A stretch of DNA of 40,229 bases from Butyrivibrio sp. Its GTDB lineage: Bacteria; Bacillota; Clostridia; Lachnospirales; Lachnospiraceae. Below are positions 1-40,229 of this stretch, piece by piece. Each line of letters opens with the position of its first letter. Within the stretch, counting starts at the first letter, position 1. Below the pieces are notes generated by a model that saw nothing but the letters and a program-made list of their open reading frames with translations, had not been told where the DNA came from and ran no database searches. The position numbers and the translations under genes were made by a program. Location of the stretch: contig JAEEXE010000027.1 of the NCBI GenBank assembly GCA_016291375.1, positions 1 through 40,229 of the forward strand, given 5' to 3'.

Positions 1-1
1 A

Positions 2-46
2 ATAGTTCTCCCTGACAGACAGATAACCTATAACATAATGGCTTAA
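2..46 (+). CDS. 3' end of an upstream reading frame, possibly the main part of a DrmA-like helicase (partial)
   Basis: Frame 2 is open from the window edge and reads IVLPDRQITYNIMA before a TAA at 44-46. That stop overlaps the ATG of the next frame as TAATG. Because the next frame looks like the C-terminal end of a DISARM helicase, this piece is probably the rest of the same helicase. It is either a neighbouring gene in a translationally coupled pair or the same gene broken by a frameshift. Only 14 residues are visible, so the identity is inferred from context. Confidence 0.3.
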   Translation: MVLPDRQITYNIMA

Positions 47-363
47 TGATAAATGTTTGTGCAAGACTAACTTCCAGTTTTGGAAGAAAAAGTAGTGTTT
101 TACTGGAATTTAAAAATTCACTTAAGGGGCTGTTTGATCATAGGTTGCAGGAATGGGAAGATTGGAATCCTAAAAGGTGGACACCTCAAAGAAATTTAGA
201 TATGTCTATGGGTGATGATGTGCCGTTAATTTATAGTTCGAGTGATAAACCCAATGCAGCTTGGAGTAAGAGGGGCATGGCAACGCCTACTTCAATGAGA
301 AGCGTGGATGCTTCATGTGAAGCAATGGTGCTTAGAAATCGATATGAAGAAAGGGATGAATGA
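46..363 (+). CDS. C-terminal portion of a DISARM DrmA-like helicase (split or frameshifted)
   Basis: The 105-residue product ends with WSKRGMATPTSMRSVDASCE. This resembles the extreme C-terminus of DrmA-type helicases, where a short 'tPtSMRdVD' block precedes the end. No helicase motor motifs are present, so this cannot be a working helicase alone. The ATG at 46 overlaps the stop of the frame before it, and its own stop overlaps the drmB start by 4 bases (ATGA, 360-363). This fits a tightly coupled drmA-drmB unit. Frame 1 upstream of the ATG has stops at 13-15 and 31-33, so the product does not extend left in frame. Whether the gene is naturally split or damaged cannot be settled because the window begins here. 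Confidence 0.5.
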   Translation: MINVCARLTSSFGRKSSVLLEFKNSLKGLFDHRLQEWEDWNPKRWTPQRNLDMSMGDDVPLIYSSSDKPNAAWSKRGMATPTSMRSVDASCEAMVLRNRYEERDE

Positions 364-2213
364 AGATGGCTATGAAGCGTCCTATGCGAAGGAATTCACT
401 AATTGGTCCATGGGGAGTTGGTGCGATAGTACCATTTCCTAATGACGAATCTCTGATGATAGCTGGATTAGATATGTGGAGATATAACAACCCTGAAGAT
501 TTTGTGATAAAAGATGAGCGTTTGGCAAAAAGGATTGGGGTTCCAGAACTAAGATGGCCGCCAGATTATCGAGAAAGGAATGCTGATTCTGATAATTATC
601 ATATATCGATTCCGGCAGTAAGATTTCCCAAATGGTCATATTGCCCATTTTGCGGAACCATGAGAGAAACTACATATTATGAAACACAACCAGAATGCGA
701 CGCATATCAGTGGAAACATGGACGTAAATGTAATCCATCTGCAAGAATCAAAAGGAAAATGATTCCGGAAAGGTTTATTGTTATATGTCCAGAAGGACAT
801 ATTGATGACTTTCCAATTGGCGAATGGGTCCATTATGATAGTGGGAAAGTTTATGATCGTGAAAACTGTAAGATTAGGAGAAGCACAGGAGGATCGTCAT
901 CTGGACTTGGAGGAGTATTCTATGAGTGCTCCTGTGGAGCCAAAAAGTCCATGGCTGGGGTAACAAAACCTGGAGCGTTAAAAAGAATCAATTATAAATG
1001 CAGAGGCAGTAAGCCATGGCTAGGTATTTACAAAGATGATGAATCGCCATGCACATGTGAGCCTGAAGAGCTAAGAGTAGTATTAAGAGGTGCTACTAAT
1101 GTTTGGTTTGCCAATGATGTTAGTTCGATATACATACCCACAAATGGAAATGAGGATGATAAAAAAATCATAGGGATTGTGAACGAGATCTTTGACACAT
1201 TAAATAGCTCAAGGATTGATGGGGGATTTAATCGAGAAATAATAAAGTTCATAGCTGATAATAAGAATGTGGATGCTGACAGATTATACACCGCTATATT
1301 GAAAAAAGCAGAAGCAATTGATGGATTGCCAAGTGTTAACGAAGATACCCCGGAAGACGAATATCGTTTTGCTGAATATAATATTTTGGTAAAAAGTAGC
1401 GGAAATGATGGACAGGAATTTCATTCTATTAATCATCCTATTGAAGAGTATGATTTGCAAATAAGAAAGTATTTTAATAGTATCTCTCTTGTTCCTAAAT
1501 TGAAGGAAACACGGGCCTTTATAGGTTTTTCGCGGTTAAAGCCAAACAGCAAAAGTATATCAGAGAACAAGAAAATGCTTAGGCTTGGGGAGGGAAAATG
1601 GGTTCCTGCTATCGAGACATATGGAGAGGGGATTTTTTTTGAGTTTAACGAGAAGTTGCTTTCAAAATGGGCCAACAACTCTAAAGTAATAAATCGTATA
1701 AAAAAGATGGGAAACAATTACAAGAACTCATTCTTTGGACAAGGCTTAAGAGGTGAACTAAGACCAGAATTTGTTTTGATTCATACTTTTGCTCATCTAA
1801 TAATAAATCAATTAAGTTTTGAATGTGGATATGGCAGTTCATCAATTCGAGAACGTATTTATTGCGAGATCGGAGAGGATAATTACCATATGGCTGGAGT
1901 ATTAATATACACAGCTTCTGGAGATTCGGAGGGTTCATTGGGTGGACTTGTTAGGCAAGGCGAGAAGGGACGTATAGAGGATACGATTATAGCAGCCTTA
2001 AAGAATGCTTTATGGTGTACATCTGATCCGGTTTGTATTCAGTCTACAGGGCAAGGGACAGATTCATGTAACCTTGCTGCATGTCATAATTGTGCTATAC
2101 TCCCAGAAACATGCTGTGAGAATGGCAATCGATTATTAGATAGAGGTGTAGTAATAGGGACATTATTTGATCCTGATATTGGTTACTTTAGTGACATAAG
2201 AGAACTTGAATAA
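360..2213 (+). CDS. drmB: DrmB-like DISARM protein with DUF1998 domain
   Basis: The 617-residue protein opens with RRNSLIGPWGVGAIVPFPN near residues 8-26, followed by SLMIAGLDMW. This is the characteristic start of DrmB proteins. Cysteine pairs at about 95-98 (CPFC), near 143 (CPEGH) and in ECSCGAK suggest metal-binding ribbons. The C-terminal DUF1998 part has HTFAH near residue 477 and a Cys cluster at about 559-586. In DISARM, DrmB partners the DrmA helicase to form the core that acts on incoming phage DNA. The start overlaps the preceding gene by 4 bases, indicating coupling. No drmC (phospholipase-D-like) gene follows; a terminator lies directly downstream. Family assignment is confident; anti-phage activity is inferred from the family. 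Confidence 0.85.
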   Translation: MKMAMKRPMRRNSLIGPWGVGAIVPFPNDESLMIAGLDMWRYNNPEDFVIKDERLAKRIGVPELRWPPDYRERNADSDNYHISIPAVRFPKWSYCPFCGTMRETTYYETQPECDAYQWKHGRKCNPSARIKRKMIPERFIVICPEGHIDDFPIGEWVHYDSGKVYDRENCKIRRSTGGSSSGLGGVFYECSCGAKKSMAGVTKPGALKRINYKCRGSKPWLGIYKDDESPCTCEPEELRVVLRGATNVWFANDVSSIYIPTNGNEDDKKIIGIVNEIFDTLNSSRIDGGFNREIIKFIADNKNVDADRLYTAILKKAEAIDGLPSVNEDTPEDEYRFAEYNILVKSSGNDGQEFHSINHPIEEYDLQIRKYFNSISLVPKLKETRAFIGFSRLKPNSKSISENKKMLRLGEGKWVPAIETYGEGIFFEFNEKLLSKWANNSKVINRIKKMGNNYKNSFFGQGLRGELRPEFVLIHTFAHLIINQLSFECGYGSSSIRERIYCEIGEDNYHMAGVLIYTASGDSEGSLGGLVRQGEKGRIEDTIIAALKNALWCTSDPVCIQSTGQGTDSCNLAACHNCAILPETCCENGNRLLDRGVVIGTLFDPDIGYFSDIRELE

Positions 2214-2234
2214 TAGTGTTGATAAACAGTGAAG

Positions 2235-2277
2235 GCCTGCCTTTGTGATATAACAAATCACAGGAGTAGGCTTTTTT
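2235..2277 (+). terminator. Rho-independent terminator after drmB
   Basis: A stem of 2235-2248 with 2258-2271 (gcctgcctttgtga against tcacaggagtaggc, a few mismatches) is followed by six T residues. It separates drmB transcription from the methyltransferase gene. Confidence 0.8.
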
Positions 2278-2540
2278 ATTATGGACAAATATATAGGTCT
2301 TTTGGTTTGTATAAATAATGGCTTGTTTGACGCTTACATTGCAATTGCAAGTAAAGATAGCATTTAAAAATTTAAAAATTCATTTAAGTATTGGATTTAA
2401 GGCAATATAGTCTTTTTTATTGGATAGCTAATATCATACTATTTAGTGGAAATCCACAGGTGAAGAATGTATGTTCTAAATAAAGCCTATTCGATATTTA
2501 GTATGGGGAATAATAATATACCAAAATATACCCCAGGATA
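2278..2540. other. AT-rich intergenic region before the methyltransferase gene
   Basis: There is no open reading frame of note. The stretch holds a palindrome TTGCAATTGCAA at 2339-2350, a widely spaced inverted pair catacta/tagtatg (2435-2441 and 2499-2505), and one CCAGG site at 2533-2537 just upstream of the promoter. Its base composition is lower in GC than that of the flanking genes. Confidence 0.5.
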
Positions 2541-2569
2541 TTGTGGCTGAATGTTTGATTTGGTATAAT
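2541..2569 (+). promoter_or_regulatory. Extended -10 promoter of the restriction-modification operon
   Basis: TTGTGG at 2541-2546, a 17-base spacer, then TATAAT at 2564-2569 preceded by TGG, which gives an extended -10. The start codon lies about 40 bases downstream. A CCAGG sequence (the likely methylation target) ends four bases before the -35, so methylation or enzyme binding there could affect expression. Confidence 0.65.
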
Positions 2570-2609
2570 GGGATAGAAGTGGTACAAGAAAATACCCAGA
2601 GGAGAGAGT

Positions 2610-3830
2610 ATGTCTAAACAATTACATGTAAGAATTGACGATGCAGTGTATGAAGCTTTGTCGGGATGCAATAAAGATCAAAATATATCTATGCAAGATT
2701 TGGTTTCATCCGCAATTATGCAGTATATAAATACGCAGAATAAAGAGACAACTCCAGTAAACTCAGATTTTACCTTTATAGATCTTTTCGCCGGTATTGG
2801 AGGGATGAGGATTGCTTATGAGAGTGTCGGAGGACATTGTGTATATTCAAACGAGTGGAATAAATATAGTCAACAGACGTATTTTGCAAACTTTGGTGAA
2901 CAGCCTGATGGTGATATAACTAAAGTTAATGAGAAAGATATACCGGAGCATGATATTCTTGTTGCAGGATTTCCATGTCAACCTTTTTCTATTGCAGGAG
3001 TTTCAAAAAAGCAGAGCATGGGGAGGGCAACTGGGTTTGAAGACAAAACGCAAGGAACGCTTTTTTTCGACGTGTGCAGGATTCTGAAAGCAAAAAGACC
3101 AAAGGCGTTTATGCTTGAGAATGTAAAGAATCTTTGTAGTCATGATAGAGGAAGAACATTTAAAGTAATAAGGGAATCTCTTAATGAACTTGACTATGAG
3201 GTGTTTTACCAAGTTATAGATGGTCAGTCTTTTGTTCCACAGCATAGAGAGAGAATTATTATTGTAGGATTTGACAGGAAACGTTATGGTAAAGACATTC
3301 ATTTTTCTTTTGATATAAAAAAGAGTAATCATAAACCTGTCATGAAAGACATATTGGAACTCGAAGTGGATCCAAAATACACGCTTTCAGATAAACTATG
3401 GACATATCTTCAAGGATATGCAGCAAAGCATAAGGCTGCTGGAAATGGATTTGGTTACGGTATAGCAGATCCTAATGGCATTTCAAGAACATTAAGTGCA
3501 AGATATTATAAAGATGGATCGGAGATTTTGATTGAACAGGAAGGAAGAAATCCAAGAAGACTTACACCAAGAGAGTGTGCTAGATTACAAGGATTCCCAG
3601 ACACATTCAAAATTACCGTATCAGATACTCAGGCGTATAAACAATTTGGAAATTCGGTTGTTGTACCTCTTATGACCAATGTAGCCCAGCTGATTTGTTC
3701 TAAAATATCAGAACTTGATACCATTACAGCTCATAGCACAATAATAAAAGCAAAAAGAATTGAACCTGTTGGAATTAATCGGAACAAAGAGATGCATAAC
3801 ACTGGTAAGAAAATAAAAGCTGTTGTATAA
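2610..3830 (+). CDS. DNA (cytosine-5-)-methyltransferase with N-terminal ribbon-helix-helix domain (Dcm/M.EcoRII/DrmMII type)
   Basis: The 406-residue enzyme transfers methyl from S-adenosylmethionine to C5 of cytosine. Motif I is [10 protein letters not shown] (56-65), motif IV has the catalytic Cys in GFPCQPFS (C123), motif VI is ENV (170-172), motif VIII is QHRER (from 211), then [10 protein letters not shown] near 320 and QFGNS near 347. Residues 1-42 ([15 protein letters not shown]...SAIMQYI) look like a CopG/Arc ribbon-helix-helix domain, suggesting self-regulation as in M.SsoII-type enzymes with N-terminal DNA-binding regions. The following gene is an EcoRII-type endonuclease, so the target is probably CCWGG. 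DrmMII of class 2 DISARM is also reported to methylate CCWGG, so this enzyme could serve both systems. GGAGAG precedes the ATG at 2610. Confidence 0.9.
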
Positions 3831-3843
3831 AGGAGACGCATAA

Positions 3844-5094
3844 ATGAAGGCGGGATATCTGAATCAATACTTTGAGGCAGTTGCTGTAAAACGTTTGGCT
3901 GCAGTAGAGACCGATGCTTCGGTCAGTAATCAGCACGAGTATAATGGAGTAACTCTTTTGAAGAAAATGTTTGGAACAGATGCGCAGAAGAAGGTGGTTC
4001 CATCACATTTTCTATATATTACAGATGATGAAAATCCTATATATGCAGACGGTGAGTTAACATGGTATGATGCAAGGTACAATCATCCGACAAGAACTGA
4101 ATGGAGATTGTATTATTCAGCGAATGAAGTTACGGAAGCTGCATTGTCTGAAGATTCTTTATTTATTTGCCTCAAGAGAGATGAATCTGCGCTAGTAATA
4201 ATTGCTAGGAAGAACTCTGTAATTGAGAATCAGCTGTATTGGCTTTTTGATATAAAACCGGAAGATGGTTCAAATCAGTTTACCGCAAGAACTGACTTAA
4301 AAACACAACCCTCTGATAAAGTATCTTTCACAGCTAGGATGATACTTTTTGCGATTGGAATAGAAGCCCGTGAGGATACGGAAGATTACACAGACATGCT
4401 GGTTGCAAATTTTGGAAAAACATTTCCTACTACTAAGGAATTTTCTAAATTTGCTAGATCAACTGTGGAAGCAGATCCTATTCATGATCCTGATGGCACA
4501 CTTCTCAAATGGTATGAAAGAGAAGAAAAAATGTTCATGTGTATGGAACGATACTTGATCCAAGAACGCATAATGAAGGGATTCAAATCTGGAACAGATG
4601 TAGATGTGGATGCTTTTATAAAGTTCTCTTTATCTGTTAACAACAGAAGAAAATCAAGAGCTGGATTGTCGTTTGAAAATCATTTGGAAGCATTGTTTAC
4701 GGAGCATAAGATTCGGTACTCACATACACCTGTAACAGAGAATAATTCGAAACCGGATTTTATTTTCCCTTCTATAGAGTTGTATAAGAATTTGGATTAT
4801 CCTTCTACGTATCTTACAATGTTGGGAGCAAAAACTACTGTTAAAGATAGATGGCGTCAGGTACTTGAGGAAGCAGATAGAATTGAAAGGAAACATCTAA
4901 TTACACTTGAAGGTGCTATAAGTGAAAATCAGACAAATGAGATGATAAGTCGTAAGCTTCAACTTGTTGTTCCTAAAGAAATCCATGCAACGTTTACTGA
5001 TAAACAACAATCTTGGCTTTATTCTGTGGAAGATTTTCTTGAAGAAGTAAAAGAACGGCAGATTTTGGCAGATAAGTATACAAGTGGTAGCTAA
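3844..5094 (+). CDS. EcoRII-type type II restriction endonuclease
   Basis: The 416-residue protein carries an EcoRII/PspGI-like catalytic domain from about residue 265 to 405: NNRRKSRAGLSFENHLEALF near 265-285, KPDFIFPSIE from 303, GAKTTVKDRWRQVLEEADR from 328, then SENQT and KLQLVVP. Family knowledge places the nuclease active site in the KPDF and GAKTT..KDRWRQ blocks, and the usual target is CCWGG. The N-terminal roughly 260 residues would correspond to the effector DNA-binding domain of EcoRII, which makes it a type IIE enzyme needing two sites. It sits 13 bases after the methyltransferase stop with AAAGGAG before the start, so the pair is one operon. The exact target is inferred from the family. 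Confidence 0.88.
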   Translation: MKAGYLNQYFEAVAVKRLAAVETDASVSNQHEYNGVTLLKKMFGTDAQKKVVPSHFLYITDDENPIYADGELTWYDARYNHPTRTEWRLYYSANEVTEAALSEDSLFICLKRDESALVIIARKNSVIENQLYWLFDIKPEDGSNQFTARTDLKTQPSDKVSFTARMILFAIGIEAREDTEDYTDMLVANFGKTFPTTKEFSKFARSTVEADPIHDPDGTLLKWYEREEKMFMCMERYLIQERIMKGFKSGTDVDVDAFIKFSLSVNNRRKSRAGLSFENHLEALFTEHKIRYSHTPVTENNSKPDFIFPSIELYKNLDYPSTYLTMLGAKTTVKDRWRQVLEEADRIERKHLITLEGAISENQTNEMISRKLQLVVPKEIHATFTDKQQSWLYSVEDFLEEVKERQILADKYTSGS

Positions 5095-5155
5095 GTGTGA
5101 ACTAATATGTACCATCTTCGCGCGATGAAGCAGTAAGGAAGGTACATATCAGACT

Positions 5156-5373
5156 TCACAAGTTACTATTGTTTTGCAAGTTTAGTAATGTTCTAATTTG
5201 CTTTTTTATTGTATCATCTGCAATACTATACGCTTTTATAACCAGATCTTCATCATCCGTAACTCGTATGCTTTTTTAAGCCCGTTTCTACGAACTTTAG
5301 CATCTATTTCATAAACTGTCATTGACGAATTTATATTTGCTTTAATTAACTCCTGTTTGTTCCATTTAGCCAT
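5156..5373 (-). pseudogene. Frame-broken small gene (about 72 residues if repaired)
   Basis: On the minus strand an ATG at 5373 preceded by AGAGGAA reads MAKWNKQELIKANINSSMTV and continues to GLK. At a run of six A residues the frame goes to a stop at 5236-5238 after 45 codons. Shifting by one base at the A-run continues sensibly as KSIRVTDDEDLVIKAYSIAD and on to a TGA at 5156-5158, giving 72 residues in total. Both halves look like one charged helical protein. The loss of one A or programmed slippage would explain it. No family is recognised. It was probably a small accessory gene of the defence region. Confidence 0.5.
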
Positions 5374-5515
5374 TTCCTCTAGTTATGTAGAGCTATAATT
5401 CCTGAAGTCTTTATGTTTTGGGTTTTACTTAAATTTCATCTTCGTTTTATTGGCTGTTTACTTCATAATGCTACGATGTTATTAGAGAAAGTTTTTTAAT
5501 TAGGAGGATATAATC

Positions 5516-5920
5516 ATGAAAGCAAGAATCATAGGGATTATATCAGTTGTAGCAATGATGATCATGTTGATAGCTGTAAATGCAGATAAGAGTGATGCTG
5601 CTGCGTTATACTCTGTGACTTATCCTTCTAAGGCTACCAAAAAAACGTCAAAGAAGGCTACTTACAAGTCTAAGGCGGGCAATACTAAAGACAAGAAGGC
5701 TACTTATAAATCCAAGGCCGGTAAAACAAAAAGCAGTGGCAACAAGTCGAAGAGCAAGGGAAGCAAGAAGAAATCGGATCCGTACGATGTTTATAATTAC
5801 AAGTCGGCAGAAGAATTTGCGGAAGACAAGTATGAGGAATTTATGGCTTGTGAGGACGATTACGAGGATGAGGACGAGGCGTACGACGCAGCGGAGGATT
5901 ACTGGAGAGAGAATCATTGA
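5516..5920 (+). CDS. Secreted small protein with Lys-rich repeats and acidic C-terminus
   Basis: The 134-residue product starts with a likely signal peptide (hydrophobic residues 5-21, then ADKSDAAA, possible cleavage near residue 30). The mature part is strongly bipolar. Residues 36-87 are Lys/Ser rich with two copies of KKATYKSKAG (46-55 and 60-69). Residues 99-130 are Asp/Glu/Tyr rich. No catalytic motif is visible and no family is recognised. The basic part could bind cell-wall polymers or nucleic acid, but that is speculation. A strong AGGAGG precedes the ATG. The next small gene follows after 50 bases and may be cotranscribed. Confidence 0.75.
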   Translation: MKARIIGIISVVAMMIMLIAVNADKSDAAALYSVTYPSKATKKTSKKATYKSKAGNTKDKKATYKSKAGKTKSSGNKSKSKGSKKKSDPYDVYNYKSAEEFAEDKYEEFMACEDDYEDEDEAYDAAEDYWRENH

Positions 5921-5970
5921 GGCAAGAGATAGCTCTTTTGATCGAACATCTGAAGTAGGAGGTACGTGCT

Positions 5971-6180
5971 ATGGGACTTTTCTCGCATAAGAGTAATGAC
6001 GGAAACATAGATTTCGATAAGCTTCGTGAGGATCTGATGGATGAGTATGGTGCTCAGATGGTTTCTTTTACCGGGGCAATGGGATATTCGGACATGTGTG
6101 ATGCGCAGGAAGCATCGGAGGATGAACTCCTTGAGCTGGCGCGAAGGGAAGGGGCAAATATAGAGAAGTATAGGAGATAA
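5971..6180 (+). CDS. Small acidic protein of unknown function (69 residues)
   Basis: The product begins MGLFSHKSND and contains FDKLREDLMDEYGAQMVSFT and ASEDELLELARREGANIEKY, probably two or three helices. It has no signal peptide or membrane segment. GGAGG lies 8 bases before the ATG, and a strong terminator lies 25 bases after the stop, which supports expression. The segment 'DELLELARREG' resembles the C-terminal helix of many short cytoplasmic clostridial proteins, but no named family could be assigned. It is probably cotranscribed with the secreted protein before it. Confidence 0.65.
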   Translation: MGLFSHKSNDGNIDFDKLREDLMDEYGAQMVSFTGAMGYSDMCDAQEASEDELLELARREGANIEKYRR

Positions 6181-6204
6181 TAATTAGGTAAATATATGAG
6201 AACA

Positions 6205-6237
6205 GAGCTTTCTTTTTGTAAAGAAGGCTCTTTTTTT
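6205..6237 (+). terminator. Rho-independent terminator
   Basis: An 11-bp stem (6205-6215 with 6220-6230, one G-T pair), a four-base loop and seven T residues. It ends the two-gene small-protein unit. Confidence 0.9.
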
Positions 6238-6278
6238 ACAAACTAAAAAATTAAACAGGGAGTAAGAAAAGTAAAATA

Positions 6279-6307
6279 TTTACATTTTTACATTTTGGAG
6301 TTATAAT
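6279..6307 (+). promoter_or_regulatory. Sigma-A type promoter of the 45-residue small gene
   Basis: TTTACA at 6279-6284, a spacer of 17 bases, TATAAT at 6302-6307. Transcription should start near 6314, leaving a leader of about 130 bases. Confidence 0.75.
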
Positions 6308-6326
6308 AAATATGCCAACAAAAAAG

Positions 6327-6394
6327 GGCCTTGCAATTGCAAGGCCAAGTATCCCTATCAAGGAATACGTGAACAAGATTATTTTGATAGAGGA
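6327..6394 (+). promoter_or_regulatory. Structured leader: 20-bp perfect palindrome plus a second hairpin
   Basis: GGCCTTGCAATTGCAAGGCC at 6327-6346 is a perfect palindrome. A second stem pairs 6352-6361 with 6384-6394 (tccctatcaa against ttgatagagga, one bulge). Both lie inside the predicted transcript leader. The 12-base core TTGCAATTGCAA also occurs at 2339-2350. The function is unknown; it could be an operator or an RNA control element. Confidence 0.5.
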
Positions 6395-6442
6395 TGCCTA
6401 TATTGTCAAGCTTTTTTGTTGAGTAAAAAGGGAGGTATAGGT

Positions 6443-6580
6443 ATGAAAAATAGCAAGCAGACATCTAAACGTGCTGCTTCTGCAGCATCAGATGTTCTTA
6501 GGGATGGACGTACTAGTTCTAAGTCCAAAACTGCTGCTGGAAGCGCGTTGTCGCAGAGAGCATCTAAAAAAACTAAATAA
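6443..6580 (+). CDS. Conserved-looking small basic protein (45 residues)
   Basis: The product reads MKNSKQTSKRAASAASDVLR and then DGRTSSKSKTAAGSALSQRA before a short Lys tail. GGAGG sits 7 bases before the ATG. The Ala/Ser/Lys composition with the blocks AASxxLRDGRTS and KTAAGSALSQR matches, from memory, a very widespread class of short bacterial proteins often found in accessory islands; I cannot name a family. Its own promoter precedes it and a terminator-like hairpin follows seven bases after its stop. It may be cotranscribed with the XRE-like gene through partial readthrough. It is too small for most gene callers. Confidence 0.7.
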   Translation: MKNSKQTSKRAASAASDVLRDGRTSSKSKTAAGSALSQRASKKTK

Positions 6581-6586
6581 GGAGGC

Positions 6587-6621
6587 GCAAGGCATACATT
6601 ATTGTATGCCTTGCATTTTTT
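6587..6621 (+). terminator. Terminator or attenuator hairpin between the 45-residue gene and the XRE gene
   Basis: A perfect 11-bp stem (6587-6597 with 6604-6614, gcaaggcatac) with a six-base loop is followed by A and six T residues. The XRE gene's ATG is at 6624, only three bases after the T-run, and an in-frame ATG at 6606 lies inside the stem. The structure may therefore gate downstream expression. Confidence 0.75.
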
Positions 6622-6623
6622 GT

Positions 6624-7376
6624 ATGGTAGGAAACATTAAACAATATTTAAAAAGTGTAGGGATAACACAAAAAGAGTTTGCGGATAAAATTGGTTTATC
6701 TCGACCGACTTTGGATTCATATATTTATTTATATGAAAATGATGAGATAATTCCAAAAGAAAGGTATGAGATTATTTTTAAGAAGTTGTTTGGTGATGGA
6801 GAGGTATCATCTGACGAATTTAATGAAAGATTTAAATGGGCTCAAAGCTTGCTTTCACGAGACTATAATTATGGAATAAATAATTTAGATACGTTAGCTG
6901 CGGATTATGTTTCATTGATTTTGAAAAATATGAAAAGAGATTTGATGGAGACTAATTGGAACAAAGATATATACACTTTTATTAATTGTCTTATTTCAAA
7001 TTACAGGAATGAAAACTTTTATGTTCGATTAGTAGAATACTTTATTTATCTTAATGATATACGAGGGATTGATGAAATACAGGAAGAGCAAAAACCATAC
7101 TTTGCCAATATCTATAGAGCTTTTCGTTCTTTAAAAGATAATCCGATTAAATACGATCAGAAGGATTATAAGGCATTTATTGATAGATGTAATGAAAATC
7201 ATGATAAAAAAGTAAATGCTGAAAAAGATCAAAGGGAAAATATAAAAAAACGAATAAAGAGTATGATGAATGAATTTAAAAATATGGGAATAGAACTTGA
7301 TGATGCAGAACTGTTGGAGGAATTACGGAAACAAATAATACAAGAAAAAATAAGCATTGATGGTAGTGATAAATAA
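6624..7376 (+). CDS. XRE-type helix-turn-helix protein with helical C-terminal domain
   Basis: From the ATG at 6624 the protein has 250 residues. Residues 4-40 (IKQYLKSVGITQKEFADKIG followed by LSRPTLDSYI) are a clear Cro/CI-type helix-turn-helix. The rest is predicted mostly helical, ending with a Lys/Glu-rich stretch (KKRIKSMMNEFKNMGIELDD) that may form a coiled coil. The longer open frame from 6471 overlaps the 45-residue gene out of frame and is not used. No ribosome binding site is close to 6624. The nearest GGAGG (6581-6585) is separated from the start by the terminator-like hairpin, so the exact start is uncertain (6606 is an alternative). It is probably the regulator of the AbiTii-like pair downstream. 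Confidence 0.75.
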   Translation: MVGNIKQYLKSVGITQKEFADKIGLSRPTLDSYIYLYENDEIIPKERYEIIFKKLFGDGEVSSDEFNERFKWAQSLLSRDYNYGINNLDTLAADYVSLILKNMKRDLMETNWNKDIYTFINCLISNYRNENFYVRLVEYFIYLNDIRGIDEIQEEQKPYFANIYRAFRSLKDNPIKYDQKDYKAFIDRCNENHDKKVNAEKDQRENIKKRIKSMMNEFKNMGIELDDAELLEELRKQIIQEKISIDGSDK

Positions 7377-7517
7377 AAAGTAACTCTTGTAGACATACTG
7401 ATTATGTTGAGTTAAAAGGGAAATCCAATGTGTAGATATATTTAGATGGTATTAGCGGTTTTCGTTGCTATGAATCGTGATGAGGAGTTTGAATATTTAC
7501 GGAATGGAGTGGATAGA

Positions 7518-8138
7518 ATGAGATGTCTTACAAAGAAAGCAGAAGAATTACTTTGTGAAATATTGAATCATCGATTAGAAAATGGAAAGTGTGATGTGTC
7601 ATACTGGAAAGATACGTTTGAGGTATTATCGGCTTCTGAAGGTATGATTCTTAGAAGTTTATTTAAAGAGTTGATAGAAGCAGATATGATATCTGTTGGA
7701 TGGGGAGATAATTATCCATATATTCTTATGCTTTTGGGAAAGGGAATATCATATTTTGATGAGATTAAAAGAGAGGAAGAAAATCGTAATATGAATTCAT
7801 ATGTAAATAATTTTTATGGAAACGAAAATAATGTACAGCTTCAACAAGGTGGTGTTAATTCAACGCAGATTATATCGAATGATGGTTTTGAATATGAACA
7901 GGTGAAAGAAATAATTGAAATTATCAGAAAGTATGACGCAGTTTTAGATACGGAATTTGGTGAATCTGCGGATGATTTGCGTGAGAGTTGTAACACATTA
8001 GATAAAGCAATTAAGGAGAATCGTGGTAAAGAAGTTATAAAAGGAATCGTTAAGTATATAAGAGATTTATCAGTCAATGCAGCGGGGGGGATAATTGCGG
8101 CTAGAGTTATTGAGATAATATCTAAAATGACGGGGTGA
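7518..8138 (+). CDS. Winged-helix-like protein with a YxNNFY...QG motif (AbiTii neighbour)
   Basis: The start at 7518 is chosen because GGAG lies 8 bases before it; longer frames from 7446 or 7470 lack a good binding site. The 206-residue protein begins with LTKKAEELLCEILNHRLENG, a likely winged-helix fold to about residue 85. It then has SYVNNFYGNENNVQLQQGGVN near residues 95-115 and a helical C-terminal domain ending in an Ala/Gly/Ile-rich segment (AAGGIIAARVIEIIS) that might touch membranes. The N-Q-G-rich segment is shared with the C-terminus of the next protein. The gap to the next gene is four bases, so the two are coupled. No family name is assigned. Confidence 0.7.
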   Translation: MRCLTKKAEELLCEILNHRLENGKCDVSYWKDTFEVLSASEGMILRSLFKELIEADMISVGWGDNYPYILMLLGKGISYFDEIKREEENRNMNSYVNNFYGNENNVQLQQGGVNSTQIISNDGFEYEQVKEIIEIIRKYDAVLDTEFGESADDLRESCNTLDKAIKENRGKEVIKGIVKYIRDLSVNAAGGIIAARVIEIISKMTG

Positions 8139-8142
8139 TTAA

Positions 8143-8769
8143 ATGGATGGTATAGTACTACAACTGCAAGCGGAAGCTATGGGTGATTCTATAGATATCG
8201 AAATGCTATTAAGAAAAGCCTTTTTGGTCGCTAGAAAACTAAAATTGAAAGAATTTGAAGATTGGATATCTAATGAACTGAATGGTTATAAGGAGAAAAT
8301 ACCAGATTATCGTATTATTAGCGGACAAATAAAAGCATGGAATCCATATCGTGGATGGATTCCGGTTGTTATGGATGAAGAGTTGGCGGATGTTGCTAGT
8401 AAGAAAACTATTAATTCGCCAATTTCTACTTTATCAGAAGCGTATAACGATAGTGATGGTTCTGTGAGGATGACTATTCATGGTGCATTAACAGATTTTT
8501 TAAATGAAAATATAAATGGTTATCCTACAGAGTATTGTTTTATGACTTCAAGGGCAGAACTTCACAAGATAATTAGCGCAGTTAGGAATAAGATATTGGA
8601 ATGGGCAATACTGCTTGAAGAAAATGGAATTGTTGGAGAAGGAGTATCTTTTACCAATTATGAAAAAAAAGTCGCTGCAAATTCAACCATAATAAATAAC
8701 TATACTAATAATTTTTATGCCAAGGTTGACAACACGAAAATTAAACAGGGGAATAATTATGAAAAGTAA
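8143..8769 (+). CDS. AbiTii-like abortive infection protein
   Basis: The 208-residue protein opens with LQLQAEAMGDSIDIEMLLRK followed by AFLVARKLKLKEFEDWISNELNGY. This is the pattern of the AbiTii domain, first known from the lactococcal AbiT phage-exclusion system, whose AbiTii has about the same length. After the domain comes a linker and a C-terminal segment NYTNNFYAKVDNTKIKQGNN (about 186-205), which copies the motif in the preceding protein. The start ATG follows the upstream stop by four bases with GGGGTGA as binding site. The family call rests on the N-terminal pattern, and the toxic mechanism of the family is unclear. Confidence 0.72.
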   Translation: MDGIVLQLQAEAMGDSIDIEMLLRKAFLVARKLKLKEFEDWISNELNGYKEKIPDYRIISGQIKAWNPYRGWIPVVMDEELADVASKKTINSPISTLSEAYNDSDGSVRMTIHGALTDFLNENINGYPTEYCFMTSRAELHKIISAVRNKILEWAILLEENGIVGEGVSFTNYEKKVAANSTIINNYTNNFYAKVDNTKIKQGNNYEK

Positions 8770-8773
8770 CGAC

Positions 8774-8813
8774 CTGTCACCATGGAGTTTAAACTCTAGG
8801 TGGCAGTTTTTTT
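8774..8813 (+). terminator. Rho-independent terminator of the AbiTii operon
   Basis: A long stem starts with ctgtcacc (8774-8781) against ggtggcag (8799-8806) and continues inward as ggagttt/aaactct. Seven T residues follow. Confidence 0.9.
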
Positions 8814-9127
8814 GTCTACACAATCTTACAATGGTGTAATTTATGGATGAAAAATATACATCATTTGTAGAAGATATAGCACTACTTCAGTGTAAAAACA
8901 AAATTGTATGATAACTAGACGATATATCGAAAAAAATAAATAATGAGCCTAATACAAGCATGTTTATATAAAATGAGGAGGGATGTGATTTATAGACGGA
9001 TTATTCAAGCTATTCTGATAACGGAAATAAGTTGGTCAAATTGATTTCATTTCGCATGTCGAAAGCGGTGGTTGTGTTACAATTAAAGCAATTCGAAAAT
9101 AAATTTCTTTATAGGTGGAAATAAGTA
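8814..9127. other. Intergenic region with gene remnants, no intact gene
   Basis: Only very short frames are present, such as a 22-codon frame starting at about 8843 (MDEKYTSFVEDIALLQCKN...) and a GGAGGG followed at once by ATG TGA near 8978. They look like decayed starts of small genes. A TACAAT at 9078-9083 may be the -10 of the next gene, without a clear -35. Confidence 0.4.
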
Positions 9128-9463
9128 ATGAGCAGTAGAAAATATCCGGTTATTACGCTGTGTGGAAGTACAAGATTTAAGGATGAATTTATGGAGGCTC
9201 AGAAGCGGCTTACGCTTGAGGGCAACATTGTTATCAGTGTTGGTCTCTTTGGACATTCCGGTGACCAGGAGGTCTGGGAAAACATGGATGAAGGGACTTT
9301 GACAAAGACCAAAGAAATGCTTGATGATATGCATAAGCGGAAGATCGATATGGCTGATGAAATATTTGTGATCAATGTAGGTGGTTATATCGGTGACAGC
9401 ACACGTTCTGAGATCGAGTATGCTATTGCACACGGCAAGACAGTTAGATATCTGGAGAGCTAA
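9128..9463 (+). CDS. Nucleoside 2-deoxyribosyltransferase-like protein
   Basis: The 111-residue protein begins YPVITLCGSTRFKDEFMEAQ and contains DMHKRKIDMADEIFVINVGG followed by YIGDSTRSEIEYAIAHGK. The pattern of an early CGSTR phosphate-binding turn, a central aDei-V-N strand and the SxxE (STRSEIEYA) block is that of the nucleoside 2-deoxyribosyltransferase/MazG-associated fold, in its short minimal form. The substrate is unknown; small members often sit in accessory or phage DNA. It lies alone with its own terminator, 12 bases after the stop. Confidence 0.7.
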   Translation: MSSRKYPVITLCGSTRFKDEFMEAQKRLTLEGNIVISVGLFGHSGDQEVWENMDEGTLTKTKEMLDDMHKRKIDMADEIFVINVGGYIGDSTRSEIEYAIAHGKTVRYLES

Positions 9464-9474
9464 TTATAGGTACG

Positions 9475-9510
9475 ACAGCTAAGCGTAAGATGCGCTTAGC
9501 TGTTTTCTTT
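9475..9510 (+). terminator. Rho-independent terminator
   Basis: A perfect 11-bp stem (acagctaagcg, 9475-9485, with 9493-9503), a 7-base loop, then TTTTCTTTTC. Confidence 0.9.
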
Positions 9511-9673
9511 TCATTGGATATATCTTTAAAGAATTATGATTTAAAATTTCACTTTACGCTGATAAAAGCGCCGAAAATGCCGACATTTCACTTCTTGAAG
9601 AAATAAAATCGCCAAAGCGCATGTAGTCAAGCAGATCAAGGATATAAGATGATTTCCCCAAATTGTTTGTTTT

Positions 9674-10459
9674 TTATACAGCTGCTTCTTTGTTTTTAAA
9701 TTCTTTATTGAGCTTTATGATCGCGTAGATCATAAGTATAGCGCAAACGGCTATTTCAAATATTCCCATAAATATAGACTTATCCGCTCTGGGAGCCGGA
9801 TTAAATGCATTCCAGAATTTAGCTGCAAAATCAACAATACCGTGAAGTATAATACAGGACCAGATGTTACCTGTGCAATAATAGATCATGCAGAAAAAGC
9901 AACCGACCATTGTTGCATAGATTGCTTGCGCAATAGTTGCTACAATCAGTTCAGGACTATCGATCAGATTCAGTAAGTGGATAGCACCGAATACTGATGA
10001 TGAGAGTATCATTGAAGCAAAGACTCCTTTTTTGTTGTTTCCGAGACGGTCAACAAATGCATTAAAAAAGAATCCTCTGAATACAAGCTCTTCCAAGACG
10101 CCTGTTCCCATCTGCGAGAAAAAAATACCGATTAGAGTCGGAAGCACAGTCGCAAAGGGTACAACGGGAGTTCTGGCCTTAGTTATGAGGTTTAAAATGA
10201 TCGGTATCCACATCGCTGCGCCATATATGAATATGCCCTTACCCAAGTTTGATGTTGAAGGGCCGATACCTTTTTTATACATTTTCTTTATAATAAAATA
10301 GCTGATTGTCAGAAGTAGTATCCTGATCGCGAATTCTGCCATTCCGCCGAAAGGTTGAGTAGGTATAAATGTAGCTACAAATCCATCTGCGAAGATAACA
10401 CACCCCAGCAGTAACACAAATCCTATGATTATTCCCAAAATCAATTTCAAATTTTTCAT
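9674..10459 (-). CDS. CPBP family intramembrane metalloprotease
   Basis: The 261-residue multi-span membrane protein has the CPBP/Abi signature: EELVFRGFF with E123, E124 and R128, then H161 in FGAIHLLN and H206 in ILHGIVDF. These Glu and His residues form the putative zinc-type active site of the Rce1-like family. Members cleave membrane substrates or protect against self-made peptides; the substrate here is unknown. An unusual leader precedes it: a strong AAGGAGG lies 37 bases before the ATG, with a 7-bp hairpin between. The upstream promoter region carries a large inverted repeat that suggests a dedicated repressor. Confidence 0.88.
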   Translation of the reverse strand: MKNLKLILGIIIGFVLLLGCVIFADGFVATFIPTQPFGGMAEFAIRILLLTISYFIIKKMYKKGIGPSTSNLGKGIFIYGAAMWIPIILNLITKARTPVVPFATVLPTLIGIFFSQMGTGVLEELVFRGFFFNAFVDRLGNNKKGVFASMILSSSVFGAIHLLNLIDSPELIVATIAQAIYATMVGCFFCMIYYCTGNIWSCIILHGIVDFAAKFWNAFNPAPRADKSIFMGIFEIAVCAILMIYAIIKLNKEFKNKEAAV

Positions 10460-10469
10460 TATTATCTAG

Positions 10470-10503
10470 TGATCTCTTTATGCTGTGAGATCATGACCTC
10501 CTT
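10470..10503 (-). promoter_or_regulatory. Leader hairpin between a strong ribosome binding site and the CPBP start
   Basis: On the minus strand AAGGAGG (10503-10497) is followed by a TGATCTC/GAGATCA stem (10493-10487 with 10476-10470), then the ATG at 10459. Folding the hairpin brings the binding site to about 13 bases from the ATG. The AAGGAGG is also two bases from an ATG that opens a 10-codon frame (MISQHKEITR) ending in TAA next to the CPBP start, so a leader peptide is another reading. Confidence 0.4.
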
Positions 10504-10511
10504 ATAATTTT

Positions 10512-10540
10512 TTGACTTTACATAGTACTACAGCTATAGT
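10512..10540 (+). promoter_or_regulatory. Rightward promoter in the CPBP control region
   Basis: TTGACT at 10512-10517, 17 bases, TATAGT at 10535-10540. The start would be near 10547, the first base of the left operator arm. No coding gene follows rightward, so it may drive a noncoding RNA running toward the antitoxin RNA region. Confidence 0.5.
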
Positions 10541-10546
10541 ATGATA

Positions 10547-10597
10547 GACGTACTACGATTGACATAATAAAACATACTATATCAATCGTAGTATGTC
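10547..10597. promoter_or_regulatory. Large inverted repeat, likely operator
   Basis: gacgtactacgattga (10547-10562) is inverted as tcaatcgtagtatgtc (10582-10597), with 15 of 16 positions matching and a 19-base centre. The right arm covers the -35 of the leftward promoter and the left arm starts at the +1 of the rightward one. Confidence 0.65.
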
Positions 10598-10599
10598 AA
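10571..10599 (-). promoter_or_regulatory. Leftward promoter of the CPBP gene
   Basis: Minus-strand TTGACA (10599-10594), spacer of 17, TATGTT (10576-10571). Its -35 is inside the right arm of the inverted repeat. Confidence 0.65.
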
Positions 10600-10648
10600 T
10601 AGTTATTTTGAAGTTGGGATTATTGCGATATTGCAGATGAGAAAAACA

Positions 10649-10677
10649 TTGAATGTTCTTGTGAAAGGTGCTATATT
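10649..10677 (+). promoter_or_regulatory. Promoter of the antitoxin RNA
   Basis: TTGAAT at 10649-10654, 17-base spacer, TATATT at 10672-10677. The predicted start near 10684 gives a short RNA ending at the terminator at 10776. Confidence 0.7.
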
Positions 10678-10683
10678 AACTAT

Positions 10684-10713
10684 AAAGAAAGCACCCACTC
10701 CAAAGTGGATGCT
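10684..10713 (-). terminator. Terminator of the toxin mRNA
   Basis: On the minus strand a 10-bp stem (10713-10704 with 10699-10690, one G-T pair) with loop TTGG is followed by TTCTTT. It lies about 60 bases past the toxin stop. Confidence 0.6.
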
Positions 10714-10742
10714 CCCGAGAAGAATTTAGCTCATGACGAGCC

Positions 10743-10776
10743 GCCTCTCTCGTAGGCCGACGAGAGAGGCATTTTT
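10743..10776 (+). terminator. Terminator of the antitoxin RNA
   Basis: Perfect stem gcctctctcg/cgagagaggc with an 8-base loop, followed by A and five T residues. Confidence 0.85.
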
Positions 10777-10894
10777 ATTTCTGCTTATTATTTCTCTTGT
10801 CGAGAAAGTTAAGCAACGCAATTAAAAAACCACAAGCTGTAAACAGCAATGCTGTAATAGTCAGCATAATCATTAAGATTTCATAGTCTGTCAT
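10775..10894 (-). CDS. Holin-like type I toxin (39 residues)
   Basis: The minus-strand frame from ATG at 10894 reads MTDYEILMIMLTITALLFTA then CGFLIALLNFLDKRNNKQK. The M(S/T)DYE(I/L)LMI(V/M)LTI opening, a single membrane span and a Lys/Asn-rich tail are the hallmark of putative holin-like toxins (Hol_Tox family), membrane-acting type I toxins. AAGGGAGG lies 9 bases before the ATG. A LexA-type promoter lies about 100 bases upstream and a convergent antisense RNA covers the 3' end, completing a type I toxin-antitoxin unit. It is below the usual gene-caller size limit. Confidence 0.82.
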   Translation of the reverse strand: MTDYEILMIMLTITALLFTACGFLIALLNFLDKRNNKQK

Positions 10895-11001
10895 ACGCGT
10901 CACCTCCCTTCCAAGATGACATCCGATAAATCGGAGCATCATTATGGACTCGGGAGGCTACCACCTCGTCATGGGTACTTTCTGCGGCGAACCGCATTTC
11001 T

Positions 11002-11030
11002 ATTATAGAACATATGTTCTATAAAATCAA
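11002..11030 (-). promoter_or_regulatory. Toxin promoter with a LexA (SOS) box in its spacer
   Basis: Minus-strand TTGATT (11030-11025), 17-base spacer, TATAAT (11007-11002). The spacer starts with the Gram-positive LexA core GAACATATGTTC (11008-11019), set in a perfect 20-bp palindrome at 11004-11023. LexA bound here would block RNA polymerase, so expression should rise on DNA damage. Confidence 0.75.
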
Positions 11031-11083
11031 TTGTATCTTACTTATTTCCACACATTTTTATTTAACAGGAAAACTAATGTGAT

Positions 11084-11269
11084 ATGACAAATCTAAAGAA
11101 TACAAAATTATTAGAAGAAAAGAATAAATCCGAGTTTGATGCTAATGAAGCTTTATTATTTGAATTGTTGGGTAAATCTGATGCAGATGTATCAGCCGGA
11201 AGAGTTGCTTCAATTGAGGGCATGTTTGATAGGATCAGAGAAAAAGTTAAGGGTGAATCGGTTCAATAA
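11084..11269 (+). CDS. Small acidic protein, antitoxin-like (61 residues)
   Basis: The product has FDANEALLFELLGKSDADVS followed by AGRVASIEGMFDRIREKVKG. The C-terminal 'sDaDvsaGRvasieemFdriRekv' style resembles the toxin-binding tail of RelB/Phd-type antitoxins and similar stabilising proteins, but no toxin gene neighbours it and no DNA-binding fold is obvious. The start ATG at 11084 has a weak AGGA 12 bases before it. The stop lies inside the stem of the following terminator. It diverges from the LexA-controlled toxin promoter and might also respond to it. The function is unassigned. Confidence 0.55.
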   Translation: MTNLKNTKLLEEKNKSEFDANEALLFELLGKSDADVSAGRVASIEGMFDRIREKVKGESVQ

Positions 11270-11299
11270 AATCTAATTGAATCAATTCACCCTTCTTTT
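11250..11299. terminator. Bidirectional terminator between the small gene and queT
   Basis: A 17-bp stem (11250-11266 with 11277-11293, two mismatches) is followed by TCTTTTA on the plus strand. The same hairpin serves the convergent queT gene, which stops at 11302. Confidence 0.8.
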
Positions 11300-11301
11300 A
11301 T

Positions 11302-11841
11302 TTACTGCCTATAGAATATAGCGTCCTTTCTTTTATTCAGTGCAAACAATAGGATCATGCCGAGTACGAAGCATGATATGATCTCGCCGATTCCGACTGT
11401 GAGCATGAAGAAGGGGATTGTTCCTTCAGAGCCGTAAACATACTTGATGACGAAGGGTACGATGATCGTGTTTGCTAATATCGGAGGAACGGGGCTGAGC
11501 CAGGTCTTTACTTTGTTTGAAGGATAGAAGCCGGGATCGGTGGGCTTCTTAAGGCCGTGGGCGATATAGTACGTGCCGAGTGCTCCAAGAAGTGTTGCGA
11601 TAGATCCGAATACTGTGTCGAGGGGCATGCAGCCTGTTGTTATGTTGGCGATTATGCATCCTACGAAAAGTCCGGGGATTGCTGCCGGTGTGAAGTAAGG
11701 CAGGATCGTAAGTGCCTCTGAGAAACGCACCTGGATAGCTTGATTTGCCAGTCCCAGTGTGTTTGCGATGTGTGTCAAAACGACATAGATAGCTGCGATC
11801 ACCGCAGCCTGAGTGATGTAAAGTACGCTTTTGTTATTCAT
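11302..11841 (-). CDS. queT: QueT family queuosine-precursor transporter
   Basis: The 179-residue membrane protein has the QueT-type start (LYITQAAVIAAIYVVLTHIA), then IQVRFSEALTILPYFTPAAI and a GCIIANI segment, with five to six membrane spans. QueT is the substrate-binding S component of an energy-coupling-factor transporter importing preQ1 or queuine precursors for tRNA modification. A preQ1-I type riboswitch directly in front of it confirms the ligand. The ECF energising subunits are not in this window. The end meets a bidirectional terminator. The tRNA gene truA lies divergently next door. Confidence 0.92.
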   Translation of the reverse strand: MNNKSVLYITQAAVIAAIYVVLTHIANTLGLANQAIQVRFSEALTILPYFTPAAIPGLFVGCIIANITTGCMPLDTVFGSIATLLGALGTYYIAHGLKKPTDPGFYPSNKVKTWLSPVPPILANTIIVPFVIKYVYGSEGTIPFFMLTVGIGEIISCFVLGMILLFALNKRKDAIFYRQ

Positions 11842-11847
11842 GATTGT

Positions 11848-11889
11848 CTCCTTTAGTTTTGTTTAGTGTCAGGAAGGTCTCGAACTGAC
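11848..11889 (-). promoter_or_regulatory. PreQ1-I riboswitch controlling queT translation
   Basis: Reading the minus strand: P1 stem GTCAG (11889-11885) with CTGAC (11872-11868), a loop ttcgagaccttc whose CCTT can pair with AAGG of the ribosome binding site AAAGGAG (11854-11848), and an A-rich third loop actaaacaaaacta. This is the compact preQ1 class I H-type pseudoknot; ligand binding would hide the binding site and stop translation. It closely parallels the Thermoanaerobacter element in layout and A-rich loop. Confidence 0.82.
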
Positions 11890-11900
11890 AATTACAAGTT

Positions 11901-11906
11901 ATTATA
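11901..11906 (-). promoter_or_regulatory. -10 box of the queT transcript
   Basis: Minus-strand TATAAT preceded directly by TG, 12 bases before the riboswitch. No good -35 was found at the usual distance. Confidence 0.5.
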
Positions 11907-12012
11907 CATCAAGGACGGAAACCATGGTAAACTATTTTTAAGTGTGTGGTTCTTACGCGGGAATTCATGTATGTTCACACGAAACGGCGCAACTATAAAG
12001 GAAAGACAGAAT

Positions 12013-12765
12013 ATGAAAAGAAACTACAAGTTTATCATAAGTTACGACGGAACAAGGTTTTACGGTTGGGAGAGACAGCCGGGAAAAGACATGACGATAC
12101 AGGGGAAATTAGAGTCAGTCCTTAGGAAGATGACGAACATTCCGGACGATGAGACTTTTAACATCATTGGTGCGGGAAGGACTGACGCGGGCGTTCATGC
12201 GCGTGCGATGACGGCGAACGCGGTGCTTGATACGGATATGACCGAGGATGAGATTCAGAGCTATATGAATCAGTATCTTCCCGATGATATCAGCGTAAAT
12301 GAGGTGAGAGTCTGCTCCGACAGATTTCACGCGAGGTATAACGCGCTAGGTAAGACCTATAGATATACCTGCTGGTACGGCGCATCAAAGCCTGTTTTTG
12401 ACAGGAAATATGTGACGATACTTGAGCAAAGGCCCGACGCGGACAAGATGAGAGAGGCGGCTGAGCATCTTATCGGAACGCATGATTTCAAGAGCTTTTG
12501 TGGCAATAACAAGATGAAGAAGTCGACGGTCAGGTGCGTTGACAACATCAAGATAGAAGAAAGCGGCAATTATATCAGGTTCTATTTTCACGGAAACGGC
12601 TTTTTGCAGAACATGGTCCGCATTCTTACCGGTACTTTATTGGAAGTCGGTTACGGAAATATAACTGCCGATAGGGTAAAAGAGATCCAGGAAGCGAAGA
12701 GCAGACAGGAAGCCGGTCCGACAGCGCCTCCGATGGGGCTTTGCCTTATGAAGGTGGATTATTGA
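12013..12765 (+). CDS. truA: tRNA pseudouridine(38-40) synthase TruA
   Basis: The 250-residue enzyme converts uridines 38-40 of the tRNA anticodon arm to pseudouridine. It has the N-terminal FIISYDGTRFYGWERQPG and the catalytic Asp in GAGRTDAGVHA (about D58), plus FHARYNALGKTYRY, HDFKSFC and the C-terminal FLQNMVRILTGTLLEVG. Length fits the family. The start at 12013 (MKRNYKF) is preferred over the longer frame from 11866 because it matches the family start and has AAGGAAAG before it. It is divergent from queT, another tRNA-modification gene. Confidence 0.95.
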   Translation: MKRNYKFIISYDGTRFYGWERQPGKDMTIQGKLESVLRKMTNIPDDETFNIIGAGRTDAGVHARAMTANAVLDTDMTEDEIQSYMNQYLPDDISVNEVRVCSDRFHARYNALGKTYRYTCWYGASKPVFDRKYVTILEQRPDADKMREAAEHLIGTHDFKSFCGNNKMKKSTVRCVDNIKIEESGNYIRFYFHGNGFLQNMVRILTGTLLEVGYGNITADRVKEIQEAKSRQEAGPTAPPMGLCLMKVDY

Positions 12766-12833
12766 AATGTAAACATTATATTAATTCTTGTACATATTTG
12801 TTGATTTATTTAGGCTTCAAATTTAAAATGGTG

Positions 12834-12871
12834 TAGGTGCCAAAACAAAATTTTGACACCTATATATTTTT
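12834..12871 (+). terminator. Rho-independent terminator after truA
   Basis: A 12-bp stem (12834-12845 with 12851-12862, one mismatch) followed by TATATTTTTG. Confidence 0.75.
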
Positions 12872-12919
12872 GCTCATGTCGCGAAATGCGATAAATATAA
12901 AATTTTAGAGGGGTCTTTT

Positions 12920-14530
12920 ATGACAAAGAAAATCTTTTCAATACTTTGTGGCATTGCGTTAAGTGCATTGCTTATTGGTGGCTTTTCTCCTTTTGCGATC
13001 GGTGCAAAGGCGGCAGGCTTAGGACAGGTAAATGTAGGTTCAGCACAGATTGCGGGTGAAAAAGTTATAGTAACCGCATCAGCTCCGGAACTTCCTGACA
13101 GTGACGACGGTAAGTTCTATCTTTTTGCTGAGAAAGTTTATCAGCCCGGCCCTGCAGGATCACCCGTGGCATCTGTGCCTATGGGACCTTCTGTTCAGTT
13201 CTCTTTTGACCTTGGGAACAAAACAACTTCATGCCACTTATACGACAAGTTCCAGGTGGCCGTTCTTCAGGGCGGTGCCTTTGTTCCTGTGTCAGGCGTG
13301 CGCTATATCAGCAATCCCGAGGTACTAGCGGTAGGCTCACCTGCAAGAAAGAACAATGGCAAAAAAGGTCTCATCCTTGACGGTGCCAAGATCGGTAACG
13401 GCAACACAGAGGCTTCACAGCTTGGAGTTCAGCAGGCTGCATACAACATCAATCTTGAGGACGTTATCGGTGGAAACGGGGGCGTTGTTTTCGAGTATAA
13501 CGGAAAGACATACAACTATGATTCCGCATATCTTAGTCAGTACGATCATGCGATAAGAACCAGCACCCAGCAGGGTATGGGTGTTACGATAGTTCTTTTG
13601 AACCCGGCAGTGCCCGGCGAGGAATTCATGATCTCACCTTTCTCAAGAGGCGGAAGCGGTAATTATTACATGATGAACACTTCTGAGGATGCGGGACTTG
13701 AGAATCTCGAGGCTGTTGTTACTTACCTTGCTTACAGATATAACGGTCAGAACGGTTTCGGACAGGTCGACAACTGGGTTGTCGGTAACGAGGTCAACGC
13801 CAAGAATATCTGGAATCACACCAATGTTTCCGATGAGGCGCAGTACGCGCAGCTTTACGCTGATGCGCTTAGAGTTTGCTACACTGCGATCCGCAGTAAG
13901 AACGCCAATGCTTATGTTTGCGCAAGCTTTGACCAGAACTGGACAGCGATCAACAATCCTTCATATTTCTCAGCAAGAAGCATGCTTGAGGTTATGAACG
14001 GTATCATTTGCTCTCAGGGTAACTTTGACTGGGCGCTCGCTGAGCATCCGTATAATTATCCTATGAACTGGACAAGCTTCTGGACACCAAAGAGCGAGAA
14101 GACTGCGGCTATGATCCAGCATACGATCGATACTCCTTATCTTTCTATGGAAAACATCGAGCAGCTTACCGACTTCATGTGCCAGCCCGGAATGAGAAAC
14201 ACTAAGGGCGCGGTAAGGCCGATTCTTTTGACAGAGGTTGGATACTCATCAACGCAGGGCGACGAGGCTCAGGCTGCAGCGATTGTTTACGCTTATCAAA
14301 GAGCGGCTACCAATCGTTACATAAATATGATAGTCTTTAATAGACAGACGGATTATCCCGTTGAGGTTTCGCAGGGATTGTCGGTCGGACTTACAGGCAT
14401 GGATGGCACGAGAAAGCTTGCGTTTGAGTTCTATCAGCAGATGAACGGCGCCAACGCGGGCGCATATGTTCAGCGCTCGGCAGCCATCATGGGAATTCCG
14501 GATTGGAATGCGGCAATGAATGCCAGATGA
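12920..14530 (+). CDS. Secreted DUF5722 TIM-barrel protein, glycoside-hydrolase-like
   Basis: The 536-residue protein has a signal peptide (hydrophobic SILCGIALSALLIGGFSPFA, cleavage near AKA-A at about residue 32), an N-terminal beta-rich domain to about residue 145, then a barrel-like domain. Two candidate catalytic acids are visible in glycoside-hydrolase settings: E291 in VVGNEVNAKN and E439 in LLTEVGYSS, as in clan A acid/base and nucleophile strands. Supporting motifs are VVTYLAYRYNG and WALAEHPYNYP. The fold and length fit DUF5722. Its substrate is unknown. The downstream membrane glycosyltransferase follows after 61 bases, so the pair may build or trim a surface polysaccharide. Confidence 0.75.
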   Translation: MTKKIFSILCGIALSALLIGGFSPFAIGAKAAGLGQVNVGSAQIAGEKVIVTASAPELPDSDDGKFYLFAEKVYQPGPAGSPVASVPMGPSVQFSFDLGNKTTSCHLYDKFQVAVLQGGAFVPVSGVRYISNPEVLAVGSPARKNNGKKGLILDGAKIGNGNTEASQLGVQQAAYNINLEDVIGGNGGVVFEYNGKTYNYDSAYLSQYDHAIRTSTQQGMGVTIVLLNPAVPGEEFMISPFSRGGSGNYYMMNTSEDAGLENLEAVVTYLAYRYNGQNGFGQVDNWVVGNEVNAKNIWNHTNVSDEAQYAQLYADALRVCYTAIRSKNANAYVCASFDQNWTAINNPSYFSARSMLEVMNGIICSQGNFDWALAEHPYNYPMNWTSFWTPKSEKTAAMIQHTIDTPYLSMENIEQLTDFMCQPGMRNTKGAVRPILLTEVGYSSTQGDEAQAAAIVYAYQRAATNRYINMIVFNRQTDYPVEVSQGLSVGLTGMDGTRKLAFEFYQQMNGANAGAYVQRSAAIMGIPDWNAAMNAR

Positions 14531-14591
14531 TAGCGGAGGCCATCGTTTTATCGGCTTGACCCGGTTTGAATGATGAGCGTTGGGGAAATCT

Positions 14592-16355
14592 ATGAGAATA
14601 ATTGATATATACAATTGTATAGCCACGGCTGCCTGCGTCCTTATGGGCGCGGCAGCTTTTGTAGTGTCCGGAAAAGAGCATAAAAGAGCGGTAGGAAGCA
14701 CCGACCTGACTAGCGACAATAAGGCAAAGACATCTCAGGGGCCGGCCAGAGCGCTTTCGAAGCAAGCCACATACATTATTCTTGGAGTTATTCTGGTGAT
14801 CGCAGCGTTTCTTAGACTGTGGAAGCTTGGAAGCATCCCTCTTGGCCTTGCGCCGGATGAGGCCTCAATCGGCTATGATGCCTATGCGATAGCAAAGTTT
14901 GGCGTTGACAGAAACGGATATGCCTACCCTGTATATCCCATAACCTGGGGCCCCGGCGGAGGAAGCCCGCTTCTTATTTATCTGAACGTGCTTACAATTA
15001 AGCTCTTTGGAACAGGTATCGTCAAACTTCGCATGATTCCTGCATTCTGCGGCATCCTTACGGTTGTTCTTTTTTTCTTTATATTAAAAGAGCTTACGAA
15101 AAAAAATACTTATTCAAATGAGATCAGCCTTTTTGGAACTGCGTTTCTTGCAGTGTGCCCATGGCATGTGATCCTGTCCAGGTGGAGCCTTGACAGCAAT
15201 ATTATGCCCTTTACACTTGGGCTTGCGATCTATCTTTTTATGCTGGGAATCAAAAGAAACAGCACTTTGTTCTACTGCCTGAGCGCCGGCATGTATTCAA
15301 TATGCATGTACAGCTACGGCTCGGCGACTATAGTAGTTCCGCTGCACCTTCTTCTTATCTGCATTATATGCATTAGGAAAAAGACCCTTAGCATAAAGCA
15401 GCTGATCGCAGCAGGCGTTACGTTCATGGTTATCTTTGCACCGCTCTTTGTGTTCTATGCGGTCAATTACCTGGGACTACCTGAGATCATTACTGAGCAC
15501 TTTTGTGTAAACAAATTTACAGCTTCAAGGACGGGAGAAGTGTTCCTTACACCGGGACCGGGCTTTTTTGGCCAGCTGTTGGAAAATGCCAAGACTCTTC
15601 TTATTGCACTTACTATCGGTGATAAAAATGAGATGCTTTGCCATTTCTATCCCGGATATTGGATGCTGTATGTGTTCACGTTTCCTATCGTGTTTATCGG
15701 AATTGCTATAGGGATAAAAGAGCTGTTTACGCGGGATGAGACTGAATCAAATATCACATACTCCATAAATGCCCTCTGGTCGACAGTTCTTATTGCCTGC
15801 TTTATCATGGCGATTGCGATCAAAGCTGACGCCAGCAGAATGGTAATGATGTATCTTCCGCTTATCTTTTATTTTGTAAAGGGAGCGGAGTATATATACA
15901 AGAACGTACGCAAGTGCTTTTATGCCCTGTGCGTAGTTGTGCTTCTTGCCGCAATATCTTTTTCCAAGGATTACTTTACTGATTTTAGTAATAAAGCGGC
16001 GGACGTATTTATGCCCACCTACGGAGATGCGATGGTAAGAGCCTATGAGATCGCGGGAGATGACAGAACCGTTTACTCAACTTACGACGGCCTCTCTTCA
16101 CCTTTTATGCTGGCTCTTTATTATACGGAGTATTCACCCGTGGACTTCCACAACACCGTTGTTTACAAGGACCCCGAGGATGAGTTCAGAGTAGCAGCAA
16201 GCTATGGTAATTTCGTATTTGGACTTCCTGAGGATGTGCTCACAGATGATGTTGCTGTTTATGTCCTCAGCAGCTCAGAAAAAGAGGCACTTGGAGAACT
16301 TCCAAGCGCCTATAAAGCCGAGCAGGTCGGCGGTTATGTAATTATTTATAAATAG
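14592..16355 (+). CDS. Membrane glycosyltransferase of the ArnT/PMT (GT39/GT83-like) class
   Basis: The 587-residue protein has one N-terminal span, a short charged segment, and about a dozen further spans. The first luminal loop holds GLAPDEASIGYDAYAIAKFG, with the Asp/Glu that serves as catalytic acid in lipid-sugar dependent GT-C enzymes (PDE/xDxA). The C-terminal 100 residues form a soluble domain. It would transfer a sugar from a polyprenyl-phosphate donor to a surface acceptor. The start at 14592 follows GGGGA; a TTG at 14580 is an alternative. It is probably cotranscribed with the DUF5722 gene and ends at a hairpin shared with the convergent ABC-F gene. Confidence 0.8.
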   Translation: MRIIDIYNCIATAACVLMGAAAFVVSGKEHKRAVGSTDLTSDNKAKTSQGPARALSKQATYIILGVILVIAAFLRLWKLGSIPLGLAPDEASIGYDAYAIAKFGVDRNGYAYPVYPITWGPGGGSPLLIYLNVLTIKLFGTGIVKLRMIPAFCGILTVVLFFFILKELTKKNTYSNEISLFGTAFLAVCPWHVILSRWSLDSNIMPFTLGLAIYLFMLGIKRNSTLFYCLSAGMYSICMYSYGSATIVVPLHLLLICIICIRKKTLSIKQLIAAGVTFMVIFAPLFVFYAVNYLGLPEIITEHFCVNKFTASRTGEVFLTPGPGFFGQLLENAKTLLIALTIGDKNEMLCHFYPGYWMLYVFTFPIVFIGIAIGIKELFTRDETESNITYSINALWSTVLIACFIMAIAIKADASRMVMMYLPLIFYFVKGAEYIYKNVRKCFYALCVVVLLAAISFSKDYFTDFSNKAADVFMPTYGDAMVRAYEIAGDDRTVYSTYDGLSSPFMLALYYTEYSPVDFHNTVVYKDPEDEFRVAASYGNFVFGLPEDVLTDDVAVYVLSSSEKEALGELPSAYKAEQVGGYVIIYK

Positions 16356-16362
16356 ATGTAAG

Positions 16363-16389
16363 AATCTCTAAGTGCTTTGATCAGAGATT
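16363..16389. terminator. Possible bidirectional terminator hairpin
   Basis: aatctct (16363-16369) pairs with agagatt (16383-16389) around a 13-base loop between two convergent genes. The plus side continues as ttcactac, so the T-run is weak. Confidence 0.45.
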
Positions 16390-18384
16390 TTCACTACTAA
16401 GCTCTTCCCACTCATCATAGAGTGCGGAGAGCTTTTCTTGTATCTCATTTTGCTCATCGGTGAGTTTACGGAGCTTACCAAGGTCTGTTCCGATGGAAGG
16501 ATCGGAGAGAGCTTCTGTGATCTCGCCATCTCTTTCTTCGAGCTTAGCGATTGTCTCTTCGCATTTCTTAAGGGCTGCCTCCAGCTTCTTTCTCCTTGCC
16601 TTGTCCTCTTTTTGCGCTTTGTAATCATCGCTTCCCGAGCTTCCGGAAGATGCTGATAAAGCATTGCCGGGCGCAGCAGCACCAAAAGCACCGGCTGCGC
16701 CATTAGCAGAAGATGATGCAGCACTGCTTCCTATAGAGCTTGAACCTGTATCCGTAGTTCCGAAGATATTGTTCATCTTCTGATCAACGTGCTCCATGTA
16801 ATAGTCGTAATTACCGATGTACTCAACCATGCTCTTGCGAGTAAGGTCAAGGATCCTGGTGGCTGTCTTGTTTATGAAATATCTGTCGTGGCTTACGTAG
16901 AGAACTGTCCCCTCGTAGCCTGAAATCGCTGATTCAAGGATTTCCTTACTTGTAATATCCAAGTGGTTTGTGGGCTCGTCCAGGATGAGGAAATTGGCAT
17001 CGGAGAGCATGAGCTTAGCAAGGCTAACGCGTCCCTTCTCACCGCCGGAGAGATCACCGATCCTTTTAAATACGTCATCCCCTGTAAAAAGAAATGCCGC
17101 GAGAGTGTTCCTGATCTCTGTGTTATTAAGTGTAGGATATGCATCCTGAAGCTCGTCAAACAAAGTCTTGTTGTCGTTTAGAACGTGGTGCTCCTGATCG
17201 TAGTAACCAATCTCGACCTTGGTGCCAAGAGTGATTTTACCGGAATCTATGCTCTCAAGACCGTTTATCATCTTAAGGAGAGTCGTCTTACCGGTTCCGT
17301 TGTCACCGATGATCGCTACGTGCTCGCCTTTTTTGATCTCGAAGTTAATACCGGAAAAGAGCTCCTGACTTCCGAAAGATTTAGAAAGGTTCACAGCTTC
17401 AAGTACGTCTTTTCCGCTCTCGCAGGAGGGTTTTAACGTGATCTTCATGCTATCGTCGATGGTTATTGGCTTATCAAGACGAACGGTTTTTTCAAGCATC
17501 TTCTCACGGCTTTCGGCGCGCTTTATAGATTTTTCGCGGTTAAAAGACTTTAATTTTGCAATGACTTCTTCCTGGTGCTTGATCTCTTGTTGCTGCTTCA
17601 TATATGCGCTCCACTGCGCAAGTCTTTTCTGTTCTTTTTTGACGGAATAATCACTGTAATTGCCTACAAAGCTTGAAACCAAAGTGTTCTCGACTTCAAT
17701 GACTTTGCCTACGATCTTATCAAGGAAATATCTGTCGTGGGAGACGATAAGTACGGCTCCCTTATAATTCAAAAGATAATTCTCAAGCCATCTTATAGAA
17801 GACATATCCAGATGGTTTGTGGGCTCGTCAAGGATTATAAGATCCGGGTTTTCCAAAAGAAGCTTACCAAGTGCCACTCTTGTCTTTTGACCACCCGAAA
17901 GGGTAGAGATCTTCTTATCAAGCTCATCCTCCGAGAAGCCAAGCCCCTTGGCAACACCGGTAACTTCGCTCTGCCAAGCATAACCAGACATTCTCTGAAA
18001 CTGTTCATTCATGAAGGTGTATCTGTCCATGAGGCGTGAGAGTTCATCGCCGGTGACGTGCTTCATTTCTTCCTCGGCGGCTCTGATGTTTTCCTCAAGC
18101 TCTATGACATGTCTTTTGACCTCTACAAGCTCCTGATAGATGGTGTTTTCTGTCTGAACGTTCTGATTTTGGGCAAGATACCCCCAGGTTACGTCCTTTG
18201 AAAATGTCACATCGCCGCTGTCAGCTGAGAGCTGACCTATTATTATCTTAAGAAGGGTGGTCTTTCCGGCGCCGTTGATGCCGACAATTGCCGCCTTCTC
18301 GTTATTTTCTATATGAAAAGAAGCATCTTTTAAGATGTCTTTTCCGTCAAAGGATTTATTTATGTTGTGTACCGATAAAATCAT
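16381..18384 (-). CDS. ABC-F family ATP-binding protein
   Basis: The soluble 667-residue protein has two ATP-binding cassettes and no membrane segments. Walker A motifs are GINGAGKTTLL (about 35-45) and GDNGTGKTTLL (about 357-367). Signatures are LSGGQKTRV and LSGGEKGRV, each followed by DEPTNHLDM/I. Between the cassettes is the Lys/Arg-rich ABC-F linker. ABC-F proteins act on the ribosome E site in translation control or antibiotic protection. The C-terminal region carries a Ser/Ala/Gly-rich stretch of about 50 residues before the final coiled-coil. The start MILSVHN at 18384 has GGAG 8 bases upstream; the open frame to 18420 is not used. No resistance partner is nearby, so a housekeeping role is likely. 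Confidence 0.92.
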   Translation of the reverse strand: MILSVHNINKSFDGKDILKDASFHIENNEKAAIVGINGAGKTTLLKIIIGQLSADSGDVTFSKDVTWGYLAQNQNVQTENTIYQELVEVKRHVIELEENIRAAEEEMKHVTGDELSRLMDRYTFMNEQFQRMSGYAWQSEVTGVAKGLGFSEDELDKKISTLSGGQKTRVALGKLLLENPDLIILDEPTNHLDMSSIRWLENYLLNYKGAVLIVSHDRYFLDKIVGKVIEVENTLVSSFVGNYSDYSVKKEQKRLAQWSAYMKQQQEIKHQEEVIAKLKSFNREKSIKRAESREKMLEKTVRLDKPITIDDSMKITLKPSCESGKDVLEAVNLSKSFGSQELFSGINFEIKKGEHVAIIGDNGTGKTTLLKMINGLESIDSGKITLGTKVEIGYYDQEHHVLNDNKTLFDELQDAYPTLNNTEIRNTLAAFLFTGDDVFKRIGDLSGGEKGRVSLAKLMLSDANFLILDEPTNHLDITSKEILESAISGYEGTVLYVSHDRYFINKTATRILDLTRKSMVEYIGNYDYYMEHVDQKMNNIFGTTDTGSSSIGSSAASSSANGAAGAFGAAAPGNALSASSGSSGSDDYKAQKEDKARRKKLEAALKKCEETIAKLEERDGEITEALSDPSIGTDLGKLRKLTDEQNEIQEKLSALYDEWEELSSENL

Positions 18385-18466
18385 GATCAATCTCCAAAAA
18401 TACATATTGCAACAACACATTTTAGCATGAGAGTGAAAATATGTAAAAGTGTGTCCAAAAAATGAA

Positions 18467-18495
18467 TTGACCTGTACAAATAGAGTATTTATAAT
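18467..18495 (+). promoter_or_regulatory. Promoter of the second CPBP gene
   Basis: TTGACC at 18467-18472, spacer 17, TATAAT at 18490-18495. The TTG start codon lies about 35 bases past the predicted +1. Confidence 0.8.
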
Positions 18496-18535
18496 TATTT
18501 ACGTATGATTTGATGTTATTGTCGAGGTACTAATC

Positions 18536-19168
18536 TTGAAACGTTTATATATACCATTAATTTGGGAATTGGCTTTGGTAATCGCTACCATTGTAATGCC
18601 TAAGCAGGCTTTTAATCTGTTTTTTATTTTTTATCTTGGCCTGCTTTTGTATTTTTACTTTTTTTATAAGCAGTTCTCATTTAGAAAATTACACAGTCAG
18701 TTCTGCAAGTTTAAGGATTTTTGGCTACCTGTTGCGCTTACCTTTGCCGGTTTGTTTGCCGCAGGTAAGCTCAGAGAATATATTTCGTATAACTTTTCCT
18801 TTATTTACGATGAGCATGCGGTCAGCATCATTGTGGATAACAATCTGCTACCTACTTTTTTTTATGCTCTAATGATGATAGTAATGAAGCCTGTGGCTGA
18901 GGAGCTTTTCTTCAGAAGGGCCCTTATCTCTTTTGACAACAAGAAAAAAACTGCGATCTATACGGTGATAAGTCTTTTGCTTTGCGCACTGGTCAGAGCA
19001 CATGGGCTTCTGGGGATAGCAGAGTATGTGCTTATTGCTCTGCCCGTTACGATTGCATATCTTTTGACCAAGAACGTATATGTCACGGTTATGGCACACG
19101 TTCTCTTTGAGTTATATGACAACGCTTATGAGGTGGTTTACACAGTCGGCAGGATCCTGCTCAGGTGA
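18536..19168 (+). CDS. CPBP family intramembrane metalloprotease (second copy)
   Basis: The 210-residue membrane protein carries EELFFRRALI (E122, E123, R127), H156 in VRAHGLLG and H188 in AHVLFELYDN, the expected CPBP active-site positions. It has six or more spans. The TTG start at 18536 is supported by GAGGT 8 bases before it and a good promoter. Compared with the protein at 9674-10459 it is shorter and only the motif regions are alike. The purine permease starts 49 bases later without a terminator between, so they may be cotranscribed. Confidence 0.85.
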   Translation: MKRLYIPLIWELALVIATIVMPKQAFNLFFIFYLGLLLYFYFFYKQFSFRKLHSQFCKFKDFWLPVALTFAGLFAAGKLREYISYNFSFIYDEHAVSIIVDNNLLPTFFYALMMIVMKPVAEELFFRRALISFDNKKKTAIYTVISLLLCALVRAHGLLGIAEYVLIALPVTIAYLLTKNVYVTVMAHVLFELYDNAYEVVYTVGRILLR

Positions 19169-19217
19169 CGCGGCTTTTGTAAAATAATAGTCATATCAAG
19201 CAAAGGAGAGGAAAAGT

Positions 19218-20576
19218 ATGTTGGAGAAGTTATTCAAGCTAAAAGAACATGACACCACGGTCAAGAGAGAGATTCTTGCCGGTGCCACAACATTCCTTAC
19301 AATGGCGTATATTCTTGCCGTTAACCCTAACATCCTGGGTACTGTAATGAATGCAAACGGTGTATTTGTCGCTACGGCGCTTGCATCAGCAATTGCTACA
19401 TTTATCATGGCATTTCTTGCTAATTATCCCATTGGATTGTCTGCCGGACTCGGACTTAATGCATATTTTGCATATACCGTATGTCTCGGAGAACTTGCAA
19501 ATGAGGCAGAGCCTTTCAGAATCGCTCTTACAGCGGTATTTGTAGAAGGTATTATCTTTATTGTCCTTTCATTCTTCAAGTTCCGTGAGCAGATCATCAA
19601 CAGCATTCCCCAGAACCTTAAGTTCGGTATCTCAGCTGGTATCGGTCTTTTCATCGCTTTCATCGGAATGCAGAATGCACGTATTATCGTTGCAAACGAT
19701 GCTACAGTAGTTGGCCTTGGAAGCTTCAGTGATCTTGATATGGTGCTTGCACTTGTTGGTCTTATCATCATCGCAGCACTTGTTCACTATAATGTAAAGG
19801 GTGGTGTTCTTTTCGGAATCATCATCACATGGATAATCGGAATCATCCTTCAGGTTGCAGGCGTTTACGTACCTGCTGAGGGAACAAGCCTTATTCCCAG
19901 CTTCTCACAGGGACTTCAGCTTGGCGCTATTTCAGAGACAGCATTCAAGCTCAACTTTGGTTGGGCAGCAAGCCACATCATTCAGTTCCTTGCAATTACA
20001 TTCAGCTTCCTGTATGTAGATCTTTTTGATACTGTAGGAACAGTAGTAGGTGTTGCTGACAAGGCAGGCCTTCTTGATAAGGACGGCAATCTTCCCAGAG
20101 TTGGTCAGGTATTCCTTGCTGACGCTGTAGGAACAACATCAGGTGCTCTTCTTGGTACTTCAACAGTAACAAGCTTTGTAGAGTCAAGCGCAGGTGTTGC
20201 AGCAGGTGGTAGAACAGGTCTTACAGCTCTTACAACAGGTGTTCTTTTCCTTGTATCACTTGTACTTAGCCCTCTGTTCCTTGCTATTCCTTCATTTGCA
20301 ACAGCTCCCGCACTTATCTATGTTGGTATGCTCATGCTCATGAGTATCACAAAGGTTAAGTTCGACGGTGATATCGCAGATTCTGTAGGTGCATACCTTG
20401 CAGTAGTTATGATGCCTCTTGCATACTCAATCGCTACAGGTATCATGTTTGCGGTTCTTGCTTGGGTTATCCTCAAGGTTGTTTCCAAAAAGGCTAAGGA
20501 GATCAGCCCTATCATGTGGGTTGTATTTGCTTTGTTTGTACTGAGAGTCATAGCTCTTATAACTAATTTCCAGTAA
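19218..20576 (+). CDS. NCS2 family purine permease (AzgA/PbuG-like)
   Basis: The 452-residue protein opens with KREILAGATTFLTMAYILAV followed by NPNIL, the hallmark of the AzgA/PbuG branch of NCS2 transporters, which import hypoxanthine, guanine or adenine with protons. About 12-14 spans are seen. TSGALLGTSTVTSFVESSAG in the second half is the family substrate-site region, preceded by LFDTVGTVVGVADKAG. AAAGGAGAGG lies before the ATG. No purine riboswitch was found in the 49-base gap. A strong terminator follows. Confidence 0.93.
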   Translation: MLEKLFKLKEHDTTVKREILAGATTFLTMAYILAVNPNILGTVMNANGVFVATALASAIATFIMAFLANYPIGLSAGLGLNAYFAYTVCLGELANEAEPFRIALTAVFVEGIIFIVLSFFKFREQIINSIPQNLKFGISAGIGLFIAFIGMQNARIIVANDATVVGLGSFSDLDMVLALVGLIIIAALVHYNVKGGVLFGIIITWIIGIILQVAGVYVPAEGTSLIPSFSQGLQLGAISETAFKLNFGWAASHIIQFLAITFSFLYVDLFDTVGTVVGVADKAGLLDKDGNLPRVGQVFLADAVGTTSGALLGTSTVTSFVESSAGVAAGGRTGLTALTTGVLFLVSLVLSPLFLAIPSFATAPALIYVGMLMLMSITKVKFDGDIADSVGAYLAVVMMPLAYSIATGIMFAVLAWVILKVVSKKAKEISPIMWVVFALFVLRVIALITNFQ

Positions 20577-20599
20577 TTTGTATCATATAGAATGATTAT

Positions 20600-20637
20600 T
20601 GTCGGCGTGTGTTTTTTAGCGCACGCCGACATTTTAA
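20600..20637 (+). terminator. Rho-independent terminator of the permease gene
   Basis: A 12-bp stem (20600-20611 with 20620-20631, one wobble pair) followed by TTTTAAT. Confidence 0.85.
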
Positions 20638-20712
20638 TATGATAATGCGGATTCCGATTATTTGCAGAATAGCAAAAAATGACGTTGGTCATGGAGCAAT
20701 CCGCATATCACA
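20637..20712. repeat. Dispersed palindromic element, copy 1
   Basis: The outer arms tgataatgcggatt and aatccgcatatca pair, with perfect ATGCGGATT/AATCCGCAT. An inner hairpin atgac-gttg-gtcat is present. Related copies are at 29150-29300 and a left half at 29318-29357. The element sits directly upstream of the hflK ribosome binding site and may be part of its leader. Confidence 0.65.
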
Positions 20713-20746
20713 TCAAATCATTAACCATATAAAAGGGAGGATTATT

Positions 20747-21664
20747 ATGAAAAAGCAATCGCTTAAGATAAATCCCAAAACAATACTGGTGACGTTCATA
20801 GCATTGTTCGTTCTTTTGGTATTCAGTCAGGGATTTTATCAGGTAAAAGAGCAGGAGCAGGCGATTTTGACTATGTTTGGAAAAGTAGTCAGAGTTGATA
20901 CCGCAGGACTCTATTTCAAGATTCCTTTCGTGCAGAGTGCGCATCTTATTGATATGACAACTCACGGCATCGGAATCGGCTACACAATTAAGGATGGACA
21001 GAACATAACCGTTGATGACGAAGGTGTGATGATCACATCAGATTTTAACTTCGTTGATATCGATTTTTATCTTGAATATAAAGTAAGTGACCCTGTTGCT
21101 GCTTACTATAACAGCGAAGAGCCTGAACTTATTATGAAGAATATGGCTCTTGCATGTATCAGAAATACTGTAGTTAATTACCCTGTTGATGATGTTATCA
21201 CAACAGCCAAGGGACAGATACAGGCAGAGGTTAAGGAAAAACTTCAGAATGAACTTACGGACAAAAAGATCGGACTTATGGTAGTCAATCTTTCTGTTCA
21301 GGACGCTGAACCTCCAACAGAGGAAATCGTTCAGGCGTTTAAGTCTGTAGAAACTGCTAAGCAGGGAAAAGAGACTGCTATAAATAATGCCAAGAAGTAT
21401 CAGAGCGAAGAGCTTCCTAAGGCAGAGGCTACAGCAGATAAGATCATTCAGGATGCAGAGGCCAAGAAGCAGAGCAGGATTGCAGAGGCTGAAGGTCAGG
21501 TTGCAAGATTTAACGAGATGTATGAGCAGTACAAGTTACAGCCTTATATCACCAAGAAGAGACTTTTCTACGAGACAATGGAGGATGTTCTTCCCGAACT
21601 CAAGGTAATCATTACGGACGGACAGACTCAGCAGATGCTTCCGTTAGAGAGTTTCAGTGAATGA
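20747..21664 (+). CDS. hflK: HflK-like SPFH membrane protein
   Basis: The 305-residue protein has one N-terminal span (ILVTFIALFVLLVFSQGFYQ) then an SPFH/band-7 domain with VKEQEQAILTMFGKVVRVDT and a coiled-coil ending with YETMEDVLPELKVIITDG. HflK with HflC forms a cage around FtsH and modulates its proteolysis. The start at 20747 has AAGGGAGG 6 bases before it; the longer frame from 20609 runs through the repeat element and is rejected. hflC starts 10 bases after the stop. No ftsH is in the window. Confidence 0.88.
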   Translation: MKKQSLKINPKTILVTFIALFVLLVFSQGFYQVKEQEQAILTMFGKVVRVDTAGLYFKIPFVQSAHLIDMTTHGIGIGYTIKDGQNITVDDEGVMITSDFNFVDIDFYLEYKVSDPVAAYYNSEEPELIMKNMALACIRNTVVNYPVDDVITTAKGQIQAEVKEKLQNELTDKKIGLMVVNLSVQDAEPPTEEIVQAFKSVETAKQGKETAINNAKKYQSEELPKAEATADKIIQDAEAKKQSRIAEAEGQVARFNEMYEQYKLQPYITKKRLFYETMEDVLPELKVIITDGQTQQMLPLESFSE

Positions 21665-21674
21665 GGAGGGTGAC

Positions 21675-22559
21675 ATGGAGAAGAAGAAAAGTTTTTTATC
21701 TGTATTTGTGATCATTATATTGATCGCAGCTCTTTTCCTTTTTGGAGCTGCAACATATATCGTTCATCAAAATGAGTACGTTACTGTAAGAAGATTTGGT
21801 AAGATCATTGCAATAGCTGATGATCCGGGACTTCACGTCAGAACACCTTTTATCGATGACGTACAGACAATAAGTGCAAAAGCGGTTCTGTATGATATTC
21901 CCGCTTCTGATGTTATCACTAAGGACAAAAAATCCATGATAACAGATACATACGTAATCTGGAGAGTTACCGATCCTCTTAAATATGTTCAGACTCTTAA
22001 TGCACTTACAGCAAGAGCAGAAGAGAGAATCGAAGCTTCCGTTTACAATGCAACCAAGAATGCGATTTCATCTATGACACAGGATGAAGTTATCGAGGCT
22101 AGAGGTGAGCACCTTACAAATCTTATCTCAGAAGAAGCCAACAATGATATGACAGGCTATGGAATCACAATTGTCCAGGCTCAGATCAAAGCGCTTGATC
22201 TTCCGGATGACAACAAGAACGCCGTATATGAGCGTATGATCTCAGAGAGAAACAATATCGCTGCTTCATATACAGCGCAGGGTGATGCCGAGGCTCAGAA
22301 GATTCACAACGAGACAGATAAGCAGGTTGCAATTGTCAAAGCTCAGGCTGAGAAAGATGCAGCAAAGCTTGTTGCAGAAGGTGAATCAGAGTACATGGCT
22401 ACTCTTTCAAAGGCCTATGATACAGAGGAGAAATCGGATTTCTACAGCTATATCAGAGGACTCGATGCTCTTAAGGCATCTCTTAAGGGAGATAAGACCA
22501 TCGTTCTTGACAAGAATTCAGAGCTTGCCAAGATACTGTATGGCAACTTTAACAACTGA
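21675..22559 (+). CDS. hflC: HflC-like SPFH membrane protein
   Basis: The 294-residue protein has an N-terminal span (VFVIIILIAALFLFGAATYI) and an SPFH domain (VTVRRFGKIIAIADDPGLHV, then FIDDVQTIS). It continues with the Ala/Glu/Lys coiled-coil and the C-terminal FYSYIRGLDALKASLKGD, typical of HflC. It is the partner of HflK in FtsH regulation. The start at 21675 follows GAGGAGGG; the GTG at 21657 overlapping hflK is less likely. A terminator lies about 65 bases after the stop. Confidence 0.9.
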   Translation: MEKKKSFLSVFVIIILIAALFLFGAATYIVHQNEYVTVRRFGKIIAIADDPGLHVRTPFIDDVQTISAKAVLYDIPASDVITKDKKSMITDTYVIWRVTDPLKYVQTLNALTARAEERIEASVYNATKNAISSMTQDEVIEARGEHLTNLISEEANNDMTGYGITIVQAQIKALDLPDDNKNAVYERMISERNNIAASYTAQGDAEAQKIHNETDKQVAIVKAQAEKDAAKLVAEGESEYMATLSKAYDTEEKSDFYSYIRGLDALKASLKGDKTIVLDKNSELAKILYGNFNN

Positions 22560-22624
22560 TGATCAATATCGATCAATATCACCGGTAAAGGTGGTGGATC
22601 GGATCAGAGCATATATGTTTACCG

Positions 22625-22655
22625 GCAGAGGATACTGTGCGTCCTCTGCTTTTTG
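22625..22655 (+). terminator. Rho-independent terminator after hflC
   Basis: Perfect 8-bp stem gcagagga/tcctctgc (22625-22632 with 22642-22649) and five T residues. Confidence 0.85.
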
Positions 22656-22758
22656 TTGCACAAGATTCTCCCAATTCGGAAAGCAATATTCTTTGTCTTT
22701 TTTGGTAATGGTTTTGGACGTAATATCTGAATTTAGCAGAAAATAAGTGATAAAAATG

Positions 22759-22787
22759 TTGATTTTATTGTTAAAATGGTGTATTGT
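22759..22787 (+). promoter_or_regulatory. Likely rho promoter
   Basis: TTGATT at 22759-22764, spacer 17, TATTGT at 22782-22787. It implies a leader of about 125 bases. Confidence 0.5.
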
Positions 22788-22822
22788 ACTGTCTGTAAGA
22801 TGCTTTAGAAATTGTTCTTTAA

Positions 22823-22851
22823 ACAAACGCGTATTTCACGCAGTCGTTTGT
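22823..22851 (+). promoter_or_regulatory. Hairpin in the rho leader
   Basis: acaaacg pairs with cgtttgt and the inner gcgt with acgc, with a 5-base loop and a small bulge. It could take part in autoregulation of rho, which is usual for this gene; this is inferred. Confidence 0.4.
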
Positions 22852-22916
22852 AGATTCCATTGATGACAATTTGAGTTTATTATATATGCGCTGTGTTTGC
22901 GCGGAATGGAGAGGTT

Positions 22917-24386
22917 TTGAGAGAAAAATACGAAACACTGAAACTTAATGATTTAAGAGACATTGCAAAGAAAAGGGGAATCAAGGGCGTAGCAGGACTT
23001 AAAAAGTCTGAGATTATAGATCTTATGTGCGAACTTGATGAGAAAGAGGCGGCGCAGAAGGCCAAGGAGCAGAGCGCAGAAGCTGAGGATAAGAAGTCTG
23101 ATAAGCCCGCTAAGCCTGCTCGCAAGAAGGTTGTTGTTAAGACAATCAATAAGGAAAATTCAGAAGCTTCTGAAAGACCTGTTAAGCAGGATGCTCCCGC
23201 GCACAAGGCTGAGAAGCAGGATGCAGCAGGCAGTCAGGAAGAGAACGAAGCTGATGTTGCAGAAGGTGACAGCGCTCACGGTATTCTTGAGGTTATGCAG
23301 GATGGATACGGTTTCATTAGATGTGAGAATTATCTTCCCGGTGAGAACGATGTTTATGTTGCACCCAGCCTTATCAGAAGATTTAACTTAAAGACCGGTG
23401 ATATTCTTTCAGGTACTTGCAGACCCAAGAAAGAGACAGATAAGTTTGCTGCTCTTTCAAGACTTGATACAGTTAATGGTTACAAGCCTGAAGTTGCTAT
23501 GGGAAGATGGAACTTTGAGAATATGACTCCTATTTTCCCTAATTCCAAGATCAGACTTGAGACTCCCGGCGCATCAGTTGCCATGAGGATCATGGATCTT
23601 ATCAGCCCTATCGGAAAGGGACAGAGAGGAATGATTGTATCTCCTCCTAAGGCAGGTAAGACAACACTTCTTAAAGAAGTTGCTAAGTCAATTCTTAAGA
23701 ACAGCCCCGAGATACATCTTATCATTCTTCTTATTGATGAGAGACCTGAGGAAGTTACAGATATTAAGGAATCAATCGAGGGACCTAATGCAGAGGTTAT
23801 TTATTCAACCTTTGATGAGCTTCCGGAGCATCACAAGAGAGTTGCCGAGATGGTAATGGAGAGGGCTAAGAGACTTGTAGAGCATGGTAAGGACGTTGTT
23901 ATCCTTCTTGATTCCATTACAAGACTTACAAGAGCTTATAACATTGTTGTTCCTCCTTCAGGAAGAACACTTTCAGGTGGTCTTGATCCCGCTGCTCTTC
24001 ACATGCCAAAGAGATTCTTTGGTGCAGCCAGAAATATGAGAGAGGGCGGAAGCCTTACTATCCTTGCTACAGCACTTATAGAGACAGGCTCTAAGATGGA
24101 TGATGTTATCTACGAGGAATTCAAGGGAACAGGTAACATGGAAATGGTTCTTGACAGAAAACTTCAAGAGAAGAGAATCTTCCCTGCTATCAATATTCCT
24201 AAATCAAGTACAAGAAGAGAGGATCTTCTTCTTACAAATGAGGAACTTGTTGCCATCAACAGTCTCCGCAAAGGCTTTAACGGCATGAAGGCAGATGATG
24301 CTGTAGACCAGTGCATCAACCTCTTCTCAAAGACAAGAAACAATGTTGAATTTGTCAGAATGGTAGAGAAGCAGATACGCTTCTAA
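22917..24386 (+). CDS. rho: Transcription termination factor Rho
   Basis: The 489-residue hexameric RNA helicase has a Rho N-terminal domain ([20 protein letters not shown]) and a charged Lys/Glu/Ala insertion at about 45-120. An RNA-binding domain ([20 protein letters not shown]) and the ATPase domain with Walker [12 protein letters not shown] and [11 protein letters not shown] follow. The C-terminal [20 protein letters not shown] block is complete. The TTG start at 22917 matches the family start and has GGAGAGG just upstream; the GTG at 22893 is less likely. The insertion is typical of Clostridia and Actinobacteria and may add RNA contacts. Confidence 0.95.
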
Positions 24387-24481
24387 ATGAACTGTAATAT
24401 TCTTTTACTTTTTCTAAATTCATGTAGTGCGCTTGAAAAGCGGATGAATTTACCAAAGAACTTCTTAATAAATCATTGATT

Positions 24482-24521
24482 ACCGGGGCTGAACCGCAGT
24501 GTTCAGCCCGGTGATTCTTTT
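24482..24521 (+). terminator. Rho-independent terminator after rho
   Basis: Stem accggg(g)ctgaac/gttcagcccggt with one bulged G, then gattcttttta. Confidence 0.8.
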
Positions 24522-24605
24522 TATTTCTTGCAGTAAATCTCATGTTTATGTTTTTACTTTTACAAATGTATAAATGATGGAATGCTTGGCTGTGTTATGG
24601 GGATG

Positions 24606-25360
24606 TGTCTGCCTATAATCGGGATTTGTGGGAATATAGGCAGGAGGAAATGGTGGGTAATGCCTGCCTATAATCGGAATTTGTGGGAATATAGGCAGGA
24701 GGAAATGGTGGGTAATGCCTGCCTATAATCGGCATTTGTACGAATATAGGTAGGAAGAAATGGTGGGTAATGCCTGCCTATAATCGGCATTTGTAGGAAT
24801 ATAGGCAGGAAAGAAGGGCAGGTAATGCCTGCCTATAATCGGGATTTGTACGAATATAGGCAGGAAAGAAGGGCAGGTAATGCCTGCCTATAATCGGGAT
24901 TTGCAGGAATATAGGTAGGAAAAAAGAGCATGTAAAGCCTACCTATAATCGGCGCTTTCAGGAATATAGGTAGGAAAAAAGAGCATGTAAAGCCTACCTA
25001 TAATCGAGGTTCCAAGGAATATAGGTAGGAAAAAAGAGCATGTAAGTCTACCTATAATCGGCGCTTTCAGGAATATAGGTAGGAAAAAAGAGCATGTAAG
25101 TCTACCTATAATCGGCGCTTTCAGGAATATAGGTAGGAAAAAAGAGCGTGTAAAGCCTACCTATAATCGAGGTTCCAAGGAATATAGGTAGAAGAAAGAA
25201 CATGTAAAGCCTACCTATAATCGAGGTTTCAAGGAATATAGGCAGGAAAGAAGAGCATGTAAAGTCTACCTATAATCGAGGTTCCAAGGAATATAGGTAG
25301 AAAAAAAGAGCATGTAAGTCTGCCTATAATCGGCTTATTCAAGAATATAGACAGGAATAC
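24606..25360. repeat. Tandem array of 14 hairpin-forming units, period 54-55 bp
   Basis: The block CCTATAATCG recurs at 24612, 24667, 24722, 24777, 24832, 24887, 24942, 24997, 25051, 25105, 25160, 25214, 25269 and 25323, so every step is 54 or 55. Each unit has a left arm cct(g/a)cctata, a 17-base loop, a right arm tatagg(c/t)agg and a linker of 17-18 bases. The variable arm base changes in step: G with C in four units, A with T in six, G with T in two, one mismatch, and a decayed last unit. Loops fall into a few classes (ggXatttg, ggcgctttc, gaggttcc) that alternate along the array. There is no reading frame through it. Unlike CRISPR, the sequence between arms is not unique. Confidence 0.9.
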
Positions 25361-25397
25361 AGCCAGGAAAATAATAAATCAGAAAAGGAAAATGTAT

Positions 25398-26225
25398 ATG
25401 TACGGATTGGAAGAAATGTTAAAAAAGGAAAGAGACAGATTACTCAAAATAAGCAGAATTATTGATAGCAGGCTAACTAATGCTCCGGACGGTTTTTTGA
25501 AAATAACTACATCCAGGAATAAACCTCAATTCACGCATTGTGCTTACAATAAGAAAGATATCTACATCAAAAAGAATGATGCTAACCTTGCGCATAGACT
25601 TGCTCAGAAAACCTATGATACCAATGTGAAAAGACTTGTTGATAAAAGACTCAAGCAGCTTGATAGACTTGCTGAAGAGTATAAAGATAATGAGATCGAT
25701 GATATATTTCAGCAGCTTCATCCAATTAGAAAAAGCATAGTAGAAGCAGTTGAGACTCCATGGGATCAGCGTATCAGGGAATGGAAGAGCATCCCATATA
25801 ACGGAAAAGAGTTTGCAGAGAATGTGCCTGTAATATATACAAAGAAGGGCGAACGAGTTCGTTCAAAGACAGAAAAGATACTTGCAGATTTTTTCTATGA
25901 TAATGGTATTGAATACAAGTATGAATGTCCGTTGACGCTAAAAGGAATCGGAACGATATATCCGGATTTTACTTTTTTAAGAAAAAGAGATGGTAAAGAA
26001 GTGTATTGGGAGCATGATGGTAGGATGGATGATCCCGCATACGCAGAGAAAGCAATTCAAAAGATTAATTCATATATGCTAAATGGCATATTTCCGGGAG
26101 ATAATCTAGTACTGTCTTTTGAATCTACAAAAACAGTATTAAGTGATAAGATCATACATGTTTTGGTGAAACAATATGGGTTAAAGAGTGAATTACCTAA
26201 AAGAAATGATCCGGGAAATAAATGA
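25398..26225 (+). CDS. PD-(D/E)XK nuclease-like protein next to the hairpin array
   Basis: The 275-residue protein has a Lys/Arg-rich helical N-terminal part to about residue 120. The C-terminal domain contains RSKTEKILADFFYDNGIEYK, PDFTFLRKRDGKEVYWEHDG and LVLSFESTKTVLSDKII. The E...PDF...YWEHDG order resembles a PD-(D/E)XK or restriction-like fold, but the last motif lacks a clean ExK, so activity is uncertain. Similar proteins of unknown function are common in Clostridia. AAGGA precedes the ATG at 25398 by about 8 bases (25392 is an alternative). The final repeat unit ends about 30 bases before the start, so the array is its leader region. A terminator follows. Confidence 0.6.
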   Translation: MYGLEEMLKKERDRLLKISRIIDSRLTNAPDGFLKITTSRNKPQFTHCAYNKKDIYIKKNDANLAHRLAQKTYDTNVKRLVDKRLKQLDRLAEEYKDNEIDDIFQQLHPIRKSIVEAVETPWDQRIREWKSIPYNGKEFAENVPVIYTKKGERVRSKTEKILADFFYDNGIEYKYECPLTLKGIGTIYPDFTFLRKRDGKEVYWEHDGRMDDPAYAEKAIQKINSYMLNGIFPGDNLVLSFESTKTVLSDKIIHVLVKQYGLKSELPKRNDPGNK

Positions 26226-26300
26226 AACCTAATATCTTTATAAATACCCTTGCAAATAAGTGAAAACATTTACTTGAGTCTGCGAAAAGAGTATGTAAAA

Positions 26301-26334
26301 AAGCTTCAGTCCTAAGTGGACTGGAGCTTCTTTA
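26301..26334. terminator. Bidirectional terminator
   Basis: A 12-bp stem aagcttcagtcc/ggactggagctt (one wobble) with loop taagt, T-rich on the right (cttta) and A-rich on the left (aaaaa). It serves the nuclease-like gene and the leftward operon ending at 26388. Confidence 0.8.
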
Positions 26335-26387
26335 TGTGATTATCTTCCGATGCAATGTGTCAACATATCACCCAGACAAACGGGAAT

Positions 26388-27200
26388 TTATAGTGCCTTT
26401 CCACCAGACACTTTGATTACCTGACCGGTAATCATTCTTGCCAGCTTGCTTGCCAAGAACAAAATCGTTTCGGCAATATCATCTGGTTGAATTAACTTTC
26501 CCATTGGAATTAACGGAATGACTACCTTTTCAAAATCTTCATCAATCCATCCTGTTTGTGTAGGACCAGGTGAAACGCAATTCACAGTAATTCCATACGG
26601 CGCGACCTCAAGAGCAATACTACGGGTAAGTGCCTCTAAGGTTGCTTTGCTTGCTCCATAAGTAATCTGACCTGCGAAAATTTGCGCTGCATCAGTAGAG
26701 ATGTTGATGATTCTTCCATAATCACCACGATGTTTAACAAATTCTCGAATCATCAAAATACTCCCACGAACATTGACCGCAAAAGTATCATCAATCACAG
26801 TTTGCGTAATCGTTTCAATCGTATCATGGCCAGTTTCGTCATCTGTTGCGGCATTATTAAGCAAAATATCAACTCGACCATATTTTTCAAGGACTGTAGA
26901 ATAGATTTCCTTTACTGCATCCTCATTTGAAATATCGCTTTCTAAGACAAGATACTCCGCATCCATTTCCTTGAGTTTGCTTTCTACCACCTCTGCCGTT
27001 CCCGCATTTGCTCCGTAGTATCTGTCTGCACCATTTTTATCCATCCTGGATGCATCAAACGTCCTGAAGATTTTTTTATATACTAAGACAACCTTTGCTC
27101 CTTCACGAGCAAAAGCCAATGCTGTCGTTGCTCCAATTCCCCACGGATTATTTGCTCCTGTAATAATAGCTACTCTATCATTTAGTCCATAATCAACCAT
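26388..27200 (-). CDS. Short-chain dehydrogenase/reductase (FabG-like)
   Basis: The 270-residue protein has the NAD(P) motif ITGANNPWGIGATTALAFAR (TGxxxxxGIG), the NNAAT strand, the catalytic Ser/Tyr/Lys in INIST...YGASKATLEA, and a C-terminal GQVIKVSGGKAL. It reduces or oxidises a carbonyl or alcohol; the substrate is not visible. The GANNPWGIG loop is longer than usual and matches a Clostridia subgroup. The start at 27200 (MVDYGLNDR) has AGAGGTGA 6 bases upstream; the longer frame to 27287 overlaps the preceding gene. It is the last gene of a leftward operon. Confidence 0.9.
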   Translation of the reverse strand: MVDYGLNDRVAIITGANNPWGIGATTALAFAREGAKVVLVYKKIFRTFDASRMDKNGADRYYGANAGTAEVVESKLKEMDAEYLVLESDISNEDAVKEIYSTVLEKYGRVDILLNNAATDDETGHDTIETITQTVIDDTFAVNVRGSILMIREFVKHRGDYGRIINISTDAAQIFAGQITYGASKATLEALTRSIALEVAPYGITVNCVSPGPTQTGWIDEDFEKVVIPLIPMGKLIQPDDIAETILFLASKLARMITGQVIKVSGGKAL

Positions 27201-27249
27201 ATCGTTCACCTCTGCAAATTCCGATTTGCTTAACCAGTTATCCTGAAAG

Positions 27250-27849
27250 TCAATCCGGCTGTTGGCCATCATGTGGTTTCCATGCACATTCGATAATGTT
27301 CATATTAGTAAAAAGAGCTTTAAAGCTTGATTCTTCGGGACTGCAAGCATAGATTCCAAAACTGATTTTTTCGGCGCCCTCCCACATATGACATACCCTC
27401 ATCTGGCTGAAGGTCTTTCCATCTTTAGAACATTCGATACAATAATCATCTTCTCTACGACTAAGGCGATACCACATCGTCTTTACATCCGCCGGAATTT
27501 CAGTCGTTGCCCAATCTGAATAACCGTGATTGGTTACCACTGAGCCAAGATGCTGGAACGATTCATTTTCATATTCAATAGATCCTTTTAACCAGTTTTC
27601 ACTATCCAGATACATGACAATTCCGCACTGATCAAACCTATGATGGCTTTCTGAGAAGTCAGTTTTTACGACAAAAGAAAAGTATTTTTCCTCTGTGTCC
27701 ATCTGAAATACCGGAGCATTATCATTACGAAAATGATAATATGTTCTTTGCCACAGGTCTGTATGAGGCTCTGTAGTTATTTCTATGCAATCTGATTTAA
27801 TTGTGAATTCTGCAGGTTCTCTTATCCAATTAAAACTATCAAAATTCAT
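27250..27849 (-). CDS. DUF1349 domain protein (concanavalin-like fold)
   Basis: The 199-residue protein matches the DUF1349 pattern: FNWIREPAEFTIKSDCIEIT, DLWQRTYYHF, FDQCGIVMYLDSENWLKGSI and the C-terminal ISFGIYACSPEESSFKALFT. The fold is a jelly-roll like that of sugar-binding or regulatory lectin-like proteins; no enzymatic residue is known. No signal peptide is present, so it is cytoplasmic. GGGGGCGA lies before the ATG. It sits between the small unknown gene and the SDR and is probably cotranscribed with both. Confidence 0.85.
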   Translation of the reverse strand: MNFDSFNWIREPAEFTIKSDCIEITTEPHTDLWQRTYYHFRNDNAPVFQMDTEEKYFSFVVKTDFSESHHRFDQCGIVMYLDSENWLKGSIEYENESFQHLGSVVTNHGYSDWATTEIPADVKTMWYRLSRREDDYCIECSKDGKTFSQMRVCHMWEGAEKISFGIYACSPEESSFKALFTNMNIIECAWKPHDGQQPD

Positions 27850-27883
27850 TTGTAATCGCCCCCGTTAAACAATGAATTGCGAC

Positions 27884-28234
27884 TTATTTTAATAATTCTT
27901 CCATTTCTGAAAGTGATAGTCCTTTAACTAAGATGTTCTCATTGTTTGAATCTAATTTGAATGACTCAAGTTTTTTGATAGCATCAAAGTAATCACAATC
28001 ACCGACAATGCCGTCCTTTGTTGTGCTCACAAGCATAAGTTTATAGTCAGATAATTCCTTGCCTTCAACTGCATAATGTGGTGCTCTTGGTAAGATGGTT
28101 TCTGTGTTCTCAGTTAAGGCAAAAGCACAGAAAGGATTTCCATCCGGTTTGGAATAAAACTGCGGATTTGCTTTGTAAGCATTATTCCAATTTACAGCGG
28201 ATTCTTTTTTCTTAAATATATCAAATATACTCAT
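27884..28234 (-). CDS. Unknown protein (116 residues) of a conserved small type
   Basis: The product begins MSIFDIFKKKESAVNWNNAY, then NPFCAFALTENTETILPRAP with HYAVEGKELSDYKLMLVSTT, ending with GLSLSEMEELLK. It is soluble and mixed alpha/beta. The start at 28234 has AAGGAG 8 bases before it, better than the longer frame to 28297. No family is recognised with certainty. The position 34 bases before the DUF1349 gene suggests joint transcription. Confidence 0.7.
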   Translation of the reverse strand: MSIFDIFKKKESAVNWNNAYKANPQFYSKPDGNPFCAFALTENTETILPRAPHYAVEGKELSDYKLMLVSTTKDGIVGDCDYFDAIKKLESFKLDSNNENILVKGLSLSEMEELLK

Positions 28235-28312
28235 GATTATGCTCCTTAATATATGAAGGATTTTATAAGTGTTGATTTCTCTCAGTTTTTTTATCAATAG
28301 TTTTAGGTATGA

Positions 28313-29011
28313 TCAGGCTTTCTTACTGTAATCGCGTTCGCCGAAGATGCCTGTGCCTACGCGCACGAAGGTGGCGCCTTCTTCAATGGCAACTTCGTAG
28401 TCGCCGGTCATTCCCATTGAGAGAGTATCCATTTTTACTCCCGGAATGTTTAGCTCATTTACTTTGTCTTTTAACTCGCGAAGACCTCTGAAATACACAC
28501 GGTTAGACTCCGGATCCTCAGTGTAGGGGGCGATTGTCATGAAACCGCGGATGTTGAGGTGTGGAAGAGTGCTTATCTCTTTTACAAAATCAATTGCTTC
28601 GTCGGGAGAAAGACCAAACTTGGTATCTTCGTGAGCCATGTTTACTTCAACAAGGACGTCCATAACGATGTCGTGTTTAGAGGCCTGCTTTTCAATCTCA
28701 TCTGCAAGCTTCCTGTTGTCTACTGAGTGTATCATGCAGGCAACTCCGGGAAGGTACTTAACTTTATTGGCCTGAAGATGGCCTATCATATGCCATGAAA
28801 GAGGCTCTGTTATTTCATTGTGTTTATCTCGCATTTCCTGCACTTTGTTCTCACCAAAAACGGTAATGCCGCAGGCCATTGCTTCTCTAATATCACTGAC
28901 AGGCTTGGTCTTACTTACTGCTATTAGGGTAACTTCTTTTCTATCTCTGCCGGCTCTTTTGCAAGCTTCGGATATTCTATTTTCAACGTATTCAAGGTTC
29001 TCTTTTATCAT
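28313..29011 (-). CDS. YggS/PROSC family pyridoxal-phosphate homeostasis protein
   Basis: The 232-residue protein has the single-domain alanine-racemase-like fold: TLIAVSKTKPVSDIREAMAC (PLP-binding Lys in SKTKP), FGENKVQEMRDKH, WHMIGHLQANKVKYL, VLVEVNMAHEDTKFGL and LSMGMTGDYEVAIEEGATFV. The PLP is solvent exposed, and the family buffers PLP and amino-acid pools. The start at 29011 has GGAGG 8 bases upstream and fits the family, while the longer TTG frame from 29053 does not. It is first in the leftward operon, preceded by palindromic elements. Confidence 0.93.
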   Translation of the reverse strand: MIKENLEYVENRISEACKRAGRDRKEVTLIAVSKTKPVSDIREAMACGITVFGENKVQEMRDKHNEITEPLSWHMIGHLQANKVKYLPGVACMIHSVDNRKLADEIEKQASKHDIVMDVLVEVNMAHEDTKFGLSPDEAIDFVKEISTLPHLNIRGFMTIAPYTEDPESNRVYFRGLRELKDKVNELNIPGVKMDTLSMGMTGDYEVAIEEGATFVRVGTGIFGERDYSKKA

Positions 29012-29055
29012 GTCATATTCCTCCGGATGTACTTCTTCCTTTTTTTTCTTCAATA

Positions 29056-29070
29056 GTATATCATGATATA
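29056..29070. repeat. Isolated right-end box of the palindromic element
   Basis: gtatatcatgatata contains the perfect palindrome TATATCATGATATA. The same box ends the copies at 29214-29226 and 29287-29300. Confidence 0.55.
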
Positions 29071-29082
29071 GGTGTCATAATT

Positions 29083-29117
29083 CAAAATGATTTCATGTTT
29101 ACATGAAAATCATTTTG
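29083..29117. promoter_or_regulatory. Long hairpin upstream of the YggS-type gene
   Basis: caaaatgatttcatg pairs with catgaaaatcattttg with one bulged base and a short loop. It has no T-run, so it is not a typical terminator. Confidence 0.5.
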
Positions 29118-29149
29118 GATTCATGACCCGAACAAATATGAGGAAGTAG

Positions 29150-29226
29150 CATGATAATGCGGATTCCGAATATTTGTAGATTTGCGGAAGCAGCGAAAGC
29201 TGCGGAGCAAATCGTATATCATGATA
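29150..29226. repeat. Dispersed palindromic element, copy 2
   Basis: Left box atgataatgcggattccgaa, core stem gatttgc...gcaaatc and right box gtatatcatgata. The inner hairpin is gcagc-gaaa-gctgc, different from the ATGAC hairpin of the other copies, with pairing kept. Confidence 0.7.
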
Positions 29227-29250
29227 AACGTAAGGAATGCACAAGAAAAA

Positions 29251-29300
29251 AGATTTGCGGGAATGACGTCAGTCATGGGGCAAATCGTATATCATGATAT
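29251..29300. repeat. Dispersed palindromic element, copy 3 (lacks left box)
   Basis: agatttgcggga-atgac-gtca-gtcat-ggggcaaatc followed by the right box gtatatcatgatat. Confidence 0.7.
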
Positions 29301-29317
29301 AGTAGATGAATAGGCAA

Positions 29318-29357
29318 TATGAGGAAGTAGCATGAAAATGCGGATTCCGAATATTGT
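29318..29357. repeat. Dispersed palindromic element, left half only
   Basis: The block gaggaagtagcatga, then aatgcggattccgaatatt, repeats 29136-29175 almost exactly. It lies 40 bases before the PilZ gene. Confidence 0.65.
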
Positions 29358-29399
29358 TCGGCCTATGATATCAGTACGTGAAGTTGTGGGGATAGTTTT

Positions 29400-30290
29400 A
29401 TGAATTTAAGTGATATTTCTAACGGCTCAGAAGTCAAGATTCATGCATCTGTTGCGGGACACGGTATAGTCCTCATGACAGAGGCAATCTTTGGTTGCTC
29501 TGCGGGACTTCTTGTTAAACCGATGGAATACTTTGGGAAGTACATGAGATTCCTTGAGCCTGCCAATATAGAGATCAGGAACAAAAGAGACGGAAGAATA
29601 TATAAATTCGTATCTACAACTGTCACTCCTGTTAGGACCAGATATGGCAATTTCCATTTGATCAGATATCTGTCTGAGCTTGAACCTGAGAATTCAAGAC
29701 GCGCGGAGAGATTCTTTATCGACAGACTGGGCATTATGTCTATAAACGGCAATAATATTGATCTTAAGAACTGCACTGTTCATGATATTTCCATGAGGGG
29801 AATATCTCTGGTGCTTGATAATGATACAGTTTGCAATGAAGGCGACCGCATCGATGTGAGATTTAGATACGGATCATCCCTTCATAATTACGAGCTTAGC
29901 ACCGTTGTAGTAAGGAACTTCAAGGTGGGCAAGAAGAAGGCGATTGGCTGTAGTATCTCCAATATAAACGTTGATCTTATCGCATTTCTTGTGTCTATGA
30001 AGAATGAGAAACATCCCAATCTTGATGAGATTCCCGAGACCAATCTCAATCCCAAGATACCTGCCAAGCAGCAGATACAAGAGGTTGAGGAGGATATTGC
30101 TAAGGATATGATGCCTGAGAGAAGGGAGACTATTACCATTACTTCCAGAAATCCCTATGATCCAGACAATCTTCCGCATGTTTCAAGGGAAGAGGCTTCT
30201 ACCAAGACGCTCAGGCAAAAGAAAAGAGAACAGCGCGAAGAAGATCAGGCCCGCGAGATTGAAAATCTCCTTGATCTTAGAAATATCTGA
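29400..30290 (+). CDS. PilZ domain protein, likely c-di-GMP receptor
   Basis: The 296-residue protein has an N-terminal YcgR-like beta domain to about residue 95, then a PilZ domain. RRAER (about 99-103) and DISMRG (about 129-134) are the RxxxR and (D/N)xSxxG c-di-GMP binding motifs. The C-terminal 80 residues are charged, with a Lys/Arg/Glu coiled stretch. Such proteins translate c-di-GMP levels into motility or surface changes. The GGDEF gene 600 bases downstream is a natural source of the ligand. GGGGAT is 7 bases before the ATG. Confidence 0.8.
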   Translation: MNLSDISNGSEVKIHASVAGHGIVLMTEAIFGCSAGLLVKPMEYFGKYMRFLEPANIEIRNKRDGRIYKFVSTTVTPVRTRYGNFHLIRYLSELEPENSRRAERFFIDRLGIMSINGNNIDLKNCTVHDISMRGISLVLDNDTVCNEGDRIDVRFRYGSSLHNYELSTVVVRNFKVGKKKAIGCSISNINVDLIAFLVSMKNEKHPNLDEIPETNLNPKIPAKQQIQEVEEDIAKDMMPERRETITITSRNPYDPDNLPHVSREEASTKTLRQKKREQREEDQAREIENLLDLRNI

Positions 30291-30337
30291 GCATATGCAC
30301 TTGTATACGGCATTAAACATCAGGGAAAAACAATAAA

Positions 30338-30399
30338 AGGCCCACAATACCAGACTTTTCCATCTGGCCTCTCCCTAATAAATGAAAACGGAATTAGGG
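30338..30399 (-). terminator. Possible minus-strand hairpin pair with T-rich tail
   Basis: Minus strand: ccctaat/attaggg (30373-30379 with 30393-30399) followed by aggcc...ggcct with inner ccaga/tctgg (30338-30370), then ttttattgttttt. This faces left and has no leftward gene to serve, so it may mark the end of a short noncoding RNA. Confidence 0.35.
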
Positions 30400-30432
30400 A
30401 AATATTAAATAAATATAAACGAATTTACACTC

Positions 30433-30475
30433 AAAAAACCAGATAGTATAATATTTTTATACTACCTGGTTTTTT
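30433..30475. terminator. Strong bidirectional terminator
   Basis: aaaaaaccag-atagtata pairs with tatacta-c-ctggtttttt over about 17 bp. The A-run and T-run make it work in both directions. Confidence 0.85.
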
Positions 30476-30510
30476 CTGCTCATTTTTCTAAAAAAGAAGG
30501 GGATGGGAGC

Positions 30511-30783
30511 ATGGTAAAGACAATACCTTTATCCAAGACAACTTCAATAGATCAGTTGAATCACCTTATAGATACCGGGCATGTTTATGTCACTCCCTTC
30601 GGAATTAACAGAACAGCATATATTGTTGTGAATAATAAACCTTTTATGGTTATCACAACTGACATTTCCATAAATGGTATCCAGCTTAGCGGAGCCTGGT
30701 ATACATGGGAAGATATAGAGGCGATGGGAGGAGTATACGAATCAGAATTTGACGCTCTGAAAGCCATTGCCAACGGAGTATGA
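30511..30783 (+). CDS. Small protein of unknown function (90 residues)
   Basis: The product has SIDQLNHLIDTGHVYVTPFG, INRTAYIVVNNKPFMVITTD and WYTWEDIEAMGGVYESEFDA. It looks like a small alpha/beta protein with no signal or membrane segment. No family is recognised. It follows a bidirectional terminator and GGGGATGGGAG precedes the start. The GGDEF gene follows after 112 bases and may be separate. Confidence 0.7.
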   Translation: MVKTIPLSKTTSIDQLNHLIDTGHVYVTPFGINRTAYIVVNNKPFMVITTDISINGIQLSGAWYTWEDIEAMGGVYESEFDALKAIANGV

Positions 30784-30895
30784 TTTTATTTTATTTAGCT
30801 AAAATTAATCTCACAAATTAATGAGATTTCGTGCTAAAATATTTGTACGATGAGCGGCTGCGAGGCTGCTCATTGAATGTTCGGAGGTCCATAAT

Positions 30896-32038
30896 TTGGG
30901 TTACGTCTTCTACTATGTCGAGGCACAATTGGCCTGTATTTTTCTACTTGGCCTGCTTCTTTTCAAGATAAATAAAGGTATCAACAAACAGCTTACACAG
31001 ATTTATTTGGGAAATCTTATTATCACGCTTATTGTTTATTCTGCGGCGGAGATTTTCTGGGCACTTGTGGACGGTGGCTGCCTTGGCAGATCCATGACAC
31101 TTGTGTACCTTTCCAATATTTTTACCTACATATTACTCAGCATAGCTGCGTATATCTGGTTCATTCTCTCTGAGATCATGCAAAAAGAGAAGTATATTGA
31201 GGTTGACTTTAATAGGGTGCTTTTGAGTATTCCTATTTGGATTGCGGCATTTTTGTGTATTACAGCCTATAGAACCGGTCTTGTTTATTATGTTGATGAG
31301 AATAACGTTTTGAGGGGAGGAAGACTCTATTTTATCCTGGTGCTTGTTCCCTTCGGCTATATGATCGCAGCATCTTTTAACGCCTTTAGAAGGGCATTTT
31401 GCAGGAATATATACACAGACAGATACATATATCTTATGATAGGTCTTTTCCCTGTGGCTCCAATTGTGCTTGGAATATTGCAGGCTATGTACTGGAGAAT
31501 TCCTTTCCTGTGCTATGGTGAAGTTGCAGCAGTATTCTATCTGTATAGTACGTACATGGATAACATGATATCCATAGATCCGCTCACACAGCTCAATAAC
31601 AAGAATCAGATGTACAAATATCTTACACAGAAGATGCATGTGGAGGATCCGGAGCTGCCGCTGTTTATCCTTATGGTTGATGTGGACAATTTCAAGGCTA
31701 TCAATGATAATTACGGATACAGTGAGGGAGACAAGATCCTTGTGAGAGTAGCGGGAGCTATTAAGGATGCCTGCCAGGGTCCGAGAAACAGATTCTTTAT
31801 TTCAAGATATGGCGGGGATGAATTTATAATAGTTGCCGAGATGGCATACAGAGCTGAGGCAAGCTGGCTTGCGGATCAGATTAAGAGTAATGTCAAAAAA
31901 CTTGAAGCAAGTATCGGAAGTCCTTATCAGCTTTCCGTAAGTGTGGGAATCGCTCAGTATGACTTTGAGCAGCCCATAACAATACAGTCCTTCATTGCCA
32001 GAGCAGATTCCGATCGTTATCAGCATAAACGCGGATGA
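30896..32038 (+). CDS. Membrane GGDEF protein, diguanylate cyclase
   Basis: The 380-residue protein has about seven spans over residues 1-215 and a GGDEF domain over 220-375. The active motif is RYGGDEF (304-310), and DPLTQLNNK and VDVDNFKAINDNYGYSEGD are intact, so it should make c-di-GMP from two GTP. The inhibitory I-site RxxD is absent from the usual place before GGDEF. The TTG start at 30896 has GGAGG 8 bases before it. The PilZ gene upstream is a candidate effector. Confidence 0.9.
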   Translation: MGYVFYYVEAQLACIFLLGLLLFKINKGINKQLTQIYLGNLIITLIVYSAAEIFWALVDGGCLGRSMTLVYLSNIFTYILLSIAAYIWFILSEIMQKEKYIEVDFNRVLLSIPIWIAAFLCITAYRTGLVYYVDENNVLRGGRLYFILVLVPFGYMIAASFNAFRRAFCRNIYTDRYIYLMIGLFPVAPIVLGILQAMYWRIPFLCYGEVAAVFYLYSTYMDNMISIDPLTQLNNKNQMYKYLTQKMHVEDPELPLFILMVDVDNFKAINDNYGYSEGDKILVRVAGAIKDACQGPRNRFFISRYGGDEFIIVAEMAYRAEASWLADQIKSNVKKLEASIGSPYQLSVSVGIAQYDFEQPITIQSFIARADSDRYQHKRG

Positions 32039-32108
32039 GCCCTTCGCCGGCACTACGCATTGTTAAAACTCATGCTAAGAACCCATTACTTTGGGGTCCT
32101 GACAGAAG

Positions 32109-32204
32109 TCAGAACACGAGCTTTGTAATGAAGTTAATGAGAAGTCCTGCGAGTATGAAGCCTGCAAGGATTGCAATAGCGTATATATATTTCATTCGTG
32201 CCAT
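32109..32204 (-). CDS. Small membrane protein (31 residues)
   Basis: On the minus strand ATG at 32204, preceded by GGAG at 8 bases, reads MARMKYIYAIAILAGFILAG then LLINFITKLVF and a TGA at 32109-32111. It is basic at the N-terminus and then one membrane span. It resembles other single-span small membrane proteins, and a weak hairpin follows the stop. It is well below gene-caller limits. Whether it is a toxin, regulator or structural peptide is unknown. Confidence 0.55.
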   Translation of the reverse strand: MARMKYIYAIAILAGFILAGLLINFITKLVF

Positions 32205-32289
32205 CGTTATTACTCCGTGAAATTCTTTTTTGATATAGATACATATCTGTGGCAAAACAGCCGCTTCTTAAGAAAATGCTCTACTGTGG

Positions 32290-32301
32290 TATAATTATAA
32301 T
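32290..32301 (+). promoter_or_regulatory. Overlapping -10 boxes before the GH120 gene
   Basis: TATAAT occurs twice in a row (32290-32295 and 32296-32301). No good -35 is at the expected distance, so the promoter may need an activator. Confidence 0.45.
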
Positions 32302-32345
32302 GTGAGATTCACAAAAGGTCAAAACAGGATTTTTTGGAGGCGGAT

Positions 32346-35096
32346 ATGCAGATTTACGTAGCAGACAGCGTGTTAAGAAGCGGAGACGGTTCTATCGATC
32401 ATCCTTTTAAGACTGTTTCCGAGGCGGCTTTAGTAGCCGCAGAAGGCGACGTGGTTATTATTGCGCCGGGGATTTACAGAGAGTGGGTCAGACCGGCTTG
32501 TTCCGGAACTAAGGATAAGCCGATCACATATAAGGCAGCATCCAAGGGGGATGTTGTGATCACGGGAGCTGAGGTTTTAAGCGACTGGGAGGCTTTTGAG
32601 AATGTGTGGAGGGTTCGCATTCCCAACAGCTATTTTGGAGATTATAACCCTTATACAGATGTTATTCATGGGGACTGGTTCTTTGCAAGCAAAGACGAGA
32701 CACCTCATACCGGAGAAGTATATCTAAACGGAAGATCTATGCTGGAAGTATTTGATCTTTCATATTGCATGCATCCTGTGGAAGATAAGAGATCATGGGA
32801 CATTGCATCAACAAATCTTGTGTGGTTTACTGCTCAGGAAGACGACACAACAGTTATCTATGCCAATTTTGGAGAACTTGACCCCAACAGGGAGAATGTG
32901 GAGTTCTCAGTCCGTAAGGCATGTTTTTTCCCATCAAGAATAGGCATCAATTATATTACTGTTTCTGGCCTTACCATCAGGCAGGCTGCAACGCAGTGGG
33001 CGCCACCGACAGCTTTTCAGGAGGGCATGATAGGTCCAAACTGGTCTAAAGGCTGGATAATCGAAGACTGCGAGATTTCTGAGTCTAAGTGCTGCGGTAT
33101 CAGTCTTGGCAAGTATTTTCAGGCCGGCAGCAACAACAAGTGGACGAGCTTTTGGTTAAAAGATGGAACGCAGACCCAGAGGGATGCAGTATGCCAGGCA
33201 GTCAATGAAGGCTGGGATAAAAAGAATGTGGGCTCACATATAATAAGGCGCTGCGATATTCACGACTGCGGACAGACAGGTATCGTTGGTCATATGGGCG
33301 GTGCTTTCTGTACAATAGAAGATAATCATATTCATCATATCAATATCAAACACAATCTAAGAGGCGCTGAGATAGCTGGTATCAAGTTACATGCGGCTAT
33401 AGACACTCAGATTAGGCGCAATCATATCGATCACTGTACCAGAGGTATATGGCTTGACTGGGAGGCTCAGGGCACAAGAGTTAATCTTAATTTCATGCAC
33501 GACAATGTTCCGCCTAAGGGAACTGTAATAGAAGATGAGCTGTCTCTTGGAGAAGATATCTTTATAGAGGTTTCCCACGGCCCTACGCTTGTTGATCACA
33601 ACCTGCTGCTCTCTGATATTGCTGCAAGGATAAGCACTCAGGGCATAGCCTTTGTACATAATCTTATAGCAGGCTCTTTTACCTATGTAGGACAGGGTAC
33701 CGGCAATCTTGGAAAGAGATTTGCATCCGACAGATATACGCCGTATCATGTGCCTCATTCAACAAAGATTGCAGGCTTTATGACTATCCTTCACGGTGAT
33801 GCAAGATTTTATAACAACATCTTTATACAGCAGCCTGTCAGGGAAGATCTGGTTAATTACTGCGTATCCAATAATCGCGATACAATGGATCTTAATAACT
33901 TTATATGCGGAACAATTCCCTACAACAATTATCCTATGCCTTCCGAGTATTTCGAAAGATTTAAGGGTAATGCCATGGAGCTTTACGGCAATAATGATAT
34001 CTACTATGATCATCTGCCGGTATATCTTGGAGGAAATGCGTACTTTAACGGAGCGCGCCCTTGCGACAACGAGGGCTTTTGCCATGTGGACAAGGATCAC
34101 AAGATAACGCTCTACATTGATGAGACTGACGGAAGATATACGATTCATACCAATCTGTATGAATTCCTTCCAAGAGGCTTTACTGTGCCGGTTAACAGTA
34201 AGAGCCTCGGAAATGCCTTTGAATCCGAGCAAAGATTTGAAAATCCTGACGGAAGCAGTATCTCTTTTGACACTGATTATTTCGGGCGTAAAAGAGGAAG
34301 AGCCCCCGTATCGGGACCTTTTGAGGAGTGCGGAAGCGACAGATTCACCGTGCAGACTCCTTACGACTATTCTCACAGGATCAGCCATAAGGAAAAAGGC
34401 AGGATAGAAGATAAGGTTGCCACCGGGCAGGTGATATTCGGCGTCGACACCAGGGCCGTGACCTTCCAAGAAAAAGAGAATGTCGCGGATGATAAGGGAA
34501 GCGGCATGAATATCCAAGAAAAAGAGAATGTCGCGGATAATAAGGGAAGCGGCGTTAATTACGAGGGAAATGAGAATATCGCTGATTATGAGGACGAGGT
34601 GACAGAGATAAACGCAGGCATCATGATAACAGGGTGCACCAATGCGGGTATCAGCTTTCCCTATGAGGGAGGACTTTTTAAAGTCAGCGATATGTTCGCA
34701 AAAGGAAATGAAGCATGGCTCTATGATAGTGAAGCTAAGAAACTTGTAGAACTTGACTGCGAGTACGGTATATATCACAATATGAAGAAGTGGTCTATCG
34801 GCGCGCCTCAGTCAATTGATGCCGCTATGGATGCAAATGCTGAAGGTTTGGTGAGGACAGCCGGGACTTTATTGTGTATACTTAGTAAGAGTATGCCTCA
34901 TGATCCCGAGGATACCTGTGGTACAATACAGGATAGAGTCAATAACGGGATAGAGCCCAAGGGCATTGAGATGAGGTTCACTCCCAAGCATTTAAAATTT
35001 ATCAGAGGAAAGAAGTTTATTACCTTGGAAGATGTTATCTACAGAGTCAGCCGCGGCGACATGGAGATTGTAACCGAGAGACTTGAAAATATCTAA
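32346..35096 (+). CDS. GH120 family beta-xylosidase-like enzyme with long C-terminal extension
   Basis: The 916-residue parallel beta-helix protein matches GH120, typified by XylC of Thermoanaerobacterium: ITYKAASKGDVVITGAEVLS, QAATQWAPPTAFQEG, MIGPNWSKGWIIEDCEIS, CDIHDCGQTGIVGHMGG and IAGIKLHAAIDTQIRRNHID. The likely nucleophile is D371 in GIWLDWEAQGT and the acid/base E408 in FIEVSHGP. No signal peptide is present, so it acts on imported xylo-oligosaccharides. It is about 280 residues longer than XylC: a linker with an exact-style 16-residue repeat (EKENVADxKGSG) and a separate C-terminal domain of about 160 residues follow the helix. GGAGG lies 5 bases before the ATG. It heads a likely four-gene unit. 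Confidence 0.9.
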   Translation: MQIYVADSVLRSGDGSIDHPFKTVSEAALVAAEGDVVIIAPGIYREWVRPACSGTKDKPITYKAASKGDVVITGAEVLSDWEAFENVWRVRIPNSYFGDYNPYTDVIHGDWFFASKDETPHTGEVYLNGRSMLEVFDLSYCMHPVEDKRSWDIASTNLVWFTAQEDDTTVIYANFGELDPNRENVEFSVRKACFFPSRIGINYITVSGLTIRQAATQWAPPTAFQEGMIGPNWSKGWIIEDCEISESKCCGISLGKYFQAGSNNKWTSFWLKDGTQTQRDAVCQAVNEGWDKKNVGSHIIRRCDIHDCGQTGIVGHMGGAFCTIEDNHIHHINIKHNLRGAEIAGIKLHAAIDTQIRRNHIDHCTRGIWLDWEAQGTRVNLNFMHDNVPPKGTVIEDELSLGEDIFIEVSHGPTLVDHNLLLSDIAARISTQGIAFVHNLIAGSFTYVGQGTGNLGKRFASDRYTPYHVPHSTKIAGFMTILHGDARFYNNIFIQQPVREDLVNYCVSNNRDTMDLNNFICGTIPYNNYPMPSEYFERFKGNAMELYGNNDIYYDHLPVYLGGNAYFNGARPCDNEGFCHVDKDHKITLYIDETDGRYTIHTNLYEFLPRGFTVPVNSKSLGNAFESEQRFENPDGSSISFDTDYFGRKRGRAPVSGPFEECGSDRFTVQTPYDYSHRISHKEKGRIEDKVATGQVIFGVDTRAVTFQEKENVADDKGSGMNIQEKENVADNKGSGVNYEGNENIADYEDEVTEINAGIMITGCTNAGISFPYEGGLFKVSDMFAKGNEAWLYDSEAKKLVELDCEYGIYHNMKKWSIGAPQSIDAAMDANAEGLVRTAGTLLCILSKSMPHDPEDTCGTIQDRVNNGIEPKGIEMRFTPKHLKFIRGKKFITLEDVIYRVSRGDMEIVTERLENI
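34466..34553 (+). repeat. In-frame tandem repeat in the GH120 linker
   Basis: Two copies of a 40-base block (34466-34505 and 34514-34553) at a 48-base period encode QEKENVAD(D/N)KGSG, followed by a weaker third copy (EGNENIADYED). Recent DNA-level duplication is likely. Confidence 0.8.
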
Positions 35097-35124
35097 GGTA
35101 AGAAATAATGGTGTTAAAAGATCT

Positions 35125-36390
35125 ATGAACAGAAGTGCCAATTGGTATAAGCTCGATAATGCAGCCAAGATAGTTCCTTCGACTGCAAGAGGAGCCAATA
35201 CAAGAGTATTTAGGATTACTTGTGAGCTCAAGGAAGAAGTTGATAAGAATACACTTCAGACAGCTCTGGATGAGACTATAGAGGAGTTTCCGTTTTTTAA
35301 CTGTGTACTTCACAGGGGGATTTTCTGGTACTATCTTGAAGACAGCAATCTGAGAGCTGTCGTGGAAAAAGAGAGTACACCTGCGTGTCTCCCTCTCTAT
35401 ATTCCCGGACACAAGAACCTGCTATACAGAGTAAATTATTATGAAAAGAGAATCAATCTTGAGATGTTCCACGTTCTGGCGGACGGAACGGGGGCGTTCA
35501 TGTTCTTTAAGAATCTGATCATCAGATATCTTCAGTTAAAACATGGTCTGGAAGCGGATATCACTCCATTTGATGACTTTTCCATGGAGGAGAAGAACGG
35601 TGATGCTTTCAGGGACTTTTACAGCAAGCAAAAGGGGCTTAAACAGCTTCGCGAGATGTCTTCCGTAAGAGCATATCAGCTTTCGGGAGAGATCGACGAT
35701 AACCTTCTTCCTCATTTGCTGGAAGGTACTATTTCTGCCGGCAAATTCCTGGATGTTGCTCATAAGTACAACACAACCGTGGGAGTTATGTGTGTTGCGG
35801 TTTATATTAAGGCTGTGCTTCAGAGTATGAGTCTTTTCCAGCGTAAAAGACATATCGTTGTAAGCGTGCCCGTTAACCTGCGTCAGTTCTTTAAGAGCGG
35901 AACTGCACGCAATTTCTTTGGCGTTATCAATATCGATTACGATCCGGCTCAGGGAACCGGGGAACTTGAAGAGATAATCTCTTTTGTTGACAAGAGCTTT
36001 AAGGAAAAGCTTAGTTCTGAGAATATTCAGAAGACAATGAATTCTTATTCGGCGCTTGAGCACAACGTTGGAATCAAGATCATACCTCTTCCCATCAAGG
36101 ATATGGGAATCGGATTCTTTGACAGAAATGCCAAGAAGGGCGTTACAAGCTCAATGTCCAATCTGGGACAGATCAAGATGCCGGAAGAAGTGGAAGATTA
36201 TATAGACAGATTCAGCGCCTTTATGACAGCTGCGTCTCAGCAGATAACTGTGTGCTCTTATAAGGATAAGATGGTATTTGGTGAAGTCTCACCTTATAAG
36301 ACCCACAGAGTAATGCTCAATTTCTTTAGATGTCTCACGGATATGGGGCTTGAGGTTGAGCTTGGCAGCAATGATTATGATGAGGAGTAA
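35125..36390 (+). CDS. Condensation-domain-like acyltransferase (alcohol acetyltransferase type)
   Basis: The 421-residue protein has the HxxxDG acyltransferase motif in MFHVLADGTGAFMFFKN (H116, D120), as in condensation, BAHD and alcohol acetyltransferase families. The VSVPVNLRQFF and NFFGV blocks fit the DFGWG-side region of such enzymes loosely. It probably transfers an acetyl group from acetyl-CoA to a hydroxyl of a sugar or lipid. The start is uncertain: the ATG at 35125 has a poor ribosome binding site, and a TTG at 35083 would overlap the GH120 gene. It lies 28 bases after GH120 and 9 bases before the DUF6320 gene. Confidence 0.75.
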   Translation: MNRSANWYKLDNAAKIVPSTARGANTRVFRITCELKEEVDKNTLQTALDETIEEFPFFNCVLHRGIFWYYLEDSNLRAVVEKESTPACLPLYIPGHKNLLYRVNYYEKRINLEMFHVLADGTGAFMFFKNLIIRYLQLKHGLEADITPFDDFSMEEKNGDAFRDFYSKQKGLKQLREMSSVRAYQLSGEIDDNLLPHLLEGTISAGKFLDVAHKYNTTVGVMCVAVYIKAVLQSMSLFQRKRHIVVSVPVNLRQFFKSGTARNFFGVINIDYDPAQGTGELEEIISFVDKSFKEKLSSENIQKTMNSYSALEHNVGIKIIPLPIKDMGIGFFDRNAKKGVTSSMSNLGQIKMPEEVEDYIDRFSAFMTAASQQITVCSYKDKMVFGEVSPYKTHRVMLNFFRCLTDMGLEVELGSNDYDEE

Positions 36391-36399
36391 TGTTAGAAG

Positions 36400-37065
36400 A
36401 TGCAGATTTGTCCTAAATGTAAGATAAATATAAGAGGTAAAAAAGAGTGTTGCCCCCTTTGCCAGGGACAGCTCAAGAATGTAGAGGGTGCTGAAAATCC
36501 GGCTTTTCCTACACTTAAAAGAAAGGTAATGAGCCATATCACATTCCTTAAGATATGCACCTTTATTTTTGTTGCGGTGGAGATTGTTTTTGCAACTATA
36601 GATATTATGACGGGAAGGACGTATTCCTTCTTTGGACCGCTTATGCTGGGATTCCTGGCGGGATGGGTCACTATACTTACTACCGTTTACCTTAGGAATA
36701 ATATTCTAAAGGTCATAACCTGGGAGGTTATAGTAGCGATCGTGGTAGATATCTACATCGATCTCAAGACCGGATTCCATGGCTGGAGTGTTGAGTGGAT
36801 GGTTCCGATGACACTTATCGGACTTGCGATAGTTACACTTATTACTGCAATTGCCCTTAAGCTCAGACTTGATGAGTATATTTTCTACATCATCTTTGAT
36901 CTCATTATGGCTCTTGCGCAGATCTATTTCATTTATAAGGGAATGAATAAACTTCCTTGGCCTGTAGGTATCAGTATTATGTGTTATCTGATCCTGATTG
37001 CAGGAGTTGTTATCTTTAGATTCAGAGACCTAAAGAAGGCCTCGGAGAAGATGTTTAATATGTAA
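36400..37065 (+). CDS. DUF6320 membrane protein with zinc ribbon
   Basis: The 221-residue protein begins with a zinc ribbon (MQICPKCKINIRGKKECCPL followed by CQG, four Cys), then six membrane spans. This is the DUF6320 pattern found beside condensation-like acyltransferases in Lachnospiraceae. The function is unknown; a role in acetylation or export of a surface product is inferred from the neighbour. Nine bases separate it from the acyltransferase stop. Confidence 0.8.
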   Translation: MQICPKCKINIRGKKECCPLCQGQLKNVEGAENPAFPTLKRKVMSHITFLKICTFIFVAVEIVFATIDIMTGRTYSFFGPLMLGFLAGWVTILTTVYLRNNILKVITWEVIVAIVVDIYIDLKTGFHGWSVEWMVPMTLIGLAIVTLITAIALKLRLDEYIFYIIFDLIMALAQIYFIYKGMNKLPWPVGISIMCYLILIAGVVIFRFRDLKKASEKMFNM

Positions 37066-37103
37066 AAAGCGCGCTTTGAGCTGTGAAGCGCATTGAGGGG
37101 ATA

Positions 37104-38291
37104 ATGGACAAGAAACAGCGACTTGTAAAAAAGAACTTAAAGCACGGAGTTGCATTTGCCTCCAAATTCGGTGATTTCATAGAAACTTCTGTAGGAAAAG
37201 CTCTGGAAAACCATGATTATCTGGCATACGAGCTCCCTGAGAATCCGGAGAGCAACACATGGTACAGAGTCACTCTTGATAAGGGAATGTCAGGGGATGG
37301 CTCTGAGTATTATATCTATGTCAAGATCGGCGACCCTGATAAACTGTGTATTTTCTTTTCCGGGGGAGGTATGGCCTGGAATGAGTACACGGCCGCAAGG
37401 CCTGTAACTGTTGGAAAAGCCGCAGCATGGGAGCCTAATTTCTATTGGAACAATCTAAGACCATTTACCCAGATCTTTAATATCAATGTGGGCATAACGG
37501 ATATCAGTTCTCCCAAGAATCCGTTCAGAGACTGGAGTTTTGTTGTTGTAACCTACGCAACGGGAGATCTTCACGTAGGTAACAGCGATTATACGTACAA
37601 GACGGAGGATGGCGGCGAGGACGTCCTTCACTTCCATGGATATATCAATTTCCTTGAGAGTATGAAGGTTTCGAAACGTCTTTTTCCCAATCCCAAGAGA
37701 ATACTTATCGCCGGCAATTCCGCCGGGGCGTTTGCAGTACCGGCTCTTGCAGGAGAGATAGCAGACGACTGGTATCCCAAGACAGGCAGCATCACTCTTT
37801 TTTCAGACAGTGGCATGGTCTTGTACAAGAAGTGGCGCAAGACAGCTAAGACCATCTGGCAGAGCAAGGAGAGCATCTGGGAGCCTATTGTTTCTGATAA
37901 TATAACTCTTGACTGGTATAGGAACCTTTATAACAAATACGGTGACAGGTTCAGATATCTGTATTCAAGCTCGGAGAGGGATTATCTTCTGAGCGCATAT
38001 TACAATGAGATAGTTAACAAGAAATACAAGACGGATAAGAAGGTACAGGATGTGTACAAAAAACAGCTCACGGAGATGATAAGTGAGCTGAAGAAAATAA
38101 CACCATCTTTTGGCGTCTACGTCGATGACTTTAAGCTGCCCATTATAACTATGGGAGGAACGGTTCATACGAGCGTACGAGAACTACATTTCGCTGTGTT
38201 CACCCAGGATGGAATATCCATGGCTAAGTGGCTCGGCGACGCGGTAGATGGTAAAGTATATGACGTTGGTCTAAGACTTCTTGAAAAATGA
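37104..38291 (+). CDS. Pectin-acetylesterase-like alpha/beta hydrolase
   Basis: The 395-residue protein has the pectinacetylesterase features: WYRVTLDKGMSGDGSEYYIY, LCIFFSGGGMAWNEYTAARP (oxyanion-hole SGGG), the catalytic Ser in IAGNSAGAFAVP (S206), and FSDSGM. An acidic residue and His should follow near the C-terminus (VHTSVRELHF region). It would remove acetyl groups from polysaccharides. No signal peptide is visible, so it acts inside the cell or leaves by another route. The ATG at 37104 follows GAGGGGATA; the GTG at 37083 is less likely. It may reverse the acyltransferase reaction of its neighbour. Confidence 0.8.
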   Translation: MDKKQRLVKKNLKHGVAFASKFGDFIETSVGKALENHDYLAYELPENPESNTWYRVTLDKGMSGDGSEYYIYVKIGDPDKLCIFFSGGGMAWNEYTAARPVTVGKAAAWEPNFYWNNLRPFTQIFNINVGITDISSPKNPFRDWSFVVVTYATGDLHVGNSDYTYKTEDGGEDVLHFHGYINFLESMKVSKRLFPNPKRILIAGNSAGAFAVPALAGEIADDWYPKTGSITLFSDSGMVLYKKWRKTAKTIWQSKESIWEPIVSDNITLDWYRNLYNKYGDRFRYLYSSSERDYLLSAYYNEIVNKKYKTDKKVQDVYKKQLTEMISELKKITPSFGVYVDDFKLPIITMGGTVHTSVRELHFAVFTQDGISMAKWLGDAVDGKVYDVGLRLLEK

Positions 38292-38313
38292 TAAGAGAAT
38301 GAAAATCAGATGA

Positions 38314-38484
38314 TCAATCTACAAAACATTCCTCAATCTGTGCCTCATACTGGGGGCGAAGATCCTCGGGGATGTCGTATTCATCCAGTGCCTCGGATAC
38401 GGACCAGTGTTCGTTGATCATTGAGCGAAGAATGCTGCGAATAATATGGGAATCAAGAGCCTCCATTGTAGCAACACTATTCAT
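38314..38484 (-). CDS. Small acidic protein (56 residues)
   Basis: Minus-strand ATG at 38484 with GGAGG 8 bases before it reads MNSVATMEALDSHIIRSILR, then SMINEHWSVSEALDEYDIPE and DLRPQYEAQIEECFVD. It has three short helices and is acidic and soluble. The C-terminal SVSEALDEYDIPEDLRPQYE looks like a short helical repeat. No family is known. It is convergent with the esterase gene and is below the size limit of automatic calls. Confidence 0.6.
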   Translation of the reverse strand: MNSVATMEALDSHIIRSILRSMINEHWSVSEALDEYDIPEDLRPQYEAQIEECFVD

Positions 38485-38656
38485 TTTTCATACCTCCGTA
38501 AAAACATAAAAATACTTCTCTAACTACAATATATTGTAGCTCAAAAAAAATAAGATACAAGTATTGACAATAGATTTTTTTCGTAAATTTTCGTATGAGC
38601 AAATTTTTCACAGTAGTTTATTATTAAAATATGCAAAAACTATGAGGGGATGTTTC

Positions 38657-39916
38657 ATGCATATAATAGTGATCACGATTGTTCTATCTATAATAGGGCT
38701 TATTGCGTCTTTGGCATTTGTGGGGATAGTGCCTTCTTTTATAGCTCTTATCCTAAGTATCATTTGCTTTGTTCAAAAAAGATCCATAACCCGCGCAAGG
38801 GCTCTTGCCATGTCTTTGGTTGGAGTAATAGTTCCCATTATCATGTACATAAATTCGTACGGCTTTAACCTTCCCTATCCAAGAGAAGACGGTCTTATGA
38901 TTGTGCCGGGTATAATCTACGATAACTATTCCAATATGGGTTTTGGCATGGAATGGATAAAAAAAGTCCGGGCGGTAAACGAAGCCAAAGTATCTGAAGA
39001 AAATGCGGATAGCGAAGAAATGTCGGCGCAGGATGCGACATCTGCAGAAGATTCCTCTGATGATATGTATTATGTCAGCAATGGAATTAAGTCAGATGAC
39101 CCCAATTATATGGATATCAGTGCGGGTATGAACGATGGAGCTGATGCAGATAATAAAGATTCAGCTCAAAAAGACAGCGGTACCGGAAGTGATGAAGCGG
39201 TACATAGCGAAGATTCCATCGATACTTCACAGTATAATTCCGATATCTTCGAAAAGCTTGAGGATGTGACGGAGTCTTATGACAAGAAGCCGATAAGTGA
39301 CAAGATCGGAGCTTCCGATGACGATATGCCTTCCTATGGAGGCCTTCCTGTAGGAACTCTTTTGATTGCCCAGTATTTTAGAGAGGATGTGCACAATTGT
39401 AATCCTGTCCTTGTTCTTCAGAATAAGACGGGAAGAAGGTGCAGATACGAGTGCCGCTTTACCGCAAGGGATGAAGATGGTGAAGAACTGGCAATTTCTG
39501 AGAAGTGTGTTGAAGTCGTTGAAGATAATGACAAGTTTGTCCTTGAGGGAAGATTTGATAAGAATGAACTTGGGGGCAATATTCCCGCAATGTATGAGTT
39601 TTCCGTCACCAAGAGACTTCCCTATGAAAAAGATATGTCGCAAGATGTGGTTGTCTACACCAAGGAAAAGGGCAATTCTGTGGTGCTTGCGGCGGAGAAC
39701 CTCAGCGATAAGAAGGTTAAAGTAGATGCTTTCGTTCTGTTTTTTGACAAGGACGAGCTGGTTGATTGTATCTGGCTTATTCCTCATAACGAGGGAGATG
39801 TGTGCGTTACACCGGGAAGCATTGCCAGTATAAGCGGCGATGCGTACTACAGATTCGACAGGACAGAAACTTATTACACTGCCTATGAGGCGGTGGGAGA
39901 GAATACCGGAGAGTAG
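38657..39916 (+). CDS. Membrane-anchored acidic protein with beta-rich C-terminal domain
   Basis: The 419-residue protein has two N-terminal spans (IVITIVLSIIGLIASLAFVG and FIALILSIICFV, then a third at VGVIVPIIMYIN), a long Asp/Glu/Ser-rich linker, and a beta-rich C-terminal domain. That domain resembles extracellular FxLyD-like stalk domains (LVLQNKTGRRCRYECRFTAR, LAAENLSDKKVKVDAFVLFF). It is a likely surface-exposed protein of unknown role. The start at 38657 (MHIIVIT) has AGGGG 8 bases before it; the longer frame from 38564 is not used. A terminator follows. Confidence 0.7.
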   Translation: MHIIVITIVLSIIGLIASLAFVGIVPSFIALILSIICFVQKRSITRARALAMSLVGVIVPIIMYINSYGFNLPYPREDGLMIVPGIIYDNYSNMGFGMEWIKKVRAVNEAKVSEENADSEEMSAQDATSAEDSSDDMYYVSNGIKSDDPNYMDISAGMNDGADADNKDSAQKDSGTGSDEAVHSEDSIDTSQYNSDIFEKLEDVTESYDKKPISDKIGASDDDMPSYGGLPVGTLLIAQYFREDVHNCNPVLVLQNKTGRRCRYECRFTARDEDGEELAISEKCVEVVEDNDKFVLEGRFDKNELGGNIPAMYEFSVTKRLPYEKDMSQDVVVYTKEKGNSVVLAAENLSDKKVKVDAFVLFFDKDELVDCIWLIPHNEGDVCVTPGSIASISGDAYYRFDRTETYYTAYEAVGENTGE

Positions 39917-39927
39917 AAAAGGATAAA

Positions 39928-39968
39928 AGAGGCTGTAAAGATGTTGTCTGCTTTTGCAGCCTCTTTTT
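39928..39968 (+). terminator. Rho-independent terminator
   Basis: agaggctgtaaa pairs with tttgcagcctct (one wobble) around a 13-base loop, followed by five T residues. Confidence 0.8.
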
Positions 39969-40009
39969 CGTGAAACAGCAAATATTTATTGTAAATCAAT
40001 AAAAATATA

Positions 40010-40040
40010 TTGCAAAGCAAAAAGTGATGTGATATATAAT
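40010..40040 (+). promoter_or_regulatory. Promoter of the last gene
   Basis: TTGCAA at 40010-40015 and TATAAT at 40035-40040 with a long spacer of 19 bases. The imperfect direct repeat attgtaaatcaat / attgcaaagcaaa lies over the -35, suggesting a regulator site. Confidence 0.5.
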
Positions 40041-40066
40041 AGTTATACAAGTACTTGGAGGAAATT

Positions 40067-40229
40067 ATGGATAATAGATTAAACAGTTTCGTTAAAGCTA
40101 TCTTGGATTTTTGCTTTTACATTGGTCTTGTGGTTGTTGCCACAATTCCTTTCACACTTAAGTTTGCGATTGCAAAATCACAAGAACTGATGGGAGAGAG
40201 CCTTGGATACTACCCAATCGATGAATATT
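40067..40229 (+). CDS. DUF2975-like membrane protein (partial)
   Basis: The frame starts with MDNRLNSFVKAILDFCFYIG and continues LVVVATIPFTLKFAIAKSQE to the window edge, 54 residues. The opening followed by a first span matches DUF2975-type membrane proteins, which are usually followed by a small Cro/CI-type regulator. GGAGG is before the ATG. Too little is visible for a firm call. Confidence 0.5.
   Translation, partial: MDNRLNSFVKAILDFCFYIGLVVVATIPFTLKFAIAKSQELMGESLGYYPIDEY

What the first reader, a model, noticed from the sequence alone, without database searches (positions are those of the whole stretch)
24606..25360. 14-unit, 54/55-bp tandem array of covarying hairpins before a nuclease-like gene
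The period is exact (every step is 54 or 55), close to 5.2 DNA turns. Arms cct(g/a)cctata and tatagg(c/t)agg change together: four G-C, six A-T, two G-T, one mismatch. In unit 13 the outermost pair also switches (tct...aga). Pairing is therefore under selection while sequence drifts, which points to an RNA structure or a dyad bound by protein. Loops fall in a few alternating classes, so blocks of units were copied. The array ends at the start region of a PD-(D/E)XK-like gene. It is not CRISPR (no unique spacers) and not coding. I know of no named element like it.
Basis: seen in the sequence. Interest (0 to 1): 0.85.

Follow-up and report, generated by a model that had tools for sequence, protein, structure and literature searches.

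The report
Nuclease with its own hairpin arrays
In Butyrivibrio bacteria a small predicted DNA-cutting enzyme is usually encoded right behind a tandem array of roughly 54-letter hairpin repeats, and for four of five repeat types scanned the same type is also scattered through that enzyme's own genome while being nearly absent from related species, so the enzyme likely multiplies and spreads its own repeats, as unrelated REP transposases are thought to do.

Summary
The array is real: 14 units at 24608-25355, steps 54/55, ending 36 bp before a 277-aa gene. It is one case of a two-part system. Among non-redundant homologues at 43.5% identity or more, 39 of 49 have a hairpin array of about 54 bp within 700 bp upstream, against 1 of 50 downstream, 0 of 49 shuffles and 0 of 132 other genes. 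Arms differ between nucleases but pairing persists: at the rho-linked locus of six species 7 of 9 pairs show changes on both sides. The window's hairpin occurs at nine loci of its genome (61 units) and in 0 of 78 congeners. The nuclease-adjacent hairpins of G021, G024 and G008 are likewise spread in their own genome; the B. hungatei type, with a stricter pattern, is not. The protein is predicted to be a PD-(D/E)XK-type nuclease, nearest by fold to I-Bth0305I and TnsA, at scores near background. Best reading: a REPtron-like system built on an unrelated nuclease, whose cuts likely drive amplification and spread. No activity is shown. Covariation inside the window array alone is weak (p = 0.10).

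The parts
24608..25355 (+). Tandem array of 14 imperfect hairpin (dyad) units, period 54/55 bp; unit = left arm CCTRCCTATAAT, 14-nt loop, right arm ATATAGGYAGG, 17-18-nt spacer
24608..24644 (+). Unit 1, arm-loop-arm (37 bp); later units start at 24663, 24718, 24773, 24828, 24883, 24938, 24993, 25047, 25101, 25156, 25210, 25265, 25319
25319..25355 (+). Unit 14, the last one, 36 bp before the start codon
25392..26225 (+). Gene for a 277-aa predicted stand-alone PD-(D/E)XK-type nuclease
25872..25874 (+). Codon of invariant Glu161, predicted active-site residue
   Evidence: 93 sequences; role inferred
25965..25967 (+). Codon of invariant Asp192 of the PDF motif
   Evidence: role inferred
26010..26015 (+). 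Codons of invariant Glu207-His208 (WEHxG); no invariant Lys where the classic motif has one
   Evidence: role inferred
22893..24386 (+). rho gene, the conserved upstream neighbour that shows the locus is the same in six species

Best explanation
The array and the gene behind it form a two-part system in which a predicted PD-(D/E)XK-type nuclease would recognise its own hairpin repeat, and its cuts likely drive the repeats to multiply in tandem and to spread to other intergenic sites. Shown here: an array lies directly upstream of most of the closer homologues examined; arms keep pairing while their sequence changes along with the nuclease; in four of five types scanned the nuclease-adjacent hairpin is spread in the same genome and nearly absent from congeners; arrays vary between sister species. 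Inferred: that the protein cuts DNA, that it binds its own repeat (the 54-bp dyad as double-stranded DNA, or the extruded hairpin), that repair of these cuts makes the tandem copies and seeds new arrays, and that the units upstream of the gene are its own source and perhaps its operator. It would thus work like a REPtron (a RAYT transposase with its REP elements) with an unrelated enzyme.
Confidence: 0.57

Rival explanations
1. Type III toxin-antitoxin logic: the array is transcribed as a repeat RNA that would bind and hold an RNA-cutting toxin encoded behind it.
For: Structured repeats directly upstream of a nuclease-type gene, both changing together; only 36 bp between array and ATG, so the array may lie in the leader.
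Against: No terminator-like site between array and gene on the + strand, a feature used to recognise type III loci (PMC8860590 passages). A promoter-like site at 25348-25375, 10 of 12 matches, inside and just behind the last unit would leave the array untranscribed. The nuclease domain looks PD-(D/E)XK-like; no Pfam toxin family passes E 0.001 (weak Tox-HDC 0.0052). Eight gene-free loci in the same genome.
Confidence: 0.12
2. The arrays are operators or decoys: the protein (or a host protein) binds the DNA dyads to control the nuclease gene, and the spread copies are by-products or regulate neighbours.
For: Array upstream in 39 of 49, also downstream in only one; dyads kept by compensatory change; in seven of nine own-genome loci the unit points at a co-directional downstream gene (my reading); promoter-like site at the last unit.
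Against: 14 units is far more than an operator needs; two of the nine loci have no co-directional gene behind them, one lying before a tRNA gene on the other strand; it does not explain genome-specific spread.
Confidence: 0.15
3. Host-useful chromosomal sites (topology, DNA looping, mRNA ends) that spread by ordinary recombination, with the nuclease as maintenance factor.
For: About 5.2 helical turns per unit and a strictly kept period; nuclease locus kept beside rho in six species.
Against: Turnover is fast: types nearly absent from congeners and no array at two orthologous sites in four relatives.
Confidence: 0.1
4. Neutral minisatellite with no link to the gene.
For: Tandem, variable copy number, between the longer ORFs, blockwise copying.
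Against: 39 of 49 against 0 of 132; pairing conserved; type follows the nuclease.
Confidence: 0.03

Closest known systems
REPtrons: RAYT/TnpA-REP transposase with REP/BIME repeats (PMC8266576: abstract, introduction and one discussion section seen; PMC3733652: abstract and one section seen)
   Same: One gene mostly in single copy and without sign of own mobility, with palindromic repeats beside it; cognate repeats spread in the genome, mostly intergenic; enzyme and repeat change together; in one group a conserved stem irregularity (here an A-A mismatch in 59 of 61 own units).
   Different: Enzyme is a predicted PD-(D/E)XK-type nuclease, not HuH/Tyr; direct tandem arrays of 52-55 bp, not REP/inverted-REP pairs; array nearly always upstream only; no shared GTAG or CGTC foot.
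EDxHD homing endonuclease I-Bth0305I (PDB 3r3p; passages of PMC3943268)
   Different: A phage-derived homing family; no repeat array that I know of (recalled); sequence identity 12%.
TnsA endonuclease of Tn7 (PDB 1t0f)
   Different: Works with TnsB/TnsC at transposon ends (recalled); no such family among the ten ORFs scanned here.
Type III toxin-antitoxin systems (ToxIN; passages of PMC8860590)
   Same: Tandem structured repeats upstream of a nuclease gene.
   Different: Pseudoknot RNA and a terminator between the parts; spread of repeats through the genome not known for them (recalled).
PDC-S68 candidate defence proteins (PADLOC)
   Same: C-terminal nuclease domain, 4.9e-25.
   Different: Those profiles are about 1200 positions long; here the domain has its own N-terminal part of about 140 aa and an array.

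Membership tests
REPtron (RAYT + REP) | HuH/Tyr (Y1) transposase | tested here: not met
   No transposase family among Pfam matches up to E 1 of seven members; over 93 members one OrfB_IS605 hit at 0.0093 among the 25 of 78 weak families shown; nuclease profile and invariant residues are PD-(D/E)XK-like, with one invariant His
REPtron (RAYT + REP) | Cognate palindromic repeats beside the gene and spread through its genome, type-specific | tested here: met
   Four of five types (not; exact scan of a sixth, shared type mixed)
REPtron (RAYT + REP) | Conserved GTAG or CGTC tetranucleotide at the foot of the stem | tested here: not met
   By reading the units: feet differ between types and share no such tag
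REPtron (RAYT + REP) | Cleavage and strand transfer of the cognate repeat | not testable with these tools
   Needs biochemistry
PD-(D/E)XK nuclease superfamily | Fold and acidic motif | tested here: met
EDxHD homing endonuclease | Same catalytic domain and homing of its own gene | tested here: inconclusive
Type III toxin-antitoxin | Terminator between repeats and toxin gene | tested here: not met
   Consensus scan of this locus only
Type III toxin-antitoxin | ToxN/AbiQ-type toxin | tested here: inconclusive
   No Pfam match at 0.001; fold not listed, which does not exclude it
Type III toxin-antitoxin | Repeat RNA that neutralises toxicity | not testable with these tools
   Needs expression data
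CRISPR array | Identical repeats with unique spacers and cas genes | tested here: not met
   Loops and spacers recur between units; no Cas family among the ten ORFs scanned
Known structured RNA (Rfam) | Covariance model match at gathering score | tested here: not met

The most novel reading that the evidence does not exclude
A new class of self-amplifying repeat system: a homing-type PD-(D/E)XK nuclease dimer whose roughly 54-bp DNA footprint sets the repeat period, which cuts its own dyad units so that repair multiplies them in tandem, seeds new arrays and overwrites arrays of older arm types: a nuclease-driven bacterial satellite with co-evolving specificity.
Probability: 0.35. Interest if true: 0.9.

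Novelty: categorically new. Interest (0 to 1): 0.8.

Why it matters
Short palindromic repeats are found in many bacterial genomes. [quoted passage not shown] A second, unrelated enzyme class with a cognate, fast-changing repeat would suggest that this way of life arose more than once, would give a natural series of enzyme and target pairs for studying how DNA or hairpin specificity evolves, and would explain a species-specific part of Butyrivibrio intergenic DNA.

Tried and rejected

What was dropped: the set began from 88 loci; 11 with an identical gene piece were counted once, leaving 52 at 43.5% identity or more and 25 below, and loci with under 350 bp on a side were left out for that side. 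Of the matches below 44% listed only 21 were fetched, by choice (L107-L127), plus four; the list was itself cut short. In one search, 11 of 17 loci searched showed no rho in the stretch held: other nuclease types sit elsewhere.

Literature: the listings of ten searches name no such system as far as the top rows show; most subscription papers are not in the library.

Full report
What is there. The window holds 14 head-to-tail units at 24608-25355 with steps of 54 or 55. Each unit is a left arm CCTRCCTATAAT, a 14-nt loop, a right arm ATATAGGYAGG and a 17-18-nt spacer. The last unit ends 36 bp before the ATG of a 277-aa gene, and no ORF of 80 aa lies in the array. The window's genome (G000, 3.0 Mb, 88% complete, 4.7% contamination) is placed in one genus with G016 and G035, whose contigs match Butyrivibrio hungatei records in length and position.

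The covariation claim. Inside this array it is weak: at the variable position 5 G-C, 6 A-T, 2 G-T, 1 A-C, Fisher p = 0.10; over 60 own-genome units p = 0.12. Units come in copied blocks. Between species it is strong. The nuclease and array lie behind rho in six species (own, G016, G035, G024, G033, G046). From these loci I took 49 units, 29 of them distinct in the arms. Of nine pairs seven show changes on both sides (2 of 500 shuffles as high), 90% of cells pair against 83.5% in shuffles (0 of 500), and the covariation score is reached by 0 of 500; the number of further pair types is not exceptional (68 of 500). Sliding the partner drops pairing to 31-50%. The units are related, so shuffle counts are not probabilities; the slid controls keep relatedness but favour a structure read from these sequences.

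The gene link. I looked at loci of homologues, counted once each. With one fixed rule (TRF score 80 or more, period 50-58, consensus hairpin with arms of 7 or more) an array lies within 700 bp upstream in 39 of 49 loci at 43.5% identity or more, downstream in 1 of 50, in 0 of 49 dinucleotide shuffles; for more distant homologues 3 of 25 upstream and 1 of 25 downstream. None of 132 upstream regions of other ORFs in the same loci has one, and where TRF finds a repeat of period 20-100 upstream of the closer homologues its best period is 52-55 in 42 of 45. Similarity of repeat units follows nuclease identity over 42 loci (Spearman 0.37, 0 of 2000 permutations).

Spread in the genome. The own hairpin gives 33 forward hits at up to two mismatches in G000 and none in 78 congeners; the reversed control gives none in G000 and one hit in one other genome. 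A template scan of fetched stretches (up to five mismatches) gives 61 units at nine loci: the window array, seven further arrays of 2 to 12 units with 54/55 steps, and one single unit, all between the longer ORFs. One nuclease match is seen in G000, and none in the fetched stretches around the other eight loci. G021's nuclease-adjacent hairpin gives 32 hits in G021, one each in G109 and G023, none in 76; control none. G024's gives 28 in G024 and 1-2 in nine others, of which two are nuclease-locus arrays, G036 holds one exact unit and G047 two units of an array; control one hit in each of two genomes. G008's gives 25 in G008, 8 at the nuclease locus and 17 elsewhere, mostly with a slightly different left arm, and 8 hits in seven others against 4 control hits in three genomes. 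The B. hungatei type, with loop letters in the pattern, is only at the nuclease locus (5 and 3 hits, none in 77 others). So four of five. A sixth scan, exact, of the shared type CTGTTGGAAT/ATTTCAACAG finds 6 of 79 genomes: G005, G019 and G036 only at a nuclease locus, G021 at its nuclease locus and elsewhere, G006 and G047 away from any homologue in the stretch fetched.

How arrays move. Units are more alike within a locus (0.78) than between loci (0.63), 0 of 2000 permutations: arrays seem to grow locally. Two own arrays, before an NFACT/FbpA gene and before a flotillin gene, have no counterpart in G016, G035, G033 and G046: no tandem repeat of period 45-65 in the loci held, and no own-type unit in these genomes. 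G036, 97% identical to G024 over 2167 bp that include argH, has one unit of the G024 type between a gene and argH; G024 lacks both gene and unit there. Where G024 has at least 17 units (nine and eight at two contig ends, joined here only by synteny), G036 has two units of another arm type, 54 bp apart; G024's edge unit has the old left arm and the new right arm. This suggests that an older array was overwritten. Of G036's three nuclease matches two have other arm types and one was not examined. The gene name argH is my reading of the sequence, not from a call.

Transcription. A consensus scan finds a promoter-like site at 25348-25375 (10 of 12) that starts inside the last unit, so the array need not be in the nuclease mRNA; no terminator-like site lies between array and gene on the + strand. 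Such matches are not evidence of function.

Mechanism. Shown: adjacency, conserved pairing, change along with the nuclease, genome-specific spread in four of five types, greater likeness within loci, site variation. Inferred: DNA cutting, self-recognition, repair-driven amplification and seeding. One hint: a review states that the EDxHD enzyme I-Bth0305I dimerises on a nearly 60-bp target (passage, PMC3943268); a dimer on each 54-bp dyad would explain the fixed period. That is inference.

Compared with known systems. The logic is that of REPtrons (sections seen): gene mostly single and without own mobility; cognate palindromes spread in the genome; co-evolution; stem irregularities. Membership fails on enzyme class and foot motif. 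A terminator, used to recognise type III toxin-antitoxin loci, is not seen here. I therefore call it a new kind that likely works like a REPtron. On checking, confidence in the mechanism was lowered from 0.58 to 0.57 because the exact scan and the promoter-like site had not been weighed.

Noticed in passing
window 29064-29221 (+): Rfam RF01699 Clostridiales-1 RNA, 113.8 bits, full length.
   Followed up: no
window 34466-34593: 48-bp tandem repeat, 2.7 copies, inside the 920-aa ORF 32334-35096, which matches a GH120 insertion domain and a beta helix.
   Followed up: partly
window 24908-25318, - strand: Eight promoter-like sites (TTTACA or CTTACA, 16-17 nt, TATATT) recur in units of the second part of the array on the minus strand; 13 promoter-like sites found in the scanned region against 6.3 expected, sd 2.6.
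   Followed up: no
L111 2067-2378 and 4561-4906; L123 2203-2308 and 3804-3919; L127 3522-3798: A few nucleases below 40% identity also have 52-54-bp hairpin arrays, in L111 and L123 on both sides of the gene (L127 place turned back to the locus strand).
   Followed up: partly
L166 3767-4251, L167 3586-3898, L168 3771-3973: Hairpin arrays in G047 and G006 without a homologous nuclease in the fetched stretch.
   Followed up: partly
L165 2690-3897: About 1.2 kb with an HTH/desulfoferrodoxin-like gene and one hairpin unit, present in G036 beside argH and absent from sister genome G024.
   Followed up: partly
L062 about 3467-3716: Run of N inside the array of B. hungatei XBD2006, an assembly gap or masked stretch at the repeats.
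   Followed up: no
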